From positions 17,495,181 through 17,559,180 of the forward strand of contig CAIIXF020000010.1 in assembly GCA_903813345.2 (NCBI GenBank): 64,000 bases of DNA, written 5' to 3'. The position numbers and the translations under genes were made by a program. The stretch's first letter is position 1. Each line of letters starts with the position of its first letter. Positions 1 to 64,000 of this stretch are shown piece after piece. A model generated the notes under the pieces. The model saw nothing but the letters and a program-made list of their open reading frames with translations, ran no database searches and was not told the DNA's origin. This DNA comes from Owenia fusiformis. Its lineage: Eukaryota; Annelida; Polychaeta; Sabellida; Oweniidae.

Positions 1-3000
1 TAATTTTTATTTATCTAAGCCATTGAGCAGACTTTTGTAAAAATCAATACATTTATACAAAACTATCTATACGCCAACCATTCCGGATTAATTGAAAAAC
101 AATCTAAATAGAAATTGTCTGTTTATAAAAAATATTTATATGAAACTATTTTTGTTTCGAGTAATTAGGTATTCGACAATTCTTATTTCGAATAATTAAT
201 AACGCCAACGTGAACATAAAATCTACCCCTACGTCTATTATGACAGTATTTTTTATTTTTAGTGAATGGTATCAAAATACAATTTCTTTCAAGTAACGCC
301 AACGTTTTCTTAAGACCTACCCCGAGGAATGTACGTATACGTACCTAGTTTTGTTGATTGGGATTTATCCTAAATATTTTGTTGGTTTTCAATGTTATCC
401 ATAAGCTGCGGACTCGGCATTTCTGTTTTTCCAGACTATTAATTCTCGCCCCTTCAGCCTTAAGTTTTTTACTTTTTGTATGAAGTCGATCCAATCTTCC
501 GTGTAGAAATAAATTGTATTTCGATCTTGTTCAAACAGCACTGCAAATTAACTAATTCCTTTTGATAACACAGACTCCATTTTCTGTTGCTTTGTCGTAT
601 GGTTTAAATTCTTCAGCGTTAAGCACTTCATACTTGGAAACATAACACTGCTATACAGTAGAAATAATCCGCTAAGACAATTTTTATGTTTATTGGACTA
701 AATTTTCCCCCAAACATGCGTAATAGCTGTAATACCTATTGTAAAACCCCCACCCGTTGGTTTACATTTCGGAGTTTTAAGCCTTTTTAAGCTCCATACT
801 GCGATACAAACGGGATATACTTTCTCTGGTAAACACACTGAAATGCAAGCTCAATTTTAATGAGGATTGGTTTAATAATGGGAGGGGGGTGCAGGCCCCC
901 CAGTCTCCACTCTCCAATCGTCTTAACAAAAATAGTAAAACCTAAGTGCGCATCTAACCTAATCTGATGGTTTCTGTGCTTAGAGTTTATAAGGCCACTC
1001 AGAAACACTGTGTGCGACTCTAATAGATAAAGTCAAAAATTATCAAACGATAGCTTTAATAGAATGGCACAAAGTGACATGACACATTGGCAGCTAATAT
1101 TGTTTTAAAAAATGATCTCCACCTCTTTTCTGATGAAATTCAGCCAAACTGACATTATCTGTTGGCGTAAACATTTGTTGGAACATCATCGATAGCTAAA
1201 TTTTTCTTTATAAAGTACGTCTATTTTCGAATTATCTTTGGCAAGAAGAGTAATGTACTTAACGGCGAATTTTGATGTTATCCATATATGCATCTTTATA
1301 TATTTAATATGTATTTGTGAGGTCTTGAAAAAGTTCATAGCACTGTCGTCACCGCCAGAGCGCAACTTTTGGGCGGTTATGATTTTGGGTCTCCATGTAC
1401 AGTTGCAGCTGGTATGTGTATTGTATACTAGATATTATTAGGTGTCTAATGGCATGGCGTGCAAAGCTTCGAAAAAGTGTAATCGGGACACGTTTCTCTT
1501 CTTAGATGAAGAGATTAATTCGAATTATCTGTCCAATCAGTATACCTAGTACCCTTTACATTCATTCGACTTCACTTCTTAAAAGATAGCTTCGTCTTTA
1601 TAATTACTCTGCACGCAGGGTATATACTAGTTTAATCCCTTACTCGTAATATAGATGTCACCTTTGATAATAACAGATTTTTCAAGAAAATGAAAACATC
1701 GCCTGTCTGATACAATCTTTAATAATGTCCTCTTATTGCTTTTCTTTGGAAAGATGGCAAATGAGTATGACAAACGCAACATACAACAAGGGCGTTTCTA
1801 TATGACTGAATAAGCTGATATAATAGTGGTCACCCTTGTTTGTTTTTTATTTTGGTTGGGGCAGACTGCCATTGACATACATGTTATAAACTTGCAACAG
1901 TCACTTAATTTGGCCGCATTTAAAAAAACTCATGGAAAATGATTTAAATGACATTACTGTATAAATCAAAGTTATTACAGTATAGTAGAAAACGTTTCAC
2001 TGAATTCAAATATGCTATTAAGAAGAAGGAAAAGTAAGTCATTAGAGGATTAATGTGCAACTCTCGAAAAACGAGAATTACCGAGAATTCAAAGCTATCT
2101 AGAAACTCCTCTATTGTTTTGAATTCCTTGGTTAAATGCTTATATTCTACCCTTAACCATAAACAGTAGCATTATCAGCAGCAGTAGTATTTCGATAACA
2201 ACGGGCAAAAAATGTCAAAACAAAAAGTCAAGGCAAAAACTGTCCGCTTGTGGAGAATGTTAGATTATAGCTCCATGCAATAGCTCCATATAATACAATA
2301 TCAGTCATTGGACTCTCCAGCCATCCGATAGTTACATCATTTTTTGTTACCTACATGTATGTATTATCCACACGCCAATGGCTTGGTGGAACGATATATA
2401 CGTCATTAACACGTTTTTTGTAATAGCCTATTTTAATGATAAGCATAAAAGCCTTCAACAGAGATATGAACATTTTTTCTAAATAATTCAACATGCTGCA
2501 GAATCTCGTGATACAATGATCAGCGTAGTAAATGAATATAGAATGCTGATTTTAGTTCATTTTGTCATGTAGCCCGACAGACTTAATATCAAAGAACGCT
2601 AAACTAAATCAGTAAATATTTTAGTTCAGGTTATTCTGAAAGAGGATGTGCTGCACTGGTTGCGCTTAGAACAATCAATAAACACAACAGTGGCATGCTC
2701 CCTTATACAACTACTTCGATTCCCCATTTCCACTTGGCAATTTGAGGCGGAAACAATAGAAATCATAACTTGTCGCATTGTATTGGATTAGGGGACAAAC
2801 GAGATTCCCTATTCAACAAATACAGAATTAGACAATGTCTTGAGTGGTTTAGATAATAGAGGGGGCAATTTGGTCGATATCGGGTTCTTAAGATTCTTTG
2901 TAGTTCTCACACGAGGAAATGAAAGTAACGGTTTGGACTAATTCAATATTTGAAAACATATTCTTATGCAACTTTTGCCCTCGGTTGTATTATGGTGTAT

Positions 3001-5025
3001 CTAGATGGCTTCCGATCGGCGAATACAAGACTTTGGTCATCGGGAAAAATGGGTGAGAAATCTTTGAGATTCTGGATCTTGCCTTAACTGTGTATCCTTA
3101 ATTTAAAAACTAGAAAGTAGTTTTACAATCGGCTTTCTGGAGTTTTAGGATCAATACGTATGTTTTATAAAAAAAAGAGATGGCAGGGAATTGTTAGCAA
3201 AAATACCCACTCGAGGTCTGGATTCTGTCCTTTGTCCCATGATACAACTTGTTGGGACCATTAATCTGTTTATATAATTACCTCTGGCAACATTTGAATA
3301 TCACAAACAATGAGAGACATATAAACATTCCATCTGAAATATGATAACTTAATATCACGATATTCATTACAGTTTTAATTACATTCGTCATTACTGAATT
3401 AGAAAACTCTCAGAGTCTCCAACTGTGCTCATCATTACAAGGTATGTCAGATGAGAAATATGTATTTCCTTAACGTCCTAAATACGATATAAATGAAATA
3501 AATTGAATTCATAACATGTAAGAGATCGCATTAGTGCCCCGGGGCGCTCTATAGGACTCAGGATATTGGATCCTACCAAGAAACAAAAGATTGCAATTTT
3601 GACCTGTTTAGTCCGTCACTTCTAATTTAGCGCGGCTAACATTGCCAACGTGCAAATTGGCTGATATTCCCTGAACACGAATACAGAGGAAGGTAATCAG
3701 TTTATTAAAGTATACCTAGGCTTATCTAAGACACTTGATTTCAATAATCTATTGTTATCTCACCTATATGGATCTTGGCTTTCCAACGTTAAGAGCTAAT
3801 TTAACACTAGGTAGCAAATACACGATGAGGAATTCTATAAGTTATCTAAGCGTCGGGTAGAGGGCTTTTCCGCTTCACCTCGATTATTTTCTAGTCATTA
3901 TGTATATCAGTCGTGCAATGAATCATCTGAAAATATAAAATATAAAATAACCATAGCATTGCCCTGGGTTTTTAAAATTGGAGAAATTTTATACGATATA
4001 TAATTAAAATAAATAACTCAAAAATAAAAACATGATTATCTGCATACATGTTGATTATTTAATTTATCATAATCATGGCAGTAATGACAGTTTAAAATTT
4101 GATATCTATTCTTCTTATTGGTAATTTTGTTTGCTTTAACCTGAGTTTAAACATATTTTATGCATTAATTATATTCTATAACGATTTTTCTTGAAGATAA
4201 AACTGGAACATTGAAAATATGATCAAAATAGGGAAGTTATAGCAATGTTCGTTTTGAGGCTTCCATGTTTGTAACACAAAGTAGCATACCCTTCTTTCAA
4301 AATCCCATGGATGAACATTGAACATACGTACAACGTCTCTCCCCCGGAAAGAATTTAAGTCACCATAGTATAAAATTCATTTCAAATATTAAATTCCATT
4401 TTTATTTAAAGTCCTAGTAGTTTGGCGATGTCAACAGACACGATTGTGGATAATATTCCTCGTATCTAGTCTTACTATATATACTTGTATATGAATCTAC
4501 GTGTGATCTTAGCACATTGCATGGATATAATATGTATAAAAACGTACAGCGCTGCTATAGTTCGACATACCCTACGCGCATAGTCGAATATAAAGCTCTC
4601 TTTTTAGAAGCGAAGTCGAACAAATGCAAAGTTCGAAATAATTTAACAACAATTTTGAGTTACATTAGAACAGAATTTCTCTAATTTCTAAATTAGAATT
4701 TGAAATTAGAATTGTGTACAGTACTTTAATTGTAAGTTGTACTTTACTTTGCTTTGAAAATTATGTACATTCGTGTTCTGCCCCTTGTTACCTCCCGCGG
4801 GCCTCTCTTGAGGACCTTCATTCATCATGCGGTAATTGGATTTAAATGAAAATATGAAACATATTTCCAGATTGATTAATTTTGATTAAGATAAAGCAGG
4901 CCATGATTAGCGTTGATATGAATTTCTTCAAAAGCTGATAACCCACTGTCGTGATTCAGACCTGGGGCATTACCTACTGTACACCATGCTATGTATAAGA
5001 TCGACCCTACATAAAAGAAAATACA
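1..5025. other. Gene-free AT-rich stretch
   Basis: I see no exon, RNA gene or complete mobile element here. The open frames are short, lack recognisable domains and are what AT-rich non-coding DNA gives by chance. Confidence 0.6.
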
Positions 5026-5155
5026 CCCCTCCATAAGTTTGGCAACCTTTTCCCCCATAGGCAAACGTGTTAAAACCTCTCTATGTTTGAATTTTTATTT
5101 TCAAAAAGGTTTCAAAAGTTTCAAAGGGGAAAAGGTTGCCAAAGTTATAGAGGGG
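5026..5155. repeat. Short inverted repeat (MITE-like fold-back)
   Basis: About 30 bp at 5026-5055 (core TTTGGCAACCTTTTCCCC) recurs inverted at 5126-5155 (core GGGGAAAAGGTTGCCAAA), with about 70 bp between. Seen directly in the sequence. A tiny non-autonomous DNA transposon is the likely source, but no target-site duplication is clear. Confidence 0.55.
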
Positions 5156-6267
5156 AATGTATATAATTCGACATATCATCTATTTGTGCGAAGATTTGAC
5201 TTGATTTTAGAACAACAGTAGTATACTATCATTGACTCTCAAAGTATATCATAGTACATTTAAAAATGTACACCATTTTTGTTTCAAATGAAATCGAACA
5301 TATCCTCATCTAAATCCTACGATTACTTCCATGTACACAGATATCTCAAATCCTTTCAGTTATTAATTTGGAATTGAGGAACCATTGACATGCTTTTTGA
5401 AAATATCACTTCCAACATCTCTTCTCTATCCTACACTTAAACTATGTTACAGTAGCTTAACTCATAAAATTATAGCCCGGACTTGAAGAATCTGATTTTG
5501 GTCAACATTGTCTCAACATCATGTATATCGGGAAATGTTCTTTATACGTAATGCCAAAGAAACGATGGAGCAAATATAGGGATTTATTTGATAACGGTGT
5601 GCGTATTTCTTTTCTGTTTTACTTAAATACGTAACTAATTGTAGCTTTACAGCGCAACACTGTGAATCATTTTAGTGGACAGAATTTACTCGATTTATGG
5701 TAGCATTTGTATTCATCACACTTTTCCCCTTTCCCTTCTCAACAAATTAGACGTCACCCTAATAGAAGGGTAATGAAGAAAGATGAACATAATGGGAGAC
5801 ACGAAAAATCATCGATGAAATATGGTGATATCTTTAATGTTTCGTATCTCTTTAGATTGCACGGAAAGATATTGGAAGCTTTTGGAGTGAATTAAACGTA
5901 AATTTAACATATGAAGCTGTATATGTTGATGTTCAGAAACAAGAAATAATATAACAAAATATAATGCTGTATGTACAGATTAATTGAATAATAACTGTTG
6001 GCGAAAGAACCAATACCCACACTTTATATATTATTCATAAAGAGCATACAACAATTAATAAATCCATTCAATTGTTTATTTAACTATTTGTATATCTTTG
6101 CAGCCATTACTTAAACAATAAAACAATCATATAATTAAATTTTCAAAAGATATTGATTTTCATTGCCGGTGGTAAAATTCATATACAACTTTTAACGATT
6201 ATTAATATATTTGTTCTGGCATATCCACTCATTTAGAATTTTGCTTCATTCTCTCGATCCCTTAAAA
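5156..6267. other. Gene-free stretch
   Basis: AT-rich DNA without a supportable gene or repeat. Confidence 0.5.
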
Positions 6268-6585
6268 ATCTTCTCACCCTTACTGTTCCCGCTATCTCTC
6301 TCACCTAGAAGTATCCCCCATTCACTCACAAATCTGCGTCCCCGTCTGTTTGTTCTCCCAAAAGGCTCTTCCCTTCACTCCTCTAGAAGCTCACTATCTT
6401 TCAGTAAAAATCTGTGCCAATCCAGTTATCTTACAATGTATCCACCCCCCTCCCCCTCCTTCTAGACCTGTCTTCTTTCCTAAGACAGTAGAAATTCGCA
6501 CAATTTCCACCCTAAGTAGTATGCCTGCTTTCCCTTAGAAATCTGCACAGTTCCAAACCTTGAGTGTTTCTTCTTTCTCTAGAAA
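6268..6585. repeat. Pyrimidine-rich degenerate tandem repeat
   Basis: The + strand is strikingly C/T-rich. A motif AAATCTG(C/T)..., followed some 40-60 bases later by CTCTAGAAG or a variant, recurs about five times with spacing of roughly 55-75 bp. This looks like an old minisatellite. The open frames here are by-products of the skewed composition. Confidence 0.45.
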
Positions 6586-6723
6586 GTGAAACACACCCTT
6601 AAAAAATTCGACTACATCGACTCGAGTCGAATACATCGGACAGGTACAATAACAGAATGCATCTTTTGTTTACAACGTCTTCATTTATGAATAATAAATA
6701 TATAATTCGGAGTGACATATTAG

Positions 6724-6901
6724 TCCGAGTTGTATTCGCAAATGCAACTTTCGACTGTCGCCTAGCGATTATCCTCTATTTCTTGGGCAACTCATTTAAA
6801 TATGAATAGTATCTGTCACTATATTCTCTTCAAAAATGGTCAAAAAATAGTAGGTTAATCAGTTAGCCGACAGTCGAAAGTTGCATTCTCGAATACGAGC
6901 C
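6724..6901. repeat. Inverted-repeat element, 178 bp
   Basis: Arms of about 37 bp at 6724-6762 and 6866-6901 match inverted; shared core is TGCAACTTTCGACTGTCG against CGACAGTCGAAAGTTGCA. The 100 bp between has no other feature. Likely a MITE. Confidence 0.6.
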
Positions 6902-9288
6902 AAGATAAAGTGTACCCCATTATCGAGCTGCTTAATTATGCATTTCAGCTTTCATTCTTAACCAACATAATAAATGCCCGCATGGGATCGCCTTGAGCAA
7001 ACAAACACGCTTAAGCGAACGTCATATGGCCAATATTTTGTTTTCACGCTGAGTATAAGATTAGTTTTAATTTTATTTGACATTTCCATCCATTTGATAT
7101 TATGGCCAATATGTATGGATTCATCTGTGATGTTAAATCTATTTTGAAATACCTAGCCAAAGAAGTGAAAAAAACATTTCAAATTATTTGATGATATATT
7201 GATATATACTTATAAGTTTGGCTTATTATTAATAAATGTTGACCTGAAGTCGAACATTCTATATACACCTAGTTAGACGCAGTAACAGACGCTATCATTT
7301 TTATTGTGCGAGCACAGATCAACAATAGCGTAAGAGCGTTGTGTAACGATTGAGAAATTGCTACACTTCCCCCTTTATTGAGATTTTCTTCATCCTCGGA
7401 TACTGATTTACACTTACTTAGAGCTAAACTAACGTAAATCCATCAAGATGAATCAAATTTCCGTACTGATTGCAATAAATTTAAGGCTGTTACCCTTAAT
7501 TCTTACTCAATAAGGTTCAATTTCTTAAGAAATGACTGCAAATAAATATAATTTATTACATTAATTTTGCCACTTTGTTTTTAACGCACAGTTGAGTAGT
7601 GTAACATGCCGACATTATTACTGACAGTCATGTATTCACACTGTCTAATTTCATTTCATTATGTTTAATTTAAAAGGGAGTACATTGTGCTATCACGTCT
7701 AACTTGATTTTCAGTTAAATTGTCTTAGGATCCGCAAAGGTGTGCACCACTAATGAAATATATGACACTTCTCATATACGTGCATCAATTTCATTGCATT
7801 GCGTGTAGTCCCTGCTTTCTCATAAGTTAATCAAAAGCACACAATGGGAGAGAGTTGATGAGAATTTATCTTGTTTTATAGCTGTTTAATATTTATTTGC
7901 CAGGGTTATAGCTCATAATTTCCTTAGTTCATTTTATAGACAATTTAATGCTAAAAGAAGCGGCAAATCTCTAGCAGTAATTGGAGCTTGATGTAGATTC
8001 ACTGTGTGATAGAATTAAACATGACTTGTCACAGAGATAATGTCTTCCCTAATGTAGGCCGGGGCCTAAGAGCCCGCAGGATGTAATAAAGGGATGGACA
8101 TTGCTATGGAAACTCCACTTTTATAAACCGATGTTGATAAAACAACATTAAGGAGTAGTCAGGATACCATTACGTAAAACTTAACCAACTTCAACTTGAA
8201 CTATTCATGCGATGATAAACACGTAGCATTTTATAAGGCAGTATCGGGAGTACTTTATTGTGTTTCCACGTTGTAACAATAAACACAACATTACTTAATT
8301 TACATTAATCAACGAATCAAAATATTTAATCGCGCAATTAATAATACGACATCATTTTGCATTATTCATTTGATCATAGTCGTATTCATTAATCATTTGT
8401 AGTTTCAAACATACAACACATAGAATGCTGACAAATAAGAATTATTATTTTCAAATTAATCTTAACAGCTTGACTTGTTCTTGGTGTTTTTAAATAAAAG
8501 CGACGAGGGTTCATAACGAAAAATTAAAACAATTAGGTGTTTACTATAGAGTCCTGCACAATCTAATGGTTCAGAGCCATGAAAACAATTTGTCATTTTA
8601 TGGTAAAAATGTTCAAAAGTGTACAGTTGGCTAAATGAGGCTATTAAACGATGTAAGAATACCCAAGAGCAAGAATTGCATGCCAAAGCATAATGATTGA
8701 AGAAACGAAACGACAGTAGCGAGAACTTTAACGTCTCAAGAGAGACTAAAGCTTTCGTTAGAAAATTACAAATATTCTAAACTGAATACAAGATCCGTAC
8801 TGAAGTATTCGAAGTAAGTTCTGTGAACACGTTTGTATAGTAGGCAAAATGTACTTCTTCAACCTCGGCCCGTATTTCGGCCCGTATTGTTACATGGGTA
8901 CCAGGATCATATACATATTATGACTAATATTGTGATAAGTCAATAGTCCCACTTGATTACCCCTTGCGTTGAACGTAAGAATACTAGTGTTTTGTAAATG
9001 TATTGTGTGTCTTCATTCACTAGTTGTTTTGTACAGGACAACATAACTAAATGTACATGTTTCAGAAGGAATGCGTTAACAATACCCACCTAAAGTGGTT
9101 TGTCCTCGAACACAGATACACAGAATAAACTCTGGAATTAAATTGCGTGTACCAAACTATTGTATTCAAATAAAATCAACCTTTAACGCTCGTTCTTTTA
9201 TATTATATGAATCGAAACACAGATTTTAACATGAAACATTGCATTTTTAGTGTAAATATGTGCGTGTGGCTAATTTAAATGAATGAAT
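6902..9288. other. Gene-free stretch
   Basis: No supportable gene. Short frames here have no recognisable domain. Confidence 0.5.
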
Positions 9289-9376
9289 TGAACAAATGGA
9301 AAACATTTATTATTCAATCATGTTCTGATGATTAAACAAATAGAAAACATATATTATTTAATCATGTTATGCATTC
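9289..9376. repeat. Tandem duplication of 44 bp
   Basis: Two adjacent copies of a 44 bp unit (core AACAAAT-GAAAACAT...ATCATGTT) with several substitutions. The second copy supplies the ATG of the open frame at 9328. Confidence 0.6.
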
Positions 9377-9525
9377 TATATGCCTCAGTCACATTTGCAG
9401 AGGCCCCCGTGTGCTCTACAACCCCTACGGCCGATTGCAATTATATGGCCGCCGTAGAATGTCCACGGTCACATACGGTAGCAGTGCCATATTTTGAATA
9501 TGTGGCATTGCACAACAGTCTTTAG
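9328..9525 (+). CDS. Possible small secreted peptide, 65 aa, hypothetical
   Basis: The frame starts with ATG inside a 44 bp tandem repeat and encodes 65 residues. Residues 1-24 look like a signal peptide: a Lys near the start, a hydrophobic core (YYLIMLCILYASVTF) and an A-x-A-like end (TFA|EAP). The predicted mature part has about 41 residues with three cysteines spaced eight apart (C29, C37, C45). The second half is clearly more GC-rich than its surroundings. I do not recognise a family. No promoter, splice signal or homologue is visible, and a chance ORF remains more likely than not. Confidence 0.2.
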   Translation: MIKQIENIYYLIMLCILYASVTFAEAPVCSTTPTADCNYMAAVECPRSHTVAVPYFEYVALHNSL

Positions 9526-10502
9526 ACTTCTTACTTTTAGGTTCAACTGGTTATTATGAAGCAGGTTAATAGACTGTACGGGCACTGTATACTAACACTA
9601 TCGCGTGTCATTATTTTAGATTTCATAACTGCCATGACTTTAGATTTCATAACTGTCTGGAGATTTATATTATTTTCATCGCTTTATTGACATTATTTTA
9701 TTTTCTCTCTTTCGAAAATTGATGGGATGATATTGGGCGATAAAACCCATTAGAGTTAAAAGCAATAGAAAGAAGATTTGATTAAATTCACTTTTCGCAT
9801 GATAGGTTTAATAAACGATAATTTCTTTCAATTAAGGGTGATGGATTAAGGATTCATTCTCACCTGCAAAACACTCCGTGAAGCTTTTAGTTGAATCTCC
9901 TGCCTCGAGCCACATGGTTTAAACAGGTGAGCGTAAAGGTATAGCGTGTATGTTACACAGGTGCAATGCCCATCGGGAGTGCGATGCACACAACTATACT
10001 ATCAATGACAAATACCTGGACCAGAACCTGACATCTTCATTTGCTTAGTTCTTGTATTATATAATACAGGGCGAGTCATTGTTTCTATGTTTAAATGGTT
10101 GCTAATGTAGATATGAGCCCACAGATTAAAATCTAGGGGGAGGGGGTGGAAGGGGTTCATATGACCGGTGAGTGTGACATGTTTCGGCATTTAGAGCATA
10201 TTTTATAAATGGCCACAAAATCATGACAATTGAGATAGATAGACCAATGGAACTTGAGAGAATGGAGGAACATTGAACAAGGTTTAACTTCGCCTAATAT
10301 GAAGTTTAAATTAACGCTGGATGGCTGAATTATAACAAACATTTGTCTGGCTTACCTTTTTGGCTCACCCTGTATTATAATATACTAGTAAATAGCACAG
10401 TAATAAAAAAGAACTTATTACTGCTTCGGCATCATGTCTAGCATTTAGTGTATCATGTCACTGTTGACAAGTTTGAAGTTGAAAAACAGAGAGACGTGAT
10501 AA
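9526..10502. other. Gene-free stretch
   Basis: No supportable gene. A short G-rich patch lies near 10135-10158. Confidence 0.5.
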
Positions 10503-11001
10503 TAGACAGGTTCCAATTTCAGAATATCTCAAGGGAAAGACTTTTTGAGGCATTTTTTAGAAAAAGCAACAGACCTATTTTTTCTGGATCAGTTTTTCAT
10601 GCTGATAAAGATATTAAAAGATGACAGCTCAACGGGGTGGTCACGACACTGCATTTTAGCGTTTTTACCCCCCTAGGAAATTATCATAGGGGGTACTATA
10701 ATATTAGTTCATAACTCAAAGGATATATAAACTATTGTTCTGAGTTCTACAGCATACATTGTTAGTACAGAGATGAATACTATCCTAAAGTTATAGGTTG
10801 ATATCTTTGTTGGTTTCGGAAAAATATAATTAATTAGAAAAAATATGCAATTTTTGTCATTTTTTTCTTGCTTATTTTATATTTGTAGCTTCAAGCAAAA
10901 TATGATAACTTTAACAGCTCAAAGTAGTATTCTAACAACATTCCCAAGCTATGTTTGATATTGTAATACATCTATTATAGTGATGAAGTACTATTTTGTA
11001 A

Positions 11002-12463
11002 TTAGGAGGCCCTCCTGAAAGGGCCTCCTATAGCTTTTGTAGCTTTTCTTTATTCTTCTTCTTTCTTATTTATTCTTCTTCTTATTATTATTCTATCAAA
11101 GCAGTTTTCTCCTACTTTCAACTAGCTTTCAACTTTCTACTATATGCTCCTACTAGATACCTGGTTTGATCTTGATGGGAAAATATTTCATATCTAGGTC
11201 AAGGTCAAAGGTCAAAATCTAGGTCAAATCTAAGTTTTTTTTCAAGTTTCTCAAGTTTGTCCTTATACTTCATTATTTCTTGCGATGAATTAAACTGAAA
11301 CTACATTAAAGTATTCTCTACAAATTGTTCACTATATGTCAGCATTAAATTTTTACCGTTTTTGAGATATTTGACGTCAAGAAACGGTCAAAAAAGGTCA
11401 TTTTTCAACTTGCTTCAATCTGACCAATTTTTTTTTTAAAAATCATCTACAAGTTCCCAGGAGTCCGAATCTGACCTCAGATTTTACCTTTGACCCTTAG
11501 TTGACCTTCAGTGACCTTCGAAAGGTCAGAAAAGTTGATTTTTCAGATTGAGTCTTTGGATTCAAATTTAGGTCAGTCTAATTACAAAAAGCCTACTGAG
11601 GTCTAAAAAAGTAAAAATTTCAAGGTCAAAGGTCAAGGTCATCAAATTAGGTCACAAACTGTGCTATCTAAGTTTCTCATAGTTCAAGACTACAAATCAA
11701 TATTTTTAATTGAAAGTCAAGATATACATTTCTCTAAGGGTTCTACACATATTAGCAATTGACTATTCATTAAAATTTTGTCCCACTTTTGAGATATAAG
11801 AGCTCAAAAACTGAAAAAGGTCAATTTTTCAGAGTTTATAAGGTCAAATTTTAACTTGCTTCAAATTCACCCAATTTTTTTTTGAAAATCATCTACAAAT
11901 TCTCAGTAGTTCATATTTAAACACAGATTTGTCATTTGACCTTTAGTTGACCTTCAGTGACCTTCGAAAGGTCAGAGAAGTTGATTTTTCAAATCGAGTT
12001 TTTGGATTCAAATTTAGGGTTAGCCTAAGCATAAAAGACCTACTGAACTCTAAAACAGTAATATTTTCAAGGTCAAGGGTCATGGTTATCAAATTAGGTC
12101 AAAGGTCAAAATCTAGGTCAAATCTAATTTTTTTTTAAGTTTCTCAACTTTGTCCTTATACTTCATTATTTCTTGCCATGAATTAAACTGAAACTACATT
12201 TTAGTATTTTCTACAAATTGTTCACTAGATGTCAGCATTAAATTTTTACCGTTTTTGAGATATTTGACGTCAAAAAACGGTCGAAAAATGTCATTTTTCA
12301 ACTTGCTTCAATCTGACCAATTTTTTTTTTTAAAATCATCTACAAGTTCCCATGAGTCCAAAGCTGACCTCAGATTTGATATTTGTCCTTTAGTTGACCT
12401 TCAAATTGTCAAAAATGCCTAAGAGGGCCTCCGTGAGATTGCTTGCAATCTTCAAAAGTCTAG
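11002..12463 (+). mobile_element. Non-autonomous Helitron-like element, 1,462 bp
   Basis: The insert interrupts the left arm of the larger element. The uninterrupted right arm shows that the empty site reads GTAATTTTAA (reverse complement of about 16596-16606), so insertion was between A and T with no target duplication. The 3' end has the Helitron signature: a perfect stem AGATTGC-TT-GCAATCT at 12436-12451, eight bases, then CTAG at 12460-12463 followed by T. The 5' end carries a perfect 11 bp-arm hairpin (11003-11030, TAGGAGGCCCT and its complement). It begins TT, not the canonical TC. No Rep/helicase coding is present. Confidence 0.6.
11190..12400. repeat. Tandem array inside the Helitron-like element, about 446 bp unit
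   Basis: The anchor AATCATCTACAA occurs at 11441, 11887 and 12334, giving spacings of 446 and 447 bp, so there are about 2.7 copies. Units are rich in GGTCAAAGGTCA-type direct repeats. The first and third copies are closer to each other than to the middle one. Confidence 0.7.
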
Positions 12464-14761
12464 TTTTAATATGACTTTATAATGCCCTACCCCTGGTAAA
12501 TAGAAGAAAGTTGGTGTGGTTTTCTTCTGGTTTTAACATTTTATTGACTTCTTAGTTGAAGATACAATCAATTCTGTCAGTTAACCATGAGTACCTTTAC
12601 AATGGTTAACTATTCCCATGAATAGAGGGTTGGGACCTCAAAAATACCAGAACTGTTAAGTGGCATCCTTGGGCATCCCTCTTTAGAGCATTTTCCTTAT
12701 ACTCCAATGAAATCTGCAGGGGATACTATAAGAAACCTATATATCCAAGATACTAATAAAGATACTGAATTCAAATTTTCAGGATTTGGTCCTGGTATGA
12801 TGGGTAATCTGTATGACAAAAATGACAAAAAGAAAAAACTCGGTTGCCATAGTAACAAAAATACCACACTATTTGTTTCCTAAGAAATGTGTTTTAAGAG
12901 GTTTTGTCATTCTCTTCATATTTTTAATTCTAAATATGTCTACAATGTGGGATGATTAGAATTATGGTAAAGTAATCTTTTCTATTGTTTTATTGTTCTC
13001 TAAAACAGAAGTTGCTAAGGTACATAGATATATAGATCATAGAAAAAATGCTGGGATGATCGCTCTATTTGTCAGGAAATTAAAATGGAAACTGAAAGTT
13101 TCTTCCCACTGAATAGCAATTAATTTGGTAGACCATGGCTGACACGCATAAGGGAAAACGTTTATCAGTTCTATGTCATTGTGTTGTTATTTTTTATTTA
13201 TCGTGGTCTGGGACTTATAACACCTAATGCCGAGTCTTCTCCAACTGCAAAGGAAGGCAAGATTTTAATAATGAACATTCATATATCTCAACAAATATGG
13301 CCTAAGACAATGATGAGGAAACTCTGAGGGAAAATTAGACGAAACATTAATGTGAGTGGTCCAAAAATAACGCTAACATGTTTTGGGAAAGTTATGCTCT
13401 CGGGTGAATCAGTGCTCATTTAAGGAAAGTCTGAATCAGGTGAATTTTTTAACTTAATTGTACCCCTCCCCAAAACCCCAAAATTTTGACGAAATTGTCG
13501 AAAAGTGGCAAACAACATTCATTAAAGTTCAATATGGCTATTTTGCTTCTATGTCATAAAGATATGATACGATCTCAGGTCAATCAATAAATTTAACAAG
13601 TGACACTCTATCTTATGAAGAAAATACTATCGTATATTTGAAGACATGTCAAAAATTTGGTGGAAATAAATTGTGTCACTCCTGATTTGACCTGCAAATG
13701 TTCAGGTAAGTTATCACAAACAATTTAAGACAGTTATATCTTTGATTATGACTATTTCCTGACCATGAAGACAGGTATACAGGGATAATAAAGTCAATCG
13801 GACTCGGAGATATTTCACTAGCAATCAACCCATCAATGTATTTTTTCAAAGTTGTTGACCTCATTTTCACCAAAAATGCAATCATTTTAACAATGTTTCG
13901 TGCATTACTATTCTTTATTTTAATATATCAAATAGCTCTTGAAACGAAAACTGAATTCCCCTAAGATTAGTGTTCCCCATGTTATTTCCCCTTTGAAAAA
14001 ATTCATGCTATCCATTGGTTTCAGTTCATTTTAGTCATCTAAATTCAGTGTCTTTAAAGTCCGTGGAGCAATCCACTTTTCCTCTTAGGAAATAGAACAT
14101 GTCTCAAAGCATATTCTAATTATGCATTCAACAATATAATTCAACAATAATAAGGTTGCATCTTTGGTAAAAACTAGGTCATCATTTTTAGTAAAAAGTA
14201 TGTTGATTGGGCCATTCCCTTTTACTTTTCTTGAAGATAATGAATAGATCTAAAAGATATACCTATGTTCATGGTCAGAAAATATTCATAATTCAAGTTA
14301 GAATTGACCTTTTTCCATATAAATGAAAAATAGATGGCATCATGGGTATTAGTAGAGCTTGAGTAGGGCTAGAATACATGTAAATGTATTGCCAGAGTCA
14401 CTTAATTTCTTGATTTAAGAAGTAATTCCATTTGGATCAACTTAAAACATCATTGGAATGTAACTTTATGATCTTATTGACATGTGGATTGTGATTTCAC
14501 ATTAAAATTGTGATCCTTGGAAGAGTAAATGAACTTTTTAAGGTTTTAAGGCATTGTGTCAATGGGGATTTAGCCCGACCTTTTTTAGACAACCAGTAAA
14601 TCATTAGAATTTGAATAATGGTAAATTACAGTGCAAATCAAAGTTGTTTTGATAGAAAATTACTCACAGAATTCAAATATGCCATCAGATGGAAGACAAC
14701 ATTAGTTTTTAATGGTTAAAAATGCAGATCTCCTAAAATCTCATTAAAAACAAGACCTTAA

Positions 14762-15784
14762 GCACGCCCGGTGATCGTGAAAATGGGACGGAGGGGGGGA
14801 GCAGGCAATTTCCGCTAGAAAATTCAACAAATCTGGTAAAATTATTTTTTCAAGACAGAGTTTACGATTTAATTGCAAATTGAATAAGCGCACGGTATGA
14901 TAAAATATGTTAGGTATTCTAGGATTATTTTTCAACCGATACTCTTTTAAGATATAAGATCTATTAAAAAAGGCGCAACGCAACCAACGTGCAAAAGTCA
15001 AAGTTTTTGCTATAAATCAAGCAACAATGGACTACACGACCTGTAATAAATACTTGTAAGTGATGTTATCATAACTAAATTAATGTCATTGCTGAATTTA
15101 TAAAATAAGTTTCCATACGTAAAATAAAAAATAATCGAAAATAATTAAAATGGGACGGGGGGGGGGGGAGGGGACGGAGGGGGGGAGTAATAATTCTATA
15201 AAGTGAAGCAACTTCACACGAATTCTTGTATTTGAAAAATGAACTCATTAACTTAGTAAGAAACTGGATGATTAATACCCCTGGAGACTGAAAAATGGGG
15301 ACATTTGGAGTGAAAGGACTTAAAGTCGCGAAACATCTCTAATCATGTCTTATATACATATTGCTCCCCCCCCTCCGTCCCCTCCCCCCTCCGTCCCAAA
15401 TTCATTATTTTCGATTATTTTTTATTTCACATATGGAAACTTATTTTATAAATTCAGCAATGGCATTAATTTAGTTATGATAACATCACTTACAAGTATT
15501 TATTACAGGTCGTCCAGACCATCGTTGCTTAATTTATAGCAAAAACGTTGATTTGTGCCTGTTGATGGTGTGCCTTTTTTAATAGATCTCATACCTTAGA
15601 TGCGTATCGTTTCAGAAAAAATCCCAGAAAACCTAACATATTCTACCATACCGTGCGCCTATCCATTTAGCAATTCAATAGTAAACTTTTTTCTTGAAAA
15701 AATAAATCTTCCAGATTTGTTGAATTTCCTAGCAGAAATTGCCTGATCCCCCCCTCCGTCCCATATTCACGATCACCGGGCGTG
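14762..15784. mobile_element. Fold-back element, about 1 kb, flanked by TTAA
   Basis: Arms 14762-15187 and 15364-15784 match inverted along almost their whole length, around a spacer of about 176 bp. Ends are (G)CACGCCCGGTGATCGTG and its complement, immediately flanked by TTAA at 14758-14761 and 15785-15788. TTAA target duplications are typical of piggyBac and Kolobok elements, so it may be a MITE of one of these. No transposase frame is present. Each arm has a G-run block (GGGACGGAGGGGGGGAG) at both its outer and its inner end. Confidence 0.7.
15152..15186 (+). other. G-quadruplex-prone G-run
   Basis: Thirty-five bases made almost only of G on the + strand, with more than four runs of at least three G. 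The inverted C-rich partner is at about 15364-15397. Read directly; fold formation is inference. Confidence 0.6.
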
Positions 15785-17082
15785 TTAAGGAGATTTCAAA
15801 GCTATATGGAAAAAGGACCATTGTCTGAAGTTGTTTGCGATAATCTACATGCTCCTTTATAACATAATTATGTAAATACTATCAAATGCTTTAGTCATGA
15901 CAGTTGAAGTAAACTGAAGTCTTGGTATTTAAATGCAGAATCAGATCTATGTAGAGTAAACAAAATTGAAAGCAACATGTACGGTTGACAGTACATTGTG
16001 ATGCAACATCGGTGGGAAAATCATCTTTGGTTAATAGAAAAGATTCTTAGCTACTTTTCTAACATCTGGCTGTGATGCATCATGGCTTAATGAGGACTCT
16101 GCTATATGGTCAGATGATGAGAACTAACAGTTTTACGGAACTTTTGCCATGTTTTGCACATTGTAAATGACCCTTCTGAATGGGTTGTAAAGGTATATAC
16201 CAGGAGGTATATAATGGCTCAAATGACTCATGCCCTAGTACATGGGGCACTGTAGTACATTACTTGTGCATGATGACCACCATAGTCTAGTTGCACAAAT
16301 GAGATCAATTGATGATTTTAATGTTTAGACTTTATGTCAATGTCCTCTCTAGTATGTGATTACACTAGATTTCATTATGATACATGTACTAAATTGAAAA
16401 CTTACATATAAAATATATTAAGTCCTATATTCTAGTAATAAATGAATTAGAATTTCACCTAACATTTGATGATGGTATAGATTTATTGATTTGGTGTCTA
16501 TCAATACATGTTTCTAACTTAATGCTGCAAAAGGATTAAATTCACCACATCCACTTTCTTCAATTTTCCAGGGGTAGGGGACTATAAAGTCACATTAAAA
16601 TTACAAAATAGCACTTCATAACTAAAATAGATGTATTACAATACCCCATATAGCTTAGAAATGATTTTAGAATACTACTATGAGCTGTTAAAGCTGTCAT
16701 ATTTTGCTTGAAGCTACAAATATAAAATTGGCAAGACAAAAATTGCGTATCTTTTTCCTGTTTATTGTATTTTTTCTGAGACCAATAAGGGTATCAACCT
16801 ATAACTTTAGGATAGTATTCATATTTGTACTAGCAATGTATGGTGTACAACTCAGAACAATAGCTCATATATCCTTTGAGTTATGAACTAGTTTCATAGT
16901 ACCCCCTAGAATATTTTCCTAGGGGGGTAAACATGCCAAAATTCAGTGTCGTGACCACCCCGTTGAGCTGTCATCTTTTAATATCTTTATCAGCATGAAA
17001 AACTGATCGAGTAAAAATAGGTCTGTTGCTTTTTCTAAAAAATGCCTCAAAAACTTGAATTATTAGAATTGGAACCTGTCTA

Positions 17083-18020
17083 TAAGTTTCTGAATGTTCT
17101 TTTAGCAGGTCACAAATCTGAACTGTACGTTGCCAATCACTAACAAATTCAATTGTCTATTTATCATGCGACATATTACAGTATAAAAGTACACCTAAAG
17201 GATCATACCTCAGATGCGAGTAAGTAGTTATCAGTTTCACCACCAGGTGGCTCGTTCGGGTCAGATAGCAGGGTGGGTATAGTAGAAAGTTCCCTTTATT
17301 ATTCATCTGTTGAGGTGTTCAATTTTCATACCACCCTTATGTATCTAATAGTTATGTAAATTAAAATATGTACAGTAAAAGAAAATGTTATCTGTCCAAT
17401 ACTAGAAAAAAATATTTCACTTTTTGTGATTTTATAACATGGGGTCTATGGGGAATCTCCCCGAACTAGAAGTCGCATTTTCAAAAAAAAAATTCAAATT
17501 TGATATACAATTTTCAAAACCATATTTCTAGATTTACTTTTTCATGTAGATTTCAAATAGGACATCACTTTGACTGAATTTTGAATATTAATGACTTAAA
17601 TCAAGATTATTTCTACTCGCATCTTTTACCATATCTAGACTACTGAGGTTCTTCGTAACCGGGTCTTCGTCCCGGTCTTCGTATAGGTAACATGGGGAAT
17701 ACATTTTGAATCTAGGAGGCGGAATGGCTACAGTGTATCCGTCGGGGTCCCGCTGCTTTACTTAAAAATACCCCCTCCCCAAATAATTATGCTTATGGAA
17801 AGCGGAATATGGGATACACTTGCTATGTACGGTTGGTTTAAGATATATTGTTCAGAGGGAAATATGTTCATCTCTCTCAATCCACAACCCTTATATATTT
17901 GGGTTCTTGAATGAGTTATAAATAATCCACCCCAGAAATCCCTTATAAGGATAAATACATAAATGTATCCAAGACCTCAATAAAACCTATTTGACCTTAG
18001 ACCGACCTCTCGTTTCAGTC
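17083..18020. other. Gene-free stretch
   Basis: No supportable gene. A small hairpin ACCGGG-TCTTCGT-CCCGGT lies near 17660-17678. Confidence 0.5.
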
Positions 18021-18039
18021 GAAATGTTGAGACATGCGC

Positions 18040-18240
18040 AGACCTCATTTTAGTGATATTTTCATTTCAAATATGGCGGCCAATCCGATGTCTGACGACC
18101 CTTACAAAGAATCTAGGCAGTTTGCATTTTTACCTCCTGTGAAATAACAAGTGGAATTTAGTCGTTGTTTTGTGTTTTATTATCATTCTGCATCGTAATT
18201 CTATGTGATGTGGTGTTGAAATGTCAGCAGAAATACATAT
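18040..18240 (+). repeat. Exon-like repeat copy 1 (ATGGCGG start)
   Basis: This segment is similar to 19637-19800: an AT-rich lead, CATTTCAAATATGGCGG, then a frame reading Met-Ala-Ala-Asn-Pro-Met-Ser-Asp-Asp-Pro-Tyr-Lys from the ATG at 18073. The frame stops after about two dozen codons. It looks like a duplicated 5' exon or a repeat carrying one. The family is not recognised. Confidence 0.35.
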
Positions 18241-19066
18241 CCATACGATAATCGAGTGAATCAGATAACAGATTTTTCGAAAACCCGTCTCGTGCTAAGA
18301 GTGTAAAAACTTGTATTAACATGCTCAAAAGTGCCAATGAGCACATCAATGTCAAGCTAAATCAATGTTGTGTCTAAAACAGGTACCTGATCGACTCAAA
18401 ACAGCTTGTCATTCACGTATACACGCTTAGCAAACACGGCGAAATGATCTGAATCTTGGAATTTCGTTCGAGAGCTAGTAATGTTTGCTCCGGTCTTCGT
18501 CATAAGTGTCATCAGACTTCACGCATGCTCAGGAGAAAAACCATCAACCAATAACGTTTTATAAATCAATTTTGCGCATGCGCCTTACAACGGTAAATAA
18601 ATTCGTATTAATAAACGAACCAATTTGAGATAACCCGATATCAGTCGGAGAAATCTGACGATCTACGAAACTCACTTCAAAAAATCAAATGCAGACTGAC
18701 GGCGTATTCTACTATGTTTGGATCTAAGATTTTCAGTATAGATAAAGTCTTTTATGATCTTTCGAATGAGGTAAGTGTCTAGTTCGAAAGACAATCGTAT
18801 CAACTTGAACAAAAGTTGAGTTTTGACGAAAAAATCTAACATGCGCAGAAGTCCCATTTTCGTTGTACCATATTGACTGGTTTCATTCTTTTAATTCTTG
18901 ATATAATGGCATGGTATTATACAATATTATGTCATTAAAATTCAGAAACTTGAAATTAAGGTGTCAAGGTTTGAAGTTCGAAACAACGGATGTCATCTTT
19001 TTCTTTTAATTTTCGAAACATAATACTTGCCATTCCACATATTCCAGATTGCTTGACTGACATTTT

Positions 19067-19345
19067 GATGACCCAACGCCAAAGGATAGCAAAATTGGTA
19101 ATTCTATTCAAAAAATAACACTGTCTTTGAGCTTGATGACCCAACCCCAGAGGATAGCAAAATTGGTAATTCTATTCAAAAAATAACACTGTCTTTGAGC
19201 TTGATGAGTCTTGACCCAGCCCCAGAGGATAGCAAAATTGGTAATTCTATTCAAACAATAACACTGTCTTTGAGCTTGATGACCCAACCCCAGAGGATAG
19301 CAAAATTGGTAATTCTATTCAAACAATAACACTGTCTTACTCTTT
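19067..19345. repeat. Minisatellite, 4 copies of about 68 bp
   Basis: Four consecutive copies of a unit beginning GATGACCCAACCCCAGAGG and ending CTGTCTTTGAGCTT. The third copy is a few bases longer. The copies are nearly identical, so the array is young. Confidence 0.85.
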
Positions 19346-19636
19346 GAGCATCTTGTTATGAGAAAACCAACAAGACGAAAGACATAATTGATACATTTGG
19401 AAAGAGTATCTTCTCATCAAAAGTCTTGAGGTTTTTTATTCATTATTACATCAACCGGTAGATAATATGTAATATAAATATAAGCGGAGAATCCAACGAA
19501 CAAAATATAGAAAAAACTATTGATTATAATTAGCACTTTTTAAGGCAGATCTTATTTCTATGCATTTTGAGGCAAAATCAATTAGTTTTACAAAGGTCAC
19601 CAGACACTAGGAATTATGTAACCGCGCAAAGCTTTA

Positions 19637-19800
19637 TTTAGTGATATTTGCATTTCAAATATGGCGGTCGTTCGGATGCCTGACAACCCTCACAAAACTC
19701 TAGGTAAGGTACATGTTTTAGCTTCTGTGAAATCTAGTGGTCGTTTTGTGTTTTTATCTTTCAGCTTAGTAATTCTACGTGTTGTGGAATAAAATTGAAA
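19637..19800 (+). repeat. Exon-like repeat copy 2
   Basis: Similar to 18040-18240. The ATG at 19661 opens MAVVRMPDNPHKTLG, followed by GTAAGG, a donor-like sequence. The part at about 19680-19743 recurs inverted and practically identical at 19993-20056, so it also forms one arm of a fold-back. Confidence 0.4.
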
Positions 19801-19973
19801 TTGACTTTTCCAATACTTGACCCTTGCAAAAAGTTTCATTGAAAATATGTTCTTTTAGTGATTTCGTGTATCTTTAAGGTGCTTTTATAGAAAATATTTT
19901 GCAATGTATGAAAAGAATTTAAGCCCAAGACTCAATGCATAGTTGCTGCTTCATTCCACTCAGATGTTGTTTC

Positions 19974-20177
19974 CTAAATTTTGCATTCCCCACGACCACT
20001 AGATTTCACAGAAGCTAAAACATGTACCTTACCTAGAGTTTTGTGAGGGTTCTCAGGCAAATATTTGGAAACAACATCTTCGTGGAATCGTTCAGCACAC
20101 AATGCACCGAGTCCACGGCTTAAATCCTTAAATACTTTGAATTGTTTCTTCAATATTGGTGTTGTAAATGGTATCAA
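19974..20177 (-). pseudogene. Exon-like fragment of an unrecognised gene (inverted copy 3)
   Basis: The minus-strand frame reads through an amphipathic, protein-like stretch (FKDLSRGLGALCAERF, then HEDVVSKYLPENPHKTLG) and then reaches GTAAGG, the same donor-like site as the + strand copy. The frame has no good ATG; it opens with TTG after a stop. Together with the two + strand copies this suggests a host exon end was captured and spread by a repeat. I cannot name the protein. Chance similarity is possible for the upstream half, but not for the shared NPHKTLG and intron-like part. Confidence 0.3.
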
Positions 20178-20263
20178 GAAATCGTTTTTATATTAAGGTC
20201 GTAGAAATTATGTAATATACGTACTTCACTATTTGCGCAAATAAACATTTTCTATATCAAAGT

Positions 20264-21004
20264 AAAGGTCCATGTGCAGTATGGCAAGTGATTTTAGACG
20301 GTCATATCTTTCACCATGAGTACTTTCTGGGCATAAATACAGTAGTTTTCATTAAAACAACATGTTAACTTTCAAGTGAAGTCCCCATGATGATAAAAAT
20401 ATCAATCGAACAATTCGAAAAATTATAAATAGGGACCCCAAAGTAAACTCCCCACGTCAACAATTTTTTCAAAATGTTGAACTTATTTGCTCAAAAAGGA
20501 TCTTCTTTTTCTAATTTTTATTGCATAAAAAGATATTCAACAAGGGGTCTAAAACATCTTCAAAGTAGAATGGTATTGAATGTCTAGTTTTGAAGATATC
20601 AATTTTCGATGACCAAAATCATGCTGAAAACAATGGATAGCACGAGTTTTCCCTATAGGAAAATAACATGGGAAATATGTTTTTTAACTTTATCTTATTT
20701 CAACACCCATCCCCTTTTCAGAAGTTATGAATATAGTTCAGAAGAAATTTTTGATATATTTAAATTGAGAAAAACAAGATCCTCTTTTTAGAAAATAAGC
20801 CTCACATTTTTAAAAAAGTGACAAGGTTGGGTCCTAATCCATAGTTTTTCAGAGAGTTGGATTGATATTTTACTATCATGGGGACTTCACTTTAACGAAA
20901 ACATATTGTTTTAATAAAAACCACTGTATTTATATCCAGAAAAGACTTATGGTGGAAGATATGGCTGTCTAAATTCACTTGCCATACTGCACATGGAGCT
21001 TTGG
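20264..21004. mobile_element. Fold-back element, about 740 bp
   Basis: Arms 20264-20402 and 20867-21004 match inverted, for example CCATGTGCAGTATGGCAAGT against ACTTGCCATACTGCACATGG, with scattered substitutions. No coding frame is credible inside. Likely a MITE. Confidence 0.7.
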
Positions 21005-23281
21005 CGAGGGTTGCCTTTGTGAGTAATTTCAATAAATGTTCAGATTCTAACTTAGGACTAATAGTTTTACTTTTAATAATATGATGTCATGGTGTCAGCT
21101 AAGTTGTCAGTATATCGACTAAATCTATAATCACCTTTGGTCATAGATACTATACACTGTTTTATCCGTTATGCTTTTCGGTTCTGAATTTGGTTTTGGG
21201 TTGACAATGACATTGATTGAGACGATGCCATCAAATCAGATAATTTTCAACTTGGAATAAGTGATAAACATTGATGACGATACGACTGTGATACAATCAA
21301 TCTTATAATTAGATGTAAATCGACTAAAATGTTGATCTCCGGTTATGTAACTTTACAACAAATGCATCTAGTGTCAGTGCAAATGTACACGTCTTGCTGC
21401 GTCATATGAAAAGATTAAATGGCCAGACTTCTCTTTTTTCAAGTAGAATACTGTCCTGAAAAAGAGAAGAACACGTGATGTAATTTTAATGTTTATCTCT
21501 CTATACATTGGTTAGATTTGGTTTGTAATTACATCAAGATCTCTAACTAATCTTATAGGGCATCAAAGTTAAGCCCGATATTTCAAAGGGATTTATGCCT
21601 GATGGGATTGCTACCATTTAGGCATATGCTATACGAGAATGCATGCTAATAAATATGTCTTTAGTTGAAATAAAAATGAGCCTAGTCAGTTAGGTTCGTC
21701 ATTTGTACTTGTAATTTGTCTCAAAGGGGTTCGACAATGCCAGAAACCTCTCAGAGACTGATATACGACACAGCGACCCGTGTTTGAAATTCAATTCTGT
21801 CAATGCCTATTTTACGTCATTTCCCTGTAATACTTGTGATATCTGTCTCAACACCAAGGGTTAAGATCTTCGGGGTATTTTTGACATATAAGTTTGGTTT
21901 ACCTCTCTCTAAGCCGTTTGATTTAAACGTGTAACACAGTGACAAAATGACATCTTCCCCTAGGATAGTTTCCCTAATTGCCGGAGGTCTCAACACACAC
22001 TAATTGATGTATAGAGCTTCAGGGATACCTAAAGAAAATCCCTCCCAATCAAAAATTGTTATTAGTACATTCATCTTTCACTCAAATGCTACTTTAATTC
22101 TGATTTCATTACATTTTGACTGTATATAGATAAGAAATTATAACCGAGATAGGAAAGATTAAGATCTAAGAGGAAAAGTGGAAGGTTAATCAGCAAAAAC
22201 GCGAACGTCATTTTTATTCCAGTTTTCACTAAGATAGCTATAATAGGGTCTAATAATCTTTCTTGACTTGACAGTACACAAGAGGCAACACAAGAATTAT
22301 AAAAAAGAATAACCCATACAAACAAATTGTTTTTTTCATGTTTGAACATTTAAAAATGTATTTAACTGGATGAAAACATCATAAGGACATCAACCAGTAG
22401 TTTCCAGACCTATTTTAACATTGGTAACCTCCATGAGAGAGATAATATTTATATTTTCTCTACGCAACCAAGAATTTTATACGTCATCGTGAACGCAAGT
22501 GCATGCATGTGCTAATTGAATTTTTATTAAAAAGAGAAAAATATAATGAACAATATTGGAGGAAATTGTATGGGCGGGTACCCTGGGCGCAAAGTCTAAA
22601 GAAAAACTCGAACGAATGTAAAACTCCACACGGAACATCACGATTGAAAACATGGAAATCTTCGGATTTATCGTGTTATTATGAAAAAAGAAGATTTCAT
22701 TTACCCTACCGTTCAGTATATACCACAAGATAGCTCCCAATGTCCCCCTTAGAAATCGAAATGTCTCTAGAAAAAAGAGGGAATAAAATTAAAATATTTG
22801 AAAGCTTTTCCCGTCATCTATTTGAATTTTTAACAGATTTCAAACTCAAGGCAACAATTAAAAAAAGTCGAATATTTGTAACTTTTTCGTCATTTTTTTG
22901 TACCATAGGATGACAGCAAGACAATAAGACTTATATCAGGACCGCATTCTGACACTCATAGCATCTTTCTGCATCTCAGGGCTGGGAAGAAATGAGATGT
23001 CTTTGTCATGATGCAGGACCGTAATAATGCTGAAACATTCATGAAGTGTAGATACATTATGCCCGTAGCCATCTTTTGGTAAGGAGGGGCCAAATTTTGA
23101 AAACTAGTGCCCATGTCTCCAGTTTGTTATCTTAATTGCTCAGTTTATGTGGCGAGTAGATTTTCCATCAAGAAAGCAAAAAAAGGTAGCTCCACATTTT
23201 ATGATATGGGGGACGAGCCCTTCGAGCCTGAACATAATGCTATACACTAGCTTGTAATAAGAGTCATTAAAGATGCAGAAA
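21005..23281. other. Gene-free stretch
   Basis: No supportable gene. The open frames near 22089-22740 overlap each other on opposite strands and show no family features. Confidence 0.5.
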
Positions 23282-23462
23282 ATAATTATACAAATATTTC
23301 ATACTATTGAGGTAATTTTTTTTACTTGTTAATCTTTCAATGGTTCTAGCAAGGTGCTCTCGGCCCCGAAACCCGAATGGCCAGGGGAATACATCTTGCG
23401 GAATCATTCAAAGATGAACAGGTAAATAATTTAACTCAATAGTATGAAATATTTGTTTTATC
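23282..23462. repeat. Inverted-repeat element, about 180 bp
   Basis: Arms of about 60 bp at 23282-23342 and 23405-23462 (core AATATTTCATACTATTGAG against CTCAATAGTATGAAATATT), with a GC-richer 60 bp loop. Likely a MITE. Confidence 0.65.
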
Positions 23463-24303
23463 ACTTTTATATTCACCACTCTCTTATTGGGTCGTCTTAT
23501 GAGAACAATAATGATGGCATTTTCGTATCATTTTCAGATTTACACTGGACGAAACGCCACACCTGGTGAATACCATTGAATACACATTTTTTCTGATGTC
23601 ACATGCATGGCCGTTCGATTATACGTCTTCTTATTTTTACCACGCATAATGTACATGTAGACCAATGGGAGAGTGGGGAATATAACAGTGATTTTATAAT
23701 ACTTTTTGCTTTATTGCTTTGATTGTCATATACTCAATACTCATATATGGTAAATAATTATTATATGGATATCAACGGGAACCATCAATCTTTTTCTCAT
23801 ACCGTGGATGAAGAAACGCTAAATTAAACGTACTACAGTATACATCTATAGGGGAATATGAGTTGATACAATCATAAAAAATGAAGATTCGATTTGTTGT
23901 CATTGAAGATGAACTTATGGTCCAACCAAACCGTACGATGTATCGTTTTTCATTCTCTTGCCAATTTGCTGATTGATTTTAAGTAATGAAATAAATGATA
24001 AATTAATTAACTAAAATTCCTCACAGGCAGATTCAGTTTGAATATTTTGAACTTACGTTATTTCAAGTTGTAAGTAAATATGCAAGTATGTTACGACCGG
24101 AACCTGTTCCTGACTTTCTCGAATCCCCTTTCTCTTTAATAATGGAATTTCAACATTTTGTTTTCCTACTTTATAAATTAACTTACTGTTATGAAATGAT
24201 TAAGGCTAATGCGCTCGTTATGAGAAAGGCACACACATGCAGAATGCACATTGATCGAGGCTACAAGGATTGTAAATCGGCAGGAATTTTCTCGCTTATC
24301 GGC

Positions 24304-24328
24304 TATTGTGTCGTTAGTCGACACAATA
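24304..24328. promoter_or_regulatory. Perfect short palindrome upstream of otp
   Basis: Ten-base arms TATTGTGTCG and CGACACAATA around TTAGT, about 350 bp upstream of the otp start codon. It could be a dimeric factor site or hairpin; function is not known. Confidence 0.3.
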
Positions 24329-24483
24329 CGTTTGATTAACATGTTGACATTGCATTGTCGTGAAATCACATTATTGCTTGATAATTTTTCAATGAATTGA
24401 ATAGACTTTAAGTAATACGTATAAATGGAATGCTAGTACTTGGTAGTTATTCGACTGTTAATTATACATTCATTGCATTTTTA

Positions 24484-24678
24484 TGATTGGTTAAGGCTGT
24501 CGGGAAATCACGACACGTCATGAATAATTAACATATAGCAAAATGACAGCGTAAGAGATATACTAAGGAGTGCTGATTGGTTAATTGTGATATGGCAATT
24601 CGCAGGAACGCCAAACGGGAGGGGTAAATAAGAGACTTGGAAATTGTCTCTAACGTTACATCGTTTTGCGCATCTGCC
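24484..24678 (+). promoter_or_regulatory. otp: Probable otp proximal promoter / 5' UTR
   Basis: The 11-mer TGATTGGTTAA occurs twice, at 24484-24494 and 24574-24584. It contains an inverted CCAAT box (ATTGG), a common promoter element. A TAAATA stretch at 24625-24630 lies about 50 bp upstream of the start codon, though that is close for a TATA box with a separate UTR. The transcription start cannot be fixed from sequence. Confidence 0.4.
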
Positions 24679-24754
24679 ATGGACGGACATTCTCTAATGC
24701 AGTCGCTCTCTCAGCATCATCAAAAAGCTGAAAATATAATGTCTCACACTAACG
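24679..24754 (+). CDS. otp: otp exon 1 (N-terminus)
   Basis: First coding exon of the Orthopedia homeobox transcription factor. It codes residues 1-25 (MDGHSLMQSLSQHHQ...) plus the first base of Gly26. The ATG sits in a strong context (GCCATGG). The exon ends AACG|GTAAGT, a consensus donor, and joins exon 2 in phase 1, giving Asn-Gly-Leu-Lys. The reading frame is open upstream to 24637 but without another ATG, so 24679 is chosen. The short, His/Gln/Ser-rich N-terminus has no domain of its own. Confidence 0.85.
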
Positions 24755-25172
24755 GTAAGTCATCTACTATATTATTATCATTATTATTTATTGTCTTTTC
24801 TGATAAAGTTGATTCTATTATTTAGTCTTATTTGGCTATAAACCTTCGCTTCTGGTTCACATTTACAAAGTCTTTCGTGATAGGGTTTCGGATGATTTAA
24901 TTTATTTAGCGTTGATTAGTGCACATTGCCGTAATTTTCCTTCATTTGGTTTACTTTATGCTACTATTTAGTCCAATATATGGAACAATCTTGCTTTATT
25001 TTCGTTATTCTAGGCCGGAACGAGCTGAAATTCGAACGTTCCCATTTAAAAACACGGGATGAGTGTTGTAAATAAAAAATCTAAAATCATTAATTAACAA
25101 CTTCAAATACATTTGTTTCTAAACATAATCAAAACACAATTAAAATTAAATAAATAAATATTTTCGTTGCAG
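24755..25172 (+). other. otp: otp intron 1, 418 bp
   Basis: Phase-1 intron with GTAAGT donor and TTTTCGTTGCAG acceptor. It is AT-rich and shows nothing else. Confidence 0.85.
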
Positions 25173-25423
25173 GTCTAAAAGAGGAGGATTCACTGAAGCA
25201 TGTAAGCAAGGACTCTAACGGGGTTGTCTCCTCGCCAGGATCAACGGGATGTGACGATCAGGACGGGGATAAGCCACTGTCGAAACAAAAGCGCCACCGT
25301 ACCCGCTTCACACCAGCGCAGTTGAATGAGCTTGAACGAGCGTTTGCAAAGACGCATTACCCAGATATCTTCATGCGTGAAGAATTGGCGCTCAGGATCG
25401 GACTCACAGAGTCAAGGGTTCAG
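25173..25423 (+). CDS. otp: otp exon 2 (homeodomain residues 1-46)
   Basis: Codes residues 26-109 of Orthopedia. A Ser/Asp/Gly-rich linker is followed by the N-terminal three quarters of a paired-like homeodomain starting KQKRHRTRF and running through helices 1 and 2 to TESRVQ. From family knowledge this block is almost identical to vertebrate OTP, the regulator of neuroendocrine and hypothalamic-type neurons. Homeodomain Glu17 is present (NELERAF). The exon ends CAG|GTAAGA exactly between homeodomain residues 46 and 47, the intron position shared by many paired-class homeobox genes. The downstream join is phase 0, so it can splice in frame to either exon 3A or exon 3B. Confidence 0.95.
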
Positions 25424-26836
25424 GTAAGAATGATCTTAAATAAATGTCTTGGTCGACAAATGGAATAAATGACTCGGGGATTCCTTGCAGAAATTATTGT
25501 CGCAAATTTTGAAAATGCTCATTCAAACACAATTGGAAAAAATTAGCGCAAATAACCTTGCAAAACATGATTATTCATTCTTTATTCTAAAATTTATTTA
25601 CATTGCTTTGTTATTTCGAATCTTGCCAAATGTGCTTTCTCAGTCAATCACAAAATCATTTAATATCATAACTCGTAAATAAAATGAATTTTACAAACGC
25701 TTCTCGGAGGCTTCAGTAGGTCTTTGGAGAAAAAAGTTTAGGTTACGATACAAAAAGCTATTCCTTGGACAATTGAAATATACAAAAATAGTTAAGAAAA
25801 TGTACAATGTATCTCGAATGGTAGAATGAACTTTTTTCTAAATGTTGATCTAAAAAACATATTTTTGGTTTATAAAAGTAAACTGGATATTCTGCAGTTT
25901 CTCTAGCATCCAAACTGACACATTGGGTTGCTGACAATCAAAAAACAGTCTGCATTCTGCAAAAGTCACTCTGACCTTCTCTGTGTTTAAAAACTTTCAA
26001 TTTCTTACTTCAAACATGTCGACCTGAACGCGCAAAATGTCGGACCAGTCGTTCTATTCTTTCAACATAGAATCAGATACCTAAGATAAGAAAATTTTAA
26101 ACCACATCATTTTTTTAAACCACATTTACACCGATACCTGTTGGGAAATAACAATACAATGATACTTTTTCTGTCAAGAGGGGTTCACGAGAAGGTCATA
26201 TAGGATATCCTAAATATTTTGATTGTTATCGAAGATGATATTACTTGGCTAATTGATCGACAAGAATCTGACACGCGTTTCCACTTCCTCATAACGACGT
26301 TCCACCGTTCTTCAGCTATATGCGTACACATCCATCATTCGCATTAGATCATGCAATTTTCGGGAACATAATCAAATGTTTTAATTACACCAACCCTTGA
26401 ACTATCGTGTCCTTTGTTTATTGTACAATGTTTTGTTGTACCGGTTTGTATAACTGTGAATCAAATAGCATGTCTATCTATGAGTTTTGTCATTTTCCGA
26501 TTATGTTTTGTCAACACTAAATGGTCGCGTGTTAGTTAAACATCTACCCCGTTGGTTAATTTATCGTTAATTCGATTAACTATTTAGTTTGATTTGTCAG
26601 CAAGAGCAAGGTCTTCTTCAACTTAAATTGCAAGCTGTAAATCTAGCGACGCTTGTTTGAAATCACTAATTTTTAGCAAACGGTGCACGATTCTAGGAGT
26701 TTAAGCCATATTTACAGAAGGCCTCGACTTCTAGGTATTTCTTGAAATATAAATAAAGAAAGAAAATGGGGTTAAGCCCGATGGTTAACCATACCTTACG
26801 TATGTGGGTAAAATAGTTGATTACAATAGAGAAAGT

Positions 26837-26917
26837 GACTGCGATTATTAATGGGGTTTGCTCCAAAAATTAGAACCTTCTTATTTTTTTTAGCAAAATC
26901 CATTAATAATCGCAGTC
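26837..26917. repeat. Small inverted repeat in otp intron 2
   Basis: Arms of about 26 bp (GACTGCGATTATTAATGG against CCATTAATAATCGCAGTC) separated by about 29 bp. A hairpin-forming MITE-like unit. Confidence 0.7.
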
Positions 26918-29900
26918 TTGTCATCACAATTGAATAATTGATGGATTTTGATAATTTTTTAATTTCGTTTTACAATTATACTATTTGAATATGTATATTG
27001 CATAACCTACACTACAAACTAACTATGGGGATGGTTTACATTGAAGTTCATGAAAGTGTAATTGTCCGACTGAGAAATTAATTGCATCGACAATGATTGA
27101 AATTATGGTATTAATCAATCAGTGTACATGTTGTATACATGTTATGTGACACCTATCTCATGTCACTGTTCACCTGTTGATAAAACTGTTAACCTGTGTA
27201 GTAGACCACATGCAGATCGACGTTTGTCAGTGTACACCTGTTTATCCAAACAGAGGTAAAACTAAACCACCCGGGCCGGGAAAACCACGCGATTGTTTCT
27301 TGCATGTTTACAGCGTGAAGAAACTGGTTACAGGTTTATTATAATATTTTGTTAAAAAAATTATACAATTCTTTTTATTCCAACCAGTCAAAATATTTAC
27401 AAAAACGTTGCTTTAGTGTGTGTTTTGCTAGTTACTAGTCACTGACCATATTAACACAACGCGACCAACTTGTACACAATGGAGTACGACATAAACAATA
27501 ACAAAAACAAAGCCGTGTGTCTGTTGATGCCTATTGTTTATTCTGTGATTTGACACTTGACCATTTTATATGAACATTTATTTATTACATTTATTTGTAT
27601 TTGTTTGTTTTTTGGCGGACTTGGGGATTTAAAATATAGATCTTATAAGAAACTACAATGATCTGAACTAATCATCTTGATCTTAATGCTTTCTACCACC
27701 GCGTAGACATTACAGGTAAAGATAAAATGTAACGCGTGCCAAATAAAGCATACAATTATTCCAATTATGCCATTAATCTTTATTTATATAATCATTTATG
27801 TTGAATTAATAGCCATGCAAATACCCCTAACAAAACATGTTATTAGAGCAATTACACTTTGTAACAATATACGGTGTGGAGATTTATTTTCAAATACAAG
27901 ACACTTTGGTAATAATCTATAGACTTCGTTCTATTAATAATATTTATTTCAATTAATAATTGTGAAAGGACCGAGTCCCATGCCGTGATTAAGCCTATAA
28001 CACATTTTACAATGGTTTATTTAATTTCATTAAAATAAGATAAACAGTCAATAAGGTCAGGACTTATGTTAGTATTCATACAAATATCAAAAGGTGATAA
28101 AATTCATATTGTTATGTAACAGTTACACAGTGCTAAGGAAAGTATAAGCCGAAGAGAATATTTGCAAGTATTCTAATCCGCCTAAAATATTTTGTATTTA
28201 TATTAAATTATTTTTATTTAATCTTTATCATTACAATTGATATTGTACTCTCTGTTAGTTTTGAATATTTTCAAAAATATTGTCATTAAGATTAATTTTA
28301 AGATTAAACATTTTGACTCTTATCGTTCAAAGCACATGCTATGTAAGCAGCCGGAGACAACCATGCAATTTAGCCACCTCAGAGAAAATCACACTTTGGT
28401 CTGATTTCAATTATTATTGAAGCTTATACTTAGCTCGAGCTTCATCACATATGTTTGTGTTTTTTTACGATAAGTTTCGTCTCATGGTTAATTGCGTTGG
28501 TACACTGCTATATGAGTTAAGACTTGCTTACATTTACAATGGCCGTATTTTATTTGATCACATCTTGTTCGTCTTAGTTTCTTTAACCTTTCCATTCAAG
28601 GTGATAGAAAAGTAATTCATTTTAACATATTTGACTTAAATACTCATAATTTATCAATTATTATTCCCCAGATAATCACATTGAAATAGCTATCCGCACC
28701 TTTTATTATTTATTACACCCAAACACGAATATTGTGGTTACGTCTATAAACGTCGAGCAGATCTTTTACAATTCGAATCATTGTATGCTTGAAATGTTAC
28801 AAATCTTCAAAATTAAAAACACATTGGATGAACTGATAGAGTTACAGTTTGAATGGTCCAGTGGAAACAGTTTGTTCTTGTCTCGTTTACCACTTAGCAT
28901 CGTGGACCACTTTTGAGAAGAAAAAGGAGATTGATACAATGCACAGGGTCAATGGAGATGTTTGTCTTTGCTAATAGTCACAGACGTTACTATATCTCAG
29001 GACTTCTGTTTACTGGCATCTTGGCTCAGAAGGAGACCATGGCATGCAAAGAATCCTTCTCGAGATAATAGGATAATTTGATTGTGTCGTGAAAGCTAAT
29101 TTCTGTGGTGGATGTTTCACGTTCAATCACGCAAACTGGATCTCGCGGGACTTCTTTTTACGCTGCAGTTTATTATGGACTAAAGACAAAGACAGAGGAG
29201 TGTTAAAGACTTAATTAAGCAGATATTAGTCGCCTAATTGCCTGTTTATGCTTCCAATTTTACCCTCAATTAGAGTCAAAGTTATTCATTCAGTAATTCC
29301 CCTATAAATCTTTCTCAACCCTTTAGTATCAATTCATAAATCTCATAAATAGCCGAGAATGGGGAATGCATAATATAATTCTTGTTTCTGGAATCCGTAA
29401 GTATATTTCCTCTGGAATATAAACAATGAGAATTATGTCAATTGAGTAATGCTCGAAGATAGAAATTCAATTAGGGCTAGTTTAGTCTCTGATTGGGTTA
29501 GTTAGGTATTTATTTGGCCTATTACTTTTCAACACATTGCACATAATTTAATTTATTAATTTTAAACGCCCTTCATTCGTTACTTAGTATTTTCTTTAAA
29601 ATTGATATTGACATTGATTCAATAAATCGTACGCGCTTTTATATTATCATCATTAGTAATTATATTTTACATTATATCTTTAGTTATGTATAATATTGTA
29701 TCATATTACATTACATTATATTACATTGTTGAGTATTATCTTATATTATCAGTTTATTTTTTATGATACTACACCAAAATGGTGCAACTTACAAATTACG
29801 GCAAAATATAGTGACGATTAATCATATAATACTTCTCACCTTAGAATAAGTTGAATAGAGATAATACAATCAATTATAATCGAAGTTAATGGTAGATGGA

Positions 29901-29925
29901 ATAGGGTACAATCGTGCACCTTGTC

Positions 29926-30070
29926 GGGCCAGTTCTAGGGGTTTTAGTGCTAGTTTAGACAAGATGTCAATAAAAGTTATATAAATAGAAGGCATTCATT
30001 TTACTATATCGCGACCCTCGGTCCAATATTTCACTATATTGCCCTTCAAAATGACGTTATTGTACTATTG
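29926..30070. repeat. Repeat related to 46.0-46.3 kb
   Basis: AGTTCTAGGGGTTTTAGT at 29931 and GGTCCAATATTTCACTAT at 30020 recur in the element at 45197-46936, at about 46302-46332 (inverted) and 46073-46113 (direct, with an inverted copy at 46017-46055). This indicates one interspersed family present at both places. Confidence 0.55.
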
Positions 30071-32151
30071 AAAAGTAGACGAACGCAAGTTAAAATACAT
30101 GGGAAGAAATCTGAAGAAATTAGTATTCTACATTGATTCCATGCCTATACTATTGTTTATATAAGAATTCATTACGAGACAATGGATCTATGCTCTGGCT
30201 GGTAATTTAGTGAATTAATACCTATTACTAGCAATTATAATGGTTCTCTTGACATAACATTCCGGGCGATATGACAGGCTTACGTTCTTGTTCTTGATCC
30301 AAAGCACTTTACATCTTTCTACATATGACTTGCATTCATAATGCCGTACCAAGGAAGTAACATTCACCCTACTTGTTTCGGAAAATAGCTTATTTCCATC
30401 TAAGAGTCAGTTAAATATAGGTGTTTTATGTTCCAGATCTTTAAGAATATGTTGTTGGGAATTTAAAATGCCTCGGGAATGACCCTGTCTAATTTAGAAA
30501 AGGGCGTTTTTGATCATCCATTCCTCACAAGTGCCATAGACAATATTCTTGAGTGCTCTGATCAGAAAATATGCACAATAGAATAATGAACCGATTAGTG
30601 ATTATTCGGTGGTTTTAGGTACAAGGACTCTTGACACCGAGACCTGTCAACGAGAACTGGCCTCTCAAATAATCCTTTATTTTTCTGAGACTACTGGAGT
30701 TGAATGAAGGAGATTAATCGTAAATAGATCTAATGAACAACTAGGGATGAGCACCCTCGAGCATCTTTGGAAGAATCCCTATACGAAATCATAAATTAAT
30801 TTTCACTTGTCTCCTGAATTTTCATCGCGGAAGCATTTTTACATCTGAATAGAAAGTCATCCGCATTTTATCAATCTACAACCGCGTAATTTGTCCAGGA
30901 TAGCATTCTATCTTATGCGATCCCGGAAATAGCTATAAACTCAGGAAATACTGGGGGTAGTTAATTTACCAAAGCAAATAATATATTTTTGGGTTAAAGT
31001 ATTAATGTTTGTGAAGTGAAACATTCTCCTTGACAAAATGCCGCATTACAATAGTAATTAGTTTGTTCGTTTTCCATAGGCATAAAAACGAAGGCCATTA
31101 TACCAAAATTTGCATATATTATTAAAGCCTTGTAATAAGCTTTGTCAACTACCGTAACTACTTTGAGCATTAATCACGATATTATAACATACTAATGGCC
31201 CCCGTGCTTCATATATTTCAATAAAGGCAACTCTTTATACTTTACATAATCATTTGTTTTCTTGAAGGCCTCGGTTAGATGATGTATCACGAGAAGTCCT
31301 CAAAATACACTCATTCACTGATTTTATGCGTGTGATAGTGCGATCAATGTGATCGGATCAAATCGCATAGCTGTTGTATATAACTGTGTATTCCAATCTG
31401 AAACTAATATAAAATAAATAATTTTTTTTACAAAGATGGGTACTTTATTTGAGCACTTATTTTTAATCTATCAAATGAAATATATCAACGTGGCATTAAA
31501 TTAAGAAAGCACGAGTGCAATTCTCTAGTAAGTACATCCAGACACGACGAATGATAAATGTAGATAATGTATAATAAGCTTAAGTTCGGATTTCTAAATG
31601 TTGCACATACTTATTTAGTAAGAAAGAGGCCAGAAAATAGCAATTTTCTCTTCAACTTCATTTAACATCTCAATATATGTTTTCTATTGGTGGCATATAC
31701 TTAAACGTATAAAAACCCATTCTAATACTCAGACCATCTCTGAAACTGAGAGAATGCTGTGATATCTCACGATGATAAAAACCTGATAGACTACGTTTTT
31801 TAATAACTTTTCCAAGTTCTTCAAAATAGTGGCCTTTGCTGTCTTGGTCGTGCACTGTTTTTCACCAGGGGTACAATTCCACCATTTTGGTCCCATCGGT
31901 CAAGAAAGTTGGAATAAAGCAGCACTTTCAAACAATAAAGGTCAGTGTTTTGAAGAACTTTGATTAATAATTTGATATAAACTGAAATGATATAGCAGTG
32001 CATATACATGTATTTTGCCTCTAGATATCTTAATTTCCCCCCACGCTAAGACGTACATATTTATGAAATAAAGTTGATATTATTGAAATTACTTTCAAGA
32101 TCCGATGATAAATATTCATGTCTGACATCTTTTTCGTTCGCTGTGTTGCAG

Positions 32152-32685
32152 GTTTGGTTCCAAAACAGGCGAGCCAAATGGAAGAAAAGGAAGAAGACTA
32201 CTAATGTATTCCGCACACCAGGGGCACTCCTACCGTCACACGGATTGTCACCATTTGGCTCTATGGGCTCCATGGGATCAATGAATGACTCGTTTTCATT
32301 CCCCGATACACGCTGGACAGGTATGGGTATGTCCCAGATGTCGCAAATGGGCGGTAACTCACTTACGTTGCCCCCATCATTACCCCGACAAGGTATTGCG
32401 CAATCTTTGCCAACAAGTGTAGGAGGCCTTGGACCTTCATCTGGAACAATGCATGCAGCGTCTTTATCAAATACAATGATAGGCAATGGTTCATCTATGT
32501 ATGGGTCAAATCCCTATGGCGTGCCATCGTCTTGCGAATCACCCCTATCTACGTCACCCGTGACATCAATGCCCTCACAGATGGCGTGTGGAATGCAAGA
32601 GATGGGCGATGCGTGGCGAGGAACGAGTATTGCATCACTTCGCAGAAAAGCTCTCGAACATTCAATGACATCTGGGTTTCGATAA
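32152..32685 (+). CDS. otp: otp terminal exon 3A (homeodomain 47-60, OAR)
   Basis: Codes 177 residues plus TAA, giving a 286-residue Otp isoform A with exons 1-2. It begins at a TTGCAG acceptor with VWFQNRRAKWKKRKK, the canonical recognition helix with Gln50, Asn51, Arg52 and Arg53. The conserved Otp block TTNVFRTPG, a Met/Ser/Gly/Pro-rich activation-type region and a C-terminal OAR motif (SIASLRRKALEHS) follow. Vertebrate OTP is about 325 residues, so this is slightly short but complete. Candidate polyadenylation signals lie 0.6-0.8 kb downstream. This is the terminal exon that matches the family standard. Confidence 0.95.
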   Translation, partial: VWFQNRRAKWKKRKKTTNVFRTPGALLPSHGLSPFGSMGSMGSMNDSFSFPDTRWTGMGMSQMSQMGGNSLTLPPSLPRQGIAQSLPTSVGGLGPSSGTMHAASLSNTMIGNGSSMYGSNPYGVPSSCESPLSTSPVTSMPSQMACGMQEMGDAWRGTSIASLRRKALEHSMTSGFR

Positions 32686-33461
32686 AAAATGATCAACACG
32701 GAAGACAGTGTTTTACACCCTTAACGTAAAATGAAACTGTATACAGAGTTACAGAAACATTGGACAATAATTTATGTTTAATTTCCTGAACTGAGATAGT
32801 AGTAATGTAGGTGTTAATATCGCTAATAGAATAGGAACAGGCTGTTTCTTGCCATCACTGAAAGTTCTCATATATAACCTAGCTCATTTTATCTTTCCAC
32901 ACTACTATGGTTTAACGGTTTAAGGCGATATGATTTTTTGTCTTGCTTTGACAATTGATTCACAAATAATTTATCATTCCTTTGAATATTTTTGTATGAT
33001 ACATTTTTTGTTGAATTCCTAAGTTAATTGCATGACTGATTGTACTAATATGTCGTTTAGTATATTTCACGTCATAAGAAAACATAAATATAAAGTACAA
33101 AGAGATAAATTATATTTTTCATCTAGAATAAGAAATCAAGAGTGCACGATAGCTTAATGGTATGATAGACGGTACCATTTTGGCTTCATATTTGACCTAC
33201 CATGTACACTTTCATTTATTGTACTATTGTATTATAATATTGTATATATTCCACTACTTACAACGAGTCTACTAGTCATTAAGTCAAGCTAGAGAAATTA
33301 AACTCTATATTCAGTATATATACTTTGTTTTTCTCTAGAATTATGAGGTTATATCTTTAATGGCTTATTTTTTAAAGAACAAAACACATATATCTGTACA
33401 ACAATAATATGTGGTTGGATTGTCATTAAAATGTCCATACACTGGATCTGATGTTGTATGA

Positions 33462-33467
33462 AATAAA
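33462..33467 (+). terminator. otp: Candidate polyadenylation signal for exon 3A transcript
   Basis: First AATAAA that I see after the exon 3A stop, 0.78 kb downstream. The weaker ATTAAA occurs at 33297-33302 and 33424-33429. In such AT-rich DNA the hexamer alone is weak evidence. Confidence 0.3.
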
Positions 33468-34419
33468 TGCCAGATATTAATGCGATCATGCAAACTGTAC
33501 TGTATATAGTCATAAACTATTTTAGGTTTGTACAAATGAATATTGTTTAGTGCATCAAGAACTAGTTTATTTAAATAGAGACAGTATACATCAGAAAATT
33601 AAATTATTTACAGCATGATTTACTCATTACTTTATATGTAAAAGACTTAGCCATCGCACTAGTGCGATCGATGCATTTGAATTTAGGAATGTGATGTCGT
33701 ATACACACACAATGCACGGTATAATGCATTGCTAAAATCTTTTTTTTATTACTTTTTTATTCATAGAAAACATTTGAAAGCAGTTACATTAACATATACA
33801 ATATTGCTAAAATCCATGTCTTATGTAACAGGTCGATCCAAACATTTTATTTTCTTCAAAGATATTAAAACTTCAAATATATGTTAGTGTACTTTTTTCT
33901 AAGCAAAAAGCCCGTAAAGGGTCCATATTAAACAAAAGTGGGCGTGGCAGTTCCTCATTGGCGGCAAATTTTTGATCATGTTACTAGATTTGGTTGTCAA
34001 GAGAAAACATATGGGACGTTTGTCTAAGTTGAAGTTTTGTCATCTATATAGTTTGGAGGAAATTTTCTAGTGGCAAATCAAAATAATTTTTCAGGTGCCA
34101 ATTTGAAATTGCAATTCAGGATAATAAAGGGTCATATAAAATATTGACCCATTGTTTAACCCATTCATATAACCTTCATGTATTAACTTCAGTCATGACA
34201 CAATACATGTTTAAAAAGAAAATTGTTCCAGTTTTTGTCAAACCCTGTATATGGCACGGTATATAAATATATATATATATTTATTTATTTTCAGTAAACT
34301 TAGAATCCAAATTATTTATAATAGCATTTGCACGTGTTGTGCATTTCACTTGTATGTTTATTTAATCTGTTGCTATCGTAAATAGTTTGGAGATACATGT
34401 ACATAAATGTACCTGTACA

Positions 34420-34615
34420 TGTATGTATCTATTTTGTTTTAACTATTGTAAATATATAAGAAATGTACTCGTATTTATTTATTTATTTTGCTTTCACCTG
34501 AAATAAAAATATGTAAATATATGAAAAAATGTCCTTGTATTTATCTATTTTGTTTGAAATATTGTAAATATATGGAAATGCAAATGTACTTGTTATTATT
34601 TGTTTGTACATATTT
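34420..34615. repeat. Degenerate AT-rich tandem repeat
   Basis: About three diverged copies of a unit containing TATTTTGTTT, GTAAATATATG and AAATGTACT-TGTATTT. An old minisatellite in the gap between the otp terminal exons. Confidence 0.5.
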
Positions 34616-35235
34616 TCTGCCAATCAATTGACCTCTGCTTTAATCCCAGGAAGAGATCTCTCATCTCCCAAAATAATGATATTTGGGTTCACTATATAGT
34701 TAGCTCACGCAAACTCTTAGGAGCGGCATCGCACATATAATATCTTTAACAGAGGAACGGAATTCATGAGAAAGTATGTAATTTGAACAACACTACCCGC
34801 CATCTTTAATTGTCTTCCAAAATTATTACCTTGTTTCACTACAACAATAAAAACCATATTGGTTTGTGTGAATTATATTATGCATATATATGGGACATCA
34901 TACTTGTAGATTGTCATCGTTAAGGTTTTCCCAGTTAACATTTGAGGATGAGTAATTATGAAGAATACGTAGATTCATCACGATCTGTTTGCTTTACAAG
35001 GCAACAAATAAATGCATTCCACAAAAATTAAAATTGAGATAATCCAACGCTTTCTCTATTTATTGTTTGCTCCTGTAATAGAATTTTTCAATTACCTGAT
35101 CTAAAATGACTTGATGTGCAGTAAGGACATACTTAAGGAAATAATATTTTTGTTCCTCTAAATTATCTACTTGTTAATGTTTCCATGGACGTCGACTGCA
35201 AGGTGTTTAGCAAGGATTTTACCATGTTCTTTCAG

Positions 35236-35763
35236 GTATGGTTCCAAAACACACGCGCTAAATGGAAGAAGAGAAAGAAGACCACAAACGTTTTCCGCAC
35301 CCCAGGGTCTCTCCTACCGTCTCATGGACTGACGTCCTTTGGATCTGTGGGTCCCATGAATGATTCCTTTGCATTCCCAGATTCTCGCTGGACAAGCATG
35401 GGTATGACACAGATGTCGCAAATGAGTAGCGCCCCACTTACGTTAGCGCCAACATTACCCAGGCAGTACGTTGGTCAGTCTTTGTCATCTGGTATGGGTG
35501 GCTTAAGTTCATCACAACCAGGGACAATGCAATCTTCTTTGCCAAATACAATGCTAGGGAATGGCACATCGATGTATGGATCAAATCCTTATGGCGTACC
35601 AGTTTCCTGCGAGTCCCCACTTTCGACGTCACCGGTATCGTCATCGGTTTCTTCCCAAATGGCTTATGAAATGGCGGACATGTCCGATGCCTGGCGAGGA
35701 ACCAACATTGCTTCATTGAGAAGAAAAGCTCTGGAACATTCAATGACCCCTGGGTTTATGTAG
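35236..35763 (+). CDS. otp: otp alternative terminal exon 3B (homeodomain 47-60 with R52T, OAR)
   Basis: A second, diverged copy of the otp last exon, coding 175 residues plus TAG; with exons 1-2 it would give a 284-residue isoform B. It starts after a TTCTTTCAG acceptor in the same phase as exon 3A. It keeps the Otp-specific block, the Met/Ser-rich region and the OAR motif (NIASLRRKALEHS). The recognition helix reads VWFQNTRAKWKKRKK: Asn51 and Arg53 are kept but Arg52 is Thr. Arg52 normally pairs with Glu17 in homeodomains, so stability may differ. Differences from 3A are largely at third codon positions while the protein is conserved, which argues for selection rather than decay. No separate exon 1-2 set lies upstream. 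It could be an alternative last exon or the remainder of an otp paralogue. Confidence 0.85.
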   Translation, partial: VWFQNTRAKWKKRKKTTNVFRTPGSLLPSHGLTSFGSVGPMNDSFAFPDSRWTSMGMTQMSQMSSAPLTLAPTLPRQYVGQSLSSGMGGLSSSQPGTMQSSLPNTMLGNGTSMYGSNPYGVPVSCESPLSTSPVSSSVSSQMAYEMADMSDAWRGTNIASLRRKALEHSMTPGFM

Positions 35764-36180
35764 ACCAAATTAAAATTATCTAATTATGGGTAAACATTGA
35801 TGTAAAAACTATTCCGATTAACAATTTAGATGAAAAAGCTTCTACGTATAATAGTTTATCAGTATCTAACATTGAACATGTTTCACTCTCTTCGGTATCT
35901 ACTTCAAAATACTTCACTTTTTATATTTCTACAAATATTATCAATTAACAATAATTGGCTTATTTACATTTATATAATCAATATGAAATTATTTAGCTTT
36001 GTTAGTGATGTCATGCATAATAAACTCCAATAGAAATACACACTATTGGCATCGCCAAAGTTACTTGATTGTTAGTTGCCAAAATAAACATGTGACGTCA
36101 CACACGAGACTGATAACGTGTACATGGTTTAGACGTATTCAAAGTTGCTGAAGCACCGGAGGGACCTAAATATTACAAAA
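35764..36180 (+). other. Otp exon 3B 3' UTR and gap to CatSper3
   Basis: 417 bp between the exon 3B stop and the CatSper3 start codon, on the same strand. It probably contains the 3' UTR of the otp-3B transcript and the promoter/5' UTR of the channel gene. Confidence 0.6.
36019..36024 (+). terminator. otp: Candidate polyadenylation signal for exon 3B transcript
   Basis: AATAAA 256 bp downstream of the exon 3B stop and about 160 bp upstream of the CatSper3 start. An ATTAAA lies at 35769-35774. Confidence 0.35.
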
Positions 36181-37365
36181 ATGATCTCTACCGAAAATGA
36201 TCCCGCTGTAGAAGGTGACGATAAACAGCAAAGTTCACACGACGTCAGGTTTGACGACAATTTCCATAATTATGTAACAAAAATTACAGAGTCAACGGCT
36301 TTCAATGCAGCCATAATGACAACAATCTTTTGCAATGCGCTCCTCATGGCCTTAGAAACTGACATGACTATGAAGCAGAGCTACCACAATGAATTTTTTG
36401 TGTTAGAAGAAATCTTCCTCTCAATATATACGATAGAGTTTATTATGAAAGTCTACGCAGAGCCAAAGGGATACTGGAGAAGTGGCTATAATCTCTTCGA
36501 CTTCCTTGTTCTTTCGATCTCCTTTCTACAGGACTTTTTAGCACTGTTCGATGCAGACAGATCGGGGCTTGATTCCCTACGGGTGTTGAGGGCACTTCGT
36601 ACATTTAGGACACTTCGGAGTGTTTCATTCATAAAAGGCCTTCAAGTTCTTGTTACAGCTCTAATAGATACCATCCGCAAATCTGTTGTAAATATTGTAA
36701 TGCTTCTACTTCTTATGATGTTCTTATTCGGCATTATGGGTTACTACTTGTTTGGATATAGAGAGGACGGAGACAAAGAACACTTCGGTCACCTAGGAGC
36801 CGCCATGCTGACACTGTTCACCTTCGTCACCGTTGATGGCTGGACTGACCTCCAAGATGAATTAGATAGACGTAATATGGTTGGCAGTAGAGTATATACC
36901 ATTAGCTTTATCATTGTCGGTCACTTCATATTCACAAATGTCTTCATTGCCGTGATTATAATGAACATCAGCGAGGCTACAGAGAACTATAAACGGGATC
37001 AGATTGCCGATCGTGAGGCGACCGTAAGGCATAAAAAAGAGTTCATGATGCAGCGCCAACACAATGAGGTGAAACAGATGATCGAACAGCAGAAGAAAGG
37101 GGACTTTTCCAACTTTCACGACATGGTTGGTGAGTTCCAGCATACTCTTCGACACAATGATTGTGTTATGATGACTGATCTTTGTACGAACCTAGTGTGG
37201 ATAGAAACTTTCGTTACTAGTCTTGAGCACATGGATAATACCACGTATCGCATCCAGCAACTCAACTTTGAATTAAGCGACATGTTGACATTGCACATGG
37301 AAAACCGACTTCGGCAAAGATATGGGTTTGGTGAGGTCAATCAACGCCAACAAAGACCAGTTTAA
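36181..37365 (+). CDS. CATSPER3: CatSper3-like sperm cation channel subunit, single exon
   Basis: Codes 394 residues, close to human CATSPER3 (398). One six-transmembrane domain: S1 about 41-59, S2 72-92, S3 104-123, S4 130-152 with Arg134, 137, 140, 143 and 146 at every third position, S5 168-193, pore and S6 237-262. The selectivity filter is TVDGW (217-221), the CatSper T-x-D-x-W signature. The C-terminus has a charged coiled-coil-like segment (about 270-310), then a region similar to CATSPER3 (FHDMVGEFQHTLRHND). CatSper is the Ca2+ channel of the sperm flagellum; subunits 1-4 form the pore. The frame is open upstream to a TTG at 36145, but 36181 is the first ATG (A at -3). The whole family-length protein lies in one exon, whereas the human gene has several, so this may be a retrocopy. 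No frame damage is seen. Confidence 0.92.
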   Translation: MISTENDPAVEGDDKQQSSHDVRFDDNFHNYVTKITESTAFNAAIMTTIFCNALLMALETDMTMKQSYHNEFFVLEEIFLSIYTIEFIMKVYAEPKGYWRSGYNLFDFLVLSISFLQDFLALFDADRSGLDSLRVLRALRTFRTLRSVSFIKGLQVLVTALIDTIRKSVVNIVMLLLLMMFLFGIMGYYLFGYREDGDKEHFGHLGAAMLTLFTFVTVDGWTDLQDELDRRNMVGSRVYTISFIIVGHFIFTNVFIAVIIMNISEATENYKRDQIADREATVRHKKEFMMQRQHNEVKQMIEQQKKGDFSNFHDMVGEFQHTLRHNDCVMMTDLCTNLVWIETFVTSLEHMDNTTYRIQQLNFELSDMLTLHMENRLRQRYGFGEVNQRQQRPV

Positions 37366-38152
37366 AATCTCCATGAAATCGGTAAATCTCACTTCATTGT
37401 TGTTTATAAACGCTTGCTTGACCCAGTTAGTAATTAGTTCGAATTATGTTTATCAAAATTTACGCAAATGTAAGTTTATATCTAGAATAACACCACCAAT
37501 CAGATAGAAATAGATACTGCTATCAATGCACAAAATAGTGTTCTTACATATATCATCAATTATTTTGATACTTGGAGAAATCAATTTAAGTATCTCGATA
37601 TTTGTAAATATTTACGAAATAAACATGTATAAAAACGGTTACAGAATGACAACAACATAAATTAAAACAGAAACGTCATTTTTCTAGATTGATCATTGAT
37701 GTTATGTAAGTTAAAACACTATTTTTACGAATTGAAACTTTATCAACAAAACGTACGTATTCAGATGATTCCATATATTCGAGATTTGTTCGAAAATTGG
37801 AGGATTGTGTTTTTGTGTAATGTTGCTATTTGTAAATTGATTTATTTATGAAATAAACTATTAAACAGTATGACATAAAATGTTGGTGTTTTTGGTGGAG
37901 ATTTTTCATTTCATAAAACAGTTTATTGAGTGGAAATTGTCTATCGAAAGGAGTTATTGTTGATTTGGTCGATGGAATATACGTAGTCGTAGACACTTCT
38001 TATACCCATTACATCCTGTTTTTCTGTTACAAAAATATTATCAAGAAAGAAGGAAGTCATAGAAGTCTCTCACTATTGTCTGAGACTGTTGCGATAAATA
38101 TCGAAGAATAAGATGCAAACTTCTAAAAGATTCTCAGATCGGTTTTGCACCC
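37366..38152. other. CatSper3 3' flank
   Basis: Probable 3' UTR and intergenic DNA. No poly(A) tract marking a retrocopy end is evident near the stop. Confidence 0.5.
37618..37623 (+). terminator. CATSPER3: Candidate polyadenylation signal for CatSper3
   Basis: AATAAA 253 bp after the stop codon. A second AATAAA lies at 37852-37857. Confidence 0.4.
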
Positions 38153-39175
38153 TTGAATTGAAACTTATTTCCCAATAATGGTCTGGTCATCACTACATAT
38201 GGTTACGGTCCAACAATTAATCATCTGTAACATTTGCTCTACGACAGCCGCCCGTAGCTTAACAAAAATCGATATAGAAACTCTACATCGCACTGCTTAT
38301 TCCTATTTTTTATGCTGCGTCTTTCTCTCAATTTTAGGTAGCAACTACCACCGTACGGTTGCCGTAGATCAAAAATGACTGAGATACTATTGAATTTAAT
38401 CCCCGGGATTAAAGCACACATGACTCCCTGGCCATGGGTGTGGTGTACCTCTGGCTATCCAAGATACCGGAGTGTCATTATCTCATATATAGCACATGAA
38501 AAGCAGAATACTTGTTGACACACGGTCTTATCTTTGTGTTTTGGGACTATCTTTTATTAGGTTTAATTATTATAGTTCAAGTGTACTACATTTTCTGAAT
38601 GTCTTCATTTCAAAGGTTAGACCCCATTAGTACAATATCTTAATTGCAGTCAACAGTACATTGAGAAGGACGTACAGAATGGTATTGGTCAGCAGCAGAT
38701 AGAATTAGCACCTCAATTTAAATACATCAAATGATGTATTTAAATTGAGGTCTTCTTCATTCGATTGAATTAAAATCGTATCCCTCCACTTTTAATGAAA
38801 CCAATCAAAATCTAATATAGATGGCGGCCGAGGTATACTTACAATAACAAATTGCGATAAAAGTGCCATCTTTACAGGTCTATGCCTATAACATTTTTCT
38901 GTTTAAGGAAACATCAATAATGATAATAGTTGATCATTATGCCCTCTTTTCATATATAGCAACATGTATTTTCTGCTCGGAAAATATCTTGATTCTCAAT
39001 TCAGTTGGTCCAACTGTGTTATAACCACCTTAGAAGTAGTAGATCGTTAAAAGAATTTTGTGGCCAATGACGGGGAAATATAGAGTGTCCATGTTTGTAT
39101 TGATACCTACTTAATACCTACATGAATCCAACTGTGAATGCCTGATACACAGAACTCGATGTAACTCAGTCATAA
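38153..39175. repeat. Tandem duplication, copy 1 (1,023 bp)
   Basis: Directly followed by copy 2. Begins TTGAATTGAAACTTATTTCC. Contains the 42 bp palindrome at 38710-38751, the hairpin TTTAATCC-CCG-GGATTAAA near 38395-38413, and ATGGCGGCC at 38821. The same short open frame is present in both copies but has no family features. Confidence 0.9.
38710..38751. repeat. Perfect 42 bp palindrome
   Basis: Arms ACCTCAATTTAAATACATCA and its exact complement, 20 bp each, separated by two A. The tandem copy at 39732-39773 is identical. Confidence 0.9.
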
Positions 39176-40128
39176 TTGAATTGAAACTTATTTCCCAATA
39201 ATGGTCTGGTCATCACTACATATGGTTACGGTCCAACAATTAATCATCTGTAACATTTGCTCTACGACAGCCGCCCGTAGCTTAACAAAAATCGATATAG
39301 AAACTCTACATCGCACTGCTTATTCCTATTTTTTATGCTGCGTCTTTCTCTCAATTTTAGGTAGCAACTACCACCGTACGGTTGCCGTAGATCAAAGTGA
39401 CTGAGATACTATTGAATTTAATCCCCGGGATTAAAGCACACATGACTCCCTGGCCATGGGTGTGGTGTACCTCTGGCTATCCAAGATACCGGAGTGTCAT
39501 TATCTCATATATAGCACATGAAAAGCAGAATACTTGTTGACACACGGTCTTATCTTTGTGTTTTGGGACTATCTTTTATTAGGTTTAATTATCATAGTTC
39601 AAGTGTTCTACATTTTCTGAATGTCTTCATTTCAAAGGTTTGACCCCATTAGTACAATATCTTAATTGCAGTCAACAGTACATTGAGAAGGACGTACAGA
39701 ATGGTATTGGTCAACAACAGATAGAATTAGCACCTCAATTTAAATACATCAAATGATGTATTTAAATTGAGGTCTTCTTCATTCGATTGAATTAAAATCG
39801 CATCCCTCCACTTTTAATGAAACCAATCTAAATCTAATATAGATGGCGGCCGAGGTATACTTACAATAACAAATCGCGATAAAAGTGCCATCTTTACATG
39901 TCTATAGCAACATGTATTTTCTGCTCGGAAAATATCTTGATTCTCAATTCAGTTGGTCCAACTGTGTTAAAACCACCTTAGAAGTAGTACTGAGATCGTT
40001 AAAAGAATTTTGTGGCCTATCACGGGGAAATTAGAGTGTCCATGTTTGTATTGATACCTACTTAATACCTACCTGAATCCAACTGTGAATGCCTGATACA
40101 CAGAACTAGATGTAACTCAGTCATAATG
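39176..40128. repeat. Tandem duplication, copy 2 (about 953 bp)
   Basis: Differs from copy 1 by a small number of substitutions and by loss of about 70 bp next to TCTATAGCAACATG (about 39900). The high identity means the duplication is recent. Confidence 0.9.
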
Positions 40129-40540
40129 TTCCTGAATGTGAACCTGTAAAATGACTACGATGGTGTGTAAAAGTCAAAATTGCCTTCGTACAAACATTGT
40201 ACAAATATTGTCCGGAGTAATATGTAATTGTAATATCGACTGCAATGTCAGTAAATATGTATAACCAGGAACATCACATTCAGCCTTAGTTTCCGAGTTA
40301 TGGATTTATAGATGGCAGAGACAGCTTGTTGAACATTTGCATGTCGCAAGACCATTAGACGATAAAATCTATGTATTGTAAAAAAAAGATGGCTCTCGCA
40401 CCAAACCTCTAATATAGGGCTACACGTATCTTGATTTTGTTCGTCAAAATGCCTGAGGAATGAACATCTTTTTAAACAGATTGAAGGCAATGGATATAAT
40501 TTACAACTTTTATTTCAGTGCATTCCATCTACATACATGT
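40129..40540. other. Gene-free stretch
   Basis: Nothing supportable. Confidence 0.5.
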
Positions 40541-40742
40541 AGCGTGACATTTGAACGCGCGGGGTAAGGTATACAACACGAGGGTGATTAGATTTGAGCA
40601 AAACTGTATTTTCATCGCTTCGATCAGAATGAATGAATATCTAGAAACTAGATCAGATCTTTCTGAAACAATGAAAACATCAGTTTGGTTAGATTTCATC
40701 ATCCTCGTGTTTTACCTTATCCCGCGAGTCTACTGTCACGCT
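40541..40742. mobile_element. MITE-like inverted-repeat element, 202 bp
   Basis: Ends AGCGTGACA and TGTCACGCT. The arms continue as imperfect complements for some 80 bp (for example CACGAGG-TGAT against ATCATCCTCGTG). No transposase frame. Confidence 0.65.
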
Positions 40743-42080
40743 TGATTTGGTACAGCCACTAGGCCTGTGTAGATAGAGTTTTGCCGATACTGTATGTGTA
40801 ATATCTATTACACATGTAGGCCTATATGGTTATTAAGTAAGCTAAATGGAAATGCTTTAAGGTCGCATGTCAAGTTTGAACCACCTTGACTTAGGCCTTT
40901 ACTCTAGTAATTATCAAGAAGTTGTTTTTGAAAATCAAAGGTCGACAACTTTGAATTTACATCGTGTAACTGCCTATTTTACTTTGTTTGTTGTTTATAG
41001 ATGGAGTGAACGTTGTTTTTCTCGGAGATCAATGTTTCATCTACTTAAAGATATTCTGGTTCCATAAAATTGGAGCCTGGGATGATGCCATATCACATTT
41101 TATAATTTTCGAAGTTGCATACTTTTCAAAACCAAGTCTTGTGGTAATTATTGACTGTAAAACTGAAACTCACAATTCATTCGATTTCATTTTCAATGTA
41201 CTTTTTGCATATACACGTATTTCACGAAATGACAATTATATTTTTTCAGGCATATTTAGGCAAAAAGGTAAACAAACACCAGGCATGTCAATGGGAACTT
41301 CAAGTCACAAAATACTACATTTATTTAATGGAACAACCACTGTCTGACATGTATGATGTCACTTTGAGATTAACCTGAATAGTTTGTAGAGAAAAAAAAG
41401 ATTTCGGACACTCGTATGTTGGACTTTGGCTATTTTCTGAGGATTTTAACAGTTGCATATGTTAGACCAATGCATTACCTCCAGTAAAGTACTCCTAGAG
41501 ATGATAAAATAATTTCGACTTTGAGACAGGGAAGATTCAAACAACCCACCAACATGTTTTTCTGAAATGTTTTCCCGATTTTCAACCCCTTCCACCCTGC
41601 TTTATTTATTTTTGTTTTGACACACAGTTAACCCCTTTAAAGGAATAATCATTTAGATTAGATATATCTGAGAATTTATGTAACAATCATTTAAATACTA
41701 CATTGGATAAGTTTTATTTCTGAAAATAATTGTTTGAAATCATTTATGTGCATTGCATGTTTGGAGGATACAGAATATTGGACAGCAAAACCTAAATCCA
41801 CCACAAAAATAACAGTATTTTGTCTGATGTTTTCATTGTCTGTCATTTCAGAGGCAACACTTAAGGGCACTGTGTATTCGTTTGAAGTAAATGTATATTA
41901 GTAGAGAGATTTCGCAACTCACTTATAACATGTTCATTATTCTCGTATAACGTATACAGCCTATGAAGCGTTTGATTACGCTATCATTTATTGCAAGCTC
42001 TATACGTCCATACGTGTGGTATGCTTACGTTATAGACGACGAATTATAAGAATATCAGATTTATGAACGTGTTAAGCGCC
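40743..42080. other. Gene-free stretch
   Basis: An open frame of 119 codons at 40988-41347 begins with ATG but shows no domain, no splice partner and AT-rich codon content. I do not consider it a gene. Confidence 0.45.
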
Positions 42081-42082
42081 TA

Positions 42083-42891
42083 ACCCCCTATCACACCAAA
42101 CTCGTTCTTACCCGTTCTTGCCAGTCCTACGAAAACGTCGTAAAACGGGCTCAATCTGGCTGTGGTCGGGAAATATGTCTGAAATAATTAGCTTCTTCGT
42201 TCTTAAACAGTCTTCAATACGTCCATCTCGTTCGCAGTTCGTTCAGGTCGCACCACGTCGGTGTGCAACGCCGTAGAACGCGTCCCTTAGTCTAGAAGGT
42301 CATCATGACCTGATAACAGAACGGTATGGTCGCAATCGAATTTTGAATCGATTCAAAATTCTAAAATCACATTCCCGTCTGAGAACGTTCATGAAGTTCG
42401 TAAATAGACCTTAGAAAGTTGCAGGTACGTTCATTCCGTTCGCACACAGTTTAAAACCAGTTTTGAAGAACGCAGGGGCAACTTGTTTGGTGTGATAGCT
42501 ATATTTTTGCTAACTCGTTCATAAGCAGTGTTAAATACGTTCTTAATCAGTTTAAACCCGTTTGCAATGAGTTCTACCTCGTTCTCAACACGTCCTCGGA
42601 CAGTTCAACTCGTTGTTAAAACGTCCCTAGTAGGACTGAAGTACGACGGTTCCGTTCGTAGTACGTCCCGCTCGTCGTTAGTACGTTGTCACTCGTTCTA
42701 ATTGTAGAACGTGACGACCACGAGAACATTTTGAGCATTGTCTAAGTTCTAGAGGACCTACCCGTTCGAGTACGTTCGATGAAGTTTCTAAATGGATCCC
42801 AAACGGTTCTTAGTACGTCCAGTCCGTTCGTACACAGTTGAAGCCCGTTTTCGAGAACGTAGTGAGAACTAGTTTGGTGTGATAGTAGGGT
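42083..42891. mobile_element. GTTCG-rich inverted-repeat element, about 810 bp, TA-flanked
   Basis: Left end ACCCCCTATCACACCAAACT and right end AGTTTGGTGTGATAGTAGGGT are inverted partners, each next to TA (42081-42082 and 42892-42893). A third, internal copy of the end (TTGTTTGGTGTGATAG) occurs near 42485, and two interior segments resemble each other, so it may be a dimer. The inside is full of CGTTC/GTTCG motifs and much more CpG-rich than its surroundings. Confidence 0.6.
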
Positions 42892-42974
42892 TAATAAATG
42901 ATGACGTAATCAAATGTTATGACATTATAAAATTAATTTTTTTAGCCTCAGTTGAAACCAAACCTTCTATTATA

Positions 42975-44760
42975 ATTCTATTGTAATCACAAATGCAATG
43001 TACAGTCCTACAGGGTACACATCTTCATCATGTTCCCTGCTAAATTGAGTAATGTTTGAAACTTTCTTGAAACAAACTTGAAAAATTACAAATCCCATTC
43101 ATTTATTGCATAACCACAAATGCAATGTACAGGGTACACATCTTCACTGTATTCCCTGGTACACTGGTGATCCGCTCGATTACGCTGGCGTTTCGGTAAC
43201 AAAATGTCGGAACGTCGAAGGTACGATTTTTCTTTTTTCCCTATTTCACGCGTTGTAGGCAGAATCCCAACGACGTTTTTTCTCACAAACTTGTATCACT
43301 ATCGTTTGTTTTAGAAAATGTACATGTATGCGAAAAATAGCTCAGAAGACAACATAATCGGCGATTTGATTCCTTACTTCAGAAACGGTTTGGGTTAAAA
43401 GTGCAGATCTTAGCTGTTTTTCGAAACACCGTTTCTGAAACTTAAGTGAAGAATTAAATCGACGATTCTGTTATCTACTGAACTATTTGTTCGCAAATGT
43501 GTACTTTTTTAAACATATGTTACTGATACACGTTTGTGTAAAAAATGTCGTGAGAATTCTGCCTACAAGTTGTGAAATAAGGAAAAAAGAAAAATCGTAG
43601 CTTCGATGTTCCGACATTTTGTTTCCGAATCGAACCGTTTCGGTAACCAGCGTAATCGAGTGGATCACCAGTGTGTTAAATGTTTGAGTAATGTTTGAAA
43701 CCAGCTTCTTGAAACAAACTTAGAAATTACAAATCCTTATTCATTTATTGCATAACCACAAATGCAATGGACAGGATGCATACCATATTCATATTCCATG
43801 CTTAATTTTCCGTAATGTTTGAAACCTTCTTGAAACAAACTTAGAAATTACAAATCCTTATTCATTTATTGCATAACCACAAATGCAATGCACACGGTAC
43901 ATACCATAATCATATTCCATGCTTAATTTTCAGTAATGTTTGAAACTTTCTTGAAACAAACTTGAAAAATTACAATTCTTATTCATTTATTGCATAACCA
44001 CAAATGCAATGGACAGGATACATACCATATTCATATTCCATGCTTAATTTTCAGTAATGTTTGAAACTTTCTTGAAACAAACTTGAAAAATTACAATTCT
44101 TATTCATTTATTGCATAACCACAAACGCAATGGACAGGATACATACCATATTCATATTCCATGCTTAATTTTCAGTAATGTTTGAAACCTTCTTGAAACA
44201 AACTTAGAAATTACAAATCCTTATTCATTTATTGCATAACCACAAACGCAATGGACAGGATGCATACCATATTCATATTCCATGCTTAATTTTCAGTAAT
44301 GTTTGAAACCTTCTTGAAACAAACTTAGAAATTACAAATCCTTATTCATTTATTGCATAACCACAAATGCAATGGACCGGATAATACCATATTCATATTC
44401 CATGCTTAATTTTCAGTAATGCTTGAAACTTTCTTGAGACAAACTTAAAAAATTACAATTACTTATTCATTTATTGCATAACCACAAACGCAATGGACAG
44501 GATACATACCATATTCATATTCCATGCTTAATTTTCAGTAATGCTTAAAACTTTCTTGAAACAAACTTGAACAATTACAATTCTTATTCATTTATTGCAT
44601 AACCACAAATACAATACACATCTCCATCATATTTCCTGCTCAATGTTCAGTATTCTAGAAACGAAACGAACGAACGAACTTAATTATTCATTGCATAACC
44701 ACAAATGCAGTCCTTCATCATATTTCCCGCTCGATTTTCAGTAATGTTTGAAACTAAGTT
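42975..44760. repeat. Satellite array, 121 bp unit, about 10 copies
   Basis: GCATAACCACAAA occurs at 43750, 43871, 43992, 44113, 44234, 44355, 44476 and 44597, an exact 121 bp period. More diverged units lie before (43108, and about 42980) and after (44693). Units contain CTTGAAACAAACTT and TTCATTTATTGCATAACC. Edge copies are the most diverged, as expected for satellite turnover. Confidence 0.95.
43161..43674. mobile_element. Fold-back element inserted in the satellite, about 514 bp
   Basis: Ends ACACTGGTGATCC and GGATCACCAGTGT. The arms extend imperfectly for about 170 bp, for example GGCAGAAT against ATTCTGCC. The gap between neighbouring satellite anchors (43108 and 43750) is 642 bp, which is one 121 bp unit plus 521 bp, so this segment entered an existing array without disturbing its phase. 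Confidence 0.75.
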
Positions 44761-45191
44761 AAAATATATCGATTTTGTTTAATTAATTATTGACGTATTA
44801 CCACAAATACAATGGGTAAAGCTTAATTAAAAAAGTAACATGTATAAGGTACTATCAATAACACTAGTAATGCATTATATAACGTGTGTGTTTGATACTG
44901 TTGTGAAAACTTGAATGATCTATGCCACTCTTTCTGACAGCATTCATGAATAAATATGGTAATACTTTAGTTTCATAGTCCATTATTAATTAGTATGATA
45001 GTCATTGAGCTGATTTTTCTTAGAGCTCTAGATATGCAGTTAGTTATCCGGGTGTCTGTCACAAAAATCAACTTCATCAGAGTGTTCCTACTATAGCTCT
45101 ACACTGGACTATGTTTCGCTTATCCGACAACAGGGGCTATAATTTGGAAAATGAGGATTTGAACAAGGAGATATCCTCATTTTACAAAGCT
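44761..45191. other. Gene-free stretch
   Basis: Nothing supportable. Confidence 0.5.
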
Positions 45192-45196
45192 ATCAT

Positions 45197-46936
45197 CACG
45201 GTGTTATAGCATGACAGATACGACAAGGCAATTGGCCAAATTTTGCGGTAACGATAACAAAAAATGGCGGACGGGAAAGACAGCATGTCCTCTTTTTCGC
45301 CTGTAGGCAAGATTCACAGACAAGCTTTCCTTTTCAACTAGTTCCATTCGGTGATGCATATGTGAATGGTTTTAAAGATTGAGTTAAATCTGTCGTGTGG
45401 TCTACAAGAAGCAGAATATAAGCTGTAAACCTACCCAGCTGAGATTTCGAAGTTCATAATTTTTAGTCCTTTTTCGTGTTTTCTCAGTATATGTGCCTCA
45501 GAGCCACTCAAAATACTAACTGTACGTAAACTGTGCATAAACAAGCCATAAAATGACAAATGCAGAACAGAAATGTGGTAAATATTGTAGATAATAAGGT
45601 TTCAATCGCAAGGTCGTTAGACAGATACGTATGTATTGCATGCTTTTTTTATGGACAGCAACGCATTGTATTAGTTTTACATTAGATGTTAGCGGACAGT
45701 TACATGCAAGTTCCTGTCAAGTCAAGGTCCCTAGATGGATAGCTCTCTATGTGTGAACCGCCTATATTTGTTTTCAGGACTCGCAAGAGACGCTCTTGCT
45801 TGAGCCTCTATAGGGCAAGGAAAAAATAGCGAAAGCCAATGAAAGTGAAAAAGATTGTAATGAAGAGGCAAATGAGGAAGAAATTAGTAACAACGAACAG
45901 GCGACGGAAGAAAACAACTCCAAATCAATTGATGATGTCATAAGTGACATTAGACATATATTACCATTATTACAAATCATATTCAGCTGTTTATGTCACC
46001 ATCTTCATAATAGTACAATAACGTCATTTCTGCGGGCAATATGAAATATTGGACCAAGGGCCGCAGGCCCAAGGTCCAATATTTCACTATTTTGCCCGCA
46101 GAAATGACGTTATTACCATTATTACCACCGTTAATGCCCAGGGCTGAAATAGCAAATTTGAAATAGAAAATCTTACGCACTGAACGATATCACTTTTCCC
46201 GGGAAACATAGCCGGGCGAATAATATCATTATTGCCCGACTAAAGTCATTAACGCCCGACACAATATTGCTCACGTCAATATAGCAATTTAAATGCCTTC
46301 TCAACTAGTACTAAAACCCCTAGAACAGGCCCTGCAAGGTGGTAATCATACGATTTCATCTATTATAGCTTACAAAACTCAAATCCGGTTGAAAAACATT
46401 TCAATTTTGGATCACAAGCGATATGAAATGATTCGGTTTTACATATATGAACGAGGTTCGCGTAACTGTCTATCAATTTTTGGCGTATCCGCAAATTCAA
46501 AATACATTATTATGGCTTGAGTAGAACATATTAAGTGGTTTACAATGCTTAATTGGCTTTGTATGATCGTATGTAGGTTACATTTATATACACCAAGGTT
46601 GTTGCGCAATGTAGAGCATGTCCTAACGAAGAAAAGAAACAAATTACTAAATTTTATATAGTTTTGAATTTCAAACTCGACAGTTTTTCGCTTATTTCAT
46701 GTTATCCATGGGCGTCGATTTGCAAAGACTACGTTCAAAATAAACATTACTGAATGCATCACCGAATGCGACGCTTACATAAATCTTTCATGCTTTTATT
46801 GATACGCAGTAGTAGAACATAATGCACCTACCTTAGCTTTCTGTTTCATCGTGGCCATTTTATTGGATAAATCAGTGATCGTATACGACTAACCTCGTTT
46901 TCAGAGGTGGCGTATCTGTCATGCTATAACACCGTG
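45197..46936. mobile_element. Non-autonomous Transib/RAG-like element, 1,740 bp
   Basis: The two ends are perfect inverted repeats for 26 bp, starting CACGGTGTTATAGCATGACA and ending with its complement ...CACCGTG. An exact 5 bp target duplication, ATCAT, flanks it (45192-45196 and 46937-46941). Ends of CAC-(N)-GTG type with 5 bp duplications are characteristic of Transib elements and the related ProtoRAG elements, whose ends resemble the V(D)J RSS heptamer CACAGTG. No transposase is present. A short acidic frame (about 45830-46000) and a long hairpin (46017-46113) lie inside. Assignment to Transib rather than another 5 bp-duplicating family is inference. Confidence 0.65.
46017..46113. repeat. 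Hairpin-forming inverted repeat inside the 45.2 kb element
   Basis: Arms 46017-46055 and 46073-46113 are nearly perfect complements (core GGTCCAATATTTC...GCCCGCAGAAATGACG). The loop itself is GC-rich and palindromic (GGGCCGCAGGCCC). Related sequence lies in otp intron 2 at 30018-30070. Confidence 0.75.
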
Positions 46937-46941
46937 ATCAT

Positions 46942-49900
46942 AGATATTTATTTGTGTTAAGTTTTTGTCACCCTGTACCTTTTATACATGTCGCATTACC
47001 TTTTTTCAAGCATGAATGACCAAAACATTGCGCTAGACGTTTGCTCCCTTTGGGGACCATCTTTTTAACATATTCCAATTTCTATACTCTCTTATTAATC
47101 AAAAGTATCTAATTTATATCATACATGAAATGCAGTTAAGGTGTAAAAAGTAAAAATACATATACAATTGCTTTTAGAAGGCTACCTTGTCTAACTGCAT
47201 TTTAGGGCCAAAAACCCCAGTTGCAATTAAAATTAAATATATTTTCTCTTTAAGGGAAGTCAGCACTTTAATTTAAGACTTCATAAGGTTTGTCGACACT
47301 GTGTAACATCTAAGTAGTGATATAGACAACAATAAATGTCATTTGCATGATTTTAAAAGTTCGTTAAGCGCATGCGCAAACAAAATACAATCTATTCGTC
47401 AACAACTCTTAAACACAATGCTCCTGGATATTAGGGAATGGCAAAGAACTACATCCCGATGGCGGCAGTTTATTCATTCTTCTTAGCCCGGCAAGGATAT
47501 ATGATGGTTATACAATTTGACCATATCCTGAAATTTGTTTGGTGCCTACCATGGCGTGAAATGGAGAGTTTCGCCGCCTGAAAAATAACCCTGAATAATA
47601 ATATAAAACAGTTCTTTAATTTTTATTTTTTTTATATAATTATTCTAATATATATTGGACCTATATGTAGCTAGTTAAAGAACAGATGTAATTATTTGTA
47701 TCAAATGTAAACGTTTTCAAATGTTACCCAATGTTTGAATCTTGGGGTCACTACTAAAAATGAACAGCAACTTTGCAGCGTATCAACATAAAAATAATAT
47801 AATGGTTGAGACCAATGTAACAGAAACCAAGGACCTAGTTTCGTAACACTAATCTAGCAGAATGTATTCATACATTTTTTGTTAAAACTCAGAGAGCATT
47901 TAAAGGTCACAAGTTTATATTATATTCTTTATATATAGGAACTTATCTTGTTAAGTATGTTCATAAATTCCTTAAATTATTTATTATTTTCTCCAAATCG
48001 AGGCTATTAATTACCATGTCAGTTACACTTATAAATGGTTTCATTCGAGATATTTGGCTACAATAAAAATAGCTCGTATAACATGTGAGAAGCCATTACG
48101 ATTAGTACTCGCAATGGAACGACAAACATATGTGTCGGTGAAATTGATGACAATGTTTAATATAAAGAAGTAAAACCTTGATATAAATGTAAAGTGTATT
48201 CAAAACAGATGTGGAGCAATTGAAAGTTTAATTTTTGTATCTTCAAAGGCGTTTGAGCAATAAATTACATGCTGGGAGCTTATGACGAGCTCCACTGTAA
48301 CGGAAGCTGAATAAACACAATAAAAAATGATTAATAAATAATTTGTTGTTGATTTAGAAATAACAAATTTAACACTAAGATGGGTTTACTGATACGAAGT
48401 CCAATTTTACTATACAATGAAAGTCGCAGAGCGGTAAAAGGACCAATTTCAAGCTGAGACTCTTTCAACAACATTCAGTATGAAATGTAAAAGGATCCGA
48501 TATGCCTGTTGATTTCTTTTCACTTCTTTGAAAAATATTTATAATAAGCATTAATAAACTGAAAGACAGATTGGGAATTAAGTAGCGTATCTTTTTCATT
48601 TTGTATAAAGGATGATATTGATTGAGCGTTTTATTATATGGTATGAAAATGTCTTGGCATTCACAGTTTATCTTTCACACTTCTAAAGTAAACACTTTTC
48701 AGATGTCTTTACCTTTATCAAGTTTTGTTTGTATTTTCCCCTTTGATGATAGTTTTAACATGATCAGATTGACCGTTGGCAGATATCTTTTTGCCTCCTC
48801 ATTTAAGTTTTTTCATTGAATGAATATTTTGCCGAAAAAGATCATATACAGAAAATAAACGCTCTGTGTATTTTATGAGGAGTTTCTTATATTTCAAAAT
48901 ATGAATACGGTGAATATAAAACACACCGTATATTAGAGGTACATAAAGAAGCATTATTAGAAAGGTAAAAGTATATCAAGTAATATGTCAAAATATAGTT
49001 GTTTTCACATCTGTAATAGTATATGCGTTGATCTTTGCACTTCATTTAATCTGTCTAGAATCAATCACAGACGACACGAATATTTCTATATAACATTGAA
49101 CAATGTACAATTCCAAACCCACATTTTTTAATATGTATATTATGGTATGACTGTATGCGAGGATATATAAGTATTCAATGTTCTTCATAAAACTTATTTT
49201 TCCTCAATTGTTTTCAAATTCAAACTTTCCCATTCTGACTGAGGCCAAAACTGGTGAAAACATCAACTTTTTATGATTTTTAAAAAATGGTTGTAAGGTA
49301 TGTGCTTTCAGTGCCCGAGAGTCATCTTATATTATGCACCCCATTGGTCACACCTGTGTCGGTGGATCCCTCACTGCCCCTGGGTATGGCATAGTGCGTT
49401 AGCTGTGTCGCTATATCATTATCACCTCTACCCGGTGCGTTATTGCAATTGGTCCCATTCTTTGGAATCATAACGCCTAGCACATCTATTTAGATGTTTC
49501 GATCAACACCATGGAGCAAATTGCTATTCATAGTCATATGATGATTATTACACTTCCATTCAATCTAAACGGCCCATAATCAGTGCAATTAACAAACTAA
49601 CAATTTAGTGCTTAGCGGCAGTAACAGATATATAATAAACCATCTCCTTTGATGAAAGTTAACTGCTTGATACGACCCCCTATCGAGGGACTTTATCAGA
49701 AAAAATCCATTAATCATTCGGCTGTTTTTGTAAGAATGATCCGACTCTGAAAAGAAATTGGAATATGTTAGAAAGTTAGTCACAGAGTTGGAAACTCTGA
49801 AAGGATGCAGGTGTGGGACACAGCGAGAGCCTGCGAGAATGTGTTCCGACATTATGGATGGAGCAGCCATTTTGAACTTTAATTAACTATTTATTTTATC

Positions 49901-50135
49901 TATAAATGCAATTCTTAGCACAGGGGGTACATGTTTTGTTTTGTATGTACTATTTGGTTTAACATATATATATATTTGCAGTCGCTACTGACAGAAGTGA
50001 CCAACGTAGATACAAACGTATTCCTGATTTTTTACTTTTATTTACTTTTTAAAAATATGATAAAAATATGATATATTAGTTTCACAAACCTTTTTATTCT
50101 TCCTTACATTTACTTCATTGCATTCACTATTATAT
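46942..50135. other. Gene-free stretch
   Basis: No supportable gene in 3.2 kb of AT-rich DNA. A GC-richer patch at about 49311-49485 resembles a SINE in composition, but I cannot match it to tRNA promoter boxes. Confidence 0.5.
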
Positions 50136-50137
50136 TA

Positions 50138-50326
50138 CAGGGTGATCCAGAAGTAACGTCAAAGACATTGTAATTTCAAAAGTATTCATCAGATCTTCAT
50201 GAAATTTGGTATACATGTACCCACAACATTTCTGAGTTACCATCTCAAAGATTGGAATTCAATCATTTCATTGGTTGAAATTATGGTTGCTATAGTAACC
50301 CGATATCGCGTAACCCGGGGCAAATT
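50138..50326. repeat. Mariner left terminal inverted repeat
   Basis: 189 bp, the complement of 51911-52099 with three visible differences (around GACATT/GATGTT and TTGGTA/TTAGTA). The inner edge is GGGGCAAATT. Confidence 0.92.
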
Positions 50327-50441
50327 ACTTAACGTGTAATGCGTAATCTCAAAATATCAACAAGATCTGAAATTGTTATATCCTCAACATTTTATTTCAC
50401 AACAATATAAATCATACTATTGCACAGTTACTAATAATAGT

Positions 50442-51677
50442 TCATTCTACATAATTGCCACCATTTGCAACACATTTCTCATGTCTGGATACCCATTCCT
50501 TGAACACAGAATTAAATCCATTAGAACTCATTCCTTGTAGGGCTAGTACTACGGCATTTTTCAATTCCTCACAGGATTGAAAATTATTTCCACTAAGGTT
50601 TCTTTTTAGTTCCCCATACAAATAAAAGTCACTTGGGGCAAGATCAGGTGAATAAGGGGCATGTTCAAGTTGTTGAAATCCAAGTGTTTGGACTGTGTTG
50701 CTGGTCAGGATTGCAGTGTGCGTAGGGGCATTGTCCCAATGCAAGATAAACTGCTGCAGATGTCCGGGACGCTTTTTCCTCAGGGAACGTTGAAGATCAC
50801 GCTTCAGAACCTGAAAAACAAATGTTTAATGGTTGTTAATCCAGTTGTTTCATTGATTGGATTTGGATTTGAATCATGGCCATGGAGTTATAATTATATT
50901 GACAGTGAACAACATTTAAATACTTTAATTTAAAAATAAAATTCACAGTATGATGTATTATTGGAACAAATGATATCTTACCTTTGCAATGTAAACGGCA
51001 TTAATTCTCTGGCCAATGGGAACAAAATGGGTTAACACCATTCCTCTAATGTCAAAGAATGTCACAACCATTTGTTTCTTTTGTGGAATTCCTGGTACTA
51101 TTTTAGGCTTGGTTGGTGTTGGGGAGTTGTCATGTTTCCACGATGAACTTTGTTGCGTGGTCTCTGGGATGTAGAATGATAGCAATGATTCGTCACTCGT
51201 AATGATCTTGTTAAGAAAGTCATCTCCATCTCTCCAATATTTTGCAAGAAAGTCCCTTGAAGCCTTAACACGCCGGTCTTTCTGCTCCTGTGTCAAGTCA
51301 TGCGGCACCCATTTAGCAGACACCTTCTTTAACAGACAGTTCTTTGTCAGTATCCGTTGCACAGTCCCATAGCTCAGATCGTGTTTTTCAGCCAATTCTC
51401 TGATAGAAATTTGCCTATTGTCCATAACATCAGCTTCAATTGCTTTGATGGTTTGATCATCGAATGACGACACTGGCCTGCCTCCTCGCTGCTTGTCTAC
51501 CACTTCATCATATCCACTGGAATACTTGTTAAACCACCTGTAAATGTTTCTCTCAGCAATGGCAGCTTTACCATATGCCTTCTTTATCTGTCTTATAGTC
51601 TCTTTTACACCTTTCCCCAACTTTACACAGAACTTAATGTTTGTTCTTTGCTCTATTTTACTCTGACTTGGCGCCAT
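50442..51677 (-). CDS. Mariner DD34D transposase with one predicted intron
   Basis: Exon 1 is 51677-50982 (232 codons) and exon 2 is 50810-50442 (122 codons plus stop), together 354 residues; mariner transposases are about 345. The 171 bp intron (50981-50811) has an AAG|GTAAGA donor and TTTGTTTTTCAG acceptor and is phase 0. Without splicing the frame ends seven codons into the intron. Two helix-turn-helix regions (about 21-50 and 90-115) should bind the terminal repeats. Catalytic aspartates are D162 (TSDES), D258 (HWDNAP) and D293 (SPDLAPSD). The last two are separated by 34 residues, the mariner DD34D pattern. The linker motif WVPHDLT is also typical. It cuts and pastes DNA at TA sites. No damage is seen. 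The intron is the odd feature. Confidence 0.9.
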
Positions 51678-51910
51678 CTTGAATTGGGTGGGTTAGTGTC
51701 CTTGGTCATGTCAGTATTTGTCATGGATGATGGAAGCAATTCAAAGAAATTGAAAGCTTTTTATGAATGCCTATTGTGACATCACAACTATTACATATTT
51801 GTTACCATGGCAACAAATATAAAAATCATAGAAAACAAACAATGAACATTTTCAAATGTTACTGACTTTTTAAATTAGAGAAATTCACAAAAACGTTATG
51901 GTTTCTCTTC

Positions 51911-52099
51911 AATTTGCCCCGGGTTACGCGATATCGGGTTACTATAGCAACCATAATTTCAACCAATGAAATGATTGAATTCCAATCTTTGAGATGGTAA
52001 CTCAGAAATGTTGTGGGTACATGTATACTAAATTTCATGAAGATCTGATGAATACTTTTGAAATTACAACATCTTTGACGTTACTTCTGGATCACCCTG
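51911..52099. repeat. Mariner right terminal inverted repeat
   Basis: 189 bp inverted partner of 50138-50326, ending GGATCACCCTG next to TA. Confidence 0.92.
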
Positions 52100-52101
52100 T
52101 A

Positions 52102-55100
52102 TGTGCTGTGATGTGTATTGCAAGTCATAGTAGGCATGAAAATAGTGAAGCACAAGTGCCAAACAGAGAAAGACAAAACGTATTGAATACAGTAAGCAGG
52201 GAGATCACAATCATAACAAAATCAATCCCCAAATATCCAGAACTATGATCGAATGTACAATAAAATTATGTTTTACGCCCGTCTCTGATTGAAGTTTCAT
52301 TAAAATAATCATATATCGTTACTAATATGCATATTAACTTTAAATAAAACAGTACACGGCACCAGATCCAAACGTTAATCAGATAAAGCTAGTGTAAAGA
52401 AAAGGTAGATATTGATAAAGAAAGTTGACTAAAATGTACAGTTTAAACTATATTTGTTGTTGGATCGATTGTGTCATAACACTGATTGGTTTTATGTGAT
52501 ATTGTTTCTTGGGGTTTGTTTAACCGTCTATTCCCGATTTTGCCTTTGATTGTATTTTTCTGGTGTTTTAGATCAATTCTTATCTCTCGTTACAGAAACC
52601 CAATCATAACATATATTGTTTTTACACCGAGAGAACTGTGACAATATATTTTATTTTATTTTCATAGTAACAATCATTTGGAACAGGGCCTGCAAACTTC
52701 AGTTGCCTCGAGAATATGGAAATATTTACAAAAACATTTTTTGTTGACTAACTTATTGACTTCTTTTGACTTTTTTACCAAGCAAAATTGTTGAGTAATT
52801 ACAGATAGGAAGCCGTAATCCTTCAAAAATGTTTATATAAATAAACACAATACTCTAGTTGCAGGTAAAATCCTTGTCTATTATTTATCTAATGTTGTAT
52901 TTGACAAAAATTAATCCAGCTCATAGAAAAAGCAAATATTATCAGGCATGTTTCTTCAAAGATTAAATATTATTAGAGCGCAATAGCATTGTTTAATCCC
53001 TAGTCGAAAATTTGTCAAATCGATAAACAATTTCCCATCGTCTTTCCGAATTATCACCCACAAATATCATATTTCTGCTTCTATGTCATTCCCACATCAT
53101 TATTTATCACGTAAAATAGTTTGCGTTGAAGTGATTAAATACAACATATACAATGACAGGTGACTGCAACAGGCTATTTGTACCATTAATCGAATAACAT
53201 ATAGCCAGGCACAGAAAATGCCAAACTTATGTGGACTACAATAGATAAATAAATCATTAGTAGATATTAATTATCGTTTAAACAACAACTGCTGAAACTG
53301 ATACATTTTTTTAAATAAGGTTGATGTGTGATGGGTCAATGTGCATTACTTAAAAGGGAAATCATTCTGATACATTAACAAAACGGCAGTGAATTGAACG
53401 CCTTTACCAACACACACTATCAAGCGTCATTTGTTTACTATTTCAAATGTGGTGAAAAATCACGATTTATACACCGTGTCCTTGGTGGTAATTAAAAATG
53501 TATCAAAGTTTGGGTTAAAGGGAAACAATAAATCGTGTTATGATTGTAAGATTATCTATAAAGTAACTCTATCTTATGTTATTGTGGTCAATTAGAACTT
53601 AAAAGTTTGTGTTTTTAATCCATGCAAATATTTTATAAAACAATTTTCAACGATATTGAGGCCAATTTAAAACACCGGAAGTGGTGCCGATCACAAAAGT
53701 ATCTTTGAATTAAAACAAAACATGTTTTCTGATTTTAAAAAGATATAACACTCTCAGTTGATGTACACTGTACGCCCTTAGTATATGAACTTATTCTCTT
53801 AATGCAAATGACGGACAAATAATTCGAAAAAAGGTTCAAATGGACTTTCTATATCAAGAGCTTTAAAAGCATTTTTAAGGAAAGTATTTTTCATATATAT
53901 TCTTTAAAATCGAAAAGCATGTACTCAGTACAATGATCTATATAATAATAATAGGATTTTATTAGTACTGATGCCCTTTTAGGGCCAAACGTACATCCAA
54001 TATACAATTTTCAATAACAGTAAATATAGCAATAAAGTAAAGAAAATATTGTATTTTCTTTTTAGGATCTATCATTCTGTTTCCATATGAATTGTAATTA
54101 TTGCCTGTACCTTATTCACTTCCTGTATGTTCATAAACTGTTTTTGTATTTGCATATACTATCGTAGTGACTGACAAATCATCAAACACCAACACACACA
54201 AATAATTTATATCGACTAAAGGAAACCAACCCTATATGTGTCTTTAAACAAATTCAAACCGAAATCTAAGATTTAAATGAGTAGGTATTATACATTTTGG
54301 TGAGGAAGTTAAGGATCCAGATCTGTTTCTGCGCCTTGTTTTTTCAATGATTTTCCAATTGTCACGATGGAAAAACAATACAAGAACGTGAAAGGTTGTG
54401 CACAAATATTACAGAGTTACAAATACTAATTATAAATAAATTATATTTTTAAAAGTCTCAATAAGAATCTAGCTCATATGTGTTTTGTATGGTTCACAAA
54501 ATGCATGGATCAGCTTTCTTTACAACTGTAGAAAGCAGGTCTGCAGTTCACTAAGGTTACTTACAAACCATATTATGATGTACTGGCACTCGTGTAGATG
54601 GCACTAAAACCGAAACGCTTACGAGAAAATCTGAAAATACATAAGATCAGATAAGTAATTAAACAAAATAAAAATATAAGTCATCGGAATGGGGTCAACG
54701 TCTAAATATACATTACATAAAACACAAAGGAAAATCAAAATATATAATATGAGTAAAGACACATCTTACCTTCAAATTTCTGCCGGGGATATCTGGAAAC
54801 TTAGACACAGCATTTTGATATTTCAAACATTGAACATCTGTTTATAGGATCTGTATGCATTGCCCCTGTATGTTTCCCATTCTATGCAAACATAAACATT
54901 GTTTAACATTATTTGATATGACAAGTCCGTGTATATATTCTATTTGAATTGGGGATAATTTTCAATGTCAAAATGTTTTTACTCACCTTTTGATTTCTAA
55001 ATTTTAACATGCTTCGTGTACGAAGACCATTCACATCATTCTGCTTTAACGCGACTCTGCAGGGATCTGTCTACCTTAAGTTTTCACTTTAAACATTGCC

Positions 55101-55140
55101 CGTTGCGTTGCCACATGAAAAGACAAAGGGAAATGACAGT
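52102..55140. other. Gene-free stretch
   Basis: Three kilobases of AT-rich DNA with no supportable gene or complete element. Confidence 0.5.
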
Positions 55141-55156
55141 ATGTGAATTCATTATC

Positions 55157-55350
55157 GAAAGCTTTCGATCTTATTTTGTCAATCATGTCATATACAAAAT
55201 TCATATAGCCAATCGCTTTACATTGAATCACAATACTATTTTGAAAACAAATCATGCTGATGCTCTTACCCCTTGTATTGAAAAAGTATGGTGTCCCTCA
55301 AGGCTCTATGCTTGGCCTTTTTATATTATCCCTGCATTGTTTGCTGACCA
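55157..55350 (+). mobile_element. LINE reverse-transcriptase relic
   Basis: The frame at 55287-55316 reads YGVPQGSMLG, the conserved non-LTR reverse-transcriptase motif (usual form GVPQGSVLGPLLF). About 40 codons upstream, in another frame, ESFRSYFVNH resembles the WFRSYLxxR motif that normally precedes it at this distance. The two parts are out of frame and no further LINE sequence is recognisable, so this is a short, old fragment. The clade cannot be named. Confidence 0.5.
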
Positions 55351-55549
55351 TGCGATCCCTTATTTTGTTGACCATGGACGCTAAATTCACACGAACATTG
55401 TACATCTGGTTATGTCATGTCATGATATGTCATGTCATTTGTTATATTATGTCATATTACGGCAATTCTAATTTTGTGTAATGCAGATAAATATCTGATT
55501 TGAGGCAATTTATGTGCTGAATAAAGAAAATGTGTACATGTATATACAT

Positions 55550-56345
55550 ATGTTTGTAGATATATACGTTTTATATGGTTCCATATATATACTTACGCTC
55601 GTAGTTTAAAGAGGGACATGGGGTATAAATAGGAGGCAGACTAATGGAACAGCCAAAATAACTGGATTTTTGATATTTTCACAAAGCTGGTAAATTTTCT
55701 CACATTTCATATTGATTGACAAAGTGTATTGCTTCAGATTTTTGTTATGTGTATATTTCAATGTTTTAACTTCATCCTTTTGTTGGGTTGTGATAAGACA
55801 TTTAAAAACAGAAATACCATTTTTCAAATTTAAAAGTCCTCAAGCTTAGCCAATCAAGTATTAAGCAATGCTGTTAATAAAACTTACTAATCCTGACTTT
55901 CTGTACCATGTTAAAGTGTGGATGTAAACTGATATCTTAATGAGAGTTGCTAGCAACTTTAAAACCGGTGTAAAATAAATTATGGTCCCCTGGGGATTAT
56001 GGTCCCCTTTCCTCATGGCCCTTACTGGCCCTGAATGTGTATAAATAATAAGGAAAATAATTGTAATTAGGTCACTATATAAATCAATAGAGAGTAGGAC
56101 CAAAATTTGATAGGACCATCCACCCTTTTACACCGGCCTTTAAGAACAGGGGTACTATGATATTTGTGGGTGTATTGTTTTAATATATATTTTTCGCTCT
56201 TAGTTTAAGGATAGGAGTACAAAGGCATGAATGCATATGGTTTTAATATACTCACGTTTATAGTTTTATTGTAAGAATATGTATTGTGCATGGTTTTGAA
56301 CTTACACTTATAGTTTATGCGTATGAGTACTAAGATATGTGGAAT
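55550..56345. repeat. Dispersed degenerate repeat units
   Basis: A motif of the form TATATGGTT-TATATA-CTCACG-T-ATAGTTTA recurs near 55570-55610 and three times between 56175 and 56320, spaced about 65-75 bp. Probably a decayed minisatellite. No gene is evident in between. Confidence 0.35.
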
Positions 56346-59300
56346 TTAATTATGGGAGTACTAAGTGAAATTAAAAAATGAGTTAATTTTTAAACAAAAG
56401 TCATAATAATATGAAGTTGACGTAACAGTAGGAATAATGGGTATTATCGTATGATCTGTAAAATGAAGCCTTCTGATTGATCAGTTCTTGTGCTGTACCA
56501 ATCTGTATTACTCCTGAGATTGTCCACATTGATCATCTCCGTCGCAATACAGAAAATATTGGTACGGAGGGGACATTCTCAGTAGCAATATAGAGGATCA
56601 CAAGACAAAAACGTTATAGAATGATTTGAAGTGCAATACAGGATATACTTTGCTCTCGATATTCTGTAATGGCACTCGACATCAAATCATTCAATAACTT
56701 ATAATGTTTATTGGATATATATATTATTCATCAGTTGGTCTACTCGACCGATGGGACAAGGTATATAAAAAATCATATCATGATTGACAACAGGCATGCA
56801 AATCACCAAAGATGAAATTGTCATTTTTGTTCTTTTTTGTTCGAACATATTCTTAAATTGATATTTTTATTTCATAATTTGCGTTACTAAAATACTTGAA
56901 ATACATACTTTGCACGCTCTTTTCGATTTGACAAAATATTTTGCTTATTTGGATGTCATGCCCTCTGGTTTGATATTTGAACGGAATTTTAGCTAGAACA
57001 GTCTCCCTAAGATAAGATCATAATCCTTTGGAATGGTTACATTTAACACGTTAGAAAATACTTCCTTTTTGTAATTCTGTTTTAGTGGTAGGATTAATTA
57101 CAATTCTTTAATTATGCTAATTTTTGCGCATGGGGTGCTGTTTGTTACTATAATTCAACCATATTTCATGAATTACCAGTGCTAATGACATGGCTTTGAG
57201 GCAAGTATCAAATTAAACAAAAGTGACAAATTACCAATTAAGAGTTGTACTTTGCTAGATCATTACCAACTGTAAATCATGGGGTTACTTTAGTGTCTCA
57301 AATACTCTATTCAATAAGCTATATATCTGTTACTCACCACTGTATTATCTTGCTTTTATCGTATATCAAAAGTAACGTTTAGTGATATTTAAACTTACGC
57401 CTCTGGAACCAGATCGACTCTAAAATGTGCGTTAAATTAGAGGCCAATGCCTCTATCAAGCCCACCTGCACACCGCAATAGCTGAGAAAACCACACTTCT
57501 ATGTGTGAACTACATCCAAACTGTGTCTTCAATAGTGTGGATCAAGTTATGTCCATGAAATTTAACCCGAGGTCTCATATGGCACTGAAAGTGATATTTT
57601 TACTTTTGCATTTACAAAGTCTCTTGTGTCTACCAGTGTTTAAAATCATATCAGCTTTTAAACGGGGGAACCAGAGGTACACTGGACAAAATAAAAAAGT
57701 TTAATGTAAACCAAAAGTTGTTTTAAGATTTCACGTCCCAGCTAGAGGATGTGACTTATTCGGAAAATAAAATATCCAATGACCTTTGTGGAAAGTTTGA
57801 ATGCCAAGGGGCTTCATATACACGTGAAAGCAAACTTGTCGATTGAATTGGCGGCCAATCAGTGGGGTTGTTTTTCCGGCTTTACTTTGGTCAGTAAATT
57901 TATATAATACTATATTTTATATATTACTTCTCTTATTGTAAATTGTGTTTTGGTATAGTCACAATCTTAGCATAGTGCCGTAGTTATTCATGTTCCTGGT
58001 ATTTCTAAGTATATGCCTTTGTTTGATGTTGTGATCTTCATCCTTATGCTATACACAAACGCATAATGCCAGTTAAACACACTAAATCAGATTACATGAT
58101 CGTAAAAATCTCAAAGATGCTGGGTATTATGGATGGATGCAATTTCATTAGGATTGATTTGCATTTGAAAATTGACATTAATGTTTTGCTGAAACGTTAC
58201 AGACGAGGAATGAGCGTAGTTAATCAAGTCAGTACTCGCATGAGACGATGCCTCCTTGCTCTTTAACTGCTCTGACTAGTCATTGCGTGACTTGGAATCA
58301 GTAATCTTGCCCACGTGACAGACATACACCCATAAACAAAATAAAATTAATATTGACTTAAGATTCCTTATATTTGTTTTATTTGCTCGATACTTAATTG
58401 AGACATAAATTTAATGAAACTGCTCAAATTATTTAAATAGCTTATTGAATGAGGTTTTACAATAATTTCATTGCGGATAAAACTTCTTCTGAGACTTTAT
58501 GCTTCACTGATTCGGAAATGTAAACAATAAGCACCAACTAATGAGAAATAAGTTATTGCATGCAATGAATATCTTTTATTAAATCTACTATTTATTTTCT
58601 TGGAGCAAAATAATATGAAAATATTGACTTGAGTAAGGTCTGATTGATAGTTTTTAATATTAATAATAAAAATAGGTTTCCAATCGGATTCAGACAAAAC
58701 CACATATTTGATAATTAAAAACTATCACAACAAAATGCTTTTAAAGCAATTGCAATTTATTTGTTATTTGATGAATATTTTATTGATAGCATAGACATGG
58801 AATTATAAACTAATGTTTCTTTGCTGTAATTTGTTCATCAAATTGTTGAATGATCGTAGACGACAAGCTGTCATTGTTGTGATAATGCATGCTGTAACTT
58901 TATCTGCATCATTGGGAATATGCTCATTATTTAAAATGGCCCTTGACGATGCTTAGATTTGTAGTAAAGCTTTTAGTCTCACATAGCTGAAGTTAAAACC
59001 CTCCGCCAATCCATTGTCATGTGAATGATATGGTGAGGTGGATCATATATCGACTACCTTTTTGTCCGGATCTACCGTATGTTTCCACTTTTGACCTTCT
59101 ACCTTCTGTTGTCGTGCAGCTGATGTAGTGGTAAGTTGAAGTGACTACCAGCTTCGTTTAAATATTTTTTTAGATTGCAATGAAGTTCATGATCACGTGG
59201 ACAATATTCTATGGACTCGAATACAGGCCCATATAGCCCCATATAGCATGATGACGTAGCATTATGATATGCAATCTGTTCAATTGACACCTGGCTTTCA

Positions 59301-59620
59301 AAGAGGAGTGTCGGCCATTTTTATTATTTATTCTACATGTACTTTTAGATTATCTCACATAAAAGGGAAAGGAAGCAAGGCAATTGTCACGAACACCAGT
59401 TGACTACAGGAGATGCAGTCATTTATAAATAATATGTAGTTGGGAATGAGCCGTAAATAAATAATCATTTATTCTCTAGATCTATTAAAAATTGTGATTT
59501 TTAACTCAAATGATAATAAAATTGACTAAAATTAAAATAACAATAAAGCAGTTGGTCATGGCCTCATTATTTTCAAAGTTCAACCTCATTTTCGGTGGTG
59601 TTAACTCATTTAATGTAACG
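56346..59620. other. Gene-free stretch
   Basis: No supportable gene. Short ATG-initiated frames (for example 58066-58266) have no recognisable features. Confidence 0.5.
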
Positions 59621-59985
59621 ATAGTACCCCGGACAGGTTGAATGATGCAGTCGTGTTTTTACTCCATGTTTGCAATAGAACAATCATTCTTATTGAAATT
59701 TTATGGCAACAGATATATTTGGAAAGACTTTAGGCGGCCGGAAATCAATAGCCAGACAATATTTGAAGTGAAGTTCAATTGTTCAAGCAAAACCTGTACT
59801 GTATTGACTGTGTAGTTCTTTGAAAAAAGCCCGTCAAGATTATAAAATTGAAAATTTTGATAAAATATTTTCATGTTGGAAATTGTCTCTAGAATAAAAC
59901 TTGAAAATTCCAATAAGAATGGTTGTTCCATTGCAAATATAGAGTAAAAACAAGACTGCATTATTCAACCTGTCCGGGGTACTAT
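59621..59985. mobile_element. Fold-back MITE, 365 bp
   Basis: Arms of about 80 bp (59621-59701 and 59904-59985) match inverted. Ends ATAGTACCCCGGACAGGTTG and CAACCTGTCCGGGGTACTAT are perfect complements for 20 bp. The open frames overlapping it are by-products. Confidence 0.8.
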
Positions 59986-62900
59986 TATTCCAACAAATCT
60001 TGACGGTGAATAAGTGAGATACCATATATAGACAATATATTTTCAAAAGGAAAATTCTTAGAGGAGATCCATTTTAATATCTTCCTGTCGTCATTTTATT
60101 TTGTATATAACTCAGGTATGCATAGCCTGCTGGTGTGAAGTAACAAATTGCCTTCTTTTATACTTTTTATTGGATCGCTCGTTATTTCTAATTTACAATG
60201 AGATTATGTAAAACAAATTTCGTCCCCTTGTAGCATCTATTTTGCATCTGTCCCATTGAAAACACCAATTCCTATGTGCACTATCAAATTTCAAATTGAT
60301 TGATCTATTATTCATTGACATCAATTCGACTGATATTTTAAGAATCAAACAAGTTTACATTATGACAATAAAATCCTTATTGAGCTTTTCATCAGTTGAA
60401 AAGTTACCAAAAATCTTCCGATCTATTTAAAAGTAATGGTATAAAGTTCAAACTTGACGCTGAATTTAAACTATTCGCCTTTTACGAGATTAAAGGTTTT
60501 TTCTTTCATACCAGTAATCATTATGACAAGGTAGCTTTACATTGCAAAGCTCTGACAGTTGGTCTAGGTTTACTACTAATCTCCGGTAATGCCTCATATT
60601 GTCCTCAAACGTGGATGCGCGATATGACTTACATTATGTACGCCTTTCATGTTAAGATGTTGCTCATTTCTTTCCAATCACTTCTACTCTATCAATATTA
60701 TGATTCTCAATTGCTAGCGAACAGCTAATGCATTACGACGTCTAATGAAAGAGCGATGGGGGATTACGAAACACGCAAATCCATAATCAGTCTAAGACCA
60801 TTTTCTAATCCCTTTCCAAAGCTATTCGTGTCATAACCTCATAAAGTTAGTATACAAGTTTGTTTATGCAAAGTGCATTGTGTATTTAATCCGTTAAGAT
60901 GTTACGCTACAACGGTTGTTTATTGATACTTGAATGAAGTGGTATACTCTCTTGGACTGTTCATGTGCTTCCACAAAAAGGTTGTTGAGATAAAACACCT
61001 AAAGGAGAAAAACTTGCTTATTCGGCCTTTGAATTCTGGAAAATGTATTTCATCATTTTCCACTTCTAAGGTGGAATGATTAGGATCCCGGAGGTTAATA
61101 TGAAATGAAATAACAGGATGGGTCAAAAAGAATTCCATTATTTTTAGATGATTTATTTAATTATGTAATTGTTCCTGAAAAGTGATAAATAAATCGTCAG
61201 GGGTTTCCGAATAAGAAAGGTTTACAAACACGTGACCTCAATGAAAATATGCAGTTGTCAAGAATGTGTTTCAAGGATTTTCCATTGATATAATACTTGC
61301 CTAAAACAATCGTTCCCGATTAGCATACTATCTATTCAGTCTATCAGGGAGACAATTGGGAAAAATCTGTTTATACAGGGAAAAATATTCTGATGTCTCA
61401 TTTGAGGTAAAGATGAGTAAGGTGATAAATTAAATTAACAAATTGTGGAACTCGTTTTCTCAATGTTTTTACGACTCGGATAAATGTTTGCTAATATACC
61501 TGAGCAAAACAGAACAATTTGTTCATTTTTCTTTCAGATTGCTTCATACCTTGCAAGAATGTTATTGAAGTCCATGTATAATATAAAAAGGGAAAATGAA
61601 AATACCGAAGTCTTGGCCCACCTTGTATAATGTGCCAAATTGTCTCTTTTTATCACAATGTCGGTCTAGTTGAAAACAATTGTCGTGTGTGCGTATGACG
61701 TCAACACATATGCCCAGTCGTAAAAGGTCAATTAGCCAGGTGCCAATTGCTGTAAACATCTTAAGATTAGTGATCTATTTTTGCAAGTATAATGATTTTT
61801 TTAATGATCCAAAGACCATACGAATCCAAGATTTCTTGTTCTACTTGGCCTATTTATGTTGTAATCGAGACAATTCTTTCGTCTTAATTTGTTCTTGTAT
61901 TTGCGTTCCTTGCGCACCTTTCTAATACTCTCATTAGGCACTTTCTCAATATCAAAACAATTGAAGAATACAGAGATTTTATTGATTATTTTAATGGGAT
62001 TGTTTGTTGATCAATCCAGTTTACATCAATCATTGAGGATTATTGTTCAAGTAAATGTTGACACTTGAGCAATCCATCCCTAATCCCCTGGATGTTATCT
62101 GAGCTCTCGTTAGGGTTCACACAGAACAAAGATAATTGTTCATTTAATGTGTAAAACAAGCTAAACTACAGGCGTGACATTGTTTCAGGCTTATGAATGG
62201 ATCATGTGTGAAATGAACAGTTCAGAGTCACAATAGTCTCATCGATGCAGATTTGCAGATATGCTTGAATGACTTGTTTTGCTTAGAAAATAGAACAATG
62301 CAACAGACACTCTATGACACAATAATATATACTATACTTGGCATGAGTATGTTTACAAAATTCCTTTCAGCATTTGTATTTGAAATTAAATTAAGTGTCA
62401 ATTCAGTGGGGTATGTTAAGAGGTGTTTCACAGTAATTCTGCAACATTTTTGCTAGGAAATGAACAGTTAGATACTATATGACAATAAAATAGTTGACAC
62501 CACATATACTAGATCTTTCAACCGTGTCCTTATGATTCTGCAACACATATGCTATCGAAGTTGATCTAAGAGGCTCGTATGATAATTTAAATCTAAATAA
62601 ACGACTTTATGTTTTTATCTATAGACCATCATAATTAGAAGATTTCTTGCTAATGGTTCTGTCAGCATTGATATTCAGTACCCATGTGATATATATTTTA
62701 CTAGAATACTTCCTGAATTGTAATACAAGAGACTTCTTCTATGAAGTAACCCTACCTGGCCTAGTCATAATTCAAGTATGTACTAATTGAAAGAGAATTG
62801 ACATGCTATTCCCTAGTCTAATATCCATACCCTTAATAATTCATTAAGTCATCAGAATGGAGATTGATTTAAGCAAATTAAACAAAGCAACAACTAATAT

Positions 62901-64000
62901 ATGAAGTGATCTCTATTATTGTGCTACAATTATCATCATTCCTACCTGTACACATTAAACGTTATTAAACTCATGGAATATTTGCATTATTGTTTTCCCA
63001 TTGTTTCCTTGATGGTCCATTAAGCATCTCATTGAGAGGGCATAGGATATATCACACAAGGGACCAAACCTATCACAATAACTTTTTAGATTTTTTATTG
63101 CGTCGTATTATCCTATGTACTTGGGAACAGCATCATTCAGGGTTGCCGCCAATCAAAACCCATATGCCACAAAGCAAAAAACTGATATCTAGTAATGTTC
63201 CTTTCACCAGACTGTTAAGATGCATGGATTTCAATTCATTTCTTGATGATTTATGGGGTGTTTTTCACCCTGAGCGGCATTTATCTATATCAAGTTATAG
63301 TTCAAATATGGAATTCAGTAAAATCAAAAGTTCAATATATCCTTTTGAAAATATCTTCAAAGATGATCGTTTATATGTGTTATTTACTTGTAAGCAAGTG
63401 TTTAAATCGGTGTGATTTATTATACATCCAGATCTATATCATAAATGGTCGCTTATTTAAAGCTATATCTCGTATTTTAAATTTTTAGATTAAGTTTCGT
63501 TTTTTGAAAAATCACTTTATTCAATAAATATTAGAGTAGTACACTGAAATCCTATACTTGGGGCATTGTATATAGCTTATATAAAGCGGTTATACATTAA
63601 ATCCGGTTGTCATATTTGTGATAAAACGTGTATACTGAATATATACTATATATATACAGTACCTTTTTAAATTATGTATCCAATAATATATGTGTATACA
63701 ATAATAAACAATTAAACAATCCTACTGTAGATTTGGGTATCCGGGATGCCGTAAATGATGTTCTTTGTGATTTTCCATTATTTTCTAAACACAAAAACAT
63801 CGTTTAAAATCAGAAAATATAAATTCTTCCCCTGGGACTTATAAATGCACCTTACATCATCCAGAGGAGAGTATTACAATCCCAGTAAATGAAAGGAGTG
63901 TTCCACTTTAGAACTAAACAACCATTGACACTTTAATGATGTCGCACACTCTCAATTAGTGGTGATTTTATATTTTCAGCAGTTCTAACATCCATATTAA
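59986..64000. other. Gene-free stretch to the window end
   Basis: No supportable gene. A 141-codon open frame at 62990-63415 opens with TTG; its first ATG is at 63164. It has only a faint, unconvincing resemblance to LINE protein and I leave it unassigned. An ATATAT-type run lies near 63645-63660. Confidence 0.45.

Follow-up and report, generated by a model that had tools for sequence, protein, structure and literature searches.

The otp locus of Owenia fusiformis raises the question of whether one homeodomain gene can end in either of two last exons that encode different versions of helix 3. We analysed a window of 64,000 nt (assembly GCA_903813345.2, contig CAIIXF020000010.1, positions 17,495,181-17,559,180 of the forward strand) that contains 0 N, and all coordinates given here are positions within this 64-kb window. 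According to a preliminary description of this DNA, exon 2 ends at homeodomain residue 46, and two downstream exons, 3A and 3B, continue in equal phase from V47, each with an Otp block, an OAR motif and a stop. This was borne out, and the coordinates were right (Table 1). The last codon of exon 2 is Gln46, followed after 25423 by the donor GGGTTCAG/GTAAGAA (CAG/GTAAGA), and both 3A and 3B start with V47 in identical phase behind a CAG acceptor. Codon positions also agree with the replacement of Arg52 by Thr in 3B and with the presence of Glu17 in exon 2: residue 52 is encoded by AGG (Arg) at 32167-32169 in 3A and by ACA (Thr) at 35251-35253 in 3B, while the codon for Glu17, counted from V47, is GAA at 25334-25336. 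The locus thus has two terminal exons of equal phase, each behind an acceptor, on the 3' side of a single donor, which is the layout of alternative last exons. The term 'mutually exclusive last exons', as used previously, holds in that there are two intact exons and one exon 2, but not in the sense of internal cassettes, since each exon has its own stop. Exon 1 was not found in the window when a vertebrate Otp N-terminus was used as the query (best E 4.6).

Table 1. Position of the otp exons, motifs and candidate poly(A) signals within the 64-kb window.
Feature	Position	Strand	Remarks
otp exon 2, shared	25173..25423	+	N-terminal linker and homeodomain residues 1-46
Intron, exon 2 to 3A	25424..32151	+	length 6,728 nt; conserved site between residues 46 and 47
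Last exon 3A	32152..32685	+	V47 to the end of the homeodomain (Arg52), then Otp block, C-terminus and stop
OAR motif of 3A	32614..32667	+	WRGTSIASLRRKALEHSM; 35.3 bits; position counted from protein
AATAAA candidate poly(A) signals between 3A and 3B	33462..33467 (first), 34123, 34502, 34846, 35007	+	consensus match only
Last exon 3B	35236..35763	+	V47 to the end of the homeodomain (Thr52), then Otp block, C-terminus and stop
OAR motif of 3B	35692..35745	+	WRGTNIASLRRKALEHSM, Ser to Asn; 25.9 bits; position counted from protein
AATAAA candidate poly(A) signals after 3B	36019..36024, 36083	+	consensus match only

Exon 2 was joined by hand to 3A or 3B, and both proteins were searched against Pfam. 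The homeodomain was matched with 88.5 bits in the form with 3A and with 85.8 bits in the form with 3B (cut-off 22.9), and the OAR matches, which lie near the C-terminus of both forms, exceeded the cut-off of 20.1. Within the homeodomain match the two forms differ at residue 52 only, which lowers the score by 2.7 bits, and the single Ser to Asn change in the OAR motif of 3B lowers it by 9.4 bits. Because 3B scores lower in both matches, 3A seems the more typical of the family and 3B the derived form; the vertebrate Otp C-terminus agrees with this order. Gln50 is present in both exons by counting, as in PRD-type homeodomains, and the best solved relatives of the homeodomain are aristaless proteins. 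The name otp is based on the motifs KKRKKTTNVFR and WRGTSIASLRRKALEH, which, like the label Otp block, we take to be those of Otp. An intron between homeodomain residues 46 and 47 is present as well, but it is common to hbn, otp and rx of Nematostella (PMC2938728) and is therefore not diagnostic of otp.

Both exons have been under purifying selection since the duplication, and 3B has been kept for long. Indeed, 127 of the 174 aligned residues are identical between 3A and 3B, different codons are used at 51 of these 127 residues, and 35 of 66 fourfold sites differ. The NG86 method gave a dN of 0.183, a dS of 1.26 and a dN/dS of 0.145 (bootstrap 0.079-0.229), and across four methods dS ranged from 0.83 to 1.31 and dN/dS from 0.13 to 0.24. 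These values support the earlier proposal that both exons are under selection while many codons have changed silently. The constraint is uneven along the exon, with dN/dS values of 0.006 for the 24 codons from V47 to TPG, 0.084 for the next 33, 0.408 for the middle 43, 0.064 for the next 34 and 0.180 for the last 40. The first of these blocks contains 11 synonymous differences on 15 sites versus one nonsynonymous difference on 57 sites (Fisher 5e-9), so that the synonymous differences are near saturation and the ratio is only a rough one. Of its 24 codons, 11 differ: 10 of the changes are silent, and the remaining one, Arg52Thr, is the sole amino-acid change there. This constraint implies that the block was kept most simply as part of a working homeodomain, and 3B would then most simply have been retained as half of a functional homeodomain.

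It should be noted that all dN/dS values combine the two branches across the entire period after the duplication, and a recent loss of function in 3B is therefore still compatible with them. Assuming an even split of dS, a 3B branch that had been neutral throughout would, by simple arithmetic, give a dN of about 0.6, and one that had been neutral for half of the time a dN of about 0.3; the observed 0.18 lies below both. When neutral drift of 3A was simulated along one branch, the frame stayed open in 122, 17, 6 and 1 of 1000 runs at distances of 0.1, 0.2, 0.3 and 0.6, respectively, and a second neutral simulation left it open in 12, 1, 0 and 0 of 2000 runs at 0.3, 0.5, 0.75 and 1.0. The open frame of 3B is thus not due to chance. 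A broken frame and a relaxed dN/dS, the signs of a pseudogene that were tested in 3B, were not seen, the ratios being those of the pooled branches.

Comparison by blastn of 25500-34000 with 34001-40000 gave one strong match (E 8e-94; next 0.043), between 32146-32679 and 35230-35757. It starts 6 nt upstream of the exon, within the acceptor, and continues through the exon to one codon short of the stop. The ungapped identity of the flanks was 0.32 over the 50 nt before and 0.33 over the 100 nt after the match, where 0.28 is expected from base composition. Such near-chance identity implies that the duplication is old and that little was kept beyond the coding exon. An intronic element common to both exons was sought by blastn beside 3A and 3B and not found, which counts against their being alternative last exons. 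The acceptors had been described as good, and a crude pyrimidine count supports this for 3A and 3B, neither of them being unique: 48 of the 446 AGs in 25424-35300 score at least as high as the 3A acceptor and 17 at least as high as the 3B acceptor, the site itself being included in each count. Among the 116 AGs that are part of CAG or TAG and have no near AG, 26 match the level of the 3A acceptor and 9 that of 3B. Five AATAAA hexamers lie between 3A and 3B, little more than the approximately 3.1 that base composition alone would produce, and this too speaks against alternative last exons; the AATAAA matches that follow 3B speak for them. The intron upstream of 3A also contains a 36-nt inverted repeat at 26837-26917 (86 per cent complementary, 9-nt spacer).

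Several further elements were seen in the neighbourhood. An intronless ORF for a 394-aa ion channel lies at 36181-37365 (+), some 420 nt past the stop of 3B, and its best solved relative is CatSper3 (7eeb_C, E 1.8e-73). This ORF, apparently a sperm channel gene without introns, close to otp and on the same strand, may be a retrocopy. Just after it, a direct repeat of about 1 kb, 38153-39176 and 39176-40127, whose two matching pieces are 98.5 and 93.8 per cent identical, is apparently a recent tandem duplication. The window also holds a satellite-like array at 43683-44615 (period 121, 7.7 copies, 93 per cent matches), arrays at 11202-12403 (period 447, 2.7 copies) and 19065-19389 (period 68/143), and a mariner-like element at 50136-52101 with 191-nt inverted ends that are 98 per cent alike. 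The latter looks broken, as its transposase is split into two ORFs (-). Rfam searches at gathering scores and ARAGORN gave no matches in the 64-kb window.

A second gene copy would need its own exon for homeodomain residues 1-46, and a hidden second exon 2 had been raised as a possibility in the preliminary description. No such exon was found within the 64-kb window by tblastn, motif scan or blastn, so that a complete tandem paralogue is not supported there. With exon 2 as the query, tblastn on both strands recovered exon 2 itself (E 3e-55) and no other match below E 1.5. A generic homeodomain query matched exon 2 (3e-18), helix 3 of 3B (5e-7), a stretch at 57450-57382 (-) (0.055) and helix 3 of 3A (0.18), and when all six frames of the window were scanned with three homeodomain motifs, a single helix-1/2 core and the two helix-3 cores came up. 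Blastn at 1e-3 matched 1-25423 neither to the interval separating the two last exons nor to the DNA downstream of 3B. The homeodomain-like stretch at 57450-57382 (-) has 23 residues, reads SIWFQRRKFKYH and then runs into a stop; the 39-aa piece around it matched 0 Pfam families, and it may be a chance match or a decayed fragment. We rejected it as a supplier of residues 1-46 for 3B because it lies downstream of 3B on the opposite strand. As no further homeodomain was found in the 64 kb, no linkage to hbn or rx is visible, the window being smaller than some known HRO linkages, which span 109 and 386 kb elsewhere (PMC2938728). Viral contigs searched with the exon 3A protein gave 13 pattern matches, and genome contigs of bacteria and archaea, for which the homeodomain served as query, gave 242; 0 were confirmed in either case.

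We consider it probable, with odds of roughly two in three, that otp of O. fusiformis has two alternative last exons, the outcome of an ancient exon 3 duplication, and that they would give Otp-A and a Thr52-bearing Otp-B. What points to alternative last exons is that the constrained helix-3 block needs residues 1-46, for which exon 2 is the sole supplier found. The equal phase, acceptor type and first codon position of the two exons, the low dN/dS, and a similarity that is confined to the exon and 6 nt before it are further points in favour. Exon 2 would provide these residues to either last exon. Splicing to 3A, with cleavage of the transcript upstream of 3B, would yield an ordinary Otp that has Arg52 and a canonical OAR motif. 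Skipping of 3A together with its poly(A) sites, and splicing to 3B, would yield a protein whose helices 1 and 2 are unchanged, whose helix 3 has Thr52, and which differs in the segment that links the Otp block to the OAR motif. The choice could be made by competition of the 3A acceptor and the poly(A) sites behind 3A with the 3B acceptor; that the proximal or the distal last exon would be selected under neural control is a guess. If Thr52 weakens or alters DNA binding, Otp-B would tune or antagonise Otp-A. We infer the splicing of exon 2 to 3B and its regulation from the genomic sequence, and on this basis the interpretation as a regulated pair of proteins is likely.

The main rival explanation holds that 3B is the remnant of a complete tandem otp paralogue that has recently lost its own exons 1 and 2 and now starts to decay, an incomplete paralogue having been named in the preliminary description too. 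Tandem duplication of whole genes is common, which counts in its favour, and so does the fact that each of the two conserved motifs shows one score-lowering departure, both in 3B; as early decay would give the same, we count these departures against alternative last exons. However, 3B has kept its frame, acceptor, stop and both motifs, and neither the interval between the last exons nor the region past 3B showed a remnant of exon 2 or of other upstream sequence (blastn at 1e-3, tblastn). Moreover, 878 of 1000 simulations of neutral drift along one branch had acquired one or more stops already at a distance of 0.1. We therefore regard an orphaned paralogue as unlikely. It appears still more improbable that 3B is part of another gene, with its first exons beyond the limits of the window or missing through an assembly misjoin. 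This idea draws on the fact that only 25 kb of the window lie upstream of exon 2 and that no exon 1 was found in them, but the missing exons would have to sit more than 25 kb away, upstream of the whole unit of exon 2 and 3A, or be absent from a sequence with 0 N. A second exon 2 of equal age should also not easily collapse onto the first, because the synonymous divergence of 3A and 3B is about 0.8-1.3.

The reading frame around 3B is open from 35137, with two in-frame ATGs before V47, and could on that account encode a short protein from a start of its own, lacking helices 1 and 2. The strict constraint on V47 to TPG would not be expected in a protein that lacks the remainder of the homeodomain, the acceptor has been retained, and similarity to 3A stops 6 nt upstream of the exon, all of which makes such a protein very improbable. 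Depending on the quality of the assembly, 3A and 3B might also be thought to represent haplotypes or an assembly duplication of one exon. This is hardly credible, since a synonymous divergence of 0.83-1.31 and unrelated flanks do not fit two alleles of one locus.

If 3A and 3B are alternative last exons, residue 52 is of particular interest. In homeodomains, Arg52 commonly forms a salt bridge with Glu17. Thr52 may weaken or alter the DNA binding of Otp-B, and its stability might also differ, as had been suggested in the preliminary description. A residue other than Arg at this place need not abolish function, as homeodomain 1 of DUX4 carries Glu at the aligned place in solved structures. Lys52 is described as very unusual for the PRD class: of 111 homeodomains, DMBXd and an allele of Nematostella Rx are the only ones to carry it, and the section concerned does not mention Thr (PMC2938728). 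The PITX2 variant R90C, which by our own count from Lys50 affects position 52, is listed with reduced DNA binding and transactivation, and it is outside the seven variants for which modelling indicated a structure change (PMC5903617). By this analogy, residue 52 can matter for function. We propose only tentatively, and with some doubt, that Thr52 was fixed by selection as the sole replacement in helix 3, and that a splice switch might thereby alter how tightly a neuroendocrine selector binds DNA or which targets it chooses.

If both exons are spliced to exon 2, a single gene encodes two regulators. Because the 46/47 intron sits just before the recognition residues, duplication of the last exon allows helix 3 to vary while helices 1 and 2 stay as they are. 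A case of this kind that has been kept for long would, if true, mean that gene number understates the homeodomain repertoire, and it would represent a natural experiment on residue 52.

Choices between exons of this general kind are known from other transcription factors. In the PRD-like genes PRRX1 and SHOX, the choice of the last exon changes the OAR end; it takes place after a complete homeodomain, unlike the situation of 3A and 3B. The alternative exons of E2A (E12/E47) and FOXP1 (exon 18/18b) swap part of the DNA-binding domain and change DNA binding, but these proteins belong to other domain families and the exons concerned are internal, unlike the last exons of otp. In the fly hth gene, a micro-exon lies outside the homeodomain and mutually exclusive exons were ruled out (PMC7392893).

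With respect to Otp itself, no described Otp with two helix-3 exons was found in the literature searched, mostly at the level of titles and the beginnings of abstracts. One Otp is given in a table for the Pacific oyster (PMC5322547), and extracts of the cluster accounts for Biomphalaria and the Hong Kong oyster list Otp and do not speak of two last exons (PMC8848322, PMC7566022). Spiders are credited with one Otp and the scorpion with two (PMC10726417). The two variants of Nematostella otp, neither of which encodes an OAR motif and one of which is without a repression domain, resemble the forms proposed here in that the splice variants of otp and rx affect parts outside helices 1 and 2 (PMC2938728). 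The R/K change at position 52 of Nematostella rx concerns the same residue and is likewise natural, but it is found in rx, is allelic, and leads to Lys (PMC2938728). In Drosophila, otp has nine transcripts in two classes with different 5' ends, in which exons 1-2 or exon 3 are spliced to exon 4 (PMC7678101). One gene thus gives several transcripts in different tissues there too, but they vary in the 5' exons and not in helix 3. The O. fusiformis locus shares with the PRD-like Otp family the homeodomain, the Otp block, the OAR motif and the 46/47 intron (PMC2938728), and it would differ from described Otp in having two last exons, one of them with Thr52.
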